Shown here piece by piece: positions 1-64,000 of a stretch of 64,000 nt of DNA; the first letter of the stretch is position 1, and each line of letters begins with the position of its first letter. The stretch is from Lactiplantibacillus songbeiensis (lineage in GTDB: Bacteria; Bacillota; Bacilli; Lactobacillales; Lactobacillaceae). Under the pieces are notes generated by a model, which worked only from the letters and a program-made list of their open reading frames with translations, had not been told where the DNA came from and did no database searches. The stretch spans positions 62,001 through 126,000 of the forward strand of contig NZ_BJDL01000008.1 of the NCBI RefSeq assembly GCF_005405125.1. Reading direction: 5' to 3'. Both the position numbers and the translations under genes were made by a program.

Positions 1-50
1 CTTACCATAAATAAAGCAGATTTATCAAATTCAAGTGTGATAAAATAATT

Positions 51-139
51 TAATTCCCCACGTTTGTGGGGGTGATCCAATAGTTTTAAGTAGTGTACGG
101 CATACAGTGCTGTATTTCCCTACATATGTGGGGGTGATT
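51..139 (+). CRISPR. Relic type I-E CRISPR: two degenerate repeats around one 33-nt spacer
   Basis: Two 28-nt units at 51-78 and 112-139 share the pattern ATTCCCC ... GTGGGGGTGAT and are separated by exactly 33 nt, the same 28+33 geometry as the two intact arrays downstream. They differ from those arrays by GTGGGGG in place of GTAGGGA, so they belong to a different repeat lineage. The second unit ends in GATT rather than GATCC, as does the last repeat of the array at 8765, which suggests a distal array end. No repeat is recognisable one period further left (positions 1-17). Confidence 0.75.
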
Positions 140-211
140 TTTCGGGTAAATATCAGAGTAAATGTGTGTACAATGTGATAAGGGCTTTTTTTATTCATGA
201 AAAAATGGAAG

Positions 212-256
212 GACTAATCTAAGTTCGAATTAGTATAACTTAGGTTAGTCTTTTTT
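212..256 (+). terminator. Intrinsic terminator after the relic array
   Basis: A 14-bp stem (212-225 with 237-250, one G-U pair) is followed by TTTTTT. It lies about 75 nt after the last relic repeat and may once have ended the crRNA precursor. Confidence 0.7.
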
Positions 257-1842
257 ATTTACAGTCAATTATTTGGCAAGGACTGAAGTACGTGAAACGT
301 TCAGTTATCTAATAAAGAGTCCAAGCTACATTCTTGGTTTCCGTGGTCCTTAAAAGTAACAAGTAAACGACAATTTGTTTATGTGACGGATAGTCTTAGC
401 TGGAATATAAAACAACTTGAAGCCCAACATTACGGTGTTATGTCTATTCTCATCCTGTGAGAGCACTAATATTCTTTGGCTTGAATAAGCTTTTAGGCAA
501 TCTTACTCAATAAATAGCAGTCGTTAACCAAGTAATCATGGCTAAGAGGAATCAATTTGTTTTTTTAATAATTTTCGATGACGTCATGCAGATAAGACCA
601 AAAGAAGTTTGTTGGGCTAGTTTACTTTGAATACGATCCTATATTGTTGTGCCTAGTTCACTAACGTAAGCTAATGCTTTTCTCTGATACTGTTATATAG
701 AACACTCGTTAATACTATATTGGTTATAATGTGATATACTAAAATGGAACTTCTTATCTAGTTAAGAATATATACGAATTTTTATAGCGGTGTTTTTTTG
801 TGATTAGGTCTGTATGTTGATTTTTTTAATAGATACAATGCTTTAATACAGTGAGGTCAGATTAAAATTTGAAGCAGGAAATAAGCGGGATTTATCAGGT
901 ATTGCAATAGTGCTTATGTGAGTATTTAAAGAGAGAGGTCAATGCTGACGAATATTGGAAATTAAAGCATCAAGGAATACTGAGGAGGTGTTATGGGTTT
1001 CGGTTTCGTTGTTTTAATGGGGAATACAGGCTCGACTAACGTTTTATGAGTGGATTTTTCCGAATGTTGTCCATCTTTTCACAATCCAGAATCAGGAAAC
1101 TTCCAGATATCATATTCATTGTTGCATGGTAGTCAGGCCTGAAGAGGAGAGAAAAGATTGATGAATAGCGAAATCGACTAGTAAAACAATAATTCTTGGA
1201 TATATATATATTCGAGGGCACCTATTATTGAATCTTGAGGTGTTAGTGAAAGTGTTCCAGTTTGAAAGAAAAATATAAAACTGAATAAGAATCATCATTA
1301 GGAAAAAGTAAGTAAATATATATGATCTTGATACACCCCTAAATCACTGAAGGCGAACAGAATCGATGGGGTGGAACCGTATGCGGGTGATTAAGACGCA
1401 TGTATTGGCTCTGGAAACCGGATTGCGAAAGCAATCTGGGCTGCAAAGCTATGGGAGACACCTGATGTCATACTAGCGGTAGTTGATTTTTGGAATGTAC
1501 AAAATTTGATGGCGCCGGATTGGTAATCAGTAGTGACTCTAAAAGAAATTGGTGAATGAGATCATAAAAAGATGCAAACTGACATCGTAGGAATTATTAT
1601 CGACCTGCATGCGCCGGATGTACTAACCAAAGAAGCAAGCATGGAAACTGTTGAAGAATGAGAAACGTTGAAACTAATAATAGCTAAATGTTTAAACTGG
1701 TCATTTGCAATGAATCTTGATTCTTAAGTGATCAGATTTTTATCCTCTTAAAAGAAGAAACTAAGACGTAATACGTTTTGTATTAGGATTGACGTTTTTA
1801 ACGAAATAGTTGGTTTAAATGAACGTAATCATATGGCACTAT
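257..1842. other. Gene-free, AT-rich decayed region
   Basis: No convincing intact gene lies in these 1.6 kb. Around 1384-1476 and 1572-1665 (+) short open stretches look like broken coding sequence: a start, 20-30 sensible codons, then stops. I could not assign them to a family. The two short minus-strand open frames at 1036-1298 lack a plausible ribosome site and a plausible composition. The region reads as the eroded remains of earlier genes between the relic array and the helicase operon. Confidence 0.5.
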
Positions 1843-1856
1843 AGAACGCACGTTCT
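1843..1856. promoter_or_regulatory. LexA (SOS) box-like palindrome upstream of the helicase operon
   Basis: AGAACGCACGTTCT is a perfect 6+2+6 dyad that matches the Gram-positive LexA/DinR core GAAC-N4-GTTC, including the R-N-R-Y centre. It ends 20 nt before the proposed TTG start of the helicase gene. The only other promoter-like bases are weak (TTGACG at 1789, TTTAAA at 1814). LexA control is inferred from the site alone. Confidence 0.5.
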
Positions 1857-1876
1857 TAGCCAGCAATATTAAATTA

Positions 1877-4800
1877 TTGAGAAGAGTTGTCAAAAAAGTG
1901 GAAGTATCAGATTTGGATAAATTGTATGTAAAAATGAAACAGGTTCAGCGGGATTGTGAAAGCAAAGATAACGGGTGTTTAATGACGTTGGGGACACCTA
2001 CTGGAAGTGGAAAAACCAGAGGATTAGTACATTTTGCGGGAAAACATCTTGTCGATGATCCAAGTTTTCGACTTATTTTTATTACAGATCAAAAGAAGAA
2101 TCTGTGGCCCGATGCTTTTTATGACGAGGTAATAGCAAATTATGTGAAGCAACATTCTAAATTCAAGGAAAAGGCAGAACGGCAAAAATATCTAGACAAG
2201 CACGTTGTGGTATTGCGGTCACTAATTGATAGCGTTGAGCGATGGATTTCGACAGATTTACCAAGTGGTTTAGATAGCCAAGAGATTACTGCAGCAAAAT
2301 CAGAAGTCAAACGCAAATATGAACTATATAATGTTATTCACAAAATTGATGATAAAGATTATAAGGGTTATGGAGCGTTGTCTACTGCTGAATTTAAGTT
2401 TAGACAAGCAATTTGGAAAAAGTTGGCTAAAGATTTAAATATTGATAGTCCTCTGAACCCATATAAATTACAACTACTTAAAAAATATGTGTTGTCAAAA
2501 GATACAAAAATATCTGTTTGGCTCAGACATTACTTTCCGTCTATAAATATTGAGAATGCACAATTAATTATTACATCAAATGCAAAAGCAATTCGAAGTT
2601 ACAGGCCATTCTTTTCAACAAGGACAAAACGAGTTTGCAATGAAAAGGTTTTGAAAAATGTGCTAATTGTTTTGGACGAAATCGATAGTATGAAACCGAC
2701 TATTACGCAGAATATCATTGAGGATGCCTGCCGCCTGAAAGTACATTTCCTAGAACTGTTCAAACATATTCATGAAGAGTTGAACAGGCCACAAGATAAT
2801 AGATCAATTGCACTGATGAAGATTTTCCAAGAACAGGATAGGTATTCTAAATTAAAAAAGCAGTCCAATCAGCTTAGCGATAAATTTCATTTAACATTTA
2901 ACTACAAAAATATTGATGATAATGCTCAGGATAATTTTATTTTTCGTTTAGCCGATATTACGGTTACTAAAGCAAATACTCCTTGGCAGAGTGTAGTCGA
3001 CTTGAAAGTGCCACAGGTGAGTCTTTCTCAAAAAAACTTGTCAAGAAAACAAGATTCCTTAAACTTTTACGCGATGTTGCGGCAAGTAACATCCTTTATT
3101 AACTATTTTGTGGCCGATGTTGGTGTTTGGGCAGTACGGTACATGCAACAAGAAAATAGTCGACATTCTTCTATAGTTAACGATTTAACTATTATGGATG
3201 CAATGACTACGATTTATACAGATTTTTTTGGCTTGGATGAATCAAGTTCGGAGTTTCAAGCGCTGATCTCTGTTTGGGAAAGCCAACAATTTCAAAGTAA
3301 AATGTTAGTGCAAGATCAAGGCGATGTTATCAGTAATCGATATTTACAAAAATTCGGAGCTCAATTTTTTTCAATGACAGATAATCCAAAGCATAATCTT
3401 TCAACGAGGATTGATGCTGTTTTAATTCAGAAGACGGCAGAAAAATTTTTGCTGAAACTATGTCGAAAAAATTTAGTGTTGGGAATGTCGGCAACAGTAA
3501 ATCTTGAAACTGTGATTGGTAATTTTGATTTTAATTATTTACGAGAACAGTTAGGGATAAGGCTATTAGATGGTCGTGATTATTTACCAGAAGAGACTTT
3601 AAAAAGTTTGGACGTTGGAAAAAGGTGTCAAGAGAAGGGTGTGCGAGTTGTTATAACGGAGACGGAAGGACAGTCTATGGGTTTAGATGGCATTCCCGGG
3701 ATTCAATTGATTCTAAGAAAACGTTTATCAGAACACCAATATAAAGAGTTAGATAAACAGAAGGTAGAATTGTTAACCCAAGAATTTTCTCAAGAAATCA
3801 GAGCCCAACCAAATGCAAAGGATAGGGATTTTGTAGAACAAAGGTATTTAAAACTATTTGATAGTTTTATTGTTTTTTTGTGTAACAAAAATTTAACTTC
3901 ATTTTTGGGATTACAAACGCCACTGCCAAGAAAAAGCACAAAAATTGGTGGTAATCCGATGCGATTAGAGTTCATTCAGTCTGTTTTTGACGGGATAGAA
4001 GACTTGTTAGGTATAATGTCGGATAAGAAACCGCAGTTACGAGTGATTTCTAAAAATAGTTTTCAAGTAGGTTTTTCGATTGAGCAACAATTGGCTGACG
4101 CGTTAGCATTGCCAGAGAAATATAGAACACGAGTATATCTTTTGAGTGCATACAATTCTATCGGTGTAGGACAGAACTTAAATCATCGGTTAAGCGATTT
4201 TGAAAAGCCATTAGTAATAAGTATTGCATCAAAAAACGTATCATCGAAAGATCAGCGACAATTTAAAGTCGATTTGGCAGGTGTTTATTTAGGAAATGTT
4301 ACTCAGATTTTTGAGAATGTAGATGCAATACATGAAATGACGCCACAAACAATTCACTATTTATTACAATTAAGTGCATTAGTTGATAATGGAGAGATTT
4401 CGGTAGCTAAGCTTACTTTGTACCTTCAAAGGTTAAATCGAAGGATACCAGAGAAACAATTTCAAACCACTATGAGTTATGCATGGGCATACACACGAAC
4501 TATACTGCAAGCACTAGGGCGAATGGATCGTACTTTTAACAAATTACCTACGTTACAGATTGTTGTGGATACAAAGGTAATGGATAAATTTAATGTTTAT
4601 GGATTAAAAGATTACCAATTAGATGTGGGGGCAAAGGCGATTCAAATGTATCGACGCCAAAAGAAAGTATATCAAGAAAGTACGCCATTGACGATTAGAT
4701 ATCGAGGCTGGAACGAATTAATCAAAAAAACATATAAAACTGTAGTAGAGGGGTGGGTGGCACATTTACAAAAAGATCCAAAACAAGCCCATCGCTACCA

Positions 4801-5503
4801 GAAGCTGCGTGAGGATCTACTAGTAAATCCAACACTGTATCAGCGGCAATATAGAAAGTTTGAACTAAAGGCGGGATATGAATTTTTACCAATACCAGAA
4901 AAGAGTTATAAAGTTTTTCGTAGAGGAAATGAATTTTCATTTGAAAAGCAGGCAAATGTTAAAATTTCTGCTGACGCAGCTAACTTGCCCTCGATATTGG
5001 CTTATCCTAAAATGTGGGAATATTTTATTGCAAATCATTGGGCAACGGAATGGAAAAAACGTGACTATATTATGAATCCAATTCACTTTGACAGTTACTT
5101 GGGTATCCTTGGTGAAAAAGCAGGGCAGTTTATTTTAAAAGATATTTGGTCCATTGAAGTGGAAAGATTGGCAGGAGATTTAAATGAATTATTCGATGGT
5201 TATATTATTGGGACGCATACACTAGTCGACTTTAAAAACTGGCATCAGGTGCATAGTGAGTCTCTGGAAAACGAGAGAAAAAATGTTGCAAATAAATTGG
5301 GACAGATTTGTCAAAAGACAAATAATTGGGATTGGAAGGTTCTTTTTGTAAATTTGGTTAATAGTGAAGTACCTGATACCTATGTTCAACGCAGTAGTAA
5401 TCATGGAAAAATCTTAGAAGTTCCGGGGTTGATCGATTGTACTGGAAAATTAGCATTATCTTTGTCGGAACGAAAACAATTGGGGGAGTTTGTCAATGAC
5501 TGA
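1877..5503 (+). CDS. Large DinG/DEAD-like superfamily 2 helicase with C-terminal PD-(D/E)XK-like nuclease motif
   Basis: This 1,208-aa protein is probably an NTP-driven nucleic-acid helicase or translocase with a nuclease tail. Walker A is GTPTGSGKT at residues 39-47, Walker B VLDEIDSM near 265-272, the SAT motif (GMSATVN) near 535-540, and a motif VI-like QALGRMDR near 876-883. The end of the protein carries LFDGYIIG ... LVDFKNW near 1103-1121, which fits the D-x(n)-D-x-K core of PD-(D/E)XK nucleases, preceded by a candidate glutamate near 1077. The TTG start has no clear Shine-Dalgarno, so the true start may be a nearby GTG or ATG. The next gene overlaps its stop by 8 nt, so the two are translationally coupled. 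In PIWI-RE loci a DinG-like helicase and a restriction-type nuclease accompany the PIWI protein, and here the nuclease appears fused to the helicase. The coding sequence is visibly more AT-rich than the later chromosomal genes, which suggests transfer. Confidence 0.7.
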   Translation: MRRVVKKVEVSDLDKLYVKMKQVQRDCESKDNGCLMTLGTPTGSGKTRGLVHFAGKHLVDDPSFRLIFITDQKKNLWPDAFYDEVIANYVKQHSKFKEKAERQKYLDKHVVVLRSLIDSVERWISTDLPSGLDSQEITAAKSEVKRKYELYNVIHKIDDKDYKGYGALSTAEFKFRQAIWKKLAKDLNIDSPLNPYKLQLLKKYVLSKDTKISVWLRHYFPSINIENAQLIITSNAKAIRSYRPFFSTRTKRVCNEKVLKNVLIVLDEIDSMKPTITQNIIEDACRLKVHFLELFKHIHEELNRPQDNRSIALMKIFQEQDRYSKLKKQSNQLSDKFHLTFNYKNIDDNAQDNFIFRLADITVTKANTPWQSVVDLKVPQVSLSQKNLSRKQDSLNFYAMLRQVTSFINYFVADVGVWAVRYMQQENSRHSSIVNDLTIMDAMTTIYTDFFGLDESSSEFQALISVWESQQFQSKMLVQDQGDVISNRYLQKFGAQFFSMTDNPKHNLSTRIDAVLIQKTAEKFLLKLCRKNLVLGMSATVNLETVIGNFDFNYLREQLGIRLLDGRDYLPEETLKSLDVGKRCQEKGVRVVITETEGQSMGLDGIPGIQLILRKRLSEHQYKELDKQKVELLTQEFSQEIRAQPNAKDRDFVEQRYLKLFDSFIVFLCNKNLTSFLGLQTPLPRKSTKIGGNPMRLEFIQSVFDGIEDLLGIMSDKKPQLRVISKNSFQVGFSIEQQLADALALPEKYRTRVYLLSAYNSIGVGQNLNHRLSDFEKPLVISIASKNVSSKDQRQFKVDLAGVYLGNVTQIFENVDAIHEMTPQTIHYLLQLSALVDNGEISVAKLTLYLQRLNRRIPEKQFQTTMSYAWAYTRTILQALGRMDRTFNKLPTLQIVVDTKVMDKFNVYGLKDYQLDVGAKAIQMYRRQKKVYQESTPLTIRYRGWNELIKKTYKTVVEGWVAHLQKDPKQAHRYQKLREDLLVNPTLYQRQYRKFELKAGYEFLPIPEKSYKVFRRGNEFSFEKQANVKISADAANLPSILAYPKMWEYFIANHWATEWKKRDYIMNPIHFDSYLGILGEKAGQFILKDIWSIEVERLAGDLNELFDGYIIGTHTLVDFKNWHQVHSESLENERKNVANKLGQICQKTNNWDWKVLFVNLVNSEVPDTYVQRSSNHGKILEVPGLIDCTGKLALSLSERKQLGEFVND

Positions 5504-7598
5504 TAATCACTTTATTTATACCAACCTTCTTGACTTTGAATTAGACTTAGTTGGTTTGACTGCAAGATTTAATTTAGTGTGGTTACACACTGACGAGCCC
5601 CAAAAATTGCCCAGTTTATTCAAAAAGCATCCAGTCTTAGCAATTCGAAGTTTTGTGGATCCTTTCCATCTCGATTGGAAATGGAAAGACCGAAAAAGAG
5701 GTAATTATCTGGTCATGACGGATGAACAAACTGGAAGTCTACCGAATATTCCAAACGGGAAACAAAAAAAGATATCGTTTTCAGAATTAGATGATTATGG
5801 AATCTCTGACAAGACTATAGTATTTATGTTGTTACAGCAAAGGCAATGTTTTGTTCAGCATGGTGTGTTTGCTAATCCTCATCCTTTTAGCCGCTTGATT
5901 GTTGCCCTACCTAATTGGAGGAAACAAAATAAGCAGCGAACTCTTGAAGTTGAGCTAACGAAAAATAGTGTACTTAAGTTAGTTGGACGGACGTATACTG
6001 AGAAAAAGGTAACTTCGGATGATAAGTGGTCGTTCCAAGTTGAAAAAGCTACTGAATGTATTTACCCTTCAGACCGGGGTGAAGAGCGTGGCTTAGTGCA
6101 GGTTAATCGTGGTAAGCGGCAATTTGTGGACTTTTTATCTATTACAGAAGAAAATGCTTTTTTTGACACTAAGGTTGGAGTGATTTATGAATTAATGAGT
6201 TGGTTAAGGACTAGTCGGTTTGAAGATTGTTTCAAAAGTATGCCATCTTTGCGCCCATATCCCTTAACTCATTATACAAAAACTAGAAAAGAACAGAATA
6301 AAGACTTGACAGATGAGATAATAAGTGGAAAAACAATCTTTGTTTATGCCGATAAAGATCTGGTTTCACAACATTTAGCAAAGAAAATAACGAATGCAAT
6401 AAACATGAGTAGAATAAATATAGCAGCGCGTTATTCAGAGAAAAAGCAACTAGGTTTAAATATTCAAGTTGTGCGTGATGTACGAGATAGTCCTGATAAG
6501 GTGGATGGTTATCAAAAAAATCAGGGGATGAGCGTCATTCAACATATTACTGTCGAAAATTTTGGAAAAAACGAAGAGCAAACATTGTCAGATCTGCAGG
6601 TAGATTTTTTGCAGAAAGATAAGGCCATGATCAAGATATTACAAGAATTAGTTATAAAACAAGATATAGCGTTGAGAACACTTCGGATGGTGCCTAAGGA
6701 TGAACTAGAATATTTAACACCATATTCATTTTATTATCTAAATTGGGATACCTCCAAAAAGAAAGCAAAAAGTGAATGGAAAGTTACAATAGGCTGCCTT
6801 AAGATTGACATAAATGGTGGTATGGAATTCAAAACGAGTCACTTGTCCTTTTTGAATTCTAATTCAGAGAGTCTAGATGAACTTCAGCAGGTTGGCGCCA
6901 CTATTATACAGCAGTATAGAAATAAGTATTACCAAGTATTGGGAGTTGTGCGGTTAAATCAAACGTTATATGTTGTATGCAATACATCGTTAATGACGTT
7001 ACCTGCAGTGAAAGATATTCATAAACAATTAGTGTTAGCTAATCCTAGGCGTCTAGTTTCAAGAACGCAACTTTTAGAGACTGCAGTTAAATTGAGATTA
7101 GATAAAAAATATACAGATGACCAATCTAAATTAATCTTTCTCTTAGAAAACATAGCTGACGAAAAATTATCAGTAGCACAATTGCTTATAGAGATAAAGT
7201 CAGCACGTATGAATTGGAAGATGAAAATTCTATCTGAATTCAATAAAAGCGTTCACTCAAAGCTTGGATTTTGGTTGAATCCAAGCCTAAGAAGTAAGAA
7301 TAATCAAGAATATTGGAATGGATTTAAGGGAAGTGGATTGTTATCTATAAATGGGTTACCACATTATTTTGTTGCGACAAATTTACCATTGAAAAAGAAT
7401 TATCGAAAAGCTATTAGGCTAAAACGAATTGATGTCATTGGTGATTCAGATATGAGAGATGACGAACAAGTGAAACTACATTTTGCTGATTTTCAACGCA
7501 TGATGCAAGTTAATTTTGTTCGCAATGGTCAAAGTACTGTTATTCCATTTCCATTAAAATATTTGAGAGAGTACCTTACTGAATACGAAGAATCCTAA
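5496..7598 (+). CDS. Putative PIWI-RE (Argonaute-like) protein, partner of the helicase
   Basis: The ATG at 5496 follows GGGGGAG by 7 nt and overlaps the helicase stop. The protein has 700 aa from this start (702 if a TTG two codons earlier is used) and no obvious enzyme motif. Features I associate with the prokaryotic PIWI-RE family are a tract VIQHITVENF near residue 346, ILQELVIKQDI near 381-391, a C-terminal block with GLPHYFVATNLP near 618-629 and a final PFPLKYLREYL near 683. This order (helicase first, basic C-terminal RNase H-like module with conserved R and E near the end) is why I propose PIWI-RE. I cannot point to a complete RNase H catalytic tetrad, so it may be inactive, as many short prokaryotic Argonautes are. 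An unrelated defence-accessory protein is the alternative. Composition is AT-rich like the helicase. Confidence 0.5.
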   Translation: MTDNHFIYTNLLDFELDLVGLTARFNLVWLHTDEPQKLPSLFKKHPVLAIRSFVDPFHLDWKWKDRKRGNYLVMTDEQTGSLPNIPNGKQKKISFSELDDYGISDKTIVFMLLQQRQCFVQHGVFANPHPFSRLIVALPNWRKQNKQRTLEVELTKNSVLKLVGRTYTEKKVTSDDKWSFQVEKATECIYPSDRGEERGLVQVNRGKRQFVDFLSITEENAFFDTKVGVIYELMSWLRTSRFEDCFKSMPSLRPYPLTHYTKTRKEQNKDLTDEIISGKTIFVYADKDLVSQHLAKKITNAINMSRINIAARYSEKKQLGLNIQVVRDVRDSPDKVDGYQKNQGMSVIQHITVENFGKNEEQTLSDLQVDFLQKDKAMIKILQELVIKQDIALRTLRMVPKDELEYLTPYSFYYLNWDTSKKKAKSEWKVTIGCLKIDINGGMEFKTSHLSFLNSNSESLDELQQVGATIIQQYRNKYYQVLGVVRLNQTLYVVCNTSLMTLPAVKDIHKQLVLANPRRLVSRTQLLETAVKLRLDKKYTDDQSKLIFLLENIADEKLSVAQLLIEIKSARMNWKMKILSEFNKSVHSKLGFWLNPSLRSKNNQEYWNGFKGSGLLSINGLPHYFVATNLPLKKNYRKAIRLKRIDVIGDSDMRDDEQVKLHFADFQRMMQVNFVRNGQSTVIPFPLKYLREYLTEYEES

Positions 7599-7658
7599 AG
7601 TTATAAAATAAAGGATAGATGCTGGGGATGTCAGGGTAAAAGGTAAGTTTTAAAGATA

Positions 7659-8405
7659 GTGCCTAGGTATGATACGAATCTCCGTATCACAAATAGATAT
7701 TTAGTCGCAAAGAGTTGGTGCTCTTGGATTGAAGAAAGGCGGTATAGCATGGAAGACCTGTTACGACTATTAGTGAACGAGCCGGAGTTAAGTAAATTTT
7801 ATATGTCGCTAGTGCCGAGTAGTCAGACACGATATCAACAGTAGCTTAATAAAGCTAGAAGTTTTGAAGATCAACAAGCTCGTCTTTTGCATATTCAACA
7901 TGAATTGAATGATGGTCATAGGCAGCTGAAAATCGGTAGTTATATGGGAGATGTACGGGCACCTAACCCGGAAAATGATGATGTGGTTTTGCGTGCAAGA
8001 TTAATTGAAACTAGTGAACGATCGTCGCATCGACAAATGGCAATCTATGTCATCGCGCTGTGTCAGCATGTTGCCGCAGATTTAGGATTCTCGGATGACT
8101 CGGTACTGCAGGAGACGATTGCCATTAATGAACGTTGGCTAGCTGGTGAGATCACCTTCAAAGAAGCACGTGCTTATGCTGGAATTCCGATGAAATATAG
8201 TCGTGAGGCGTCGGATGAACCTCATCGATTATTTTATCGAATGTTACATCAGGCAGCAGTTACGCCGCATGTGAAACGTCATGCGTTGATTGCATCCGAT
8301 TTTGCTTTGGAAGCATTACTGGCGGGAACAGCACAACTGCAATCAGCAACTAAGGAGCGTACTTGGCAGTGTGCGCAATTGTTAGGTACGAGGTCACAAG
8401 AGTAA
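7659..8405 (+). pseudogene. Imm5-like immunity-protein gene interrupted by an in-frame TAG
   Basis: A GTG-started frame of 61 codons ends at TAG (7842-7844), and the same frame continues without a further stop to 8405. The downstream part has the alternating helical pattern seen in Imm5-type putative immunity proteins: acidic and aromatic helices, WLAGEITFKEARAYA, then a His-rich segment HQAAVTPHVKRHALIASDFAL. Either a point mutation has killed the gene or a 172-aa downstream product is made by internal initiation. No toxin gene that it could neutralise lies nearby. The family assignment is by pattern recognition only. Confidence 0.5.
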
Positions 8406-8490
8406 TTAGTAAGGGACTTAGCTATTGGCAAATAGTAAGAATAAAACGAAACTTAAATTTTAAGGATATTTCCAATCTATTCATGAAGTA

Positions 8491-8537
8491 ATCACGGTCA
8501 GATTCTATCTACAATTAGAATTTAATCGTGATTTTTG
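8491..8537 (+). terminator. Intrinsic terminator between pseudogene and array 1 leader
   Basis: Imperfect 16-bp stem (8491-8506 with 8517-8532, two G-U pairs and one mismatch) followed by TTTTTG. It would end transcription from the defence operon before the CRISPR leader. Confidence 0.55.
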
Positions 8538-8645
8538 ATTTAAAATCAATATGTTTTGATACGCATAATGTGAGTATGAAATTAAAGCCTGGATATTTTT
8601 ATCAATGTTATGTACGAAAATCTGGTGTGCTATTAGATTTGTTTA

Positions 8646-8764
8646 TTGTTAAAGACTGATTACTGTTATATGCTATAAAATATAGTCTGAAGGTCAGGAT
8701 GCAAACTAATGTAAATTGTTGGTATTGGAAAATGAAAATGCCGTTATATCAGCGAATCTTTAGT
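8646..8764 (+). promoter_or_regulatory. Leader and candidate promoter of CRISPR array 1
   Basis: TTGTTA (8646-8651), a 17-nt spacer and TATGCT (8669-8674) form a plausible promoter about 80 nt before the first repeat. The last 62 nt (8703-8764) resemble the 62 nt before array 2: both begin AAACTAAT, share the pattern TTA-A-CAGC and end in TTTAGT directly before the repeat. The position on the left agrees with the degenerate repeat being on the right. Confidence 0.55.
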
Positions 8765-9891
8765 GTATTCCCCACATACGTAGGGATGATCCCCGGACGT
8801 ATTCGTCATCAAGAATGAAGTAGACGTATTCCCCACATACGTAGGGATGATCCTAGCTTCTGGCATATCTGCAGGGAAGTATCCCAGTATTCCCCACATA
8901 CGTAGGGATGATCCTGCTGCCGTTTTAGATGATAAATTTAACAAAGAGTATTCCCCACATACGTAGGGATGATCCTAATGCCTTGCTATCATCAGAAAAG
9001 AATTATTGGGTATTCCCCACATACGTAGGGATGATCCTAAGGTCAAAAATGAGGCCGAGCGAACTCATAGGTATTCCCCACATACGTAGGGATGATCCTA
9101 GCCGGTCGGGTGGTGTTAAACCAGTTTTTGTGTATTCCCCACATACGTAGGGATGATCCCTTGCTCACATCAATACCCTTAGCTGCCGCAATGTATTCCC
9201 CACATACGTAGGGATGATCCTATGAAGTTTTATGAGGATGGAAAGATTCCTATGTATTCCCCACATACGTAGGGATGATCCCGTCATAAGCATGTTTGGG
9301 ACGTTATTCAGGTAGTATTCCCCACATACGTAGGGATGATCCCGTCCATACGGAAAACGCCTTGTGATCCCTCAAGTATTCCCCACATACGTAGGGATGA
9401 TCCTCTATCGTTGGTTTATACCAGATCAAGATAAAGGTATTCCCCACATACGTAGGGATGATCCCGCATGTCTTTAATTTTGATGATCGCGACATTAGTA
9501 TTCCCCACATACGTAGGGATGATCCTCTCCAGCGTCCCTACTAAACCGATCATTACCGGTATTCCCCACATACGTAGGGATGATCCTTAGAGCTAAGGCC
9601 GTTTTAATCACGTTACCAGGTATTCCCCACATACGTAGGGATGATCCCTTCAAATTACTGCACGACCGAACCAAAAACATGTATTCCCCACATACGTAGG
9701 GATGATCCTAATCAATATTTGCCAATCGTTGCTGAATTAATGTATTCCCCACATACGTAGGGATGATCCTATGCTTAACCCGGAAGCTGTCGCAAATGCA
9801 GCGTATTCCCCACATACGTAGGGATGATCCCGGCTCACTGACCGTGACTATCTTATCAGGGTCGTATTCCCCACATACGTAGGGATGATTT
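8765..9891 (+). CRISPR. CRISPR array 1, type I-E, 19 repeats and 18 spacers
   Basis: The 28-nt repeat has the form GTATTCCCCAC-ATAC-GTAGGGATGATCC and recurs every 61 nt (33-nt spacers, one of 34). The first 18 copies are identical, and the last (9864-9891) ends GATTT instead of GATCC, marking the distal end. CCC.AC and GT.GGG can form the hairpin expected for Cas6e. All 18 spacers begin with T or C. The locus lies 0.7 kb upstream of the cas operon in the same orientation. I could not identify any spacer target from sequence alone. Confidence 0.98.
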
Positions 9892-9892
9892 T

Positions 9893-10042
9893 AAGATATC
9901 TGAACAGTTCTACCTCGAAGAAACACATTCTCGAAAAGCTCAGATAGCTGTGAGAGCTTCTATTCAGAATCGTTCAACACTGGATAATTTAGATGATTTT
10001 AAAATAATCGTTAATACTTTAGCTTACATTGATATAATATAA
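9893..10042 (+). pseudogene. C-terminal remnant of a truncated gene abutting array 1
   Basis: Directly after the last repeat an open frame of 49 codons to TAA at 10040-10042 reads like a genuine protein end (KISEQFYLEETHSRKAQIAV, then a helical tail). It continues upstream only into the repeat sequence, so the gene body is missing. I do not recognise the family. It may mark a deletion or a recombination junction at the array end. Confidence 0.4.
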
Positions 10043-10592
10043 TTGTAAGTTTTTATTGTAGAATCGCTATAATGTTTTTTCAGTGATTATTTAGAAGCAA
10101 TCCCTTTAGCTAAAGTGGTGATTGGCCAAATGTTACTATGCATTTTCTACATGATATGGGGCGATTCTTTGATGTCATCTATTAAAGTCCCTTCGTTGTG
10201 AATGGTAAATTTGATAACGAAACTTAAAGTGGTTTTTCAAGTAATAGAATTATACAGATATCGCAATCTGTTTACTAAGCATAACAAGAATTGGTGATAT
10301 AGACTTGTGAGCAGTGGTTAATGAAGAATGAGATTAAATGTGCTATGAAAATATGACGGCGATGGTAAAAATGACATCTCAGGAGATTAACTGGTTCGCC
10401 ATAAAATGTAGGCGCTCACAAAAGGTGTCAGACTATTTATAGATGCAATATTTTTAAAAATCAGAAAAATTTTTTTGGAACAATTTCGTATTTAAAATAG
10501 TAATGGCATATCTTCATGTTAACTGAGAATTACTAATCCAGCAAAACTGAACATAGCAAACATTTATATTACGAAGGGAGAGAAAAATACTT
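10043..10592 (+). other. Upstream region of the cas operon
   Basis: 550 nt of AT-rich DNA without a convincing gene. It must hold the cas promoter. TTGGAA near 10475 with a TAAAAT/TAGTAA stretch about 15-20 nt further is a weak candidate only. AAGGGAG about 14 nt before the cas3 ATG is the ribosome site. Confidence 0.4.
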
Positions 10593-13358
10593 ATGGATAT
10601 AAAGTTATCTAAACAAGCAACTGTTTTGTGGGCAAAGAAACGATCAGAAGAAGGCCGACAATATTGGTTACCATTAATTGTGCATTTGACGGATGCTCAA
10701 AAGACGATTAACTGGCTCTTCAATCAGTGGTTATGTGATGGTCAGCGGCAAATACTGCAAGGAAGTTTATCAGAAGAGGAAGCCCAAAAATTAGTGAAAT
10801 TTGTGGGTTTTATTCATGATATTGGTAAAGCGACCCCCGCGTTCCAAGCGAAACCATCGTATGATCGTGATGATTCGCTAGATGAACAACTGAAGTCACA
10901 GTTATCACGAGGCGGATTCCTTGATTTTGATGAGTTACGCTTAGCTTCGGCAAACAAATCGCCACATGCTCTGGCTGGAGAAGCTATTGTTGAGAATTTT
11001 GAAATTCCAGAGTCAATTGGTGCAATTATCGGCGGTCATCATGGTAAACCGGAAAGCGAAAGTCCGGATGATCAGTTAGAGGTCTATACGGCAAATTATG
11101 TTCAAAGTGATAATAATTCGTCGCTCCAGGCACCATGGCGACAGGTCCAAAAAGAATTATTTAATTATGGCCTTGTCAGCTCGGGGTATCAGGTTGTTGG
11201 TGATGTACCTGAAATCAAGCAGCCACAAGCTGTTATTTTAGAAGGATTACTTATTATGGCCGATTGGCTATCATCTAGTGAGTATCTAAATCAAGATCAA
11301 AGTGTGCCACTGTTCCCACTGATTGAGATTGATCAATCTTGGCAAAGTATTAATATGGATGAGCGTTTTCGCCACGCAATGCGAGCTTGGGACTTGGGCG
11401 GAAAATGGGAGCCACAAAAAGTTAGTTCAGATGATCCTTACAAAGACCGATGGGGCTTCAGTGCACGGCCGGTGCAAAAGAAAATGACGCAAGCAATCGG
11501 AGCAACTACAGATCCTGGCATGGCAATTGTGGAAGCACCAATGGGACTAGGTAAGACCGAAACTGCGTTAATTGCGGCTGAACAACTGGCTTACGCGACT
11601 GGCCGAGATGGTGTTTTTATGGGATTACCAACACAAGCAACGACCAATGCAATGTTCGATCGGGTTGAGGATTGGGTGGAGATTTTAGCTAAATCTCAAG
11701 ACGAAAATTTTCAGATTAATCTGATGCATGGGAAGAAGCTGTTTAATCGAAAGTACTTAGCGTTACCGAATGCTGTCAATGTATATGCGGACGAAGATAA
11801 AACTGGTTCGGTGGTACTAAATGCCTGGTTTTCTGGTAAGAAAACAATCTTAACGAAGTTTACAGTAGGGACAATTGATAATCTTCTATTAATGGGGTTG
11901 AAACAGAAACACCTTTTCTTACGACATTTGGGATTTAGTGGCAAGGTAGTTATTATTGATGAGGTCCATGCGTATGACTGTTACATGGATTCTTACCTTT
12001 GCAAAGCAATTGAGTGGTTGGGTACTTATCATGTGCCGATTGTTATTTTATCTGCAACTTTGCCTAAGGATAAACGTAATGTATTATTGCGAGCTTATCT
12101 AAAGGGCAAGTATGGTAAATACTATGAAAAAAAGTTAATTGCACCAGCTAATTGGGAAAATGCGCAGGCCTATCCCTTACTCAGTATTCTGGATGGTAAC
12201 CAGATTAAACAAATTAAAGATTTTCCAGGCCTGAGTGACCAGAAACCGCAGACGTTACAAGTACAACGATTGAATGAACCTGATGATGAGTTGATTTCGG
12301 CAGTTGTCGCAAAGATTAGTAATGGTGGTATTGCTGGAATTATCGTTAACACCGTCAAACGTGCGCAGGCGTTGGCCAAATTGGTTCCAGCTGGAATCAA
12401 ACTTATGGTGCTACATTCGGCGTTTCTAGCAACTGATCGAACTGCTCAGGAAACTGATTTACAGGCTGCAATTGGTAAGCATGTTGTGCGCCCTGATAAA
12501 ATGATCGTCATTGGAACACAAGTCTTGGAACAATCACTGGATATTGATTTTGATGTGTTATATACAGATATTGCACCGATGGATTTGATTTTGCAACGAG
12601 CGGGTCGTTTGCATCGGCATCAAATTGCGCGGCCGAAAGGGCTACAACAGCCACAACTTTTCATTATGGGCATTCAGGGACTGAACGATTACGGTACTGG
12701 AAATGAAGCGGTTTACGGCAAATATTTGTTGATGAAAACGGATCACTTTTTAGGAAATACGATCACTTTGCCGGACGATATCTCGCCACTCGTACAACAA
12801 GTCTATGATCCTGCAACTGACCATGAAATAGACGGTATTGATGCGATAAGAGCTGAATTTGATGATGTGATTGCTAAAGAAACCAGTAAAGCTGGTGTCT
12901 TTCAAATCGATGATCCTAATACTAGAATGGGAGCAACGATTCATGATTGGTTAGGTCGTGATCTTGGCAGTGTGGATAAAGATGAACAAAAAGCGAGTGC
13001 AGCAGTTCGCGATATTCAGGAAACGTTGGAAGTTATTCTTGTGCGACATACTGATGAAGGCAATTTCTTGCTGGATGGTCGTAATTTACTAGGAGTTCAG
13101 CCACAAGAGATTGCGCAACAACTGGTCCGGATTCCGTTTATTGTGACACCAGGGCCACAAAAGATTGAGCAAGCAATCAATGACTTGGAAAAGTTGACTA
13201 GTCGTTACTTTGCTGGTTGGCAGAGTAATGTATGGTTAAAAGGGGCCTTAGCTTTACCGTTGGATCAGGATCTTTCAACGAATTTTGAAGGGTGGCGGCT
13301 CACATATTCATCGAGGTTGGGACTTAGTTATGTAAAGGAGGATGATGATGGACAATAA
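10593..13358 (+). CDS. cas3: CRISPR-associated helicase-nuclease Cas3 (type I-E)
   Basis: This 921-aa effector is recruited by Cascade to nick, unwind and degrade target DNA. The N-terminal HD nuclease shows GFIHDIGKATPAFQ (H75, D76), an HAL motif near 130 and GGHHGK near 150. The SF2 helicase follows with Walker A APMGLGKT near 315-322, the DEVH box near 455-459, LSATLP near 487 and QRAGRLHRH near 668. The length is normal for single-chain I-E Cas3. It opens the eight-gene cas operon, and its stop overlaps the start of cse1. Confidence 0.97.
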   Translation: MDIKLSKQATVLWAKKRSEEGRQYWLPLIVHLTDAQKTINWLFNQWLCDGQRQILQGSLSEEEAQKLVKFVGFIHDIGKATPAFQAKPSYDRDDSLDEQLKSQLSRGGFLDFDELRLASANKSPHALAGEAIVENFEIPESIGAIIGGHHGKPESESPDDQLEVYTANYVQSDNNSSLQAPWRQVQKELFNYGLVSSGYQVVGDVPEIKQPQAVILEGLLIMADWLSSSEYLNQDQSVPLFPLIEIDQSWQSINMDERFRHAMRAWDLGGKWEPQKVSSDDPYKDRWGFSARPVQKKMTQAIGATTDPGMAIVEAPMGLGKTETALIAAEQLAYATGRDGVFMGLPTQATTNAMFDRVEDWVEILAKSQDENFQINLMHGKKLFNRKYLALPNAVNVYADEDKTGSVVLNAWFSGKKTILTKFTVGTIDNLLLMGLKQKHLFLRHLGFSGKVVIIDEVHAYDCYMDSYLCKAIEWLGTYHVPIVILSATLPKDKRNVLLRAYLKGKYGKYYEKKLIAPANWENAQAYPLLSILDGNQIKQIKDFPGLSDQKPQTLQVQRLNEPDDELISAVVAKISNGGIAGIIVNTVKRAQALAKLVPAGIKLMVLHSAFLATDRTAQETDLQAAIGKHVVRPDKMIVIGTQVLEQSLDIDFDVLYTDIAPMDLILQRAGRLHRHQIARPKGLQQPQLFIMGIQGLNDYGTGNEAVYGKYLLMKTDHFLGNTITLPDDISPLVQQVYDPATDHEIDGIDAIRAEFDDVIAKETSKAGVFQIDDPNTRMGATIHDWLGRDLGSVDKDEQKASAAVRDIQETLEVILVRHTDEGNFLLDGRNLLGVQPQEIAQQLVRIPFIVTPGPQKIEQAINDLEKLTSRYFAGWQSNVWLKGALALPLDQDLSTNFEGWRLTYSSRLGLSYVKEDDDGQ

Positions 13359-15048
13359 AAGTTTTAATTTGGTTACTAATCCGTGGATCAAAGTGATTGA
13401 AAATCAATCTAATCATGAACGCACAGTTTCCTTGGTAGAGCTATTTAGAAACAGTCAAAGTTATCGACAGTTGGCTGGTGAAATGCGTAGTCAAGATTTA
13501 GCAGTTCTGCGATTGTTATTGGCGATTCTAACAACAGTTTATACACGGTTTGATGCAAACGGGAAGCTTTACCCATGGTTAGAGATGGGAACAAAAGGAC
13601 TTACTGTTGACCAGGAAATGTATGATGATGATGGTCAACATGACTTGCTAGCAACTTGGAAGAGCTTATATCAAACCGGTCATTTTTCTGAGGTTGTTAC
13701 GCAGTACTTAGAGAAGTATCAGGAGCGGTTTAATTTCTTTGGTGGCCAACCTTTTTATCAAGTGACGACTGAAGATTACGATGCTTTGGTGCCTGAAAGC
13801 AAGCGGGTTGCTGCAGGTAAAGGTCAAGTTTCGGTTAAACAAATTAATCGACGGGTTTCTGAGAGTGCGCACACACCGGCAATTTTTGCGTCGAAATCAG
13901 GGAAAGCTAAAGATGAACTTCAACTTGATGAACTGGTTCGCTGGGTCATTGCTTATCAAAACTTTACTGGTGTGACTGATAAAACTAAAGTTGTAACGGC
14001 TGAAAAATTTTCTAATCCGGCTGGGTGGCTTTACCGAATTAATCCCGTTTTTGTCAAAGGAGCATCGTTATTCGAAACATTGATGTTAAATCTGGTCTTA
14101 ATTAACACGCGGAAAAGTGATGCCGAATACGTGTTTCAGAAACCAGTTTGGGAATACGCAACGGTTCACGACTATGTTGAAAGGCGTAAAAAACAGATTT
14201 TACCGGATAATTTAGCCGAATTGTATACTGCTTGGTCACGGGTCTTGCATATTGAGTGGCATGACAATGGGCAACCCACAATATTCAGTGCTGGGATTCC
14301 AATGTTTGCTGCGGATAGTGCATTGATTGAACCCATGACAACTTGGCGACGGGATAAGAAAACCAATGAGTATCGACCGGCAATCAAGTCACTACAAACA
14401 TTAGGAATTGCGATGTGGCGCAATTTTGGTCAATATGTCAAGGTCAAGCAGGCTGATGATATTCATGAACCAGGGCTTGTCATTTGGTTGCGTAAACTTA
14501 AAAAGGCTCATTTAATTGCACGGAATGCGCCGTTGATTTTAAACTCGGTTGCTTTGATTAGTGATGGTAATGCGACTTCACAATCACCAGCGGCTGAATT
14601 AATTGATGATATGCAATTGCAAGCAGATGTCTTATTTGATCCAGAAACCGCGGATTACTGGCCAACACGAATTGAAGGGGTCATTGAGCAGACTCAAGCG
14701 GTCGGTAAAGATTATTATCACTTTGTCAGTGATATTGGAACAATTCGCAACTTGGAAATACGACCGTTTGCGAGTGCAATGAGTGCTAAATTTTATGATC
14801 GTTTAAATGAGCCCTTCAAGGAGTGGCTGGCGGGTTTGACTGGTAAAGATGACCGGGATGCAAAAATCAATTTATGGAAAGACCAACTTAAAGAGATTAC
14901 GAATGAGGCAGTGGCAGATGTAATGAAGTCGCCTTCACCACGTGATATTAAAGGAATCTCGGGTGAAAAAGGACCGTTAAACATATTTATTGCTAAGAAT
15001 CGGTTAATGCATAATTTACGGAAGCATCTTGATTTAGAGAAAGGGTGA
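13348..15048 (+). CDS. cas8e: Cascade large subunit Cse1/CasA (Cas8e)
   Basis: Large subunit of the I-E surveillance complex, which recognises the PAM and recruits Cas3. It begins MDNKSFNLVTNPWIKV, the usual family start ('NLxxxPWIPV'), and reads on for about 566 aa, slightly longer than the E. coli protein. Three ATGs lie in tandem at 13342, 13345 and 13348; the third has the best spacing (6 nt) to AAAGGAGG. The start lies inside cas3, so the genes are translationally coupled. Confidence 0.95.
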   Translation: MDNKSFNLVTNPWIKVIENQSNHERTVSLVELFRNSQSYRQLAGEMRSQDLAVLRLLLAILTTVYTRFDANGKLYPWLEMGTKGLTVDQEMYDDDGQHDLLATWKSLYQTGHFSEVVTQYLEKYQERFNFFGGQPFYQVTTEDYDALVPESKRVAAGKGQVSVKQINRRVSESAHTPAIFASKSGKAKDELQLDELVRWVIAYQNFTGVTDKTKVVTAEKFSNPAGWLYRINPVFVKGASLFETLMLNLVLINTRKSDAEYVFQKPVWEYATVHDYVERRKKQILPDNLAELYTAWSRVLHIEWHDNGQPTIFSAGIPMFAADSALIEPMTTWRRDKKTNEYRPAIKSLQTLGIAMWRNFGQYVKVKQADDIHEPGLVIWLRKLKKAHLIARNAPLILNSVALISDGNATSQSPAAELIDDMQLQADVLFDPETADYWPTRIEGVIEQTQAVGKDYYHFVSDIGTIRNLEIRPFASAMSAKFYDRLNEPFKEWLAGLTGKDDRDAKINLWKDQLKEITNEAVADVMKSPSPRDIKGISGEKGPLNIFIAKNRLMHNLRKHLDLEKG

Positions 15049-15057
15049 TAAACAGTA

Positions 15058-15660
15058 ATGACCTATGAAATTGAAGCAACAGTCAATCGAATTATTAAGT
15101 TATTAGATCGGGATGGTAACCGTGACAAAGCAACTCTAAGTAGTCTGATTAATGCGCCGACAATCACAAGTCAGCGCGCGCAGGCAGTCTGGCCAATTTT
15201 GATGGCCAACCTAGACAAAAATCAGCTGAGCCATACTGGCGTCCCGACCCGAGGCGAGGTAGCGGTATATACGGCAATTCGTTTTTATGCGATTTATCAG
15301 CAAGGGCAAGACCAATTTGTTTATGGTAAGGCCAGTGGTGACCAACCAGATGGTATCAAGTTTTTCACAGCGTTAGCGAAGTTACGTCAAAATGAGGAAA
15401 CGCGTAAGGCGTTGGATAGTCGTGTTCAAAATGTTTTAGCAACGACCAATGCGGCCAGTGTGATTAATGGCCTTTCGCATTTGAATAGTCTGTTGAAGGG
15501 GCGCAATGGTGTCCAAAAAATAGACTTTGCTTGGCTCGCGCAGGACTTATATCGGCTGCAGGCCAGTTATGAACAAGCAACTCAGGTTCGTTTACTTTGG
15601 GGACAACAATATTTTAGGGTGCAACTAGCAACGACCAAAACTGAAGGGGTAAAAAACTAA
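15058..15660 (+). CDS. cse2: Cascade small subunit Cse2/CasB
   Basis: This 200-aa mostly helical protein is in the fixed cse2 position between cse1 and cas7e. The family pattern includes 'GVPTRGEVAVYTAIRFYAIYQ' near 60-80, comparable to the conserved 'a.y..l.lfa.hq' helix. Two copies normally form the belly of Cascade and stabilise the R-loop. Its TAA overlaps the next ATG (TAATG). Confidence 0.92.
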   Translation: MTYEIEATVNRIIKLLDRDGNRDKATLSSLINAPTITSQRAQAVWPILMANLDKNQLSHTGVPTRGEVAVYTAIRFYAIYQQGQDQFVYGKASGDQPDGIKFFTALAKLRQNEETRKALDSRVQNVLATTNAASVINGLSHLNSLLKGRNGVQKIDFAWLAQDLYRLQASYEQATQVRLLWGQQYFRVQLATTKTEGVKN

Positions 15661-16733
15661 TGACTAAACAAAATTTATATGTTGACTTAAGTGTATTGCA
15701 GACAGTGCCATCATCAAATATTAATCGTGATGATACTGGCGCACCTAAAACAGCGCTATATGGTGGGGTAACACGTGCGCGCGTTTCTTCGCAAAGTTGG
15801 AAAAGAGCAGTACGATTAGCTTTCAAGGAAGATAACGTTTCTGTTGGAACGCGAACCAAAGAAGCGGCCAAATTGTTGACTGCTAAGTTAAAAGAACTTG
15901 AGCCAGCACTGGATGATGAAGCGGCATTAGACAAAACTAGTAAACTCTTTAAAACTGTTGGGATTAAGTTGAATAAAGATAACGAGACCGGAGCATTATT
16001 GCTGATTAGTCGTGGTCAAATTACGAAGTTAGCTCAATATGCCATTGATAATGAAACTTTGGATAAAAAAGAAGTTAAAAAGGTTTTAAATGGTGATCAA
16101 TCTGTTGATTTAGCCTTGTTTGGTCGAATGGTTGCGGATAATCCGGAATTAAATGTCGATGCTTCGGCGCAAGTGGCGCATGCCGTTTCAACGCATGAAG
16201 TAGTTCCAGAGTATGATTACTTTACGGCTTTGGATGATGAACAGCCAGAAGATGCAACTGGTGCGGCGATGTTGGGAACGATTAATTTTAACTCGGCGAC
16301 ATTATATCGTTACGCTAATTTGAATATGAATGAATTAGTGCATAACTTGGATGAAAAGGATGCTATTCAAGGCGCCACAGCCTTTATTAAAGATTTCTTG
16401 TTATCCATGCCAGATGGTAAGCAGAATACTTTCGCAAATAAAACGTTGCCAAGCTATGTCATGATTACGATTCGGACGGATACCCCGGTCAATTTGGTGT
16501 CTGCATTTGAAGAACCAGTCACATCAAGAAATGGTTATGTCGGACCTTCCATTAAGCGGATTGAAGGCGAATATGAACGCACCTTGCAATATGTCGATAA
16601 ACCAATCTTAAATCTAGTATTAAGTAAGGATGAGTCAAAAGTTGGTGAACAAGCTGCTAATGTCACTGAACTTTTAGAGAGAGTCACTGCGGCTTTAACG
16701 AAGGCGGTTCAGGATGAAAACATTAACGATTAA
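15660..16733 (+). CDS. cas7e: Cascade backbone subunit Cas7e/CasC
   Basis: This 357-aa RAMP protein forms the six-copy crRNA backbone. It begins with LYVDLSVLQTVPSSNINRDD and GAPKTALYGG, followed by RARVSSQSWKRAVR, all typical of Cse4/CasC. The C-terminal part carries the usual 'PSYVMITIRTDTPVNLVSAFE' strand. It overlaps cse2 by one base and cas5e by 20 bases. Confidence 0.96.
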   Translation: MTKQNLYVDLSVLQTVPSSNINRDDTGAPKTALYGGVTRARVSSQSWKRAVRLAFKEDNVSVGTRTKEAAKLLTAKLKELEPALDDEAALDKTSKLFKTVGIKLNKDNETGALLLISRGQITKLAQYAIDNETLDKKEVKKVLNGDQSVDLALFGRMVADNPELNVDASAQVAHAVSTHEVVPEYDYFTALDDEQPEDATGAAMLGTINFNSATLYRYANLNMNELVHNLDEKDAIQGATAFIKDFLLSMPDGKQNTFANKTLPSYVMITIRTDTPVNLVSAFEEPVTSRNGYVGPSIKRIEGEYERTLQYVDKPILNLVLSKDESKVGEQAANVTELLERVTAALTKAVQDENIND

Positions 16734-17415
16734 ATTAACAGCACCATTACAGTCGTATGGTAATGAGGCAACTTTTGAACGCCGTACCACTAATGACTAT
16801 CCAACCAAAAGTGCAGTAATTGGGATGGTTGCGGCTGCATTGGGCTATCGACGTACTGATGAGCGAATTTTAGTGCTAAATGAGTTGGCTTTTGCGGTCA
16901 GAATCGATCAAGTTGGAAAAAACCTGACAGATTATCAAACGGTTGAATGGAAGAAAAACACGCGGAAAATTACGTATCGCGACTATCTTCAAGATGCGGT
17001 TTTTGTGGTAGCACTTGGGAGTCAAGATGATCAATTAATTGATCATATCAAGGTTGCCTTAAAACATCCATATTTTCCATTATTTTTAGGCCGACGTTCG
17101 AATGCGCCTGCTGGTGTATTAGATATTCGTGAATTTCCAGAAGAAACACCAGTTGCTGTGCTTAAAAAGTTAACTTGGCAGGCAGCAAATTGGTATCAAA
17201 GGAGTTGTCGCAGTCAATCAATCGAGATTGTTGCTGATGCGAATTTAATACCGGCAGCAGGTAGCGCTATGGTAAAAGATCAGGTCGGTTCATTTGATCA
17301 ACGTCATCGTAGTTATCGTTTTCGAGCTATTACTAAGACCAGGGTTAGTCTCGACCAGCTTGATGTGCAGGTTAATGAGCCTGAAACGCAACATGATATT
17401 ATAGATCAGCTCTAG
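16714..17415 (+). CDS. cas5e: Cascade subunit Cas5e/CasD
   Basis: This 233-aa RAMP protein caps the 5' handle of the crRNA. The start TIKLTAPLQSYGNEATFERR and then TNDYPTKSAVIGMVAAALG is the hallmark Cas5 N-terminus. A basic C-terminal region (GSFDQRHRSYRFRA) is typical of CasD. The start lies inside the end of cas7e. Confidence 0.95.
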   Translation: MKTLTIKLTAPLQSYGNEATFERRTTNDYPTKSAVIGMVAAALGYRRTDERILVLNELAFAVRIDQVGKNLTDYQTVEWKKNTRKITYRDYLQDAVFVVALGSQDDQLIDHIKVALKHPYFPLFLGRRSNAPAGVLDIREFPEETPVAVLKKLTWQAANWYQRSCRSQSIEIVADANLIPAAGSAMVKDQVGSFDQRHRSYRFRAITKTRVSLDQLDVQVNEPETQHDIIDQL

Positions 17416-17430
17416 AAAGGGGGACAGTTT

Positions 17431-19056
<1,626 letters not shown>

Positions 19057-19057
<1 letters not shown>

Positions 19058-19947
19058 TGATTGTGATTACTTTAACGAAAGTCCCGAAGTCATTACGAGG
19101 TGATCTGACGAAGTGGTATCAGGAAATTCAAACGGGTGTTTATGTGGGCAATGTTAGTGCACGTATTCGAGATTCGTTATGGGACAGAATTATGAAAAAT
19201 ATTGGTCATGGCGAAGCAACGATGGTCTATAACACTAATAATGAGTTGGGTTATCAGTTTCGAACGACGCGTAAAGATCATGAGGTTGCTGATTTCGATG
19301 GGATTCCGCTAATGATGCATTTAAATGTTTCATCAGGAGTGGTTGACCATGGGTTTAGCAATGCGGCAAAATTTCATAAAGCAAAGATAATGATGAAAAA
19401 GCGTGGTCATAAAGCGGTTCAGTCTGAAAAAACACCGATAGTTGCAATTGATCTTGAAACTACTGGTTTAGATCCGACGCAGGATGAAATTATCTCAATC
19501 GGTGCAGTCAAGCGAGTGAAGGGTAATCAAGTAGATCATTTTTACAAGTTAATTCAGAGTGATCGAAAAATCCCTAAAAAGATTGTTGAGTTAACTCATA
19601 TCACTTCTGAAATGCTAGTGTCAAAAGGGGCTAGTTTAAGTGATGGGTTGCAGGCATTACGGGTGTTTTTAGGTGATTTGCCGGTAGTTGGTTATAATGC
19701 ACACTTTGATGGGTTGTTTTTGACCAATGGTTTTAGAAAAATTGATCAATCAGATTTGTCTAACAAGGTATTAGATCTGATGCCAATGGTGAAGAAGTCG
19801 GATAAGTTTTTGGATAATTATCGACTACAAACTGTATTGAATGAGTACAAAATTGAAAATAAAAATCCACATAACTCGTTGTCAGATGCTGAGGCAACTT
19901 TTAAACTAGCAATCAAACTAATTGAAAATGGGGTTTTGAAAATTTAA
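19057..19947 (+). CDS. cas2: Cas2 fused to a DnaQ-like DEDDh 3'-5' exonuclease
   Basis: Residues 1-95 are a type I-E Cas2 (MIVITLTKVPKSLRGDLTKW, VYVGNVSARIRDSLW). A linker leads into a DEDDh exonuclease at about 126-296, with D132 and E134 in AIDLETTGL, D218 in GYNAHFDGL, and H272 and D277 in PHNSLSDAEA. All five catalytic positions are present, so the nuclease is probably active. Such fusions are known in streptococci and lactobacilli, where the exonuclease trims prespacers to their final length. The last 33 nt of the gene overlap the leader of array 2. Confidence 0.97.
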
Positions 19948-19976
19948 GAACCGCGTTAGAACAGCCTTTTTTTAGT
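19915..19976 (+). promoter_or_regulatory. Leader of CRISPR array 2, overlapping the cas2-dnaQ 3' end
   Basis: The 62 nt before the first repeat align without gaps to the 62 nt before array 1: AAACTAAT at -62, the TTA-A-CAGC block at -21 and TTTAGT at the junction. The block from -21 to -1 matches at 15 of 21 positions. The first half is coding sequence of cas2-dnaQ. No separate array promoter is evident, so transcription may read through from the cas operon. Confidence 0.55.
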
Positions 19977-22900
19977 GTATTCCCCACGTATGTAGGGATG
20001 ATCCTATTTCCGGCTTGGACATTACCTAAGTTGGCTGGTATTCCCCACGTATGTAGGGATGATCCACAACTGTTTGTAGAAGTATTTCTGAGCACTCGGT
20101 ATTCCCCACGTATGTAGGGATGATCCTTGAAGCTGGTATGAACCACGGTACCGACAACAAGTATTCCCCACGTATGTAGGGATGATCCTTTGACCATCAC
20201 GATCAACAACTTGCTGCTTAAGTATTCCCCACGTATGTAGGGATGATCCCGGCGCGCCGGTGATGCTGTCAAATTTGACTACGTATTCCCCACGTATGTA
20301 GGGATGATCCTAGATGGGCAAACCATCGATATTTGTGACGAGTGTATTCCCCACGTATGTAGGGATGATCCCTAGGCTCAGCATTCACATCACTTCTTTT
20401 TAGTGTATTCCCCACGTATGTAGGGATGATCCCTTAAATGCCTGATTGCCAAGCTCTCTAGCTTTGTATTCCCCACGTATGTAGGGATGATCCTGTCCTG
20501 ACGTGAGCCACGAATATTTTGTTTGCGTATTCCCCACGTATGTAGGGATGATCCCAAAGTATCTTGGAACGAAACTAATCAAGGAGAGTATTCCCCACGT
20601 ATGTAGGGATGATCCTAAGCCAGATAAAGCAGTAAAACAGATTGGCAAGTATTCCCCACGTATGTAGGGATGATCCCAGGACTTGTGTACTACCTAAGTT
20701 ATCAACTCGGTATTCCCCACGTATGTAGGGATGATCCTATTTATCAAAACCGAACTCAAACCGGACTTTAGTATTCCCCACGTATGTAGGGATGATCCTT
20801 CGATTGCAGAAGCCTTTAGCGCAATCATTTTGTATTCCCCACGTATGTAGGGATGATCCCTTTGACAACTTTGTCCATTGCGGTCGTTTTATGTATTCCC
20901 CACGTATGTAGGGATGATCCCACCACTTTAGCTGGTACGGTTGGCGGCAAAGAGTATTCCCCACGTATGTAGGGATGATCCTAACCGGCATTGCCTTTTG
21001 AACTAATTTTTCCGGTATTCCCCACGTATGTAGGGATGATCCCTCACCGGCCACGATTGAACGTAAAGGTAAAGAGTATTCCCCACGTATGTAGGGATGA
21101 TCCTGCGGGCGATGCCGGAACTAAGCTATTTAGTGTGTATTCCCCACGTATGTAGGGATGATCCCTGAGAACTCCTTAATTAGTGTCTCAGCCATCGGTA
21201 TTCCCCACGTATGTAGGGATGATCCACTATCAAACGACTTGAAGTCTTTAAAATGTACGTATTCCCCACGTATGTAGGGATGATCCATGTTCTTGACCAA
21301 CTTTTTTAAATTACTGTCAGTATTCCCCACGTATGTAGGGATGATCCCGTCATCGCTATTCTTGCCGAACAACAACCAAGGTATTCCCCACGTATGTAGG
21401 GATGATCCTTATCAATTTTTGCTTTATTAGTTTTACGATCGGTATTCCCCACGTATGTAGGGATGATCCCGAACTGTGATTGGAAACTTACAGCGGCAAA
21501 TGGTGTTCCCCACGTATGTAGGGATGATCCTCATGATTCCCATAGAGATACCAGAAAATGCCCGTATTCCCCACGTATGTAGGGATGATCCTTCAGCAAT
21601 TGAAGTTTCTAAAAAGAAACACAAGTATTCCCCACGTATGTAGGGATGATCCTAAAAATAAAGTATACAAGCGTGGCTATACCTTGTATTCCCCACGTAT
21701 GTAGGGATGATCCCTGAAACCTGTGCTTTGGTAAATGCCCCACTAAGTATTCCCCACGTATGTAGGGATGATCCCTCGGGTGGTGTGGGTGCGGTCTTCA
21801 CGCCAATGTATTCCCCACGTATGTAGGGATGATCCCTCCAGCTAAAACAAAAAGGCTTCCAAAAGTGTGTATTCCCCACGTATGTAGGGATGATCCCCAG
21901 TGCATGACATCCGTTGCTACCTGACCGTTGTATTCCCCACGTATGTAGGGATGATCCCAAGAACACGTACGCAAAAATCTTACGTTATCTGTATTCCCCA
22001 CGTATGTAGGGATGATCCTAGGCATCCCGAAAGTAGGCAACACAAAGTGTCGTATTCCCCACGTATGTAGGGATGATCCCGATTGGGAGCCTTCAACCGC
22101 AACGAAGACAATGTATTCCCCACGTATGTAGGGATGATCCCCTTGCAAGCTGGCTTACCTGCATCATCTTCTGGTATTCCCCACGTATGTAGGGATGATC
22201 CTCACCTCATGTAACTAAGAAATATACTAATATTGTATTCCCCACGTATGTAGGGATGATCCCATTGGGAACCGGTTAATCATGACGCTCATATCGTATT
22301 CCCCACGTATGTAGGGATGATCCCCCGTAACCCCAATTTTGTTTCAAAGTATATGAGTATTCCCCACGTATGTAGGGATGATCCTGAAGTGAACGCTAAG
22401 CAGAATACTATCGGATAGTATTCCCCACGTATGTAGGGATGATCCCGGATCGACTAGATGCGATTGAACGATTTCAAAGTATTCCCCACGTATGTAGGGA
22501 TGATCCTTATTAATGTGGGCTTTTATATCGACACCCGGTGTATTCCCCACGTATGTAGGGATGATCCCGCTCAACGCTTCTCGGTGATTACCTTATGCCA
22601 GTATTCCCCACGTATGTAGGGATGATCCTGTAATTGTATGTTCAATTAATAGCTGGCGCGGTGTATTCCCCACGTATGTAGGGATGATCCTACGCCATAT
22701 AAATCACTCGGCCCCGATTTGATGTATTCCCCACGTATGTAGGGATGATCCGCAACGAATTTCAAAGAAAGCTATTGATGAGTATGTATTCCCCACGTAT
22801 GTAGGGATGATCCTGAAGATGTAGAAGATAAATATTTAGAAGCTTTGTATTCCCCACGTATGTAGGGATGATCCGGACATTAGGGCTAAGTTCGGATTTA

Positions 22901-23058
22901 GTTACTGGTATTCCCCACGTATGTAGGGATGATCCTAGTCGTTGACTTGCCGTGTTGTGGTGGCATTTGTATTCCCCACGTATGTAGGGATGATCCCGTC
23001 CCAGCGGTAATCTTACCGGTCGATAAATCGTATTCCCCACATACGTAGGGATTGATCC
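19977..23058 (+). CRISPR. CRISPR array 2, type I-E, 51 repeats and 50 spacers
   Basis: The repeats have the form GTATTCCCCAC-GTAT-GTAGGGATGATCC with a 61-nt period. They match array 1 except for the four-base loop, which is its reverse complement (GTAT against ATAC). One internal copy near 21503 has GTGTT for GTATT. The last copy (23030-23058) carries the array 1 loop ATAC and an extra T (GGGATTGATCC), marking the distal end. Forty-five of 50 spacers start with T or C. The array starts 29 nt after the cas2-dnaQ stop. Confidence 0.98.
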
Positions 23059-23123
23059 TAAAGAAGCAAGTGATTATTTTAATGAAGTGTATTTCCATAT
23101 TAACAGATATTTCTCAGTTGATA

Positions 23124-23178
23124 AAAAAAGGCATTAATTACGATATTGAAATTCCAATATCACGATTAATGCCTTTTT
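23124..23178. terminator. Bidirectional terminator after array 2
   Basis: A long hairpin AAAAAGGCATTAAT ... ATTAATGCCTTTTT (about 20 bp with few mismatches) has a T-run on each strand. It serves array 2 on the plus strand and the secreted-protein gene on the minus strand. Confidence 0.8.
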
Positions 23179-23227
23179 AGTTACGTTGTAATCACTTCAA
23201 GCAGGGCTAACAAAGTCCTTCACAATA

Positions 23228-24352
23228 TTACTCAGTCTTCCCAATCACCAATCCATACCAGTTTCCTTTAAGCAGTTCCCCAGATTCAGTGACCTTACCG
23301 CCCTTAACGTTATTAATGATATAAATCCCTAATTTATATCCAGACAGTTTAGCACGCTTGGCCTTAGTATAGCCGGCTTTATTCAGCAACTTCTCAATAC
23401 CAGCAATCTTTTGCGCATTGGTTTGTGTTTTATGCGCCATTAAATAAGTAGCAACGGATTCAAATGGCACAATGTCTTTGTAGCCGGTTGTTTCAATGGT
23501 TTCGGGGGCGTCTTCTTCCCAAGTATCATTGGTCGCGTAATTATAGGCGGCGATACGCGAAAGGCCTAAGTCCACCGGCGTGTTTGGGAATAGCTTAACT
23601 ATTTCGCGCGCGAGTTTTTGATATTTACCTTGGTTGATATATTGGACATAGTCTTTGGTTCCGACAAAAGCTCCAGGAAATAGGACATCTTGGCCACTGT
23701 GGTCGGTTGTTTTGCCAACTTTGACTTGATCACTGCGGACGTAGCCGTAAACGGTTTGCTTTTTAGTCTGAATGCCGACGTAGTAGTACCAATGCTTGCT
23801 CCCATTATGCGTCATGATTACCGAGTGTCGGCGAGAGAAAGTTTGGTTAGTATAGCTCTTGATATTCAAGCGTTTCTTAGTATGCGTCCAGTCCCAGAGG
23901 TAGATATTTTTCTTCCCAGCCGGAACGTGGTAGTACCCACCAGAATACTTGCCATAGCGCTTACTGGTAATTTGATATCCTTTTGAATTATAGCCCTTAG
24001 TTAAGTTGGACTTGTAGACCCAACCGCGCTTACTATCAGGACTATTGGTGACTTGAACCCAGTTATGACTGCCTTTATAAGTGCCCGAAGCCACCTTAAA
24101 CCAAGTATAGTTAGGATATGACTTCAAGTTATAGAGTTTTTTAGTGTGCGTGTCATTCCAAATATAAGCATTCTTTTTACTACTCTTTGGATGATAGGCA
24201 ATATTAGTGAACTTGTTGTAGTAAAAGTCATTCTGATCAGTAATATTGGTAAAATTAGTCTTAATCTGGGCCTTTGCGGGGGTCGAAACGGTGGATAAGC
24301 CACCAATTCCAACCAGGGCACCGAGTAATAGGAACGTCCCCAATTTTTTCAT
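23228..24352 (-). CDS. Secreted cell-surface protein with tandem GW/SH3-like modules
   Basis: 374 aa with a signal peptide (MKKLGTFLLLGALVGIGGLS, cleavage after PAKA). Two related segments follow, AYIWNDTHTKKLYNLKSYPNYTWFKV near 63-88 and NIYLWDWTHTKKRLNIKSYTNQTF near 147-170, each followed by a tryptophan-containing stretch (NWVQVTNS..GWVYKSNL; HWYYYVGI..YGYVRSDQV). These resemble bacterial SH3/GW modules that bind cell wall. The C-terminal 130 residues are a helical domain I do not recognise. Start ATG follows GGAGG. It is a single gene between array 2 and the oxidoreductase. Confidence 0.75.
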   Translation of the reverse strand: MKKLGTFLLLGALVGIGGLSTVSTPAKAQIKTNFTNITDQNDFYYNKFTNIAYHPKSSKKNAYIWNDTHTKKLYNLKSYPNYTWFKVASGTYKGSHNWVQVTNSPDSKRGWVYKSNLTKGYNSKGYQITSKRYGKYSGGYYHVPAGKKNIYLWDWTHTKKRLNIKSYTNQTFSRRHSVIMTHNGSKHWYYYVGIQTKKQTVYGYVRSDQVKVGKTTDHSGQDVLFPGAFVGTKDYVQYINQGKYQKLAREIVKLFPNTPVDLGLSRIAAYNYATNDTWEEDAPETIETTGYKDIVPFESVATYLMAHKTQTNAQKIAGIEKLLNKAGYTKAKRAKLSGYKLGIYIINNVKGGKVTESGELLKGNWYGLVIGKTE

Positions 24353-24549
24353 AACGTTGTTTCCTCCGAGTATCGTTTTGATAGTTCACAGTATAGCCGT
24401 TGATTGATGGGATTACAATTTAATCGAAGTGATCGGCTGGCTTGGCAAATAAACGGTCCTTTTCAAGGAAAACAACGTTAGCTTGTTAATCAGCAGACTG
24501 GTATATTTCCGTATCAACATTATGGAAAAAACTTTCCTAGCATCCATTT

Positions 24550-25572
24550 TTAGTTAGTTGCACCAATCTTAATAATGATCTTCCCACGTGCATGGCCAGT
24601 TTTAGAGTAAGCTAGGGCCTGGTTGAGCTCTTTGAAGTCAAAGACGCGGTCAATAATGGGACGGCCTTTATTTTGTTCGATTAGTTTCGTCAAGATAGCT
24701 AATTCTGAGCCACTTGGGTGCATGAATAAAAAGTGATAGGTCACGTGAGTCTGGCGTTCCAAACGAGTTAAGCGATGCGCGGCTAGCTTGAACAGGCTCT
24801 GTTTCCAAAGTGGGAGACCGGCAGCTTTAGCGAAGCGACCATTGGGTAAGCCGGAAATACTAACGATATGGCCACCGGGTTTGACGATTTGAAAAGCTTG
24901 TTCGAGAGTGGTACCACCGCGGGTATCAAAGACAGCATCGTAGTCTGATAAGGCCGTGGCAAAGTTTTCGGTATGGTAATCGATAATCTGGTCTGCGCCT
25001 AAAGAGTTGACTAGCGCGGCATTTTTGAGGCTGGTCGTGGTAGCAACTTGGGCGCCCAGACTTTTCGCTAGCTGAATCGCAATTGTGCCAATGCCACCTG
25101 AACCGCCCTGAATCAAGACCTTTTGTCCCGGTCGAAGTTGCATCAGATCATGTAGTGCTTGATAACTGGTTAAGCCGACTAACGGTATGGCCGCGGCTGC
25201 TTGGTAGCTAAGATTGGTTGGCTTTAACGCAATATCCGCGACGTTAACGGCTAGATATTCAGCGAAAGTGCCAATACGTTGTTTGCGCGGTCGGCCATAA
25301 ACGGCATCGCCGATTTTGAACTGAGTAACCTGATTGCCTACCGCGACAATCTCATCGGCAAAGTCGCTGCCTAAGACTAATGGCATCGGGTAGTGTAACA
25401 GGAGCTTTAAACCACCGGCCATTGTTTTAGTATCGATTGGATTGATACTGGCAGCCATGATCTTGACTAAGACGTCTGTAGGCTGTACATCGGGAATCGG
25501 CATCGACGTCATTAACGGTTCTGCTTGGTGATAATGAGTGATCACGGCAGCTTGCATTGTGGTTCTTAACAT
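24550..25572 (-). CDS. Zinc-independent NADP-dependent oxidoreductase (quinone reductase-like MDR)
   Basis: 340 aa of the medium-chain dehydrogenase/reductase superfamily without the structural zinc cysteines. The N-terminal GroES-like part has SINPIDTKTMAGG and LGSDFADEIVAVG, and the Rossmann part has KVLIQGGSGGIGTIAIQLAKSLGA near 140-163. It probably reduces quinones or enals with NADPH. It is divergent from an ArsR-type regulator, and a GTTTA-N6-TAAAC dyad lies 19 nt upstream of its start, so it is likely repressed by that regulator. Confidence 0.88.
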   Translation of the reverse strand: MLRTTMQAAVITHYHQAEPLMTSMPIPDVQPTDVLVKIMAASINPIDTKTMAGGLKLLLHYPMPLVLGSDFADEIVAVGNQVTQFKIGDAVYGRPRKQRIGTFAEYLAVNVADIALKPTNLSYQAAAAIPLVGLTSYQALHDLMQLRPGQKVLIQGGSGGIGTIAIQLAKSLGAQVATTTSLKNAALVNSLGADQIIDYHTENFATALSDYDAVFDTRGGTTLEQAFQIVKPGGHIVSISGLPNGRFAKAAGLPLWKQSLFKLAAHRLTRLERQTHVTYHFLFMHPSGSELAILTKLIEQNKGRPIIDRVFDFKELNQALAYSKTGHARGKIIIKIGATN

Positions 25573-25590
25573 AAAATAGCCTCTTTTGTG

Positions 25591-25606
25591 GTTTATAATT
25601 TTAAAC
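25591..25606. promoter_or_regulatory. Operator-like dyad upstream of the oxidoreductase
   Basis: GTTTATAATTTTAAAC has perfect 5-bp arms (GTTTA/TAAAC) around 6 A/T bases. The same GTTTA-N6-TAAAC motif recurs at 25703-25718 before the divergent ArsR gene. Confidence 0.55.
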
Positions 25607-25702
25607 GATTGATAAAAATAATAACTATTTTATTTTGAAATGTCAACAGTATAGATATCGAATTCTATTCAATTGACAGACGATTAATTACATGTTTTAA
25701 TG

Positions 25703-25718
25703 GTTTAAAATAATAAAC
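25703..25718. promoter_or_regulatory. Operator-like dyad upstream of the ArsR-type regulator
   Basis: GTTTAAAATAATAAAC has the same perfect GTTTA/TAAAC arms and 6-base centre as the site at 25591. Both are preceded by TG. Location 7-10 nt before the start suggests autorepression. Confidence 0.55.
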
Positions 25719-25724
25719 AATCGA

Positions 25725-26072
25725 GTGATGAAAATGTCCAACCTAACCAAATTAAAACATGAATTTACCAGAGCTAGTGATTTCTTAGTCGCGCTGGGTG
25801 ATCAAAAGCGACAGGCCATCATTATTGCGTTACTAGACCCCCAAGTGGTCCATCGTGGCTTACAAGTCACTGACTTAATGGGCGTTACGGATTTATCACG
25901 ACCAGCGGTTTCCCATCATTTAAAGTTGTTAAAAGAAGCCACCCTCGTTGATTATCGACGTGAGGGAACGAAAAACTTTTACTATTTGACGCACCAGACC
26001 AAAGCAATTGACCAATTAAAGACCTTATTAGACCATGTAACGGAGACGATGACATGCAACCAACAACTATGA
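25725..26072 (+). CDS. ArsR/SmtB-type winged-helix transcriptional regulator
   Basis: About 112-115 aa; GTG 25725, ATG 25728 and ATG 25734 are all possible starts. The fold is a compact ArsR winged helix: ALGDQKRQAIIIALL near 27-41, then VTDLMGVTDLSRPAVSHHLKLLKEATLVDYRREGTKNFYYLT (recognition helix SRPAVSHHLKLL). No cysteine metal-binding pair is seen, so the signal may be a small molecule or redox state. Its last codons overlap the DJ-1 gene, so the two form an operon, divergent from the oxidoreductase. Confidence 0.9.
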   Translation: MMKMSNLTKLKHEFTRASDFLVALGDQKRQAIIIALLDPQVVHRGLQVTDLMGVTDLSRPAVSHHLKLLKEATLVDYRREGTKNFYYLTHQTKAIDQLKTLLDHVTETMTCNQQL

Positions 26073-26752
26073 AGAAAATTTTAATTGTTTTAACGAATAC
26101 CACGCGTTATGGTGAAACGACTGACCCTACCGGATTATGGCTCGGTGAGGCGACCGAGTTTGCCTTAATTATGCAACAAGCTGGCTATCAAGTTGATTAT
26201 GTCAGCCCTAAAGGAGGCTTTGTACCACTAGATCCGCGGAGTATGAAATATACAGACGCCGAAGTAATGGCCTTTTATGAGACGGCTGACTTTCAAAAGC
26301 GGGCATTAACGGCATCCTTAGCGCCTGATGAAGTCAATCCAGCTGATTATATAGCGATTTATTATGCTGGCGGTCATGGGGTCATGTGGGATTTTCCAGA
26401 TAACCCAGAATTACAACAACTGGCGGTGTCAATTTATAAAAATCATGGTTATGTGACGTCAGTATGCCATGGCATTGCTGGACTACTGAATATCAAAATT
26501 GATGGTCAATATTTAATCGCGGGGCGTAAAGTCACTGGTTTTACGAAAGCGGAAGAAGTTTTGGCAGGTAAGCAATCGGTAGTTCCATTCTTTAATCAAG
26601 TCGCGGCCGAAAAGCGTGGGGCCAACTTTGTTAAACAACGGGCTTACAAGGAATTTGCCGTTCAGGATGGCCAATTAATCACTGGCCAGAATCCGTTCTC
26701 AGCTAAAGCAGTCGCGCGGTTATTAGTGAAGAATTTAAAGCAAGTTAGTTAA
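26054..26752 (+). CDS. DJ-1/PfpI family protein (Hsp31-like glyoxalase/deglycase)
   Basis: 232 aa of the type 1 glutamine-amidotransferase-like fold. The nucleophile elbow SVCHGIAGLL near 139-148 gives the catalytic Cys, with AGGHGVMWDF near 107 and an acidic residue near E33 (LGEATEF), the arrangement of Hsp31/YhbO-type glyoxalases and chaperones. GGAG precedes the ATG at 26054; a second ATG at 26069 overlaps the ArsR stop as ATGA. Joint control with the divergent quinone reductase points to a reactive-carbonyl or electrophile response (inference). Confidence 0.88.
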   Translation: MQPTTMKKILIVLTNTTRYGETTDPTGLWLGEATEFALIMQQAGYQVDYVSPKGGFVPLDPRSMKYTDAEVMAFYETADFQKRALTASLAPDEVNPADYIAIYYAGGHGVMWDFPDNPELQQLAVSIYKNHGYVTSVCHGIAGLLNIKIDGQYLIAGRKVTGFTKAEEVLAGKQSVVPFFNQVAAEKRGANFVKQRAYKEFAVQDGQLITGQNPFSAKAVARLLVKNLKQVS

Positions 26753-26823
26753 GTAGCGTCGAAAAAAATAGACATTGAGATAATGTGGGCAGGACTAGGT
26801 GTTTTGAAAGTCTTGCTGGCTAT

Positions 26824-26868
26824 TAAAAGGTGCTTGTTCAGTGAAAAGAGACTGAACAAGCACTTTTT
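26824..26868. terminator. Bidirectional terminator between DJ-1 and MFS genes
   Basis: Perfect stem AAAAGGTGCTTGTTCAGT with ACTGAACAAGCACTTTTT, loop GAAAAGAG. It serves the converging genes on both sides. Confidence 0.9.
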
Positions 26869-26870
26869 GA

Positions 26871-28028
26871 TTAGGCTAACAACCGTCGATTGGCTAAGTA
26901 AACAACCACAGTCAGTGGCAATGTTAAGGCCATAACCGGGTAGAGCCAGGCCCACGGTAAGACGGACGTAATCGCGCCGGCTAACATTGGTCCGCCTGAC
27001 ATGCCTAGATCCACGCCAATGTAGAAGGTACTGTTGGCTAAGCCGCGATCAGACGTTGGGACCAGGGTCAACGCTTTAGCCTGACAGATTGAAAACATCA
27101 AGCCGTAGCTAGCAGCAAATCCAAAGGCGCCTAGTAACAACATGAACCAATTGCTTAAATCCGTGAGGCCGATGATTCCTAATAAATCAAATCCCAGACA
27201 CACCCAAAAGAATTTTTGAAACGAGACGTGGTCAAATGCATCGCGCAATACTAAGCGCATTACCAACAAAATAATGGCATAAGCTGGAAAGAAGGCACCC
27301 GCTGGCACTGCAAAGTGACGATGGGCAATGTAACTCACGATATATGTTTCCGTGGCGAAATAGGGTAAGGAGAATAATAGCAAAATTAATGCCAGTGGGA
27401 CGACTTTAGGCTGCACCAACTGAAACTTTTTGGCTGCCGTCTTGGTCGTTTGATGTGTTGGACTAGGGACGCCACGGTTGCCGACGAATTGAATGACAAT
27501 CAACAGTAAAATGCTAAACGCCGCTGCGAGCCAAAAGACACTTTGATAGCTATAGTGTTGGTATAAATAAACACTAACTGCTGGGCCCACTGCCATTCCA
27601 AGGGCACTGGCTAACCCGTAAATCCCCATTCCGGAGCCAATGCGGTCAGCTGGCAATAAAGCTGCCATCCAGGTCGCCATGCAGACTGAACATAATGTAT
27701 AGCCGAGGCCATTAATTACACGAAAAACCATGACTAAGGCCACATTGGTTGTCAAAATATAGCCTAAACTCGCTAATAAGATGAAGACACCGCCTGCGAA
27801 GGTCAACTTGTATTTAGAAACGCGATCAGTTAAATTACCAGCCAGTGGTCGTAACACTAGGGCCGTTAAGTTCATAGCCCCCGCAATCACGCCCGCTAAA
27901 AGACTACTTGCCCCGATGTTGGTCGAAAAACCAGCAATGACCGGGTTAATTAACATTGGACTCATTAAATAAAAGAAACTTGCTACTAAAACTAATGTCA
28001 CATCTTTGGTATATAAACGCGTTTGCAC
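26871..28028 (-). CDS. MFS transporter (drug efflux type)
   Basis: 385 aa with about 12 hydrophobic membrane spans. The loop between spans 2 and 3 reads RPLAGNLTDRVSKYK, the MFS signature (G-x3-D-R/K-x-G-R-R-like), and a proton-antiporter-like GxxxGPAV segment (GLASALGMAVGPAVS) follows in span 5. GTG start with AGAAGGG upstream. It lies 6 nt after the MarR gene and is probably co-transcribed and controlled by it. Substrate unknown. Confidence 0.88.
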   Translation of the reverse strand: MQTRLYTKDVTLVLVASFFYLMSPMLINPVIAGFSTNIGASSLLAGVIAGAMNLTALVLRPLAGNLTDRVSKYKLTFAGGVFILLASLGYILTTNVALVMVFRVINGLGYTLCSVCMATWMAALLPADRIGSGMGIYGLASALGMAVGPAVSVYLYQHYSYQSVFWLAAAFSILLLIVIQFVGNRGVPSPTHQTTKTAAKKFQLVQPKVVPLALILLLFSLPYFATETYIVSYIAHRHFAVPAGAFFPAYAIILLVMRLVLRDAFDHVSFQKFFWVCLGFDLLGIIGLTDLSNWFMLLLGAFGFAASYGLMFSICQAKALTLVPTSDRGLANSTFYIGVDLGMSGGPMLAGAITSVLPWAWLYPVMALTLPLTVVVYLANRRLLA

Positions 28029-28034
28029 GCTAAA

Positions 28035-28460
28035 TCATTTCCCTTCTAAGTTAGTGTTAGCTCGACGGACTAATGCTAAAAATTGTTGCTGTTCCTCTGG
28101 TGTAAAGCCAACAAAGAGCTCTGCACTCGTTTGCCAGCCGTGTTTATTTAACTGGGCGTGTTTGGTTAAGCCGAGTGGGGTCACCAGGACTAGTTTCGAT
28201 CGGCCATCATTAGGATTAGGGGCTAAAGTCACAACCCCCAAGTTCACCAAGTGTTGCACGATGACCCGTGCTGTCTGATGGGTAATCCCTTGATGATCCT
28301 TAAACATGGTAATGGTTTGATTAGGATGATCGCCAAAGAACTTTAGCGCATCACCTTGGACCGTTGTTAAATTCAAATCTTGAATATGTAAATTTCGTCG
28401 CTGCTTAATCCGGCGGGCTAACTGTAGTAGTTGCCGCGCAATCATTTCATCATCGTTCAT
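28035..28460 (-). CDS. MarR family transcriptional regulator
   Basis: 141 aa winged-helix protein. The recognition region is ITHQTARVIVQHLVNLGVVTLAPNPNDGRSKLVLVTPLG near 68-106, with the typical MarR wing DxRSK. The start ATG follows AGGTGATCAA. It is first in a two-gene operon with the MFS transporter. Its promoter holds a perfect 24-bp dyad, so autoregulation is likely. Confidence 0.93.
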   Translation of the reverse strand: MNDDEMIARQLLQLARRIKQRRNLHIQDLNLTTVQGDALKFFGDHPNQTITMFKDHQGITHQTARVIVQHLVNLGVVTLAPNPNDGRSKLVLVTPLGLTKHAQLNKHGWQTSAELFVGFTPEEQQQFLALVRRANTNLEGK

Positions 28461-28478
28461 TTGATCACCTCATGAATA

Positions 28479-28508
28479 AACTATACAGCATACTGTATAG
28501 TTTTGTAA
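28479..28508 (-). promoter_or_regulatory. marR promoter with palindromic operator in the spacer
   Basis: On the minus strand TTACAA (28503-28508), 17 nt and TATAGT (28480-28485) form a promoter. The dyad AACTATACAG-CATA-CTGTATAGTT (28479-28502) fills the spacer and the -10 box, so a bound dimer would block RNA polymerase. Confidence 0.8.
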
Positions 28509-28524
28509 GGATAAATTTCATTTT

Positions 28525-28557
28525 CAAAAAACGTCCTCGCCAGTTGACGAGGACGTT
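28525..28557 (-). terminator. Terminator of the FusB-type gene
   Basis: Perfect 10-bp stem AACGTCCTCG/CGAGGACGTT with an 8-nt loop and a T-run on the minus strand, 6 nt after the stop codon. Confidence 0.85.
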
Positions 28558-28562
28558 GAGCA

Positions 28563-29216
28563 CTATTTTTTTCGTTGTGGTTGAACAACCGTCAAAAAGT
28601 CGGCTAACGGCTGTGGATCAGTTAATTGCCGATTGCATTGGGCGCTATCGCGGCAAATATAATTACCTTTTTTAGTATAGGCTCCCAGTCCAGACGATTT
28701 GGTTGTTGATAGGAATAAAGCAACATTCCCGATTGTTTGGCAAATCGCACAAACACCTTTAACTGTTTGTGGTGCGAGTTCACCTTGAATACCAATTAGG
28801 CGGCCCTGATAGGGGGCAACGAGGTATTTCTTTTGGCTACCACCATCATTCCAACCCAAGTAAGTCATTTCGTGTAAGTGCATCGCTGACCAGCTGGGCT
28901 GTTTCAGCTTTTTAACTTTCCGAAAGAGCTTCTCCAGTTGCTTAGGCGTCAATTGTGGAAACGGGATTACTAATGGCACTAGCGGTGCGATTAGTTTCGC
29001 CGCTTTTGCGCGTGTGAGCCGCTCCGCTTGTAACTGGGTTACAAAAGTTTGGGCAACCGGTTCATTCATTGGCAAGAGTGGGGTAATGTGGTCAAGGATT
29101 TTAGCCAAGACCGCTGCCAATACTTGCTTGTCGTTAACGGAAAGTTCCGCACTGACGAGGTTGTCAACTTGCTGGGTGATGTAAGTGTATTGATAGGTGG
29201 TAATAGTTGGTTTCAT
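28563..29216 (-). CDS. fusB: FusB/FusC-type EF-G-binding protein (fusidic acid resistance type)
   Basis: 217 aa from the ATG at 29216, which has AAAGGAAC 8 nt upstream; 11 earlier codons are unlikely to be translated. The N-terminal four-helix bundle (FBP domain) contains PKQLEKLFRKVKKLKQP near 100. The C-terminal treble-clef zinc domain contains YLGWNDGG, VCAICQTIGNVALF and GNYICRDSAQCNRQLTD, that is the four zinc cysteines and the arrangement of staphylococcal FusB. Such proteins bind EF-G and release it from the ribosome. A short leader peptide and mutually exclusive hairpins precede the gene, so expression is probably induced by ribosome stalling. Confidence 0.9.
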   Translation of the reverse strand: MKPTITTYQYTYITQQVDNLVSAELSVNDKQVLAAVLAKILDHITPLLPMNEPVAQTFVTQLQAERLTRAKAAKLIAPLVPLVIPFPQLTPKQLEKLFRKVKKLKQPSWSAMHLHEMTYLGWNDGGSQKKYLVAPYQGRLIGIQGELAPQTVKGVCAICQTIGNVALFLSTTKSSGLGAYTKKGNYICRDSAQCNRQLTDPQPLADFLTVVQPQRKK

Positions 29217-29321
29217 AAATAAAGTTCCTTTCAGATTCAAACCAGACACTTCTCTGAAAGGTCGAGCAGAAAAGTGTCGCTAGCAGGCAGCACTTTTCCG
29301 TACTAATAACGATGCCATCAT
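29217..29321 (-). promoter_or_regulatory. Translational attenuator of the FusB-type gene
   Basis: On the minus strand four segments can pair in sequence: 1 GAAAAGTG (29291-29298), 2 CACTTTTC (29269-29276), 3 around 29245-29260, and 4 TCTGAAAG (29228-29235). Pairing 1:2 is 8 bp perfect, 2:3 is 12 bp with one G-U pair (GACACTTTTCTG with CAGAGAAGTGTC), and 3:4 is 8 bp perfect (CTTTCAGA/TCTGAAAG). Segment 4 overlaps the AAAGGAAC ribosome site. Segment 1 lies inside the leader peptide codons, so a stalled ribosome would free segment 2, break 3:4 and open the site. Confidence 0.75.
29280..29321 (-). CDS. Leader peptide of 13 aa upstream of the FusB-type gene
   Basis: ATG ATG GCA ... TGC TAG encodes MMASLLVRKSAAC. 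AAGGAG (29332-29337) lies 10 nt upstream of the first ATG, and a strong promoter lies at 29366-29394. Its last codons overlap hairpin segment 1. The layout matches the leader peptides of erm genes and of staphylococcal fusB. Confidence 0.7.
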   Translation of the reverse strand: MMASLLVRKSAAC

Positions 29322-29365
29322 CGTTGATCATCTCCTTATTTCGCCATTGTGGCCGAATGGTTAGT

Positions 29366-29394
29366 AGTATACAAGAAAGTGAAATACTTGGCAA
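29366..29394 (-). promoter_or_regulatory. Promoter of the leader peptide-FusB transcript
   Basis: TTGCCA (29389-29394), a 17-nt spacer and TATACT (29366-29371), close to the sigma-A consensus. Predicted 5' UTR of about 140 nt. Confidence 0.8.
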
Positions 29395-29417
29395 CTTTGA
29401 ATAACCAAAGCGATGAA

Positions 29418-29433
29418 TGTTTCACGTGAAACA
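29418..29433. other. parS site 1 (ParB-binding)
   Basis: TGTTTCACGTGAAACA is an exact match to the bacterial parS consensus and sits in a 26-bp perfect palindrome (29413-29438). Confidence 0.85.
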
Positions 29434-29543
29434 TTCATGATTAACTAAATTAGCATGACGAATAGCGCTTATATTAGATTTTTCTGATTGAACGATGCAG
29501 GTGTTTGAACTAAGATTGATAATAAATGGAGGAGGAGTAACAA

Positions 29544-30080
29544 ATGAAAGTCAAACGACTATTAGTCATGTTTACAGCAACGTTAGCGATGATGGTGGGT
29601 GGCTTATTCTTGAAGCCAAATGATCAAAAGGTACAAGCGTCAGCGTATACCATTAAGACCTTTCCCAAGAGATTGCGTGGTACTTGGTATACTTACGATC
29701 GCTATGATCATAAAATTTTTCGAATTAAGATTTCAGCTAAGAAACTAACGGAAAATAAATATATTAGCCGATTACACTCGCGAAAAACGACAGCCTATCC
29801 AAAACTAGGAGCGAAAATAAAACATCCAAGCTGGATTATTGGTTATACTTTCACTTATAAAGGTGAATATTGGACTCAGACTTATGGTTGGTACCAGAGC
29901 GCTGGGGCTGGAGATTATTATCGAAAAGTAAGTCATCGTATTCATGGTAAGAAATATGCCACTTTACAATTAGCAAGTGGTGCCGGTATCTGGACAGATG
30001 GTTATGCCTATCACTCAAAAAAGGCAGCTAAAGCCTATAGTCATCATTGGTTTAAAGGTGATCGACATAATCGGCTCTAA
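29544..30080 (+). CDS. Small secreted protein, 'LRGTWY' family, copy 1
   Basis: 178 aa with a signal peptide (MKVKRLLVMFTATLAMMVGG, likely cleavage after KVQA). The mature start FPKRLRGTWYTYDRYDHKIF carries the LRGTWY motif found just after the signal peptide in three other genes of this window (49328, 53623, 54239). The rest is a basic, Tyr/His/Lys-rich beta-type domain with no recognisable enzyme motif. GGAGGAGGAG precedes the ATG. Single gene with its own terminator. Function unknown; extracellular or cell-wall associated. Confidence 0.75.
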   Translation: MKVKRLLVMFTATLAMMVGGLFLKPNDQKVQASAYTIKTFPKRLRGTWYTYDRYDHKIFRIKISAKKLTENKYISRLHSRKTTAYPKLGAKIKHPSWIIGYTFTYKGEYWTQTYGWYQSAGAGDYYRKVSHRIHGKKYATLQLASGAGIWTDGYAYHSKKAAKAYSHHWFKGDRHNRL

Positions 30081-30083
30081 ATG

Positions 30084-30124
30084 AAAAGGAACGTCTGGAC
30101 ATCATTGCCCAAACGTTCCTTTTA
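30084..30124. terminator. Bidirectional terminator
   Basis: Stem AAAAGGAACGT/ACGTTCCTTTT with a T-run on both strands, between converging genes. Confidence 0.85.
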
Positions 30125-30137
30125 CTTAGTCATCGTC

Positions 30138-31550
30138 TTATTTTAATAACCGATCCAACATCGCATTTCCAGCCTGCAAATCCTCATCCAAATAATGTTT
30201 CGAGCGAATTCGCATCGGGTCACCGCCATGATAATATTCATACATTAACTGACGCTGACCGAAGCCAGAACTACTTAAATCAAATGCTAAATTCAATAAT
30301 TTCGACCGTTCTCGTGAATCAGCTCGTGACGTCGTCAATGCTTGATCCAAGATTGGTCCATTGTCACCAGCGAATTCTTCAAAGCCGGGGACGCCGACCA
30401 TTGAACCAGCGGCCAGATGCTGAATGACCCGCAATGCTTCATCATAAAAGGCGGGTAAACTAGCGCGAACGGCTAATAAAGCTTGTAAGTTCGGGGTGTA
30501 GATTCCGAATTCGTCTAGTTGGCCTTCATCTTCGGATCGAGCAATCGTACCTTTAATCAGTTCCAAGTGAGCCGTCAAACTGCCGAGCTTTTCTTGAACA
30601 CCTAAAAAGCCATCTAAGCCTAACGTATGGGCGACGCGAATCGCCAAACTAGTGGCGAATTCTAACTTGGTAATCCCACGAACTTCATCTTGGTGCGAGG
30701 TGTGCCCAAAGATTCCAGATTCGATGAAGAAACGGTTACTCATATCGGTGTCGTTTTCAACGAAGACTTTTTCCCATGGGATGAAGGTATGGTCAAAGAC
30801 GACATAGGCATCGATTTCATCTAAAGCATTGCTTAGTGGATAATCGTCTTCGGTGTAGCCGGGATGATCGAGTAACTTTCGGCAAATAATCTTAACGCCG
30901 GGTGTGTTCAATGGGGTGGCAAAAGCAACGGCATAACTAGTATCGCCTTTTTCTAGTAATAGTTCTGGTGGATTGAAGACTAATAAATCATCTGCAATTG
31001 GGGCCATGGTATTCACCATCTTGGCGCCGGAAACCACAATACCGTCGGCGCGACGTTCAACGGTATGCACCCCGGCATAACCGCTAGGAATCTGATTAAT
31101 TGGCTTAGTGCGGTCTAACTGTGGGTTTTGCAGGGCATGACTGATAAAAATATCATTTTCCTTAATCCATTCAGCATAGTGCTTGGCATTAGCAGCAAAA
31201 TCGGTCCATTTGTTATGGCCTAAGAAGGCATAGCGTTCCGCTAAGATACCCATCCCGGTGGCTAAAAAGTCTGGGGTGCGACCTAGCATTCCGTTATTAG
31301 TTTGCGCAATTTCCTGATAGGCTTGATGCTTTTGCCGCAAATCAGCCACATTGCGTGGTACTTTGTAGGCAATGTCGTAGGTGTGGCCATTTTCTTGGTA
31401 AGTGTGAACTGCTGGATGGGTCTTTTGCAGGGTATAGTATTGGTTATTCAACGCGAGCGTTTTCCAAAAAATTGGTATTTCAGAAACCTGAATTAGCTTG
31501 CCATTTAAATAAACGGCACGTCCATCGTCGAGTTGTTCAATCGTGTGCAT
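30138..31550 (-). CDS. 4-hydroxyphenylacetate 3-monooxygenase (HpaB) family flavoprotein
   Basis: 470 aa of the FADH2-dependent HpaB/PvcC monooxygenase family with an acyl-CoA dehydrogenase-like fold. Landmarks are FLATGMGILAERYAFLGHN near 95, the central VVSGAKMVNTMAPIADDLLVF near 172-192, FIPWEKVFVEND near 254 and, near the end, a helical block VPGFEEFAGDNGPILDQ. These enzymes need a flavin reductase (HpaC) and none is adjacent, so reduced FAD must come from elsewhere. Single gene, start ATG with AGGGGG. Substrate not deducible; phenolic acids are typical. Confidence 0.85.
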   Translation of the reverse strand: MHTIEQLDDGRAVYLNGKLIQVSEIPIFWKTLALNNQYYTLQKTHPAVHTYQENGHTYDIAYKVPRNVADLRQKHQAYQEIAQTNNGMLGRTPDFLATGMGILAERYAFLGHNKWTDFAANAKHYAEWIKENDIFISHALQNPQLDRTKPINQIPSGYAGVHTVERRADGIVVSGAKMVNTMAPIADDLLVFNPPELLLEKGDTSYAVAFATPLNTPGVKIICRKLLDHPGYTEDDYPLSNALDEIDAYVVFDHTFIPWEKVFVENDTDMSNRFFIESGIFGHTSHQDEVRGITKLEFATSLAIRVAHTLGLDGFLGVQEKLGSLTAHLELIKGTIARSEDEGQLDEFGIYTPNLQALLAVRASLPAFYDEALRVIQHLAAGSMVGVPGFEEFAGDNGPILDQALTTSRADSRERSKLLNLAFDLSSSGFGQRQLMYEYYHGGDPMRIRSKHYLDEDLQAGNAMLDRLLK

Positions 31551-31733
31551 GTGAAAGTCCCCCTAACTGGTTATCAGTTTCACTATAACAGATATCTATC
31601 ATGAATAAAGCGGTTTCTTGAAAATAGTTAAGTACGGTTTACTAGCTGACTTTGCAAACTGGGTGCTGGCAAGTAGCATGTTATGATAGATAGGGTACAT
31701 AGCAGTTATTTTATTTAAGACAGGCGGGATATT

Positions 31734-33692
31734 ATGAAATCAATTACAGCGGGCATTATCGCCCATGTCGATGCCGGTAAAACAACGTTGTCTGAAGCGT
31801 TGTTGTATCGAGCCGGGACGCTTCGACAATTGGGTCGCGTTGATAAAGGGGATGCTTTTTTAGATCCCGATGATTTGGAAAAGCAACGCGGGATTACCAT
31901 TTTTTCGCACCAGGCGAATTTAAGCTATCAAGATCTCAAGTTAACGTTACTAGATACTCCGGGACACGTGGATTTTGCATCGCAAACGGAGCAAGTTTTA
32001 AGTGTGCTCGATTATGCGATTTTAGTCGTTTCGGCGACTGATGGTGTTCAAGGTTACACGCGGACTTTATGGCGGTTATTGGCACATTATCACGTGCCAA
32101 CGTTCATTTTTGTGAATAAGATGGATGTTCCGGGAACTAATCAGGCGGCCCTGTTAACGCAACTACAGACGGAGTTGTCGGCCGGGTGCGTGACTTTTGA
32201 CGCGACGTTGTCTGCCGAGACGATCGAAACGATGGCGATGCAAGACGACACGATTTTAGAACAGTATTTAGAGACTGGTGAATTGACGGCAGCTACCGTT
32301 AAGCAACTGATTCAGCAACGAGCCGTATTTCCATGTTACTTTGGTGCGGCCCTAAAGGTGGATGGGGTCGATGACTTGCTAGCAGGACTGGCCCAATGGA
32401 CTGAGCCAACGCCCGTTAAATCAACATTCGGGGCGCGGGTCTTCAAGGTGTCGTATGACGATGCAGGGACCCGGTTGACCTGGTTGCGTGTTACCGGGGG
32501 CGAATTGAAAACGAAGGGGTATCTCCTCGGTAATCAGCAAATCAATCAAATTCGCGTTTATAACGGCTCGAAATTTCAAATTGTGCCGACTTTAACGGCT
32601 GGTGACGTGGCGGCGATTCCTAATCTGACAGACACGCATCCGGGGCAAGGGTTAGGGATTGAACCTGATGCAGCGATGCCGGTGATTCAACCCGTCTTGA
32701 ATTATACGGTTGATCCTAAAGACAATGATCTGCATCACTGTCTAACCATCTTGCAACAGTTAGCGGATGAAGACCCACAACTGCACGTGGTCTGGTCAGC
32801 GGAATTACAAGAAATTCGTTTACAGATTATGGGGAAGGTTCAATTAGAGATTTTGCAGCAACGTCTCCAGACGCAATTCCAATTAGACATTGGCTTTGGT
32901 GAGGGGAGTATTTTATATAAAGAAACCATTACCCAAGCGGTGGAAGGGGTCGGTCATTTTGAACCGTTACGCCATTATTCAGAAGTGCATTTACTCATGC
33001 AACCAACGGCAACTGGTAGTGGACTGACGTTTGCAGCTGACTGCCCGTTAGAAGTGTTGGGCCGTAATTGGCAGCATCAAGTGTTGTCGAATTTGCAGGC
33101 GAAGGATCAACTTGGGGTTTTAGTCGGCGCACCTTTAACGGATGTGAAGCTAACGCTTGTAACGGGACGTGCCAGCAATGTGCACTCGGTTGGCGGCGAC
33201 TTTCGCGAAGCCACTTGGCGGGCGGTACGGCAAGGTCTAATGATGTTGAAAACGCAACAGGCGTGCCAATTATTAGAGCCATGGTATCGATTCCGCTTAG
33301 AAGTAGGCCAAGCCCAAGTTGGTCGGGCAATGACGGATATTCAACGGATGCAAGGTAGCTTTGAAGGTCCGGAACCAGCCGCTAATGGCAGTGACTTGGT
33401 CGTGTTAACTGGGACGGCGCCGGTTGCCGAGATGCAGGATTATTCGCAGGCGGTCAATGCTTATACGCATGGACAGGGCCAACTAGAATGCTTGATTGAC
33501 GGTTATCGGCCTTGTCACAACGCTGAAGAAGTGGTGGCAGCCCAAGCGTATCAACCGGTTGCTGATTTAGAAAATACGCCGGATTCGGTCTTTTGTGCGC
33601 ATGGTGCTGGTTATCCAGTACCGTGGGATCAAGTGCCGGCAATGGCGCATGTGCCGTATGTTTATACAGCGGCCGAGTTAGCGAAATTATAG
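31734..33692 (+). CDS. TetM/OtrA-like ribosomal protection GTPase (EF-G paralogue)
   Basis: 652 aa translational GTPase. G1 AHVDAGKTT near 10-18, G2 region KQRGITIFS near 51-59, G3 DTPGHVDFA near 75-83 and G4 NKMD near 129-132. EF-G-like domains II-V follow, with a C-terminal region ending in HAGxG-like CAHGAGYPVPWD. The HVDAGKTTL P-loop and overall length match the tetracycline ribosomal protection proteins. Chromosomal homologues in lactobacilli need not give resistance. Single gene between terminators, 2.5 kb from the FusB-type gene. Confidence 0.85.
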   Translation: MKSITAGIIAHVDAGKTTLSEALLYRAGTLRQLGRVDKGDAFLDPDDLEKQRGITIFSHQANLSYQDLKLTLLDTPGHVDFASQTEQVLSVLDYAILVVSATDGVQGYTRTLWRLLAHYHVPTFIFVNKMDVPGTNQAALLTQLQTELSAGCVTFDATLSAETIETMAMQDDTILEQYLETGELTAATVKQLIQQRAVFPCYFGAALKVDGVDDLLAGLAQWTEPTPVKSTFGARVFKVSYDDAGTRLTWLRVTGGELKTKGYLLGNQQINQIRVYNGSKFQIVPTLTAGDVAAIPNLTDTHPGQGLGIEPDAAMPVIQPVLNYTVDPKDNDLHHCLTILQQLADEDPQLHVVWSAELQEIRLQIMGKVQLEILQQRLQTQFQLDIGFGEGSILYKETITQAVEGVGHFEPLRHYSEVHLLMQPTATGSGLTFAADCPLEVLGRNWQHQVLSNLQAKDQLGVLVGAPLTDVKLTLVTGRASNVHSVGGDFREATWRAVRQGLMMLKTQQACQLLEPWYRFRLEVGQAQVGRAMTDIQRMQGSFEGPEPAANGSDLVVLTGTAPVAEMQDYSQAVNAYTHGQGQLECLIDGYRPCHNAEEVVAAQAYQPVADLENTPDSVFCAHGAGYPVPWDQVPAMAHVPYVYTAAELAKL

Positions 33693-33722
33693 AAATGTTA
33701 GTCATACTACAAATGTAGTACC

Positions 33723-33778
33723 AAATAAAAATGACCTCATCCTACTAGCATAAGTATTGGATGAAGTCATTTTTATTT
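33723..33778. terminator. Bidirectional terminator
   Basis: AAATAAAAATGAC.TCATCC pairs with GGATGA.GTCATTTTTATTT, serving the GTPase gene and the toxin-antitoxin operon. Confidence 0.85.
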
Positions 33779-34052
33779 AAGAGAAACTAATAGTCAATCG
33801 CTTTCCTAAAGCAAATGCAATTTTTGATAAGGTATCAAAAGAGGTGTTAGCACCACGTTCAATTCTAGCAATAGTTGATTGAGGTACAGCCGCTTTGTCT
33901 GCAAGTTCTTGTTGCGTCAGTCCAGCAGCTTCACGAGCCTTCATCAGTGCTGCTGCGCTGGCTAATTTTGAATACTCATTATCAAAATCCTTCTTAAATG
34001 CAGGATCTTTTAAGGCGTTTTTCAAATAACTATTAAAATTAATGCTGGTCAT
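33777..34052 (-). CDS. HTH XRE-type antitoxin (HigA-like)
   Basis: 91 aa with an XRE helix-turn-helix in the C-terminal half: GLTQQELADKAAVPQSTIARIERGANTSFDTLSKIAFALG near 45-84. Overlaps the end of the toxin gene by 14 nt. Order toxin then antitoxin is typical of HigBA. GAAGGAG precedes the ATG. It should bind both the toxin and the promoter dyad at 34417-34452. Confidence 0.9.
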   Translation of the reverse strand: MTSINFNSYLKNALKDPAFKKDFDNEYSKLASAAALMKAREAAGLTQQELADKAAVPQSTIARIERGANTSFDTLSKIAFALGKRLTISFS

Positions 34053-34407
34053 GGTTGTGCTCCTTCCAATATTCAGCTCTGATTTCTAAGGCATGTTGTA
34101 TTTCGTATGAAGGTGTCTTTTGTGCTTTTTTAGTGAAACCATGTGTGATTTGATAATTTGTCCCAGTTACATGAAAATACAGGCCGCACTGAATATTATT
34201 GCCAGTTTTTGATCGTAGTTCAAATAAGTTATCATCTATTTTTTTAATCCATTTCATCTTTCTAGCTACGATTAATCCTTGGTCCTGTACATTGGCAATA
34301 GTTGCGACTAACTTGACGCGATCTTTTTCTGGGAGAGTTTGTAGAAACTCGATAAATTCAGTGTGACTATTTGGTCGTTGGTAGAATTCGAACTCTGGCT
34401 TTTTCAT
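34039..34407 (-). CDS. RelE/HigB-type toxin (phage Gp49-like mRNA interferase)
   Basis: 122 aa. Family landmarks are FIEFLQTLPEKDRVKLVATI near 18-37, ARKMKWIKKIDDNLFELRSKTGNNIQCGLYFHV near 48-80 and THGFTKKAQKTPSYEIQHALEIRAEYW near 88-114 (the GFxKK..TP..EI..A motif of HigB/Gp49 toxins). No Shine-Dalgarno lies before the ATG, and a TATAAT box lies only 7 nt upstream, so the mRNA may be leaderless. Confidence 0.9.
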   Translation of the reverse strand: MKKPEFEFYQRPNSHTEFIEFLQTLPEKDRVKLVATIANVQDQGLIVARKMKWIKKIDDNLFELRSKTGNNIQCGLYFHVTGTNYQITHGFTKKAQKTPSYEIQHALEIRAEYWKEHNHDQH

Positions 34408-34413
34408 AGCTTG

Positions 34414-34452
34414 ATTATATCATATATAGGAATAAATACCATTATATGATAT
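34414..34452 (-). promoter_or_regulatory. Toxin-antitoxin promoter with 10-bp operator arms
   Basis: TATAAT on the minus strand (34414-34419) overlaps a perfect dyad ATATCATATA (34417-34426) / TATATGATAT (34443-34452) with a 16-nt centre, fitting autorepression by the antitoxin complex. Confidence 0.6.
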
Positions 34453-34516
34453 TAAAATTTGCTTATATCAACTACTTACTCGGAAATAAATTAGAAAAAG
34501 GAAAAGCTATAAAGGG

Positions 34517-34625
34517 TAGGATATAATTATTGGTCGCATGGTTATACTAAATAGCCATATTTTTGAAGGTTTAAGTCTGGCTACACGGATAAAGCAGCTA
34601 ACCTATCAGTTTGGGTATTAAATCA
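34517..34625 (+). pseudogene. Decayed C-terminal coding fragment
   Basis: In one frame the sequence reads GYNYWSHGYTK, stop, PYF, stop, then RFKSGYTDKAANLSVWVLNQ and stop. The aromatic, basic character resembles the ends of the small secreted proteins of this window, but homology is not certain. Confidence 0.25.
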
Positions 34626-34659
34626 GTAAGTACTTTTTATGGTGGGTATTTTCAGGTAA

Positions 34660-34704
34660 TTATAGGGTTCGTTTAATTTGACCAAAGAAAGTTAGCGCAT
34701 TCAT
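34660..34704 (-). CDS. Possible 14-aa peptide or 5' gene remnant
   Basis: ATG AAT GCG ... CTA TAA encodes MNALTFFGQIKRTL. GGAGG lies 8 nt upstream (34713-34717), an unusually good ribosome site for such a short frame. It may be the surviving start of a deleted membrane-protein gene. Confidence 0.25.
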   Translation of the reverse strand: MNALTFFGQIKRTL

Positions 34705-34806
34705 TTTCAGAACCTCCAAATAAGGTGTTGGTGCTATAATAATATTAATATGGGAGTTTGCAGGCAAGTCCCAAACTAAATCTCTGCCGTTGACGAAAGG
34801 TTATTT

Positions 34807-35472
34807 ATGCGAATTAATGTTTTGCAACATACGCCAGATGAAGGCCCCGGCATGATTGCTGATTGGGCGGCGCAACATGGACATGTACTCTATATCTACC
34901 ATCCTTATCAGTTTGGCCAGTTACCAACCGCCGCCCAAACGGATATGCTGGTCATTTTAGGTGGGCCGATGAGTCCTAACGATGACTTACCCTGGATCAA
35001 GCAAGAACGCGACTTGATTAAAGTGTTAATGGCGACCGCTAAGCCGATATTTGGCGCTTGCTTTGGGGCGCAACAGATTACGAAGACGCTGGGTTATCCA
35101 ATCACCAAAGCGCCAGCTAAAGAAGTCGGTTGGGCACCAGTCTATCGACAAGCAACGGTGATTCCAGATTTGCCGGCTACGCTCAACGTGCTGCACTGGC
35201 ATGAAGAGATGTTTACGATTCCGGCTGAAGCCACGTTACTATTTTCGAGTGAGGCTGTTCGCAATCAAGGTTTTGTATTGGGACACCGGATCGTCGGTCT
35301 CCAGTTTCATCTGGAACCCAAAGTAACCAATGTGCGGGAGATGGTGGTCAATGACCACGCGTATATTGCAGGCTCTGTTTTAGGACAGACGGCCGCTGAT
35401 ATTCTGGCGGCGCCGATTCCCGAAGTAACGCAAACCACGTTATTTAAAATTTTAGATTATCTAACCAATTAG
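34807..35472 (+). CDS. Class I glutamine amidotransferase-like protein
   Basis: 221 aa, GuaA-N-terminal-like fold. LVILGGPMSPND near 49-60, nucleophile FGACFGAQQITKTLG near 81-95 (Cys in G-A-C-F-G) and GLQFHLEPKVT near 161-171 give the Cys-His-Glu triad. As a stand-alone domain with no synthase partner, it may hydrolyse glutamine-like amides such as gamma-glutamyl compounds. AAAGG lies upstream of the ATG. The next gene follows 30 nt downstream and may share a transcript. Confidence 0.88.
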   Translation: MRINVLQHTPDEGPGMIADWAAQHGHVLYIYHPYQFGQLPTAAQTDMLVILGGPMSPNDDLPWIKQERDLIKVLMATAKPIFGACFGAQQITKTLGYPITKAPAKEVGWAPVYRQATVIPDLPATLNVLHWHEEMFTIPAEATLLFSSEAVRNQGFVLGHRIVGLQFHLEPKVTNVREMVVNDHAYIAGSVLGQTAADILAAPIPEVTQTTLFKILDYLTN

Positions 35473-35502
35473 ACCATAAATGAAAGTCGAAGGTGTTGTA
35501 AG

Positions 35503-36075
35503 ATGGATAATGCTGCTGCGATGGAATTAATGATTAAGTTAGCGGGGGTGCATCCCGCGGTTTATCGGAAATTAGTGGTGCCGCTGTCGATTCGTTATGA
35601 CCAGCTGCACGTCTTGATTCAACTTGCTTTTGGGTGGGAGAACTACCATTTACATGGCTTCCACCTAAAGGGGCAAGCCCGACAATATGTGCCCGCATTA
35701 ACGGGGATGGGTTTTGATGATGATGAAATTCTGACTACTCAGGCCTATGTTTATCCCGACTTATTGCAGACGGATATCGTCTATACGTATGATTTTGGGG
35801 CGACTTGGGAACATCTGATTTCGTTGAATAAGATCATTACGTTTGCCGACTTACCGGGCACTGCAATCCCAAGTTGTGTCACTTATCGTGGTGACAATAT
35901 TCCAGAAGATGCCACTTATGATGAAGAGACTGGCAAAGTCTTGCCAGAACCTGAAAAGTTCGACAAAGCGGCGCTGAACAAGAAGTTATGGTTATGGTCC
36001 CGCGCTGGTGAACAGATGGTGCATACTGAGAACTTGGGACTGGCACCGATTAGTGAATTAAACGAAGACTTTTAA
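35503..36075 (+). CDS. pRiA4b ORF-3-like protein
   Basis: 190 aa. MIKLAGVHPAVYRKLVVPLSIRYDQLHVLIQLAFGWENYHLHGF near 10-53 and YTYDFGATWEHLISL near 97-111 are the hallmark motifs of the plasmid pRiA4b ORF-3 family. Biochemical role unknown. It follows the amidotransferase gene by 30 nt. Confidence 0.85.
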   Translation: MDNAAAMELMIKLAGVHPAVYRKLVVPLSIRYDQLHVLIQLAFGWENYHLHGFHLKGQARQYVPALTGMGFDDDEILTTQAYVYPDLLQTDIVYTYDFGATWEHLISLNKIITFADLPGTAIPSCVTYRGDNIPEDATYDEETGKVLPEPEKFDKAALNKKLWLWSRAGEQMVHTENLGLAPISELNEDF

Positions 36076-36080
36076 GCTTG

Positions 36081-36130
36081 AAATGGCGTTGATCAGTGTA
36101 ACTTGCTGGTGAACGTTATTTTTGTGTTTA
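36081..36130 (+). terminator. Terminator-like hairpin, left copy flanking the antiporter
   Basis: AAATGGCGTTGATCAG ... GAACGTTATTTTT forms an AATGGCGTT/AACGTTATT stem. A near-identical 49-nt copy lies at 37867-37915. Confidence 0.65.
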
Positions 36131-36255
36131 CTTTTAGGTTAACTGTGTTGAAATTATAGCTAGCCGGTGTGGTTTTCATAGGGCGAATTGCTGAATGTTT
36201 GATCAATCGAACAGGTATAATCAAAGCAGTATTCTAATTAGGTGGGGTGAGCAGG

Positions 36256-37836
36256 ATGACAACTACGATTTATTCATCAACGTTGATGATTTTAATTGCA
36301 GTGGCGATTAGCAATCTATTAGCACAGGGATTTAAAAAAATTGCACCAACGTATATCAATTTATTAGTGGGACTTTTGGTGGGGTTATTACCGATAACGA
36401 ATGCCGCTATCTTGTCTTTTAATAATGAAATTTTTATGACAGCGATTATTGCGCCCTTACTATTTTTTGAAGGCCAAAATACACGGGTCTTGATTGTTCG
36501 GAAAATGCGCCGGGTGACGTTAGAAACTGCGGTTTCGATGGCTGCGGCGCTGGCAATCGTGGTTGGACTATTAGTACATGTGATCGGTGGGATCGCGTTG
36601 CCGTTGGCGTTAATTATAACAGCGATCAGCGCGCCAACGGATGCAACCGCGCTGGATTCAGTAACCGGTGGTCGTCAGCTACCAACGCGGGTTGGTGGGG
36701 TATTACGCTTGGAGGCCTTGTTCAATGATGCAACTGGCTTGATTATTTTGCAGGCTGGCGTGTTGTGGTATACCAGCGGCCATTTAGCCTTAGGGAAAAA
36801 TTTAATGGCCTTCTTGTGGTCAGCTGGGGGCGGATTAGTCTTTGGTGCCGCGCTTGCCTTTATATTGATGATTTGTCGGCAAGCCCTGTTGCGGTCACGT
36901 TGGAACTTGGCGTCGTCACAGATTATTATTTATTTGATGACACCAATCGTGATTTATGTATTGGCTGAAGCCATGGCGATGTCCGGCATTATTGCGGTCG
37001 TTAGCGCCGGACTAGTTTATAACGGAGAAGCCCAGCGGAGTCGCTTCTCTGATCCAAGGCAGTTTCATTTATCCGTTCAGTTAATTAACTTTGGCTCGGA
37101 AATCCTAAATAGCTTTGTTTTTGTGATCCTGGGTATTTTGTTAGCCCGAATTGTGACCGGCTATCATGCATCACCGGCGACAGGTCACTGGTTCTGGTTA
37201 GGACTGTTAGTTTATGGTTTAGGACTAGTTGGCCGTTACATTCATGGTCGAGCCATTAAGTTAACGTCGCACGATGCCTGGATCTTTTCGTTGGGTGGCG
37301 TACACGGGACTGTCACCTTGGCCTTAGCACTGTCTGTGTCAGTCTTGACGGCCACCGATAATCAACTGGTTTTATTGATTGAAACGGTTGTGATCATTTT
37401 AAGCATGTTAGTGCCGACAATCTTGTTGCGGTACTTGTTACCTGCCAAGAAAACGGCCAAATTAATGCGACCCAAGATGACCAAAATGCGGGAGAAAATG
37501 GTTGCGGCAGGGATGAGCCAATTGGCACAGTTGTCATTAACACCAGCAGTTGAAGCTAGTGTGACTTATGATTTGCGTGATCAATTACGCCAGACGCGCT
37601 TACAAAGCTTTCTAAGACAATGGCGTCAAAGTAGTTGGGAACCAAAAACATTTACTGGCGATGAAGCCTTACAAGAACGTCGAGCCTTAATGCGAGCCTT
37701 TGATGCGGAACGGCAATATTTGTATGAGCTGGCATTGACCCATCAGATTGCGTCTAAATATATCTATGATCTCTATAGCGAAATCTTACTTGCAGAATCA
37801 TTAGTTTTAGATCCGGCTAATCAAACAGAATCATAA
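36256..37836 (+). CDS. Na+/H+ antiporter of the CPA1 family
   Basis: About 526 aa from the ATG at 36256, which has AGGTGGGG 9 nt upstream; a GTG at 36247 is the alternative. About 12 membrane spans fill residues 5-390. The CPA1 signatures are AISAPTDATALDSV near 121-134 (conserved Asp for ion binding) and LEALFNDATGLIILQ near 151-165. A 130-residue cytosolic tail rich in charged helices follows. It exports sodium or potassium in exchange for protons. Flanked by duplicated hairpins. Confidence 0.9.
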   Translation: MTTTIYSSTLMILIAVAISNLLAQGFKKIAPTYINLLVGLLVGLLPITNAAILSFNNEIFMTAIIAPLLFFEGQNTRVLIVRKMRRVTLETAVSMAAALAIVVGLLVHVIGGIALPLALIITAISAPTDATALDSVTGGRQLPTRVGGVLRLEALFNDATGLIILQAGVLWYTSGHLALGKNLMAFLWSAGGGLVFGAALAFILMICRQALLRSRWNLASSQIIIYLMTPIVIYVLAEAMAMSGIIAVVSAGLVYNGEAQRSRFSDPRQFHLSVQLINFGSEILNSFVFVILGILLARIVTGYHASPATGHWFWLGLLVYGLGLVGRYIHGRAIKLTSHDAWIFSLGGVHGTVTLALALSVSVLTATDNQLVLLIETVVIILSMLVPTILLRYLLPAKKTAKLMRPKMTKMREKMVAAGMSQLAQLSLTPAVEASVTYDLRDQLRQTRLQSFLRQWRQSSWEPKTFTGDEALQERRALMRAFDAERQYLYELALTHQIASKYIYDLYSEILLAESLVLDPANQTES

Positions 37837-37866
37837 GAGTCTTGCTAGGATCTAGAAAATTCAACA

Positions 37867-37915
37867 AAATGGCGTTGATCAGCGTAATTTGTTGGTAAAC
37901 GTCATTTTTTTGTTT
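37867..37915 (+). terminator. Terminator-like hairpin, right copy flanking the antiporter
   Basis: AAATGGCGTTGATCAG ... AAACGTCATTTTTTTG; stem AATGGCGTT/AACGTCATT with a T-run. Same sequence family as 36081-36130. Confidence 0.75.
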
Positions 37916-38028
37916 GCCTTAAAGTTCACTTGAAGGGTTAAGCTAAGTTTAGCAATTAACTTTACTAGCTCAGCCACGTTGAAACGGCTACACTAAAAGT
38001 ATCTAGTTAATAATTGGGAGGAAAAAGC

Positions 38029-39069
38029 ATGAAAACAGCAGTTTTTGCCGAACCAGGAAAAATGGTCGTTCAGGAGTTACCGAAACCAACGATCAAGAAC
38101 CCGACTGACGCCGTCTTAAAAATCGTCCGGGCATGTGTTTGTGGGTCAGATTTGTGGTGGTATCGTGGTATTTCTAAGCGAACTCTGAATTCACCAGTTG
38201 GCCATGAAGCCATTGGGATTGTCGAGTCAGTCGGGAGTGCCGTGACCAACGTTCAACCAGGCGATTTTGTGATTGCACCGTTTACGCACGGTTGTGGGCA
38301 CTGTGCCGCTTGTTTAGCCGGCTTTGATGGTGATTGCTTGAATCCAACCGATGATGAAATCGTCGGTTATCAAAGTGGATACTTACGTTTTAAGCAGGCA
38401 GATTGGGCCTTGGTCAAGATTCCGGGACAGCCCGCTGATTATACGGATGATCAGCTCAATGATTTATTGACCTTATCCGATGTCATGGCAACCGGCTATC
38501 ATGCCGCTAAGAGTGCGGAAGTTAAAGCGGGCGACACGGTTGTTGTCATGGGCGATGGCGCCGTTGGCCTGTGCGGTGTGTTGTCAGCACAGCTATTAGG
38601 GGCTAAGCGCATTATTGCCATGAGTCGGCATGCCGATCGTCAAGCTTTAGCCAAGGCGTTTGGCGCAACGGATATTATTGCCGAACGTGGTGATGACGCC
38701 GTTGAACGGGTGCAAGCCTTGACAGATGGGGCTGGGGCCGATGCGGTCTTAGAATGTGTTGGAACGGAACTTTCAGTGGATACCGCCGTTAAAGTCGGTC
38801 GTCCTGGAGCAGTCGTTGGCCGGGTCGGGGTGCCACAAAAAGCTGAGATGAATACCAATAACTTATTCTGGAAAAATATCGGGCTGCGCGGTGGGATTGC
38901 CTCCGTCACGACCGATGATCGGGCGGTCTTATTGGATGCCGTGTTAAAGGGTGAGATTCATCCTGGCAGGGTCTTCACCAAGCGGTTCACTTTGGATCAG
39001 ATTCAAGCGGCTTACGAAGCGATGGATCAACGAGAAGCGATTAAATCATTATTAGTCATCAGCGACTAA
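38029..39069 (+). CDS. Zinc-dependent alcohol dehydrogenase family protein
   Basis: 346 aa from the ATG at 38029 with GGGAGG upstream. Catalytic-zinc region CVCGSDLWWYRG near 34-45 and GHEAIGIVE near 59. Structural-zinc loop HGCGHCAACLAGFDGDC near 87-103 with four Cys, and the Rossmann motif VVVMGDGAVGLCGVL near 166-180. This matches Tdh-like alcohol/threonine dehydrogenases of lactobacilli. Substrate not predictable. Single gene with its own terminator. Confidence 0.9.
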   Translation: MKTAVFAEPGKMVVQELPKPTIKNPTDAVLKIVRACVCGSDLWWYRGISKRTLNSPVGHEAIGIVESVGSAVTNVQPGDFVIAPFTHGCGHCAACLAGFDGDCLNPTDDEIVGYQSGYLRFKQADWALVKIPGQPADYTDDQLNDLLTLSDVMATGYHAAKSAEVKAGDTVVVMGDGAVGLCGVLSAQLLGAKRIIAMSRHADRQALAKAFGATDIIAERGDDAVERVQALTDGAGADAVLECVGTELSVDTAVKVGRPGAVVGRVGVPQKAEMNTNNLFWKNIGLRGGIASVTTDDRAVLLDAVLKGEIHPGRVFTKRFTLDQIQAAYEAMDQREAIKSLLVISD

Positions 39070-39079
39070 GGTCAGCATT

Positions 39080-39126
39080 AAGGCGTTGCCTAGGGTTGGA
39101 AAATCAACCTAGGTAACGCCTCTTTT
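39080..39126. terminator. Bidirectional terminator
   Basis: AGGCGTT.CCTAGG.TTG pairs with CAA.CTAGG.AACGCCT, followed by TTTT, between converging genes. Confidence 0.8.
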
Positions 39127-39871
39127 AGTGCTGATAAATAAAGACCAGCTGATTGGTCGTTGAACGAGTCGCATCAAAGCGGTAATCCGGATGGTCAAAG
39201 GCTTTGACACCATCGAGTTCAGTTATCTGATTTTCAGCTAAATAGCGAACCATCGCGCCGCGCGCCATCTTAGCTAGTGTCGCCTTGGTCTTGAGTTGAC
39301 CATTGATTAGACTCCCGAAGATGACCGTGACAAATGGCTGTTGCGGCTGCAAATAGGGCGTAATTGCCTTGGCGTATTCTTGTGAGGCTAAGTTGAGGAT
39401 CGGTTCAGTGGGACCGGCTAACGCTTGATAAAGTAAGTCCCCCCAAAACGCATACAGATTAGGGGCGCCGTTGACGGTAAGCTTAGCTTGCATCTCTAAT
39501 CGGTAGGGGACGATACCATCAAAGGGTCTCAGAATACCATAAAAGCCTGATAAAATACGCAAGTTAGCTTGAATATAAGCTAAGGCCGGTTCGGTGAAAA
39601 TATCAGGTGCCATATATTGGTACTGAATGCCGCGATAACTCAAAATTGCGGGCGTTAGTTGGCGATTGAGGTCTAGCTGCTGCAACCAAGTGTAGTTTGG
39701 TTGGGCGAGCTTATCGCTGCAGTGCCAGAGTGCTTTGGCTGCGGGATAGCTGAGTTGTCGCAGTCGGGTTAAGAGTTGGGTAGTTTGGGCTAGATACTGT
39801 GGTAAGGCCTGGTAAGCCAATGAGTCCGGATCAACGAGCATCTTTTTAGCGGGGGCGATGATGATTTTCAT
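39125..39871 (-). CDS. yaaA: Peroxide stress protein YaaA family (UPF0246)
   Basis: 248 aa. MKIIIAPAKKM start, YRGIQYQYMAPDIF near 78, the diagnostic LRILSGFYGILRPFDGIVPYRLEM near 105-128, then YAFWGDLLYQ near 140. E. coli YaaA limits free iron and damage under peroxide stress and binds DNA. Single gene. Confidence 0.92.
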   Translation of the reverse strand: MKIIIAPAKKMLVDPDSLAYQALPQYLAQTTQLLTRLRQLSYPAAKALWHCSDKLAQPNYTWLQQLDLNRQLTPAILSYRGIQYQYMAPDIFTEPALAYIQANLRILSGFYGILRPFDGIVPYRLEMQAKLTVNGAPNLYAFWGDLLYQALAGPTEPILNLASQEYAKAITPYLQPQQPFVTVIFGSLINGQLKTKATLAKMARGAMVRYLAENQITELDGVKAFDHPDYRFDATRSTTNQLVFIYQH

Positions 39872-40045
39872 TAAGAATTAACCAGCTTTCTGACAAGATA
39901 ATAGTTTCATCGTAGCATAGTTTGCGGGTCACAGCGACTCACTCGTTTAATGAATTTGTGAATTAATAGTTAAGGTGTTAGATGTGAGAATCCTACAGTT
40001 TAGTCCTGAAATTTGTGTAGTTTTTACCCCTTACGCAGAGCCAAA

Positions 40046-40091
40046 TGTAAGCGCTACAATGTAACTGTACTTGAGGTTAACCGGTCGACCG
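40046..40091. promoter_or_regulatory. cre-like site and palindrome upstream of the SDR operon
   Basis: TGTAAGCGCTACA (40046-40058) resembles a CcpA cre site with one base missing. CGGTCGACCG (40082-40091) is a perfect 10-bp palindrome. Both lie 70-120 nt before the SDR start and may be operators. No clear -35/-10 pair could be fixed. Confidence 0.4.
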
Positions 40092-40162
40092 AAAAAGTTT
40101 CAAATTGATGATTTAGCAATTATTTTCACAAAAAAATTAAGTTGTTAAAGGAGTCTGTGATC

Positions 40163-41023
40163 ATGAAGGATTTTAAGAATAAAGTAATGTTCATCACTGG
40201 CGCGGCCCATGGCTTTGGCCAAGTTATCGCTGAAGAAGGGGCTAAACGCGGCATGAAGTTGGCCTTAGTCGATATGGATGAGGATGCCTTAAAGGACACC
40301 TATCAAGCTGCTATCGATGCTGGCACGGAAGCCATGATGATTGGTGCCGATGTCACGAAGGAAGCGGACGTTGACGCTGCCATTGATAAAGCGATGGCTA
40401 AGTTCGGTCAGATTGATTTATTGATCAATAACGCCGGAATCGCTTTACCAGGTCGGATGTGGGAATTACCAACCCGGGATTGGGAATGGATCATGCATGT
40501 TAACTTGATGAGTCAAGTTTACGCGATGCAACGGGTCATCCCAATTATGATGAAACAAAAGACCCACGGGGATATCTTAAATGTCGCTTCAATTGCTGGC
40601 TTAGTTGACACTCCCGGAATGCCTTCCTACCATGCAAGCAAGTTTGCTTCCGTAGGGATGACTGAAGCGACTGCCTATGATTTACAACGGGCTAAAGCCG
40701 ATATTAGTATGCACGTCATGTGCCCTGGCTTTGTTCAGACGGACTTGTACCATACTGAAAATCATCGTCCAGCTCAATATACCGATAAGAGTGACCCGTA
40801 CTATCAAAGCGAAGCCTATTTAAAAGGGCAGCAGTTTGCGAAGTATGTCATTACTAACGGGAAACCAATCGATTCAATCGCTGACACAGTCTTCAAAGCC
40901 TTGGAAGACAATCGGTTCTACATCTTGACGCATCCAGAATTCAACCCATTGATTGCCGATCGGGTTCACCGGATCGTCAACGATGGTGCACCAGATGTCA
41001 GTGTCATGAACGGAATTATGTAG
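40163..41023 (+). CDS. Short-chain dehydrogenase/reductase (classical SDR)
   Basis: 286 aa from the ATG at 40163; AAAGGAG lies 10 nt upstream. Cofactor motif TGAAHGFGQ near 11-19, LINNAGIA near 86-93, catalytic Ser in LNVASIAG near 137-144 and YHASK near 157-161. NAD(P)-dependent oxidation or reduction of an alcohol/ketone. First gene of an operon with an acetoacetate decarboxylase-like enzyme and a nitroreductase, 30 and 29 nt apart. Confidence 0.92.
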   Translation: MKDFKNKVMFITGAAHGFGQVIAEEGAKRGMKLALVDMDEDALKDTYQAAIDAGTEAMMIGADVTKEADVDAAIDKAMAKFGQIDLLINNAGIALPGRMWELPTRDWEWIMHVNLMSQVYAMQRVIPIMMKQKTHGDILNVASIAGLVDTPGMPSYHASKFASVGMTEATAYDLQRAKADISMHVMCPGFVQTDLYHTENHRPAQYTDKSDPYYQSEAYLKGQQFAKYVITNGKPIDSIADTVFKALEDNRFYILTHPEFNPLIADRVHRIVNDGAPDVSVMNGIM

Positions 41024-41053
41024 TTACGGCTAATTACAAAGGAGTGTTAAATT

Positions 41054-41899
41054 ATGGCTAGTTATGTTGTAAGCAATGATGATGTCAAGAATTTCTTGAA
41101 TTTACCAAGTATGAACGACCAGCAAGGGCTAGGCTTCGCATATGCGACCGATGAAGCTGTCTTGAAGAAGTTAATTCCAGCCCCATTGAAGCTCATGGCT
41201 CCAGTTGTTTGCGGTTATGTTGTTCATATGGGCAAACCAACTTTTGGCGGTCCTTACCTGGAATTGAACCTCTTTGCCTTAGTCAGCTACAAAGACAAGA
41301 TGATGGGGGCCTACCCAATCTCACTCTTGTTACATGGTCCAGGTGCTGAAAGTGGCATGATTGCTGGCCGTGAAGGCGCTGGGATTCCTAAGAAGTTGGC
41401 TGACGCGATGGAATTACGTCGTAACGATAATTCCGCCACGGCGACCGTTGAACGTCATGGCAAGACCTTGTTGAAGGTTGACTGGACCGCTGGTGAATTG
41501 AACGATCCATCAATTATGAAGCAATTTGCTGGGCAATTGGCTTTAGGTAAGGAAGCTGAAATGAATAGTTTCTTCTATACCTATGACATTGACCAACATG
41601 AAGATGGTTCTAACCACTTTAACAATGTTGAATTGGTTGCGACCCAATTGCGTTCATTAGCTGACCAAGTTGAACCAGGGAACTTATCAATTGAATTACA
41701 ATCTACTGATGACGATCCATTTGGTGAATTAAAAGTCTTGAAGCCATTAGGCGCGGCTTGGTTCCACTTCGATACTTCCATTATGTTCAATACCTTGAAG
41801 CTTGAAAAAGTCGATACTGATGAAACAATGCCTAAGCTCTTAACCGGCCGTTACGACCGTGGCTTCTTCAACCCGAAAGCAACGTCATATAAAATTTAA
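41054..41899 (+). CDS. Acetoacetate decarboxylase family protein
   Basis: 281 aa. LMAPVVCGYVVHMGKPTFGGPYLELNLFALVSYKDK near 48-83 and GREGAGIPKKLADAME near 110-125 are family landmarks; the Gly-(x)-P-K-K segment contains the lysine position used as Schiff base in Adc. Could decarboxylate a beta-keto acid made by the preceding SDR, but many family members have other substrates. AAAGGAG precedes the ATG. Confidence 0.88.
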   Translation: MASYVVSNDDVKNFLNLPSMNDQQGLGFAYATDEAVLKKLIPAPLKLMAPVVCGYVVHMGKPTFGGPYLELNLFALVSYKDKMMGAYPISLLLHGPGAESGMIAGREGAGIPKKLADAMELRRNDNSATATVERHGKTLLKVDWTAGELNDPSIMKQFAGQLALGKEAEMNSFFYTYDIDQHEDGSNHFNNVELVATQLRSLADQVEPGNLSIELQSTDDDPFGELKVLKPLGAAWFHFDTSIMFNTLKLEKVDTDETMPKLLTGRYDRGFFNPKATSYKI

Positions 41900-41928
41900 G
41901 ACCCAGATTTGAAAACGAGGTAATTAAT

Positions 41929-42579
41929 ATGGCAACGATGACTAAAAAATTAGGTAATAACGATTTAGCCGATGTGATGTTCAATCGGCATTCAGTTCGA
42001 GATTTCGACCCAGCCGTTAAAATCGACCGTGATGAAATTCAAGAAATGCTATCAGAAGCAGCAACGGCACCATCAGCCTGCAACTTGCAGTCTTGGCACT
42101 TCGTGGTAATTGATACCCCAGAAGCGAAGGAAAAGTTCAAGAAGGCGGTTATGCCATTCAACTATCCACAAGTTGATAAGGCATCGGCGATTGTCTTCAT
42201 CGCTGGGGATACGCAATCCCACTTGGTTTATCGGGATGTTTGGAATAAAGTCTATAAAGCTGGTAATATCACCAAGGAACGTTTAGACCAAATCTTGGGG
42301 ACCTTCTTACCATTATATGAAAAGGCGACCCCAGAATTCTTGAAGTTCGATGCGACAATGGATTGTTCCATTGTTGGCGCCCAACTCTTGTTGGTTGCTC
42401 GGGCTCATGGCTATGACGCCAATGCCTTTTCTGGTATCGACTTTGAACACATGATTCCAACCTTGGGCTTAGATCCTAAGCGCTTCGTGCCAATCATGGG
42501 GGTGGCTTTAGGTAAAGCCGCGTCAGAACCATTGCATACGCAACGGTATGATACGAAGACCCAGACCGAATTTCTCTAA
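41929..42579 (+). CDS. Nitroreductase family protein
   Basis: 216 aa FMN-dependent NAD(P)H reductase. FNRHSVRDFDPAVKI near 18-32 (phosphate-binding arginines), ATAPSACNLQSWHFVVI near 48-64, and MDCSIVGAQLLLVARAHGYDANAF near 140-163. Third gene of the SDR operon, followed directly by a terminator. Confidence 0.92.
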   Translation: MATMTKKLGNNDLADVMFNRHSVRDFDPAVKIDRDEIQEMLSEAATAPSACNLQSWHFVVIDTPEAKEKFKKAVMPFNYPQVDKASAIVFIAGDTQSHLVYRDVWNKVYKAGNITKERLDQILGTFLPLYEKATPEFLKFDATMDCSIVGAQLLLVARAHGYDANAFSGIDFEHMIPTLGLDPKRFVPIMGVALGKAASEPLHTQRYDTKTQTEFL

Positions 42580-42614
42580 ATTAAGGATTCATCATTTCCC
42601 ACTTGAATAAATAT

Positions 42615-42656
42615 GAAAGTCCACCGTCCCAACTAAATGTTGGCGGTGGGCTTTTA
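42615..42656 (+). terminator. Terminator of the SDR-ADC-nitroreductase operon
   Basis: AAAGTCCACCG.CCCAAC pairs with GTTGGCGGTGGGCTTT, loop TAAAT, followed by TTTT. Confidence 0.85.
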
Positions 42657-42723
42657 TTGTCACTTTCATCTTTACAATAACGCTTTCATTCCTTATGATT
42701 GAGGTGAGTGATATTGGATTGCC

Positions 42724-43080
42724 GCCTGCCGGTTGGTTCCTAAAACGCTGGAACGCCATGGGCCATTTTGAAGCCAAAGTGCGGTCTTCAAAACTGGCCT
42801 TGGCCTAAGTCCGAGCAGACCACTCGCACTAAGGCCAACGACACGGCTGAGCATTTTAGGAACCAACCTCTCGGCTAAATTAGTTGACTAAAATGACAGA
42901 TCGTTAAGTTAGCTGATCTGATAATTAACGCCGGGCGGGCCAGAATTGGCTCAGTGGTGTCGTTTATCTAAGTCGGCGATTTTCCGACTTAGATAAATCC
43001 CGGCTTGTGAGACCGCCCTGTGGCTCGCAAACGCGGCCACCACGTTCCAGCCGATTCTGGACCAACCGGAGTGGCGGGTG
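42724..43080 (+). repeat. Dispersed hairpin-rich intergenic repeat, copy A (two modules)
   Basis: Left module: GGTTGGTTCCTAAAA (42731-42745) pairs perfectly with TTTTAGGAACCAACC (42854-42868). Right module: TTTATCTAAGTCGG (42963-42976) pairs perfectly with CCGACTTAGATAAA (42984-42997) inside an outer GGCCAGAATTGGCT / AGCCGATTCTGG pairing. Related sequence occurs at 46431, 60929 and 62660. No protein-coding content is credible. This fills the gap of nearly 600 nt before the PucR-type gene. Confidence 0.8.
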
Positions 43081-43164
43081 TCAATTATAATGAGTATCAA
43101 GTATGCAGACAGTATTTTGATGATTCAAAAATCGTACTAATATTTAGAAGTTTGCGGGGGATGA

Positions 43165-44724
43165 ATGATGCGACTTAAGCAATTAGTACAACAGTTAGCC
43201 ACGACCTTTGACTTGACGTTAGCGGGTAGCTTTGTGGCGGGGACAACGGAGATCGAACAGGCACAATTAGGGAATAATGATGTGCGGCAGTTTCAAGAAC
43301 ACGTCTTATTCTTGAATTTGGTGACGGCTCATCAAGTGAAGTTAAGTTATTACGATCAGGGTCAGTTGCAACGGATTGGGGTGCTTCAATTGACCGTGCC
43401 GAAAAAGGTGGCGGTGGGCTTGGAGAATCAGCTGATGCAAGTTCTGTTCAAGATTGGCGAGTGGCTAGCACCAGTCCAATCGGTGCAGACGACGATTAAT
43501 CAACTCGCCATTAATGCCATTACGGCTGATTTTGATACGGTATTGGACCAGACAGTCCAATTGCTTAAAAATCCGGTGGCGATTATTGATTTGAATGGTC
43601 AGATTTTATCGCGCTCGCATACCACTCAGATCAATGGGGCCAGTATTAGTGCGGCAGTCGAGCAAAATCAAATCGGCCGGTGGTTATTGGAACATGGCTT
43701 TGCCCCTGGAAAACGTGACTTTTTGACGCAAATCTATGTGGCTCAAGATAATCTAGCGTCGGGACCGATGTTGATCGCACCACTGGCCCATCAAGGAGAG
43801 CCAATTGGGTACTTAGTGATGCCGGCGATTAAAACACCCCTGAATGCGACCCACGCATTGTTGATCAGTGGCCTCAGTCAAGTGTTGGCGGGGTCGTTAG
43901 TCAAAAATCAGATTATGCCAACTGCGGAATCACAACGCGATCGTTTGATCAATGTGTTATTAACGGAACGTCAAAGCACCACCTTTGCTGCGCAATTCGC
44001 AGAACAACATGCGACGTTGCCCGATGCCATGGTGATTATTAAATGTGAACCGTTGGCCGGCCAATCTGCACGCGTTTTACAACAGCGATTACAATATTTA
44101 TTAGCACCGCAATTTTCACAAGTCCTAGTTTCCGTTTATCAGCATAATTGTGTGGCATTAGTGAGCTTATCATTGGCCGCGTATAATAGTCCGGACTTTA
44201 AAGAGCGCTTGATGCAAGCCGCTAATCATACTGATTGTCGGTTTATCGTTTCGAACTTTTATCAGCAACCGGAAGATACCTTTGCGGCGTATACAGTCTG
44301 CACGCGGACGGCCAAGCTACAGACGTATCATGATCGAGTCGTTTTTTGTGAGGATGAATTCTTTAATTTATCATTGGCGCGGGTGAACCATATTGAGATT
44401 TTGCCATTTTTCATTAACCCGGCCTTAAAAGTCCTGATTGCTTATGACGCTAAGAATCGGACGAACCTGGTGCCGACCTTGGATGCGTATCTGGAAGCGA
44501 CTTGTAACTTGACACGGACAGCGAAAGAACTCTATGTCCATCCCAATACGTTGCGGAATCGCTTAAAGCATATTTCAAAACTGACGGGATGTGATTTACG
44601 GGATGCGGAGACTTGTTTTAAGCTCGCTTCGGGGTTTAAATTGCGGCGGTTCTTAGTGAAGAATAATTATCAATCGACGTTGCCGTTGCCAAAAGAAGAT
44701 CCACAACCGGCTGCGCGACATTAA
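43165..44724 (+). CDS. PucR-type transcriptional regulator with C-terminal HTH
   Basis: 519 aa. The C-terminal TYLEATCNLTRTAKELYVHPNTLRNRLKHISKLTGCDLRDAETCFKLA-type block near 447-495 is the PucR/CdaR HTH_30 domain. The N-terminal half looks like a GAF-type sensor (AIIDLNGQILSR near 137). GGGGGA precedes tandem ATGs. It is 0.6 kb from the nitroreductase operon and 19 nt before the peptidase gene, so either may be its target. Inducer unknown. Confidence 0.88.
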   Translation: MMRLKQLVQQLATTFDLTLAGSFVAGTTEIEQAQLGNNDVRQFQEHVLFLNLVTAHQVKLSYYDQGQLQRIGVLQLTVPKKVAVGLENQLMQVLFKIGEWLAPVQSVQTTINQLAINAITADFDTVLDQTVQLLKNPVAIIDLNGQILSRSHTTQINGASISAAVEQNQIGRWLLEHGFAPGKRDFLTQIYVAQDNLASGPMLIAPLAHQGEPIGYLVMPAIKTPLNATHALLISGLSQVLAGSLVKNQIMPTAESQRDRLINVLLTERQSTTFAAQFAEQHATLPDAMVIIKCEPLAGQSARVLQQRLQYLLAPQFSQVLVSVYQHNCVALVSLSLAAYNSPDFKERLMQAANHTDCRFIVSNFYQQPEDTFAAYTVCTRTAKLQTYHDRVVFCEDEFFNLSLARVNHIEILPFFINPALKVLIAYDAKNRTNLVPTLDAYLEATCNLTRTAKELYVHPNTLRNRLKHISKLTGCDLRDAETCFKLASGFKLRRFLVKNNYQSTLPLPKEDPQPAARH

Positions 44725-44755
44725 TGAGTTAGGTTGAAAAGGGATGATGAGGATG

Positions 44756-45637
44756 CAGATTAAAACTGGAATGATACCATTTCAAAAGTTTCAGACGGCG
44801 TATCGGGTGGTAGGTGACTTAACGACTGGGATGACACCATTATTACTGTTACACGGTGGGCCAGGCTCAACGCATAATTACTTTGAGGCGTTTGATCAAT
44901 TGGCAGCTGAGACGGGTCGGCCCATCGTGATGTACGACCAGCTCGGCTGTGGCGAATCATCGCTACCCAGTGATCCAAGTTGGTATCGGGCTGAAACTTG
45001 GTTAGCGGAATTGCAAACCGTCCGTGATTATTTGGGATTGGATCGGATGCATTTATTAGGTCAGTCGTGGGGCGGCATGTTAGCGATTATGTATGTGTGT
45101 GATCAGCGGCCCCAAGGTATTCAGAGCCTGATCTTAGCTAGTACCTTGTCGTCGGCACGACTCTGGGCGCAAGAGCAGCATCGCTTAATCGCCTATTTAT
45201 CGCCAGCTGATCAGGCGGCGATTGCGACCGCTGAACGGACGGGTAATTTTACGGGAACCGCTTATGTTGCTGCCAACCAGCACTATATGGAACAGCACGC
45301 GACTGGTCCGGTGACGTCGGCGTCACCAGCGTATTTGCGACGGCCCAAAATTAGTGGCAGCTTGGCGTACCAAACCGCCTGGGGTCCTAACGAATATTGT
45401 CCGACCGGAAACTTGAAAGCTTATGATTATACCACGGCTTTGGCGCAAGTGACGGTGCCAACTCTAGTAACGAGTGGGACGAATGACTTATGTACGCCTT
45501 TAGTGGCAAAAACGATGGTTGATCAGTTGCCAAACGCTGAGTGGGCGTTATTTGCGCACAGTCGACATATGGCCTTTATCGATGAACAAGCCGCTTATTT
45601 TGACCGGCTTAAACATTGGTTAGCGATGCATGACTAA
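44756..45637 (+). CDS. pip: Proline iminopeptidase-family alpha/beta hydrolase
   Basis: 293 aa from the ATG at 44756; ATGs at 44744 and 44747 are alternatives. LLLLHGGPGSTHNYFE near 30-45 (oxyanion HGGPG), YDQLGCGES near 61-69, nucleophile LLGQSWGGMLAI near 101-112 (Ser), Asp in SGTNDLCTP near 239 and His in HSRHMAFID near 265. This matches lactobacillar PepI/PepL-type peptidases that release N-terminal proline or leucine. Directly follows the PucR-type gene. Confidence 0.9.
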   Translation, partial: QIKTGMIPFQKFQTAYRVVGDLTTGMTPLLLLHGGPGSTHNYFEAFDQLAAETGRPIVMYDQLGCGESSLPSDPSWYRAETWLAELQTVRDYLGLDRMHLLGQSWGGMLAIMYVCDQRPQGIQSLILASTLSSARLWAQEQHRLIAYLSPADQAAIATAERTGNFTGTAYVAANQHYMEQHATGPVTSASPAYLRRPKISGSLAYQTAWGPNEYCPTGNLKAYDYTTALAQVTVPTLVTSGTNDLCTPLVAKTMVDQLPNAEWALFAHSRHMAFIDEQAAYFDRLKHWLAMHD

Positions 45638-45644
45638 AAAAGAT

Positions 45645-45749
45645 CAAAAAAAGACAACCTCGCGTTCTACTCGAGATTGTCCTGATGAGGTGCGGCGACC
45701 TTCAGAATGCTTGCGCACCGATCGCGTACCCCCATCGTGGTTTGGCACC
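45645..45749 (-). ncRNA. Candidate small RNA of about 105 nt
   Basis: On the minus strand TTGACT (45780-45785), 18 nt and GATAAT (45756-45761) form a promoter. About 70 nt further the stem GACAATCTCG/CGAGGTTGTC (45672-45681 with 45653-45662) is followed by seven T residues. Between them GGTGCG/CGCACC forms another perfect stem, and no reading frame with a ribosome site exists. It resembles no RNA family I know. Confidence 0.5.
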
Positions 45750-45790
45750 GTGTGTATTATCGCACGGTTAGTTGTTGAAAGTCAAACGTC

Positions 45791-45826
45791 TAAAAAGTTG
45801 TCAGCTAATCACTGGCAACTTTTTTG
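45791..45826. terminator. Terminator of the secreted-protein gene
   Basis: AAAAAGTTG.CAG pairs with CTG.CAACTTTTT; it has T-runs on both strands and lies just after the stop at 45828 (minus). Confidence 0.85.
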
Positions 45827-45827
45827 T

Positions 45828-46364
45828 CTAATTGAAGGTGTGATAACTGCCTTGATATAACCGATAATAATTCTTCGGTGTAATCATGAAGAGATAATGA
45901 GTCGTTTTTTTACCGTAACTCAAGTAATTTTCACTATGGGGAAAGTCCCACTTCACTAAGTTTTGCTGGTTGGTTGCGAAGGCTTTTTTGACGGTAACTG
46001 TGTGATGCGCTGGGATGTTAACGGCTTTGTGTCGATCAACTAATTTATAGAGATAACCGTCGAATTCACCGCCATCAGTATCGGCAACTAACCGAGTGAA
46101 CTTAAAGCGAAAGGCTCGGTTCGTTCGGTTAGTAATCCGCATATTGAAATAATAACGCGCGTGCGGGCCAGTCGTATAGTGACCGTGCGTCGTTTTGTAA
46201 AGTTGGAGTTTTGTAATGGCGTTATCGGTATTCCAGTTGTGTTTTACTTGGCTGAAATCTCTGACTGAACTGGCTTGAGCCGGTTCAGCAGCAATAGCGG
46301 TCATCGCGAGACTCGCTAGTAGGATAGTACTCAATGATAAGTATTTTTTTGATAATAATGGCAT
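45828..46364 (-). CDS. Secreted protein of unknown function
   Basis: 178 aa from the ATG at 46364, with GGGGG 9 nt upstream; an ATG two codons earlier is too close to it. Signal peptide MPLLSKKYLSLSTILLASLA with likely cleavage after AQA. The mature part reads as a small beta-sandwich (YYFNMRITNRTNRAFRFKFTRLVADTD, AHHTVTVKKAF), similar in layout to DUF4352-like extracellular domains, but I do not recognise the family. Single gene. Confidence 0.7.
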   Translation of the reverse strand: MPLLSKKYLSLSTILLASLAMTAIAAEPAQASSVRDFSQVKHNWNTDNAITKLQLYKTTHGHYTTGPHARYYFNMRITNRTNRAFRFKFTRLVADTDGGEFDGYLYKLVDRHKAVNIPAHHTVTVKKAFATNQQNLVKWDFPHSENYLSYGKKTTHYLFMITPKNYYRLYQGSYHTFN

Positions 46365-46430
46365 GTGCATAGCCCCCTCGTATGGCTAAGTATAGCGATG
46401 TGGGGACTGGTTCACAATAACTATATTTGG

Positions 46431-46597
46431 TGCTAGTTGGCTTAAATTGCCACTCTGGTTGGACCAGAATCGGCTGGAACGTGGTGGCCACGTTCTCGAG
46501 CCAAGGTGCGGTCTCGAAAGCCGGGCTTTATCTAAGTCGAAAACCACGACTAAGATAAACGACACCACTGAGCCAATTCTGGTCCGCCCGGCGTTAA
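46431..46597 (-). repeat. Dispersed intergenic repeat, copy B (right module only, inverted)
   Basis: Reverse complement of the right module of copies A and C. CTTTATCTAAGTCG pairs with CGACTAAGATAAA; outer arms GACCAGAATCGGCT / AGCCAATTCTGGTC. Its first 30 nt match the right end of copy C exactly in inverse orientation, which defines the element boundary. Confidence 0.8.
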
Positions 46598-46657
46598 TGA
46601 CCCAGTAGTTTAGAAACCAACTGGTAGGCGGCACTTTAACGAGCCTAAGCGTTATAT

Positions 46658-47695
46658 TTATACTGGTTTAATGAGGTTTAAATCAAACATTGATTGGGCA
46701 GTGGCTAAAATCGCGGTTTTAGCCGAACGGGGGTGCCAGTCAAGTAGGCACTGAGCTTTGGCATTACTGGTCTCAGCGTAGCCGCCAACTAGTGACGCTA
46801 GCATGCGCAGGTTAGGCTGGAAGATAGCGGCCGTTTTAACGATGACATTCGGCAATTGGTGTTTCGGTAGTCGTGACGCGTATTGAGGATAGGCCGACCG
46901 TAAGCTATTAGCGACATCTAGCATTGATAAGGTTTCACCAGTTGTTGCTAGAAAACGTTCACCAGCAGCTTTAGGACTGGTCATGGCTAACATATGGAGC
47001 TGGGCAACATCGCGTACGTCAACATAACCGGAATCGATGTGTGGGACGGCCGGTACTTTGCCAGCTAACAGTTCTTGAATTTGAATATTTGAATGGAAAT
47101 ATGTGCTGGCTAATACCGGACCCATCACGCCAACTGGATTGATGGCTGCTAAGGTCATACCGTGGCCTTCACGCTTGATAAAGTCCCAAGCAGCACGTTC
47201 AGCTAAGGTTTTTGACTTTTGGTAGGGGTGGATGTGCTTCACCGTTAAATCTGACCAGTCGGTTTCAGTGAACGGTGTCCGCTGTTGGGGATGCCCGGCA
47301 AAGACTGCGCCATATGCGGAGGTTAAGACGACGCGCTTGACGTGGGCATCCCGAGCGGCGGTGAGAACCCGTAATACGCCGTCGACCGCGGGTTTAATCA
47401 TCTCGGCTTCATCTTTAAATTGTAATTTAGGGGTTGGTGAAGCGACATGCATGACATAGCTGGCACCTTGCATGGCCGCGGCCCAATGACGGTCATGACT
47501 TAAGTCAGCTTCGATGAGTGAAAGGTCGCTAAGGTCGGTGAGCCCACCGTTTCTTAACATGGTTTCGATTAAAGCCTGTTTATTAAGGCTGCGAACGGTC
47601 GCGCGCACCGCATAGCCTCGTTGCAGTAATTGTAAAATGATATGGATTGCAATAAAGCCACTACCACCAGTGACGACCACTAATTGTTTTTGCAT
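46658..47695 (-). CDS. NAD(P)-dependent aldehyde reductase (extended SDR, dihydroflavonol reductase-like)
   Basis: 345 aa. VVTGGSGFIAIHIILQLLQRGY near 7-28 (GxxGxxA cofactor loop), VMHVASPTP near 86, VLTSAYGAVF near 122 and catalytic YQKSK near 157-161. This resembles yeast Gre2-like methylglyoxal/ketone reductases. Start ATG with GGAGG. Divergent from a TetR regulator, which is probably its repressor. Confidence 0.88.
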   Translation of the reverse strand: MQKQLVVVTGGSGFIAIHIILQLLQRGYAVRATVRSLNKQALIETMLRNGGLTDLSDLSLIEADLSHDRHWAAAMQGASYVMHVASPTPKLQFKDEAEMIKPAVDGVLRVLTAARDAHVKRVVLTSAYGAVFAGHPQQRTPFTETDWSDLTVKHIHPYQKSKTLAERAAWDFIKREGHGMTLAAINPVGVMGPVLASTYFHSNIQIQELLAGKVPAVPHIDSGYVDVRDVAQLHMLAMTSPKAAGERFLATTGETLSMLDVANSLRSAYPQYASRLPKHQLPNVIVKTAAIFQPNLRMLASLVGGYAETSNAKAQCLLDWHPRSAKTAILATAQSMFDLNLIKPV

Positions 47696-47814
47696 GTTTA
47701 AGTGCCTCCAAGATATTTTTGTGACATTTGTAACGTCTGTAAAAATAGCTTACAATGAACTTAAACCAGATGCTAGTGGTTAAGGGGCATCTGTGACAGA
47801 AAGAGGGAAGTGTT

Positions 47815-48384
47815 ATGGCAGCAACCAAGCATGCGCAAGCGATTAAACGGGATTCAAAGACGTATCTCGCAACGGCTTTATTGCAGCTTTTAGCAACAAA
47901 AGATTTGAGTGAGTTGACCGTGACCCAAGTAGTGAAGCGCGCGGGCGTGAGTCGGATGGCATTTTACCGTAACTTTACGACTTTGGCCGATGTCTTAACG
48001 GCCTATTTTGAACCGGTGATTGCCGCGCGGTTTGATGATATTCGTCAACATGTCCCGGTCGCCCAAAAGCAGGCGGCAGTACGAACCTTCTTCACGGATT
48101 ATGCGACAACATTAGAATTAGCAGTGACCCGTGGCTTTGAACCCGTTATTCAGCAATTATTTAACGAAAATTTGGCTCGGCTCTATGATGATTTATTAGT
48201 GACAACGCCTTTAACGGCTGTCCAGAAAAAGTATTGGGCGCAGTTTATGAGCGCCGGCGTTTATCAGATCTGGCGCAACTGGTTACTAAATGGTCAAGTC
48301 GAGCCATTAAGCATGATTCATAAGTTGCTAGCGACCTTTCAAACGGCAACTTTACAGGCGTTAACTGCCGGGGTGGACGCCTAA
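47815..48384 (+). CDS. TetR/AcrR family transcriptional regulator
   Basis: 189 aa. N-terminal HTH: TALLQLLATKDLSELTVTQVVKRAGVSRMAFYRNFTTLADVLTAYF near 20-65. The C-terminal ligand domain is of the type with KKYWAQFMSAGVYQIWRNWLLNGQ. Its stop overlaps the next start as TAATG, so it is co-transcribed with the transporter; it is also divergent from the aldehyde reductase. Confidence 0.92.
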   Translation: MAATKHAQAIKRDSKTYLATALLQLLATKDLSELTVTQVVKRAGVSRMAFYRNFTTLADVLTAYFEPVIAARFDDIRQHVPVAQKQAAVRTFFTDYATTLELAVTRGFEPVIQQLFNENLARLYDDLLVTTPLTAVQKKYWAQFMSAGVYQIWRNWLLNGQVEPLSMIHKLLATFQTATLQALTAGVDA

Positions 48385-49262
48385 TGAAACGACTAGCGCC
48401 ATGGATCGTCGGTTTAGGCGCCATCAGTTATGGGATTCCAGCGTCATTATTTAAGTTAGCTGGTCGCGCCGGGGTTCAAAATGGACCGTTATTGTTTTGG
48501 TCGTTTTTAAGTTCGGCTGTCATCTTGACGCTTGTACACGTGAGTCGTGGGAACCGGTTGAAAACGCAGGGGACGAGTTGGCGACAAGTCTTATTAGTGA
48601 TGGCGGCTGGGACCGCTTCTGGCTTTACCAATACGTTCTATATCTTAGCGTTACGGTCGATTCCAGTGGCCGTCGCCGCAGTGATGTTGATGCAATCAGT
48701 CTGGTTGTCGGTATTGCTGGGTGCAATGATCAAGCGTCAATGGCCGTCACGACGACAATTATTGAGCATTATTTTAGTCTTAGCCGGTACGGTCTTGGCG
48801 GCCGATTTATTGCCCATCACGACAGCATTGTCCGGTTGGGGGTTGTTGTTTAGCTTTCTTGCGGCGGTCGCTTATGCGGGAACCTTGCAGTTTACCGCGA
48901 GTCTCGGCAATAACTTGGAGCCATTAACGAAGACCTGGTTATTGTGTGTCGGTGCGCTGGGCTTAATTGTGGTAGCTTGGGGACCGCAGTTGATCAATGT
49001 GCCGTTCTCGTTAGTGGCGGTGAAATGGGGGTTACTAACGGCTTGTTTCTCAATGATTTTACCGCTAGCGTGTTATTCACGCTTTATGCCGTTAGTGCCG
49101 TTGGGGGTCGGTCCCATCTTATCGTCGCTGGAGTTGCCGGCATCGATTGTGGTGGCGTTCTTACTGTTAGGTGAACGGGTTAGCTGGCTACAGTTAGTCG
49201 GGGTAATCGTGATTATTAGTGCCGTTATCTTCGCTAATCGACCGGGTATCAAGCTTAAGTAA
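48384..49262 (+). CDS. EamA/DMT superfamily transporter
   Basis: 292 aa with ten predicted membrane helices in two five-helix EamA repeats (first IVGLGAISYGIPASLFK, second WGLLFSFLAAVAYAGTLQF near 152). Carriers of this type export metabolites or drugs. Overlaps the TetR stop by one base, so it is probably regulated by it. Confidence 0.88.
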   Translation: MKRLAPWIVGLGAISYGIPASLFKLAGRAGVQNGPLLFWSFLSSAVILTLVHVSRGNRLKTQGTSWRQVLLVMAAGTASGFTNTFYILALRSIPVAVAAVMLMQSVWLSVLLGAMIKRQWPSRRQLLSIILVLAGTVLAADLLPITTALSGWGLLFSFLAAVAYAGTLQFTASLGNNLEPLTKTWLLCVGALGLIVVAWGPQLINVPFSLVAVKWGLLTACFSMILPLACYSRFMPLVPLGVGPILSSLELPASIVVAFLLLGERVSWLQLVGVIVIISAVIFANRPGIKLK

Positions 49263-49268
49263 TCGAAT

Positions 49269-49284
49269 AGTTTCACGTGAAACA
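49269..49284. other. parS-like site 2
   Basis: AGTTTCACGTGAAACA matches parS at 15 of 16 positions. Confidence 0.65.
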
Positions 49285-49330
49285 AAATCAGCGTTCGTCG
49301 CCAAAATTGGTGATGAACGCTGATTTTTTA
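49284..49330. terminator. Bidirectional terminator
   Basis: AAATCAGCGTTC pairs with GAACGCTGATTT, T-runs on both strands, between the transporter and the secreted protein. Confidence 0.85.
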
Positions 49331-49840
49331 TTTACCGATTTGGTGCAACGGGTTACTGCCCATGTATTGATAAGAGCCACTGTGTGTGAGTTTATGTTTA
49401 GTGGCGACGTTGAAGTAACCGCCATTGGTATAACTTTTTAAGACGCGGTAACGGGTCCCATGAATACGACGATGGCTAACCCACATTAAAGGTAATTTTT
49501 GATAGTCGGCTTGACCTTTGTTAAGGCTATAGACGGTACCGCCGTAACGGTTGCGATGCTTAGTGACATGCAAACGGTAGCGGCCAGACTTGTGATTGGT
49601 ATAGCTTTGTTTGGCACTGACCATACCGCGAGCGTTTAGGTCGTAGCGCGTCACGGTATGCGCTGTAATCTTGGTGACGTTGTAGCGATGACTCCCAGCG
49701 TAGGTGTACCAGGTACCGCGTAACGTTTTAGGCGTGGTGGTCGTACTAGCTTGTGCGGAAGCTGTGGGTGCAAGTGGCACGGTGACAGCTAGTGCTGTGA
49801 TGGCTGCCATTGCTAAGACTACCTTTTTGATGTGTTTCAT
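49328..49840 (-). CDS. Small secreted protein, 'LRGTWY' family, copy 2
   Basis: 170 aa. Signal peptide MKHIKKVVLAMAAITALAVT with cleavage after AQA. TPKTLRGTWYTYAGSHRYNV follows near 36-55, then a basic Tyr/His-rich domain ending in a small C-terminal 'YTNGGYFNVATKHKLTHSG' unit. The same motif order is seen in the copies at 29544, 53623 and 54239. AGGAGGAG precedes the ATG. No enzyme motif; probably an extracellular binding or structural protein. Confidence 0.75.
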   Translation of the reverse strand: MKHIKKVVLAMAAITALAVTVPLAPTASAQASTTTTPKTLRGTWYTYAGSHRYNVTKITAHTVTRYDLNARGMVSAKQSYTNHKSGRYRLHVTKHRNRYGGTVYSLNKGQADYQKLPLMWVSHRRIHGTRYRVLKSYTNGGYFNVATKHKLTHSGSYQYMGSNPLHQIGK

Positions 49841-50013
49841 CTTTTAAACTCCTCCTTTGTCATCATCTTTAATTATAGAAAAAGACGTGGGCGTTGCAAT
49901 GACAGTTAGGATAGTTAGTTTCAAGGAAAGTAGCCAGTACTTAAACCGTTGCAAGAACGTTATCGGATCGCTATGGTTATGATAAACGAGTATCTTTTTT
50001 GGAGGGGATAACC

Positions 50014-50727
50014 ATGCGACGATTAAAAAGGGTGTTAATAGTTAGTTCTTTGCTGGTGGTGGCACCGGTATTAACGAGCTGTGGTCAGCAAACGCAAGTT
50101 GACAAGTCAGCCACTAGTGCCAAGACTAGCTCAGTTAAACAAGTTTCTTATTATCAACGAAGCTTGGAAAAAGGGCTAGATGCAGTAGCCCGCGGCAAAT
50201 ACGTTAAAGCACAAGCCTACTTTGAAAATGCCGTCGATACTAAACCAAAAGCCAAACGGGCCAGACAGTATTTGGCGCAAGTTCGAGCGCTTAATCAAGC
50301 ACAGACGGCTTTTGATCAGCAGAATTACGCTAGGGCCCAAACGCAACTAGCACAAGGCCAAAAGGCAACTGGGTCAACGGCATTAACGACTGCTTTAGAT
50401 CACTTGGCTACCCGGGTCAAGGCGAAACAAGCTTCGGCGATCAAGGCTAGCCAAGCTGCAAGCAGTCAGTCTAGTGAAGCGGCTGGTTCTTCAACAACTG
50501 CTAAGTCAACGTCTAGTAGTTCGAAGGCGGTTTCGCCAGCTGAACATCAGCAAGCCAATGATTTGCGGCGGCTATTAGTGTCAAATCAAGGCTTTTCAGC
50601 ATCGGTACTTAAGGGAATTCCCGATGCTGACATTATTCAGGCATTTGCGGGTAGTGGCAATGCGACTAATGCCGCTTTAGCGGAATCGGCGGGGAAGTTG
50701 TTACAGCAATATCCAAATTTGAAATAA
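50014..50727 (+). CDS. Lipoprotein with a TPR-like domain
   Basis: 237 aa from the ATG at 50014 with GGAGGGG upstream. Lipobox LTSC at the end of the signal peptide (VVAPVLTSC), so the protein is anchored by a lipidated Cys. LEKGLDAVARGKYVKAQAYFENAVDTKPK near 46-74 and TAFDQQNYARAQTQLAQG near 88-105 are TPR-like pairs. A Ser/Ala/Thr-rich linker (155-180) precedes a helical end. Single gene, function unknown. Confidence 0.75.
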   Translation: MRRLKRVLIVSSLLVVAPVLTSCGQQTQVDKSATSAKTSSVKQVSYYQRSLEKGLDAVARGKYVKAQAYFENAVDTKPKAKRARQYLAQVRALNQAQTAFDQQNYARAQTQLAQGQKATGSTALTTALDHLATRVKAKQASAIKASQAASSQSSEAAGSSTTAKSTSSSSKAVSPAEHQQANDLRRLLVSNQGFSASVLKGIPDADIIQAFAGSGNATNAALAESAGKLLQQYPNLK

Positions 50728-50750
50728 TCATTTAATTGAGTTAAAGGGAA

Positions 50751-50766
50751 TGTTTCACGTGGAACA
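50751..50766. other. parS-like site 3
   Basis: TGTTTCACGTGGAACA; 15 of 16 bases match the parS palindrome (G for A at one position). Confidence 0.7.
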
Positions 50767-50870
50767 AAGCGTATGATAATCGTACAATCACCACGAACAC
50801 TTGTTTGATTTGACTGGAATTTGCGGTATAATTAGTTCCTAAGAGAGACTAATCGAAGGGCGGAATAATA

Positions 50871-51302
50871 ATGGATATTGCAGGCTTTAAACAAGTTAAA
50901 GCAACGACGAATAAGATTGCGTTGAGTACGGCGGTTAATGACGAAGCCGACGTTAAGATTGTAAACATCGTTTGGCGTGAGGAACAACCAAATACGTTGT
51001 ATTTCTCGTCAGTTAAAGATAGTCCTGCATTAGCAGTCTACAATCAAAATCCCGATGTGGCATTTATCACGGTACCTAACGATGGCACGGCGGGTAATCC
51101 TTACATGCGTGCCCAGCACGTGCAATTGAAGCGGTCGGCTTTGACGATGCAAGATTTATTGCCGTTGTATCTAGATACGGTGCCAAATTATCAAAAGGTT
51201 TGGGATATGATTGGGTCTAAATTAGTCGTTTTTGAACTGAAATTAAAGGATGTTTTTGTTGATCCAGGTTTGGGTCAAGGTAAAGGCACGTTGCATTTTT
51301 AA
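50871..51302 (+). CDS. Pyridoxamine 5'-phosphate oxidase-like flavin-binding protein
   Basis: 143 aa split-barrel protein. VKIVNIVWREEQPNTLYFSSVKDSPALAVYNQNPDVAFITV near 27-67 is the characteristic pyridoxamine-phosphate-oxidase-like strand order. Too short for true PdxH. Likely binds FMN or F420-like cofactor for a reductase role. Single gene with its own terminator. Confidence 0.8.
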   Translation: MDIAGFKQVKATTNKIALSTAVNDEADVKIVNIVWREEQPNTLYFSSVKDSPALAVYNQNPDVAFITVPNDGTAGNPYMRAQHVQLKRSALTMQDLLPLYLDTVPNYQKVWDMIGSKLVVFELKLKDVFVDPGLGQGKGTLHF

Positions 51303-51311
51303 ATTGAATCG

Positions 51312-51350
51312 AAAAAAATCAGCCAACGAATTTGTTGACTGATTTTTTTA
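51312..51350. terminator. Bidirectional terminator
   Basis: AAAAATCAG.CAAC pairs with GTTG.CTGATTTTT; serves the flavin protein and the oppA-like gene. Confidence 0.85.
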
Positions 51351-51363
51351 ATTCAAATTGCGT

Positions 51364-53007
51364 TTACTTTACATAGGCAGTTCGGAAATTCATATCACCG
51401 CTGAATTTATTATAAACCACGCCTTTAACACGTGATTTAACTAAGACATGTGAGCGGCCTTCATACAATGGCGTCACTGCTTGATCGGTCATTGCCGTTT
51501 TAGCAGCTTTGACAAGAGCTTGGTAACGAGTCGTGGGGGTCATTGCATCCACACCTTCCGCTGCCGTCATCGCTTGATCGTAAGGCTTACTTTGATAATG
51601 CCCCATGTTGGAATTGCTCTTAGACGTTAAGATGGTAAGGGCTTGCGATGGATCGGCGAAGTCCATGCCCCAGCTGGTTAGGTTCAATTGGAAATCACCC
51701 TGTGAGACTTTGCCCAGCATAGCGGTAAATGGCATGGCCTTGATGGTAACTTTTAGCCCAGTTAAATGACTCGTTAATTGTCCTTGCAGGAATTCCGCGA
51801 CTTGATGGCTAGTATCGTCATCGCCACAAGTAATCGTCAAGTCTAAATGCGATTGTTTCAATTGCTTTAAAGCCGTTTGATAGTCTTTTTTAGCAAGTGG
51901 CAGGTTAGTCGTCGCGGTATTTTTAACGGTCGCGTCATCGATGAAATCAGTCCCGGTCTTAGGATTCTTGAGCATGTCGTGGACGCCAAAACTTTTAGCG
52001 GCGATTGAGCCGTTTTCAAGGACTTTGTTAGCCAGTTGTTGCCGATTAATAGCGAGTGAAATGGCCGTCCGTAAAGCCTGATTAGCTGCAACTTTATCCT
52101 TTTGATTATATTGGATAAAGCCGACTCGCCCAGCGGATAAGGTCTTCAAGTCTTGGTTATGCTGGTTTTGAATGTTTTGCTCACCAGTTAAAGTGACCAT
52201 ATCTAGCTTGTTGGCTTGATAGAGGTTGTAAGCGGTGGTCCCAGACTTTAGCACTTGATAGTTAATTTGGTTAAGTTTGACCACCTTTTTATCCCGGTAG
52301 TGGGGGTTCTTCTTCAAGGTCCAGTGATCATTAGTCCCAGTCCAGCCGGTCAAAACGAATGGGCCGTTAAAGACCGTCGTTTTAGCTGAAGTCCCGTACT
52401 TATTGCCGTATTTTTTTACGGCCGTTTGATTCAATGGATAGAAAATCGTGCTAGCCAATGACTTTTTAAAGTAAGCGGCGGGCTTGCTTAACGTAATCTT
52501 GAGTTGATACTTACCGGTTGCTTGAACACCTAACGTGCTAGGGGCCTTTTTACCAGCAATAATGGCGCTGGCGTTCTTGATGTTGGTAAAGCGATAGGTG
52601 AATTCCGACTTAGTCTTTGGCGTGACGGTTCGTTTCCAAGCATAGACAAAATCATGGGCGGTAACAGCTTGTCCGTTACTCCAGTAGCCGTTTTTGTGTA
52701 GGTCGATCAGGTAAGTTTTACCGCCATTGGTAATCGTCGTTTTTTTAGCTAAGGCGTTGACCGGTTGGCTATTTTTATCCAAGCGGTAAAGCCCTTCGTT
52801 GACTTGGCTAAGTTGGGCATTTGAGACGCCGTCAGTCGATTTAGAGACATCCAAAGTCGTTAAAGCAGTGGCTTCGTATAGATTAAGACGTTGTGCTACC
52901 GCTGTTTTAGTCGGTTTTGATTGGGCATTAACGGTGAAGGCGATGCCGCCGATAATGATGATCCCACCGATTAGTAATAAAGATTTTTTGTGTGTAAATA
53001 AGCTCAT
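51364..53007 (-). CDS. Peptide ABC transporter substrate-binding protein (OppA/SBP family 5)
   Basis: 547 aa from the ATG at 53007, with GGAGG 9 nt upstream; 33 upstream codons lie in the T-box transcript and are not expected to be translated. SBP_bac_5 features are NEGLYRLDKNSQPVNALAKK near 65, VTAHDFVYAWKRTV near 105 and FNGPFVLTGWTGTNDHWTLKKNPHYRDKKVV near 210. The N-terminus is a hydrophobic segment (LLLIGGIIIIGGIAFTVNA) without a lipobox Cys, unlike typical Gram-positive OppA. No permease or ATPase genes are adjacent, so it must use a distant transporter. Controlled by a Trp-type T-box, implying peptide uptake for tryptophan supply. Confidence 0.9.
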   Translation of the reverse strand: MSLFTHKKSLLLIGGIIIIGGIAFTVNAQSKPTKTAVAQRLNLYEATALTTLDVSKSTDGVSNAQLSQVNEGLYRLDKNSQPVNALAKKTTITNGGKTYLIDLHKNGYWSNGQAVTAHDFVYAWKRTVTPKTKSEFTYRFTNIKNASAIIAGKKAPSTLGVQATGKYQLKITLSKPAAYFKKSLASTIFYPLNQTAVKKYGNKYGTSAKTTVFNGPFVLTGWTGTNDHWTLKKNPHYRDKKVVKLNQINYQVLKSGTTAYNLYQANKLDMVTLTGEQNIQNQHNQDLKTLSAGRVGFIQYNQKDKVAANQALRTAISLAINRQQLANKVLENGSIAAKSFGVHDMLKNPKTGTDFIDDATVKNTATTNLPLAKKDYQTALKQLKQSHLDLTITCGDDDTSHQVAEFLQGQLTSHLTGLKVTIKAMPFTAMLGKVSQGDFQLNLTSWGMDFADPSQALTILTSKSNSNMGHYQSKPYDQAMTAAEGVDAMTPTTRYQALVKAAKTAMTDQAVTPLYEGRSHVLVKSRVKGVVYNKFSGDMNFRTAYVK

Positions 53008-53107
53008 GAGTTGATCCTCCAAAAGGTTTAAATTAAGTTGGTTGTCGTCATCATTAAGCTTTGCCATCGTTGCTGTTGCATCTGGTTCACCCCGTTTTAA
53101 AGTCAAA

Positions 53108-53405
53108 AAAACCGTCCTTAGCCAGCCAATGCTGTGTTAAGGACGGTTAATAAACCGCGGTGCCACCTTACTTGAGTCCACTTCAGTCACTAATTGACTA
53201 AATATGCACTCCTTCTTAGTAGAGAACCATCATTCTCCTGACAACTGACGTATGCCGCACGTCTTTTCGTACTCTCGAAATTTCGGAAAAGCCCTCGGTG
53301 GTCCATTTAATTACCTGCGTTCGGCCATACTCTCAGCAACGATGACTCTCTGTGCGGGCACGATAATCTTGATCTCCACCTCATTGGTTTATAAGGACGA
53401 TATTT
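53108..53405 (-). promoter_or_regulatory. T-box riboswitch, tryptophan-type, upstream of the oppA-like gene
   Basis: On the minus strand the AG-box region AGAGAGTCATCGTTGCTGAG, the T-box AAGGTGGCACCGCGG and the terminator AACCGTCCTTA/TAAGGACGGTT with T-run are all present. The base helix GGTGG/CCACC puts TGG-A at the 3' side of the specifier loop, that is a Trp codon. The T-box TGGC pairs with GCCA, which fits the G discriminator of bacterial tRNA-Trp. Transcription is read through when uncharged tRNA binds. Confidence 0.85.
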
Positions 53406-53417
53406 AAGTTGAACCTA

Positions 53418-53447
53418 GTGTAGCGCAGGAAGAATTTGTTTGTCAAC
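53418..53447 (-). promoter_or_regulatory. Promoter of the T-box-oppA transcript
   Basis: TTGACA (53442-53447), 18-nt spacer, TACACT (53418-53423) on the minus strand, just upstream of the T-box. Confidence 0.75.
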
Positions 53448-53568
53448 ATTGAAAGTTAATTTCAAGTGGTTGCTCGGGGTGAAAATAGACCTTATACTGA
53501 TTTGAAAACAAAAAATTCAGTTTTCTGATTTTAAAAGTATTTTGGGCCAAATCACCGGTAGATTATAG

Positions 53569-53617
53569 AAAAGCCACTGGCAAAGTCGATAGTTTTAGAC
53601 TTTGCTAGTGGTTTTTA
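53569..53617 (-). terminator. Terminator of the LRGTWY gene pair
   Basis: CCACT.GCAAAGTC pairs with GACTTTGC.AGTGG, with an A-run/T-run on either side. Confidence 0.8.
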
Positions 53618-53622
53618 AATGT

Positions 53623-54222
53623 TTATTTTTTAATGCCTAATGTTCGTAATTTTTTACTAGATTGTGTCGTATAAGAAAAGACATGGTGCACTTTTTTCTT
53701 TGACCAGATATCGACGTAACCTTGTCGTTGATAAGTGCCAAGCAAGTGATACTTTTGATGAGCTACTGTTTTATTGAAGGTCCAAAAAGCCCAGCCATCG
53801 GTTTCGCCAATCGTGTTTTTCCGCCCCCGGGGTTGAACGTCTTGTAAGTTCATGTCAGGTAGATTCCAGACATAGCGATGTTTATTAAATAAAGGTTCCT
53901 TGGTAACGTATAAATGGCGATAATCGTATTTATATTTGCTAGCTAAAACAACCCATTTTTTACTTGTCCGCTTGCCGCGATTGTTAATTTTCCAAGTTGT
54001 GAGCGTATGTCGACTTAACTTCATCACCCAATACCCTTTGGCGGGAACCTCTTTATAATGTTTATTAAAGGTTGAGTTAGTTTGATACCACGTTCCCCGC
54101 AACGTGGTTGGAATCGTGTTGTGGCTAGCTGCTTGTGAAGGGAGTGGGCAACTAAGCAACCCGACTATTCCCAGCACACCCGCGCCCAAGGTTATTAACC
54201 CTAATTTGAATTTCTTTGACAT
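53623..54222 (-). CDS. Small secreted protein, 'LRGTWY' family, copy 3
   Basis: 199 aa. Signal peptide MSKKFKLGLITLGAGVLGIV with cleavage after SQA. IPTTLRGTWYQTNSTFNKHY near 37-56 carries the family motif. The rest is basic and aromatic, ending QRQGYVDIWSKKKVHHVFSYT, comparable to the end of copy 2. It is 16 nt downstream of copy 4, so the pair is an operon and probably a tandem duplication that has diverged strongly. Confidence 0.75.
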   Translation of the reverse strand: MSKKFKLGLITLGAGVLGIVGLLSCPLPSQAASHNTIPTTLRGTWYQTNSTFNKHYKEVPAKGYWVMKLSRHTLTTWKINNRGKRTSKKWVVLASKYKYDYRHLYVTKEPLFNKHRYVWNLPDMNLQDVQPRGRKNTIGETDGWAFWTFNKTVAHQKYHLLGTYQRQGYVDIWSKKKVHHVFSYTTQSSKKLRTLGIKK

Positions 54223-54238
54223 GTTAATTGGACTCCTT

Positions 54239-54730
54239 TTACCAACCGTAATGAACTAAAGCCACTTTATGTGAATAGCAACCCGACAAGCTAACTGATT
54301 TACCCAATTTTGTTCGTGTGCAAATGAGATCTGGTGCATGACCAGTTACATCAAGCCCCTTGTAATGATGATGGTTGTATTTAAAGACAATTGGCGTATA
54401 GGTTTCGCCCCAATCATGGGCATAAGGTTTGATGTCCCGGAAATAAACGCGATCCCGGTAGCCGTAAATCGCATGGTGGTGAGCATGACCAACGACAATC
54501 TTGTTAGAAATTGAAAAATAGTTGGTCTGTGACTTGTCACCATAGACGGTTTCGTTAAAGGAGTGTTTCCGGCACTTGAGTTTATAGTGACCAATATACC
54601 ATGTGCCCCGCAGTGCTTTTGGTGTGGTATAAGACCAAACCGTTTTGGCGCTGGCAGTCAATGTGTTCAGACCAATCAGCAAACTAAAACTAGCTAGTAA
54701 GATTACTAGCCATAAACGATGTTGTTTCAT
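54239..54730 (-). CDS. Small secreted protein, 'LRGTWY' family, copy 4
   Basis: 163 aa from the ATG at 54730, with GGGGGA 7 nt upstream; an ATG 11 codons earlier lacks a ribosome site. Signal peptide MKQHRLWLVILLASFSLLIG, then TPKALRGTWYIGHYKLKCRK near 35-54. Two Cys pairs occur (CRKHSFNETV, LICTRTKLG..LSGCYSH), so a disulfide is possible. First gene of the pair with copy 3. Function unknown. Confidence 0.7.
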   Translation of the reverse strand: MKQHRLWLVILLASFSLLIGLNTLTASAKTVWSYTTPKALRGTWYIGHYKLKCRKHSFNETVYGDKSQTNYFSISNKIVVGHAHHHAIYGYRDRVYFRDIKPYAHDWGETYTPIVFKYNHHHYKGLDVTGHAPDLICTRTKLGKSVSLSGCYSHKVALVHYGW

Positions 54731-54805
54731 TAGATATTCCCCCGTAATTTCAAAATGTTGCAAACTAATTTTAGCATATTGATTATGTTATGAATGAAAA
54801 ATATA

Positions 54806-54851
54806 AAATCGCCAGCTTGATTATCAAAGTGATCATTCAAGCTGGCGATTT
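54806..54851 (-). terminator. Terminator of the LysR-type gene
   Basis: AAATCGCCAGCTTGA pairs perfectly with TCAAGCTGGCGATTT immediately after the LysR stop. Confidence 0.9.
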
Positions 54852-54854
54852 GCG

Positions 54855-55784
54855 TTAAATCATTTTCCCAAGATTCGTATAATGCTGCCAACAGTAACTG
54901 CGTACAAACTCGACAAATCGATGCACAGACGGTGTCATAAAGCGGTTCTGCTTCACGACCATATACATCTGGTGGTTCAACTGGTTATCAGCCAAATGCC
55001 GTAACCGGATATGGTTTTGGTCCAATAACGGCAAGTAAGGCATTAAAGCGACCCCGAGGCCATATTGCACGAAGCCGGCCATGGTGTGATCTTCTTCCAC
55101 TTCATACAAAATCTGCGGCTCAACATTGGCTGTCTGCAAGATCTGGTCAATTAAAGGGCGTAAACCACTGTTTTTCGAGAAAATAATCATTGGGTAGGCA
55201 GCTAAGTCAGCGACGGTTAGCTGGTCTTTACGCGCTAGGTCACTGTCAGCGGGGACGGCGCCCATGATTTCTTGTTGGACGATTGGGATGAACTCGAAGC
55301 GGTTTTCAGTATCTTGTTCACCTAGCTTAGCAACGTGTGAGGCAATCACCACGTCGTACTTTTCATCATCTAAATCTTGTAGTAAATGGCCAGAGTTACT
55401 TTGCCCCATTGTAAAGGTGATTTCATGGTTATTGGTCTGACCTTTAAAGTTTGTCACCAGCTCCGGCACTAACTGTTGGCCCATGGTATAAGTGAAGCCA
55501 AAGTTAACGTGGCCTTGGTTGGGATCCATTAATTGACTGATTAAATCATTACCTTGTGATAAATCATTTAAGCAAGCGGTTACATACTTTAAGTAGAGAT
55601 CGCCAAGTTGTGTAAGCTTGATATTGCGGCCATCCGGTTCAAATAATGGCACGCCGAGTTCGTCTTCGAGCTTCTTGATGGCATAACTTAATGACGGTTG
55701 CGAAATACCAAGGTTTTCCGCGGCCTGCGACATGTGCTGGGTTCGAGCAAGTTCTTTGAAAAAAATTAGGTGGCGTAAGTTCAT
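54855..55784 (-). CDS. LysR family regulator of the quinate/shikimate cluster
   Basis: 309 aa. MNLRHLIFFKELARTQHMSQAAENLGISQPSLSYAIKKLEDELGVPLFE near 1-49 is the LysR HTH; the C-terminal part is a substrate-binding-like effector domain. Divergent from the dehydrogenase gene with a 141-nt AT-rich gap that must hold its sites. By LysR custom it activates the cluster in response to a pathway intermediate (inference). Confidence 0.92.
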   Translation of the reverse strand: MNLRHLIFFKELARTQHMSQAAENLGISQPSLSYAIKKLEDELGVPLFEPDGRNIKLTQLGDLYLKYVTACLNDLSQGNDLISQLMDPNQGHVNFGFTYTMGQQLVPELVTNFKGQTNNHEITFTMGQSNSGHLLQDLDDEKYDVVIASHVAKLGEQDTENRFEFIPIVQQEIMGAVPADSDLARKDQLTVADLAAYPMIIFSKNSGLRPLIDQILQTANVEPQILYEVEEDHTMAGFVQYGLGVALMPYLPLLDQNHIRLRHLADNQLNHQMYMVVKQNRFMTPSVHRFVEFVRSYCWQHYTNLGKMI

Positions 55785-55925
55785 TGGCGCATCTCCTTAT
55801 GAACGATAGATATTTTTTATTGATTAAACAACGTATCCCTATTTAATATAATAAATGAAACTGCTAACATAGCAAGTGAATTAGGTAACAATTTAACATT
55901 TAAATAAAATTAGGAGTGATTTGAA

Positions 55926-56798
55926 ATGACGGAACGAATCGATGGACACACAATTTTAATTGGCTTGATGGCTTATCCAATCAGACATTCAATGTCACCA
56001 ACCATGCACAATAACGCGTTTGCTAAGTTGGGATTGAACTATGCTTACCTGGCTTTTGAAGTGACTAATGAGACGTTACCGGCCGCGATTCAATCCATTC
56101 GGACCTTGGATATGCGCGGTTCCAATATTTCAATGCCTAATAAGCAAAAAGTGATTCCACTCCTCGACAAGCTCGATCCAGCGGCTAAGATGATCGGTGC
56201 GGTCAATACGATTGTTAACGACGACGGAATTTTAACCGGTTACACGACTGATGGTATCGGGTTTATGAAGTCATTGGACGACGAAGGGTTGGACATTCGT
56301 GGCCATAAGATGACCTTAGCTGGTGCGGGTGGTGCCGGAACGGCGATTGCGGTTCAAGCTGCTTTAGATGGTGTCAGTGAAATGTCTATTTTCAACCGGC
56401 ATGATGCCTCATGGGAAAATGCCAAACGTAACGTTGACTTACTCAATGAGAAGACCAACTGCAAGGCGACCCTACATGAATTGGAAAATCGCGATGATTT
56501 AAAGGCTGAAATTGCCGATTCGTTTATTTATACGGATGCGACTGGTGTTGGGATGAAGCCACTTGAAAATGAAACCTTGGTCACTGACCCAAGCTGGTTC
56601 CGCAAAGATTTAATCGTGTTTGATACTGTCTATGCACCACGGACGACCAAGCTCATGCAAGTGGCTGAACAAGCTGGTGTGGCACATGTCTTTAACGGTC
56701 TCGGTATGATGCTCGAACAAGGCGCTGCTGCCTTCAAGCTCTGGACGGGTAAAGAAATGCCAGTTGACTATATTCGTAACATCTTATTCAACGACTAA
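55926..56798 (+). CDS. Quinate/shikimate dehydrogenase (YdiB-like AroE family)
   Basis: 290 aa. GLMAYPIRHSMSPTMHNNAF near 14-33 (substrate-binding Ser pair), NISMPNKQ near 67-74 with the catalytic Lys, AVNTIVNDDGILTGYTTDG near 97-115 and AGAGGAGTAIAVQAAL near 130-145 (nucleotide loop). The SMPNKQ motif is that of E. coli YdiB, an NAD(P)-dependent quinate/shikimate dehydrogenase, rather than the biosynthetic AroE form. As in E. coli it is followed by aroD. AGGAG precedes the ATG. Confidence 0.9.
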   Translation: MTERIDGHTILIGLMAYPIRHSMSPTMHNNAFAKLGLNYAYLAFEVTNETLPAAIQSIRTLDMRGSNISMPNKQKVIPLLDKLDPAAKMIGAVNTIVNDDGILTGYTTDGIGFMKSLDDEGLDIRGHKMTLAGAGGAGTAIAVQAALDGVSEMSIFNRHDASWENAKRNVDLLNEKTNCKATLHELENRDDLKAEIADSFIYTDATGVGMKPLENETLVTDPSWFRKDLIVFDTVYAPRTTKLMQVAEQAGVAHVFNGLGMMLEQGAAAFKLWTGKEMPVDYIRNILFND

Positions 56799-56819
56799 AC
56801 GAGAGGAGTCATGTTAATC

Positions 56820-57581
56820 ATGACACAACCAGTTAAACTAAGAAATATTCAATTGGGCGCTGATCGCCCGAAACTCGCCGTGCCAATTACCGGTCGTAGC
56901 TTAACGGCGTTGTTGCGGCAACTAAAACCCATCGTGGCTGAAAAGCCTGATTTGGTGGAATGGCGCATCGATTACTTTGAAGATGTGACAAATCCAGAAA
57001 AATTAGTGGCTGCCGGCCAACAGATTCGACAAGCGATTGGTGAGATTGCCTTGTTAACGACTTTTCGGACGCAAGGTGAAGGTGGGGCGTTGTTATTGCC
57101 CACTGAAGCTGACTACTTTAAGATTTGCCAAACGGTGATTGATGGTGGTTTTACCGATGCCCTTGATGTGGAACGCTATCATGACGAAACGGCCGTTAAA
57201 CAAACCGTTGTAGCGGCTCACGCTAAAAAGATCGTCATCGTGATGAGTAACCACGATTTTCAAGCGACGCCCAGTGTGACGGAAATCGTCGAGCGTCTGA
57301 CCGGGATGGCCGAACTTGGCGCCGATGTGCCGAAGATTGCGGTGATGCCCCAATCGGTTGATGATGTGTTAGCGTTACTCACGGCTACCAACCAAGCGCG
57401 GCAGAAGTTAACGCAACCGTTGATTACGATGTCGATGGGTGACCTGGGGAAAGTCTCTCGGGTTGCCGGTGAAGTCTTTGGGTCCTGCTTATCCTTTGCG
57501 ACCGTTGGGGCTGGCTCAGCGCCCGGCCAAGTTGCGCTGGAACGGTTACGGCCAATGCTGCAAACGTTGAAGCTTAGTTAG
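56820..57581 (+). CDS. aroD: Type I 3-dehydroquinate dehydratase AroD
   Basis: 253 aa from the ATG at 56820, with GAGAGGAG 12 nt upstream; the ATG at 56811 is too close to it. Class I DHQase features are DLVEWRIDYFE near 43-53 (EWR motif), TFRTQGEGG near 80-88, catalytic His in IVMSNHDFQATPS near 140-152, Schiff-base Lys in PKIAVMPQS near 166-174 and SMGDLGKVSRVAGEVFGS near 204. Interconverts 3-dehydroquinate and 3-dehydroshikimate. Second gene of the cluster. Confidence 0.93.
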   Translation: MTQPVKLRNIQLGADRPKLAVPITGRSLTALLRQLKPIVAEKPDLVEWRIDYFEDVTNPEKLVAAGQQIRQAIGEIALLTTFRTQGEGGALLLPTEADYFKICQTVIDGGFTDALDVERYHDETAVKQTVVAAHAKKIVIVMSNHDFQATPSVTEIVERLTGMAELGADVPKIAVMPQSVDDVLALLTATNQARQKLTQPLITMSMGDLGKVSRVAGEVFGSCLSFATVGAGSAPGQVALERLRPMLQTLKLS

Positions 57582-57592
57582 GAGGTATCGTG

Positions 57593-58546
57593 GTGGCCGT
57601 GCAGAAAAAGTATTTATCGCAATTTACGATGTTCGGTACGGTCGTTACGATCACGTTATTTGCCCCGAACCAGCCGCTAATTGAACAGGTTTATGACTAT
57701 TTGGTCAAGATGGATCAGACGTTTTCGATGAACCGGCCTGATTCTGAATTAATGCGGATCAATCAACAGGCTGGTCATGCGCCAGTCACTGTCAGTTCGA
57801 CTTGTTTTGAACTGATTCAAACGGCCATCACGGCTAGTCGGGACTATCAGGATAGCTTTAATGTGCTGATTGGTCCGTTAGTCAAGTTATGGCAGATTGG
57901 GTTTGGTGGTCAACAAGTGCCACCGCAGTCCGCGATTCAAGCGCGACTGGCCTTAATGAACCCAGCTGACGTGCAACTGGATGCCGTTAGACAGACAGTC
58001 TGGTTAACCAAGCCCGGCATGATGCTGGACTTAGGTGCGATTGCCAAGGGCTACTTTGCTGATCAGGTGATTTTACAATTACAACAAGCGGGCGTGACCC
58101 ACGCGATTGTGAATTTGGGTGGTAACGTCAAAATATTGGGTGAAAATCCACTGACGCCGACTGGGCAGTGGGTCGTCGGGATTCAAGCCCCTAAAGCCCC
58201 GCGTGGTTATCCGGCCTTGCAGTTAGTGACACCGGCTAAAACGGTCGTTACTTCGGGTATCTTTGAGCGTTATTTTAAGGTTGGAACTAAGCTTTACCAT
58301 CATATCTTAGATCCGCAGACTGGCTATCCGGTTGAAAAGCCGATTGAACAAGTCTCAATCGTGACGACCAGTTCAACCTTAGCTGAAATTTTATCAACGG
58401 TGGCCTTTTTTAAGGGCGCGACGGCAGGTCGGCAGTTAATTGACCGGCTACCGAACGTTGAAGCTATCTTTATTGATCAAAACCAACAGATTCAAACAAC
58501 GGCTGGTCTCCAGCATTTGAGTGAAGGAGTGTACGCATATGAGTGA
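57593..58546 (+). CDS. apbE: FAD:protein FMN transferase ApbE
   Basis: 317 aa from the GTG at 57593 (AGGAGG 7 nt upstream); a GTG three bases earlier is also possible. FSMNRPDSELMRINQQ near 43-58, MMLDLGAIAKGYFADQ near 143-158, VNLGGNVKILG near 174-184 and VTSGIFERYFKVGTKLYHHILDPQTGYPV near 219-247 are ApbE signatures. Attaches FMN to the Ser/Thr of S/T-GA-T motifs. No signal peptide, so it acts in the cytoplasm. Overlaps the reductase gene, whose DTISGAT site is the evident substrate. Confidence 0.92.
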   Translation: MAVQKKYLSQFTMFGTVVTITLFAPNQPLIEQVYDYLVKMDQTFSMNRPDSELMRINQQAGHAPVTVSSTCFELIQTAITASRDYQDSFNVLIGPLVKLWQIGFGGQQVPPQSAIQARLALMNPADVQLDAVRQTVWLTKPGMMLDLGAIAKGYFADQVILQLQQAGVTHAIVNLGGNVKILGENPLTPTGQWVVGIQAPKAPRGYPALQLVTPAKTVVTSGIFERYFKVGTKLYHHILDPQTGYPVEKPIEQVSIVTTSSTLAEILSTVAFFKGATAGRQLIDRLPNVEAIFIDQNQQIQTTAGLQHLSEGVYAYE

Positions 58547-60839
58547 CACAAAACAAATTAAAGGCCAAGCGATGGGCCATAACGGCATCATCAACTATGA
58601 AGTTGATGTTGACGATAATAAAATTGAAGATTTGAAAATTTTAAAGCATTCTGAAACATCTGGTATTTTTAATCAAGTCATTGATAAACTAAAAAAAAGT
58701 GTGATTACCGAACAATCCTTTAATGTGGATACCATTAGTGGCGCAACGGTCATGACCCAAGCTTTATTGGATTCTGCTAAAAAGGCGGTCAAGGCAGCCG
58801 ATGTGCAGTTAACGGCGGCACCAAAAGCGGCTAAGACTACCGCAACGACACATTTAAGTGCCGATGTCGTGGTTATTGGCGGTGGCGAAGCTGGGTTAGT
58901 AGCTGGTTGTCGGGCTTTAACTAAGGGCGAATCTGTTATCTTAGTAGAAAAGAATGGCTATCTCGGTGGTGCCACCATTTTAAACGGCTCCAATGTGACT
59001 GCAACTGGGTCAAAAGTGGCGACCAAGATTTTTGGTGACAACCATGATACCCCCCAAGCTTTGGCGGATGATGTGGCGCGCGAAAGTAAACACACAAATT
59101 ATCCAGCAATGACGGCTGTCATGGTCAACAACATTGGTCCGGCAATTGATTTTATTAGTGACTTTGCTGGGTTGGCTTATCAAAAAGCGCAAACGCAAAC
59201 GCCAGAACATTCGATTAATCGGCAGATTGAGCTTCCAACCGCTAGCAGCTATGAGCTGATTCAAAAGGTGTCAAAAGCCTTCAATGATCATGGTGGCAAG
59301 ACGCTACTGGATACACGGGTTGAAGGGCTGACGTTTAATCGTCAGGGTGAGCTCAATGGCTTAACCGCTGTTCAACATGCAACCCCGGTTAAGATCAAGG
59401 CCCGTTCGATTGTTTTAGCCACAGGTGGTCATGGTGCCAGCCAAAAGATGCGGGGGGCTGAAAGTCAGGGCTTAGACTATTATGGTCCAATGACCTCGAC
59501 TGGTGATGCTTATGGGTTTAACAGCAAATTAAACCTGCAAACCCATGATTTAGGCTGGTATAAAGTCTATCCGCATGGGGTTGAAGTTGAACCCGGCGTG
59601 GCGAAGTTGACCACGTATGCGTCGAAGAAAGCCACGGATATGGGGGCGTTATACGTCAATACTAAGGGCCAACGGATTGTGAATGAGTCCGCGGTCTATA
59701 GTGACTTCCGTGATGCTATCTTGGCGCAACCTGATAAAGTCGCGTTTATGTTAATGGACGAACGGACTTGGAAACAAGTCTATGACTTATTAGTCTTACA
59801 TGACTTTACGGCTAATGAAATTCAAGGCTTCTTTGATCACCAAGATAAAACACCAATTTTTGTTAAAGGTGATTTGGCAACCGTTGCTAAATCAGCTGGT
59901 ATTGATGCTGATGCGTTGCAAAAGACGGTAACGGCGTATCAAGGCTATGCGAAAGCGGGTCAAGATCCCGACTTCAACCGTGATGCCCAATACTTGCATT
60001 CATTTGATGGCGATACTTATTATTTGGTTGAGCAACGCGGGCGGTTTGCAACGACGCTCGGTGGTTATTCGGTCACTACGCCGGACTTACAACTCGTTAC
60101 TAAAGATGCCGTTCCAGTTGCAAACTATTATGCGGCTGGTGAAGTGGCAGGCGGTGCGAATGGTCATGATTCAATGCCAAGTATGATGAACACTTGGGGC
60201 ATCTCCTCAGGTTATGTGGCCGGAGCTGCAGCGAGCGCCAATGCTGACCGGCAAAAAGCGGCTGGGCAGACGGATCTAAATGTCGTCGGTCTCATGGGAA
60301 CGAATGCGACGAAGTCCTATAATCGGACGCTATTGCAGGCAATGCAGAACTTATTCGGTGACCAAGTTAACTTTGAGATTGCCGAAATTAGCGATGTCCC
60401 GTTGTTCCGAGAAGATGATGTCGATGCAGAACCAGCGAACGTCACTGCTTTGTGTCAACAGATTGATGCGGCTGATGGGGTTGTAATTGCGGTGCCGGAA
60501 TATGATCATGCGATTCCGGCGGCGTTAAAGAGTACCTTGGAATGGCTCTCTTGCCAAGAACATCCCTTTAAAGATAAACCGGTCATGATTGTTGGGACGT
60601 CCTTGGGGATTCAAGGGACGGTTCGCGCCCAAATGAACTTACGGCAAATCCTAGATTCACCCGGGGTCAATGCCAAAGTCCTGCCTGGCAATGAATTTAT
60701 GTTGCCACAAGCTGCTGACAAATTCGATGACCAAGGCCATTTGAATGATGCCGGGAGTGAAGCGTTCTTAAAACAGTGCTTTAACAACTTCTTGACGTTT
60801 ATCGAAACTGATGAAGCTGCGCCAGTAATGGCAAATTAA
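58539..60839 (+). CDS. Flavinylated FMN/FAD fumarate reductase-like enzyme with C-terminal FMN reductase domain
   Basis: 766 aa from the ATG at 58539 with AAGGAG upstream. Domain 1 (about 1-85) is FMN_bind, with flavinylation site FNVDTISGATVMTQAL near 63-78. Domain 2 (about 105-575) is FAD_binding_2: VVVIGGGEAGLVAGCRAL near 111-128, VLATGGHGASQKM near 292 and AAGEVAGGANG near 530. Domain 3 (about 585-760) is an NADPH-dependent FMN reductase (VVGLMGTNATKSYNRTLL, AVPEYDHAIPAALKS). The layout is that of cytosolic acceptor reductases for C=C bonds (fumarate, urocanate, hydroxycinnamate). The neighbours suggest a shikimate-pathway enoate as acceptor. Confidence 0.88.
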   Translation: MSDTKQIKGQAMGHNGIINYEVDVDDNKIEDLKILKHSETSGIFNQVIDKLKKSVITEQSFNVDTISGATVMTQALLDSAKKAVKAADVQLTAAPKAAKTTATTHLSADVVVIGGGEAGLVAGCRALTKGESVILVEKNGYLGGATILNGSNVTATGSKVATKIFGDNHDTPQALADDVARESKHTNYPAMTAVMVNNIGPAIDFISDFAGLAYQKAQTQTPEHSINRQIELPTASSYELIQKVSKAFNDHGGKTLLDTRVEGLTFNRQGELNGLTAVQHATPVKIKARSIVLATGGHGASQKMRGAESQGLDYYGPMTSTGDAYGFNSKLNLQTHDLGWYKVYPHGVEVEPGVAKLTTYASKKATDMGALYVNTKGQRIVNESAVYSDFRDAILAQPDKVAFMLMDERTWKQVYDLLVLHDFTANEIQGFFDHQDKTPIFVKGDLATVAKSAGIDADALQKTVTAYQGYAKAGQDPDFNRDAQYLHSFDGDTYYLVEQRGRFATTLGGYSVTTPDLQLVTKDAVPVANYYAAGEVAGGANGHDSMPSMMNTWGISSGYVAGAAASANADRQKAAGQTDLNVVGLMGTNATKSYNRTLLQAMQNLFGDQVNFEIAEISDVPLFREDDVDAEPANVTALCQQIDAADGVVIAVPEYDHAIPAALKSTLEWLSCQEHPFKDKPVMIVGTSLGIQGTVRAQMNLRQILDSPGVNAKVLPGNEFMLPQAADKFDDQGHLNDAGSEAFLKQCFNNFLTFIETDEAAPVMAN

Positions 60840-60850
60840 TAATAATTCCT

Positions 60851-60897
60851 AATAACGCTCGTTATATCGACTAATTCGGTGTGACGAGCGTTATTTA
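60851..60897 (+). terminator. Terminator of the quinate/shikimate operon
   Basis: Perfect 12-bp stem AATAACGCTCGT/ACGAGCGTTATT, 12 nt after the stop. Confidence 0.85.
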
Positions 60898-60928
60898 GTT
60901 ACGCTTGGTACTAGTTGAAATTGTGCTT

Positions 60929-61298
60929 GCCGGTTGGATTCCAAAACGCTGGAACGTCATGGCCCATTTTGAAGCCTCAAACCCGATCTTCAAAACTGAC
61001 GTTGGCCTAAATCCGAGTAGATCATTCGCACTAGGGCCAACGACACGGCTGAGTATTTTAGGAACCAATCTCTCGGCTAAATGACTGAACTAAAAATAAT
61101 CAATCGTTAATTTTTTAATATCTGTTAATTAACGACGGGCGGGCCATAATTGGCTCAGTGGTGTCGTTTATCTTGGTCGGTGATTTTCCGGCCTTAGATA
61201 AAGCCCGACTTTCGAGACCGCACTTTGGCTCGAAAACGCGGCCACCACGTTCCAGCCGGTTCTGGCCCAACCAGAGTGGCAATTTAAGCCAACTAGCA
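60929..61298 (+). repeat. Dispersed intergenic repeat, copy C (two modules)
   Basis: Same two-module order and orientation as copy A: left module with CCGGTTGGATTCCAAAACG and TTTTAGGAACCAAT (about 60929-61080), right module with GGCCATAATTGGCT, TTTATCTTGGTCGG.. and CCAGCCGGTTCTGG (about 61137-61298). Arms are less perfect than in copy A, showing drift. Fills the gap of about 600 nt before the GGDEF gene. Confidence 0.75.
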
Positions 61299-61432
61299 TC
61301 AAGCGTATTTAGTTACTTGGATTTACGATTAATTTTGCACGTTTAACTTGGTCACTAACGATAAGTGACCATTTCGTGTTACTATAGTTGTTGACTATAT
61401 TTAGGATTTAATCACACAACGAGGTATTCAAT

Positions 61433-62626
61433 GTGCAAATTGATCAACATTTAGTGCTGTTTTTCGAAGCTATTTTTAATATGAAAACAGTTATCATTGC
61501 GTTTATGACGACTGGCTTGATTGCCTTAATGTCAGTAGGAACATATATTTTAGAACATCGGGCGTTAAAAATTCGCCGACGCCGTTTTACTTGGACTGTT
61601 CATGTGGTTGAGACGGCAAGTGTCTTGTTGAGTATGCTGATTATTCGATCGACGTTTTACGCGATCAATGATGGCTCGGTCTTGACTTGGTCTTACGCGA
61701 CCGCGCAACTAACGATTTTGTTATTTGCGTTATATACGATGTGGGGCCCAGCAATTGGTATGCTGAATATCATCATGCCGGTCTTCATCTACAGCCAAGG
61801 GATCTACTTAGGGTCTAGTTGGCGGTATGCACCGATCTTCGCCGTTATGGTGACTCTACTGATTGCTGGAATCGTTTATTTTGCCTGGCATCGAACGGAA
61901 GTGATGGCTTCCAAGTGGCAGTATTTCTTATTACAAGCGATTTATGGGGGCACTTGGTGGTTCATTATCTGGGCGATTCATCCGTTTAACCTGTTCTTTA
62001 CTGTCTTGATGTTAGTCATCTTTATGGCTTACATTGGGGCATTACATCGGGGAATTCAGTGGATGAGCCGCGTGTTGGAACGCTATTCGGCGTTAAGTCA
62101 GCAAGTTAACTTCGATGAGTTAACCGGTGTCCGTAATCGTGGTAATTTTGATACGGTGAAAGCTGAAGTGTTTGAAGTGTATCGTAAACGGACGCGTAAT
62201 CCAATTACGATGGCAATGTTTGATATTGATCACTTTAAGCAATTCAATGACTTGCATGGTCACACGACTGGTGATGCGGTCTTGAAGTATGTGGCACAGC
62301 ATTTTGAGCAAGAACTGTTGGCCCAACAAACGCATGGCGAATTGTTTCGATATGGTGGGGAAGAATTTGTCGTCATTTTCCGGTCGGTAGCCGTGACTGA
62401 AGCGGCGGCCATTGTTTCGTCGATTCGTTCGGATTTACAACAACGAACGTTGGATTTTGATGGTCAAGCCTTGCATATTACGGTTTCGTTTGGAGTCTCT
62501 CAATTACAACCAGAGGATCAAACGTTTAGTGATTGGTTTGCCCGGGTTGATCATTATTTGTATCAATCGAAGCAAGCTGGTCGTAATCGGGTCACCGTTG
62601 AAGGTAAAACCTTGATCACTAATTAA
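61433..62626 (+). CDS. Membrane-bound GGDEF diguanylate cyclase
   Basis: 397 aa, GTG start with CGAGG upstream. Residues 15-205 form about six membrane segments with short loops (5TM-5TMR-like sensor). The GGDEF domain follows: FDELTGVRNRGNFD near 224-237, MFDIDHFKQFNDLHGHTTGDAVLKYV near 261-286 and the active-site loop FRYGGEEFVVIF near 304-315 (GGEEF, so active). A partial RXXD I-site is not evident. Produces c-di-GMP. Single gene between repeat copies C and D. Confidence 0.92.
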   Translation: MQIDQHLVLFFEAIFNMKTVIIAFMTTGLIALMSVGTYILEHRALKIRRRRFTWTVHVVETASVLLSMLIIRSTFYAINDGSVLTWSYATAQLTILLFALYTMWGPAIGMLNIIMPVFIYSQGIYLGSSWRYAPIFAVMVTLLIAGIVYFAWHRTEVMASKWQYFLLQAIYGGTWWFIIWAIHPFNLFFTVLMLVIFMAYIGALHRGIQWMSRVLERYSALSQQVNFDELTGVRNRGNFDTVKAEVFEVYRKRTRNPITMAMFDIDHFKQFNDLHGHTTGDAVLKYVAQHFEQELLAQQTHGELFRYGGEEFVVIFRSVAVTEAAAIVSSIRSDLQQRTLDFDGQALHITVSFGVSQLQPEDQTFSDWFARVDHYLYQSKQAGRNRVTVEGKTLITN

Positions 62627-62659
62627 AACTTGAACCGCTGACAGTTAGTTGGCAGTTTT

Positions 62660-62843
62660 TTGTTCGTCTAAGTCTGATAAAGATACTCACACTAAGGTCA
62701 ACGATACGGCTAAGTTAACTGGTGAAAAATCATCAGTCGGTTGTAGCTGCTCACTAATTAACGTCGGGTGGGCTAGAATTGGCTCGCAAACGTGGCCACC
62801 ACGTTCCAGCCGATTCTGGACTAACCAGAGTGGCAGTTTAATC
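62660..62843 (+). repeat. Dispersed intergenic repeat, copy D (degenerate)
   Basis: Fragments of both modules remain: ACACTAAGGTCAACGATACGGCT of the left and GGCTAGAATTGGCTCG with CCACGTTCCAGCCGATTCTGG of the right; the internal TTTATCTAAGTCGG hairpin is deleted. Shortest and most eroded copy. Confidence 0.7.
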
Positions 62844-62865
62844 CGATTATTAAGCGCTAATCAAA

Positions 62866-62881
62866 TGTTCCACGTGAAACA
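62866..62881. other. parS site 4 (ParB-binding)
   Basis: TGTTCCACGTGAAACA is an exact match to TGTTNCACGTGAAACA. Confidence 0.8.
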
Positions 62882-62926
62882 AAACGACCTCGCAATTGAG
62901 TTAAAACTCAGTTGCGAGGTCGTTTT
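62881..62926. terminator. Bidirectional terminator
   Basis: AAAACGACCTCGCAA.TGAGTT pairs with AACTCA.TTGCGAGGTCGTTTT, adjoining parS site 4 and the small gene on the minus strand. Confidence 0.85.
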
Positions 62927-62935
62927 GTTTCGTGA

Positions 62936-63166
62936 TTAAAGCCGACTATTGTAGATCAAAAAGCTAATATAGCAATGATCGCCGTCGGGTAAGTCATAAC
63001 CGGTATTTTGGTTAGTCCCGTCGTTTTCATGTAAAACGACGAATTCGCCAGAACCGTAATCTTGGTCATTTAAATAATTGACCAAGCGTTCGTCACATTC
63101 GGCTAAAGTCTTACCGGTAACGACGCGACGGTTCCAGCCACGGTGAATGGCCCCATTTGGATTCAT
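62936..63166 (-). CDS. Small conserved-looking protein of unknown function
   Basis: 76 aa from the ATG at 63166, with GGAG 8 nt upstream; four extra codons from a TTG are less likely. Compact acidic protein (GWNRRVVTGKTLAECDERLV, then LPDGDHCYISFLIYNSRL) with no motif I recognise. It follows the ABC ATPase gene by 21 nt and may be the last gene of that operon. Confidence 0.6.
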   Translation of the reverse strand: MNPNGAIHRGWNRRVVTGKTLAECDERLVNYLNDQDYGSGEFVVLHENDGTNQNTGYDLPDGDHCYISFLIYNSRL

Positions 63167-63187
63167 CAAGTTCTCCAACTCCTTAAG

Positions 63188-63919
63188 TTATAAAGTCATC
63201 AATTGCGCTTGGCGTTCTGGCTGGGTGGCAAGCACACTGCCAGCGACGTCCGCGTCAATTTGGTGGGCAGAATTAAATATAATGAAACGTTGACCAACAG
63301 CTTGAACTTGTTGGAAGTTATGGCTGGCCATAATAATGGTCTTACCAGCCGTTTGTAAACGTGATAGTAACGTTAGCAATTGTTGTTGGGCAGCAATTGT
63401 CAGCCCGTTCAATGGCTCGTCTAATAATAGCACACTCGGATTCAAGGCCAAGACACTGGCTAAAGCGACCCGCTTTTTTTCACCACCAGAAAGCTGATAG
63501 GGAACTCGTTCGCGTAGTTCGGTACAATCCGTTAATGCTAAACAGTCAGTGACCCGTTGTGACACTTCGGCGGTACTAAGGCCTAGCTGGCGCGGCCCAA
63601 AGGCAACTTCTTCAGCGACCGAGGGATTGAACAGTTGAACGTCCGTATTTTGAAAAACGAGGCCGATTTGCTGATGCAATTGTTGCCGTTTGGTGGCATC
63701 ACTCAAATAATCAGCCGTAATTACCTGGTCATTAAAGAGATAAGTCCCGGCACTGGCAGTAGCCAGGCCACTGAGAATTCGTAGTAAAGTCGACTTGCCG
63801 GAACCATTGGGGCCCAGTAAGCAGACAAATTCCCCAGCTTGAATCGTTAAGTCTAAATGATCAAGGCCACGAGTGTTGGGATAGTTGTAACTCAGTTGTT
63901 CTAAAGTCATCAACGGCAT
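63188..63919 (-). CDS. ECF/cobalt-type ABC transporter ATP-binding protein
   Basis: 243 aa. Walker A LLGPNGSGKSTLLRIL near 33-48, Q-loop VFQNTDVQLFNPSVAEEVAFGPRQLGL near 88-114 (typical of CbiO/EcfA), signature LSGGEKKRVALASVLAL near 143-159, Walker B VLLLDEPLNGL near 163-173 and switch His in MASHN near 195-199. GGAGG precedes the ATG. The gene upstream on the same strand encodes the T component. Substrate (cobalt, nickel or a vitamin) is undecided. Confidence 0.92.
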   Translation of the reverse strand: MPLMTLEQLSYNYPNTRGLDHLDLTIQAGEFVCLLGPNGSGKSTLLRILSGLATASAGTYLFNDQVITADYLSDATKRQQLHQQIGLVFQNTDVQLFNPSVAEEVAFGPRQLGLSTAEVSQRVTDCLALTDCTELRERVPYQLSGGEKKRVALASVLALNPSVLLLDEPLNGLTIAAQQQLLTLLSRLQTAGKTIIMASHNFQQVQAVGQRFIIFNSAHQIDADVAGSVLATQPERQAQLMTL

Positions 63920-63922
63920 TAG

Positions 63923-64000
63923 TTAATTCCTCCAAAAAATCAGCAGCGCCATTAGCGCCACATAGGGACTTAGTGACAAATAATCGCGCCAACGGGTCGG
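63923..64000 (-). CDS. C-terminal end of an ECF/CbiQ-type transmembrane protein (partial)
   Basis: 25 codons to TAA at 63923 read PTRWRDYLSLSPYVALMALL and then IFWRN, typical of the membrane end of a CbiQ/EcfT permease. The gene is cut by the window edge. The ABC gene starts 4 nt after its stop, so the two form an operon. Confidence 0.7.
   Translation of the reverse strand, partial: PTRWRDYLSLSPYVALMALLIFWRN

Follow-up and report, generated by a model that had tools for sequence, protein, structure and literature searches.

The window, meaning the whole stretch of DNA analysed, comprises 64 kb (64,000 nt) of the Lactiplantibacillus songbeiensis genome. Close to its left end, two genes on the forward strand occupy a variable spot adjoining a type I-E CRISPR locus. 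The features of this region are as follows, with gene names according to the assignment argued below.

51..78, + strand: degenerate CRISPR repeat (5 mismatches) that bounds the variable spot on its left
near 115: second, weaker degenerate CRISPR repeat
1844..1855, palindrome, no strand: LexA/DinR-box-like site GAACGCACGTTC within AGAACGCACGTTCT, 21 nt before TTG 1877
1877..5503, + strand: ddmD, predicted SF2 helicase with C-terminal PD-(D/E)XK nuclease, 1,208 aa from TTG (phmmer, PADLOC)
2000..2017, + strand: Walker A motif TGSGKT of DdmD, residues 42-47
2675..2686, + strand: DEID box of DdmD, residues 267-270
5114..5236, + strand: PD-(D/E)XK core of DdmD, E1080...D1107...D1118-F-K1120
5482..5488, + strand: GGGGGAG within the end of ddmD, likely Shine-Dalgarno sequence of ddmE (read from the sequence)
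5496..7598, + strand: ddmE, predicted long-type prokaryotic Argonaute, 700 aa from ATG 5496 (702 aa from TTG 5490; phmmer, AlphaFold2)
6510..6551, + strand: Y341...Q351-H352-I-T354 tract of DdmE, includes VIQHIT
7509..7571, + strand: C-terminal motif of DdmE, residues 674-694, includes the start of PFPLKYLREY
7659-7844: ORF of 61 aa
7887..8405, + strand: Imm5-like gene adjoining ddmE (PF21805, E 1.2e-21)
8765..9889 (about), + strand: CRISPR array 1, right neighbour of the ddmDE spot (commonest 20-mer present 19 times)
10593..19947, + strand: type I-E cas operon of eight ORFs, cas3, cse1, cse2, cas7, cas5, cas6, cas1, cas2 (Pfam)

Both reading frames are intact. As an earlier note on this DNA had described, they have lengths of 1,208 and 702 aa and overlap by 8 nt, here from ATG 5496 to the ddmD stop codon ending at 5503; the tracts quoted there from the 702-aa protein are found in the sequence. 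The beginning of the module had been set at 1843, which is the final base of the stop codon preceding ddmD. The start of ddmD itself is uncertain: TTG 1877 is one candidate, and the shorter relatives point to GTG 1898 as a possible other. The reported AT-richness of the pair was confirmed, with 35.2 and 34.7% GC compared to 41.6% in the cas region (10593-19947) and 45.2% in 23228-64000. All eight cas ORFs have Pfam matches, cas2 is fused to an exonuclease domain, and the matches to Cas_CT1975 and CRISPR_assoc are what we take to be cas7 and cas6. A second CRISPR array follows the cas set.

Sequence and fold of the two proteins

The 1,208-aa protein aligned with DdmD of Lactobacillus casei (9ix4_A) over residues 31-1207 (phmmer, E 2.5e-148), matched the PADLOC DdmD model (E 2.1e-18) and showed a partial sequence match to DdmD of V. 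cholerae (E 2e-17). In an alignment of 15 DdmDs, the window protein among them, G43, G45 and K46 of the Walker A motif, D267, E268 and D270 of the DEID box and the four residues of the nuclease core are each present in 15/15. An AlphaFold2 model of the last 260 aa matched L. casei DdmD with a TMq of 0.87; 20 DdmD chains were matched at E ≤ 1.4e-9, and nothing besides DdmD chains was found among the structures at E ≤ 0.001. The fused nuclease had been regarded as the mark of a compact PIWI-RE form, but a helicase and a nuclease in one chain are the published, normal architecture of DdmD.

The second protein aligned with L. casei DdmE (9iw3_A) over residues 8-696 (phmmer, E 2.8e-41). Its AlphaFold2 model (pLDDT 79.2) reached a TM of 0.84/0.83 to 9ixm_B and of 0.84 to 9iw3_A, both L. 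casei DdmE; four further DdmE chains gave TM values of 0.55-0.70, and Argonautes such as human Ago2 ranked next. The closest folds were thus those of DdmE. Identity is 21-29% to the other DdmEs of the alignment. The PADLOC DdmE model did not match the window protein, and it matched 8 of the 14 aligned DdmEs at E ≤ 1, the best at 2.1e-9.

Several positions are conserved throughout the 14 DdmEs, namely Y341, Q351, H352 and T354 in the first tract and T683, P686, P688, K690, Y691 and E694 in the C-terminal motif; K390, located beyond the first tract, is kept in 13/14. The Y341...T354 tract and K390 possibly form the pocket of the MID domain for the 5' end of the guide. On the two strands expected to bear the catalytic residues, assigned by strand position without superposition, no Asp is conserved in the 14 DdmEs. 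This agrees with the description of DdmE as catalytically inactive in the available part of PMC12409362.

Recurrence of the gene pair

Lactobacillaceae genomes were sampled with one per species. A ddmE match (tblastn) was obtained in 22 other genomes, and in 18 of them ddmD lies directly 5' of ddmE on the same strand. Two of the remaining four have their match at a contig end (G006, G072); the other two (G393, G064) lack ddmD, and their ddmE match is weak and covers the C-terminal half. Because the same pair recurs across the family Lactobacillaceae, the arrangement is far beyond chance.

Two candidates for a third gene of the system were considered, the 61-aa ORF, which has no Pfam match, and the Imm5-like gene. 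We left both out because tblastn (E ≤ 1e-4) found neither of them close to ddmE in the 22 other genomes. Mobile spread of ddmDE was likewise rejected. Among 72,556 plasmid records there was no match to ddmE and there were two to ddmD, one from Nostoc with an identity of 22.8% over 96% and one from Cetobacterium covering 5% of the query, and a peptide-pattern search of viral contigs with one sequence found no relative.

Assignment to DdmDE and alternative readings

Based on sequence and predicted fold, we assign the pair, with a probability of about 0.93, to ddmD-ddmE, a DNA-guided plasmid-elimination system, and not to a PIWI-RE module. DdmDE is already published, and the pair is a further, Lactobacillaceae copy. 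The DdmDE of L. casei (PDB 9ix4, 9iw3, 9ixm), reportedly described by Huang et al. in Cell Res. in 2024, aligns with both window proteins over nearly their full length and has the same fold and the same make-up of a helicase-nuclease and a long Argonaute, but its DdmE is only 23% identical to that of the window in the structural alignment; the window copy adjoins a type I-E CRISPR locus and carries a LexA-box-like site before ddmD. The V. cholerae DdmDE (PDB 9ezx, 9ezy, 9bf1, 9bgk and others) is a two-gene system as well, and the folds of its nuclease region and of its DdmE match.

The earlier note had instead proposed a compact two-gene PIWI-RE system using R-loops; on this reading, a pPIWI-RE protein and a fused helicase-nuclease would act with RNA guides. 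A PIWI-type protein and a helicase with a C-terminal nuclease are indeed present, and pPIWI-RE triads also combine a PIWI fold with a helicase and a restriction-type nuclease. However, according to the accessible text of PMC3702460, these triads run from an REase gene through a DinG-type helicase gene to the PIWI gene, the nuclease being encoded separately. Another mark of pPIWI-RE proteins is an absolutely conserved pair of R and E. The three-gene order was not seen at the two-gene window locus, and the sole Pfam trace in the 1,208-aa helicase was a sub-threshold match to ResIII. Pfam models of pPIWI_RE matched neither the 702-aa protein at E ≤ 10 nor any of the 14 aligned DdmEs at E ≤ 1, although the HMMER filters drop most weak matches. 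A search of the genome with PF13032 yielded no match either, but this search is weak because its 14 controls matched nowhere. A confident match to another family had been named in advance as speaking against the PIWI-RE reading, and such a match, to DdmDE, was obtained. From the missing pPIWI_RE match and the DdmE fold we rejected PIWI-RE membership, which we regard as extremely unlikely. Guide-dependent defence, the other part of that proposal, probably applies; use of R-loops is not indicated because DdmE is published with single-stranded DNA guides (available part of PMC12409362). An ApsAB-type system, a sister class of anti-plasmid systems known from E. coli ST38, would pair the helicase-nuclease ApsA with the Argonaute-like ApsB, which has a MID motif of its own, by the same logic, and ApsA and DdmD are placed in one broad family in the excerpts available of PMC11096173. 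The same excerpts report that ApsB and DdmE lack sequence similarity and differ in predicted structure, whereas the window Argonaute and helicase match DdmE and DdmD with the E-values given above. Because the 702-aa protein matches DdmE, an ApsB-type identity is exceedingly improbable.

It is also conceivable that DdmDE is functionally coupled to CRISPR-Cas I-E by shared guides or adaptation. The CRISPR neighbourhood pointed out in the earlier note is real, with ddmDE placed between relic repeats and array 1, but it is not conserved elsewhere. Neither an array (at least 3 exact 20-mer copies) nor an I-E Cas match above 45 bits occurred in the stretches fetched from the 22 other ddmE genomes, nor was a CRISPR array or I-E Cas found when 19 named loci were searched together with flanks of at most 10 kb; 11 of these are contigs shared with the 22-genome set. 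Two genus mates, G008 and G013, do carry cas3, in one case on another contig and in the other at a distance of 1.48 Mb. In close I-E relatives the same spot holds other content, a short transposase-like ORF in G002 and other genes in G010, a genome without a ddmE match that also has the degenerate repeat of 51..78. Coupling was rejected on this neighbourhood evidence and appears very unlikely; the CRISPR setting of ddmDE looks incidental, and ddmDE probably works independently of the type I-E locus.

The pair itself provides evidence on family, fold, conserved residues and gene order, while the mechanism is carried over from what has been published for DdmDE of V. cholerae and L. casei, as given in the available part of PMC12409362. 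DdmE, a long Argonaute whose PIWI fold has lost the cutting residues, would carry a short single-stranded DNA guide that pairs with plasmid DNA, and would recruit DdmD, otherwise an inactive dimer. DdmD would then load on the displaced strand, its SF2 motor running 5'-to-3', and cutting by its PD-(D/E)XK domain would lead to loss of the plasmid.

A LexA-box-like site upstream of ddmD

The palindrome at 1844-1855 is the single GAACN4GTTC site in the 64 kb window, and a further 40 kb upstream has none. Its surrounding sequence AGAACGCACGTTCT scores 12/14 on what we take to be the Gram-positive LexA/DinR consensus. Elsewhere in this genome the same core stands before recA, addB and two genes of the IMS family (Y-family polymerases). 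The lexA-DinR motif AGAACGTACGTTCG, reported for L. plantarum (available part of PMC2174512), shares 12 of 14 letters with the site. The GAACN4GTTC core alone proves little because genome-wide it occurs at 22 sites, compared to 40 for the reversed control pattern, i.e. without enrichment. Upstream of ddmD, a LexA-box-like core was found at 3 of 28 loci (G068 and L121, being the same, were taken once), in the window and in two other genera; three genus-level searches for further LexA boxes yielded no new intact system.

In V. cholerae, an HTH-WYL protein is encoded upstream in the ddmDE operon (available part of PMC12409362), whereas the window has the LexA-box-like site there instead, and the ORFs listed for the 1.8 kb in front of ddmD do not exceed 61 aa. 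For V. cholerae, the accessible portions of the DdmDE literature refer to low expression and to the gene of a WYL-type regulator; they do not mention a damage response, and our literature searches found no report of SOS control of DdmDE.

Judged from the sequence, LexA may well control the transcription of ddmDE in this L. songbeiensis genome as part of the SOS response. For some Lactobacillaceae we see an even chance that LexA represses ddmDE and that DNA damage or plasmid single-stranded DNA relieves this repression and arms the Argonaute. The derepressing single-stranded DNA would come from incoming or replicating plasmids, and with such timing DdmE would be armed as single-stranded DNA, a possible source of guides, accumulates.

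The assignment moves the locus from a compact PIWI-RE form to a DdmDE of Lactobacillaceae, and what is new here is the sequence before ddmD, which suggests that DNA damage may switch on DdmDE. This may be relevant, too, to the instability of plasmids in industrial lactic acid bacteria. If true, the presence of LexA boxes ahead of ddmD in three genera would link plasmid defence to the SOS response.

Identity and conserved residues of the gene pair

The helicase-nuclease gene and its Argonaute-like partner belong to the published DdmDE kind, and are here called ddmD and ddmE. Their ORFs overlap, as previously noted and as confirmed by the coordinates.

Features of the window considered here
1844-1855, LexA-box-like palindrome GAACGCACGTTC, 21 nt before ddmD
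1877-5503, + strand, ddmD ORF, 1,208 aa
5490-7598, + strand, ddmE ORF, 702 aa from TTG or 700 aa from ATG 5496
19057-19947, cas2 with a fused exonuclease domain of the RNase T/DnaQ type

The 702-aa protein matched no Pfam model, and the helicase gave a sub-threshold ResIII trace alone. The latter was assigned to DdmD by PADLOC (2.1e-18), and in a PDB sequence search its residues 31-1207 matched L. casei DdmD 9ix4_A (2.5e-148), followed by further DdmD entries at about 2e-17, including 9ezx and 9bf1 (titled V. cholerae). Residues 8-696 of the partner matched L. casei DdmE 9iw3_A (2.8e-41). At E <= 1 the PADLOC DdmE model picked up 8 of the 14 DdmEs in the alignment, but not the window protein. 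An AlphaFold2 model of DdmE, built on an alignment of 14 sequences (pLDDT 79.2, pTM 0.78), was closest in Foldseek against the PDB to the L. casei DdmE chains 9ixm_B and 9iw3_A (TM 0.84), then to four other DdmE chains (TM to query 0.55-0.70) and then to Argonautes. For the last 260 residues of DdmD (pLDDT 82.8), DdmD chains filled ranks 1-20 with L. casei on top (TMq 0.87), and no non-DdmD structure matched at E <= 0.001. The earlier note had read the pair as a PIWI-RE module; sequence and fold lead to L. casei DdmD and DdmE instead.

Across 15 DdmDs, including that of the window, the Walker A residues G43, G45 and K46 are invariant, as are D267/E268/D270, S538-A539-T540, Q878, G881, R882 and R885. 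The nuclease residues E1080, D1107, D1118 and K1120 are invariant too. In 14 DdmEs, Y341, Q351, H352 and T354 and the C-terminal T683, P686, P688, K690, Y691 and E694 are invariant, while K390 is K in 13 and R in one. Tracts once likened to PIWI-RE proteins are thus DdmE family signatures. At the two strands expected to hold the PIWI catalytic Asp, compared by position and not by superposition, the 14 DdmEs have no conserved Asp, which would be in line with the catalytic inactivity of DdmE stated in PMC12409362.

Distribution and CRISPR surroundings

Within the genus, 4 of 21 genomes gave a DdmE match, that of G006 being a fragment at the end of a contig; for the family the count was 23 of 397. 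DdmD matched in 13 of 395 genomes of the order. All three counts include the own genome. By tblastn, ddmE is immediately preceded by ddmD in 18 of 22 further genomes with a ddmE match; in G006 and G072 the matches lie at contig ends, and in G393 and G064 the C-terminal half of DdmE is matched weakly and no ddmD accompanies it. The latter two loci (L063 in G064, L062 in G393) show 22% identity over this half, rising to 59% across the final 32 aa. Their frames are shorter, and they may represent decayed, truncated or distant DdmE. Broken ddmDE copies exist, for example in G314 and G030.

The pair had been described as embedded in a CRISPR locus. This holds for the window, with its two arrays and type I-E operon, but the setting was not found near the 22 other ddmE matches: the 20-40 kb taken from each genome held no array (at least 3 copies of an exact 20-mer), and the I-E proteins of the window, which the cas comparison covered, gave no match there above 45 bits. 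Nor was an array or I-E match found at 19 named loci (flank up to 10 kb), 11 of which are contigs already among those of the 22 genomes. Two genus mates with ddmDE have cas3 elsewhere in the genome.

The closest cas3 relatives belong to G010 and G002 (88%), both of which lack a ddmE match. G010 has the relic repeats directly after a gene that we take to be rlmH, with other genes filling the spot ahead of array 1. In G002, relic repeats were not found, and a short, presumably transposase-like ORF lies in the region before the array. Because these genomes keep CRISPR parts without a ddmE match, the relic repeats and the array are independent of ddmDE, which fills a variable spot. The low GC of ddmDE fits acquisition.

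Between the relic repeats and ddmD, the region 150-1840 (about 1.7 kb) holds no ORF above 61 aa and is perhaps decayed coding sequence. An Imm5-like putative immunity gene (PF21805) lies at 7887-8405, between ddmE and array 1. The array 1 spacer at 8976-9010 matches the L. pentosus plasmid NZ_CP129545.1 over 35/35 nt, under a DNA N-6-adenine-methyltransferase gene, and two Levilactobacillus plasmids at 97% and 94%.

A LexA-box-like site before ddmD

The core GAACN4GTTC occurs once in the window, at 1844-1855, and was not found in the 40 kb upstream of it. Genome-wide (3.03 Mb; window at G000:C8:62001-126000), 22 sites stand against 40 for the reversed control, so the core is not enriched. We inspected 15 of these 22 loci, labelling the genes by Pfam matches of their first 110 residues. 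Besides the one 21 nt before ddmD, cores lie 76 nt before recA, 21 nt before addB, 45 and 7 nt before two IMS-family (Y-family polymerase) genes, and 12 nt before a small ORF without Pfam match that we take to be YolD-like. Four are inside large ORFs, and the others precede unlabelled ORFs or none. In the parts available, PMC2174512 gives AGAACGTACGTTCG as the B. subtilis lexA-DinR consensus and places it in L. plantarum before lexA, rexA, rexB and other peroxide-affected genes, and PMC3616900 calls LexA universal in Lactobacillaceae, with addBA among its predicted targets.

Upstream of ddmD, the exact core is present at 3 of 28 loci and absent from 25. It occurs in the window, in Loigolactobacillus bifermentans (G222 = L073) and, before a fragmented ddmDE, in Secundilactobacillus paracollinoides (L082). 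In these three, the 14-mer, scored against a Gram-positive consensus, begins between -26 and -37 relative to the position aligned with residue 1. L108 and L152, examined apart from this count, lack the core. Among 6,000 random 240-nt windows, the best score was at least 12 in 119 and at least 13 in 16. With these rates, about 0.56 and 0.07 loci would be expected among the 28, and three and two were seen. Against the link speak the 25 loci without the core, its lack of enrichment in the genome and the fact that the window site had been noticed before the test.

No published link between DdmDE and LexA or SOS was found, which is weakly tested because the main DdmDE papers lay outside the search. 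One paper reportedly concerns cyanobacterial Argonautes and topoisomerase inhibitors. In the passages available, PMC9608740 mentions DdmDE and lexA separately, PMC13104627 has 'ddme' only within a DOI, not joined to LexA, and a DinG review mentions an Argonaute-like domain but not DdmDE. The sole new element here is a possible SOS (LexA) link of ddmDE, which the upstream site tentatively suggests and which can be tested.
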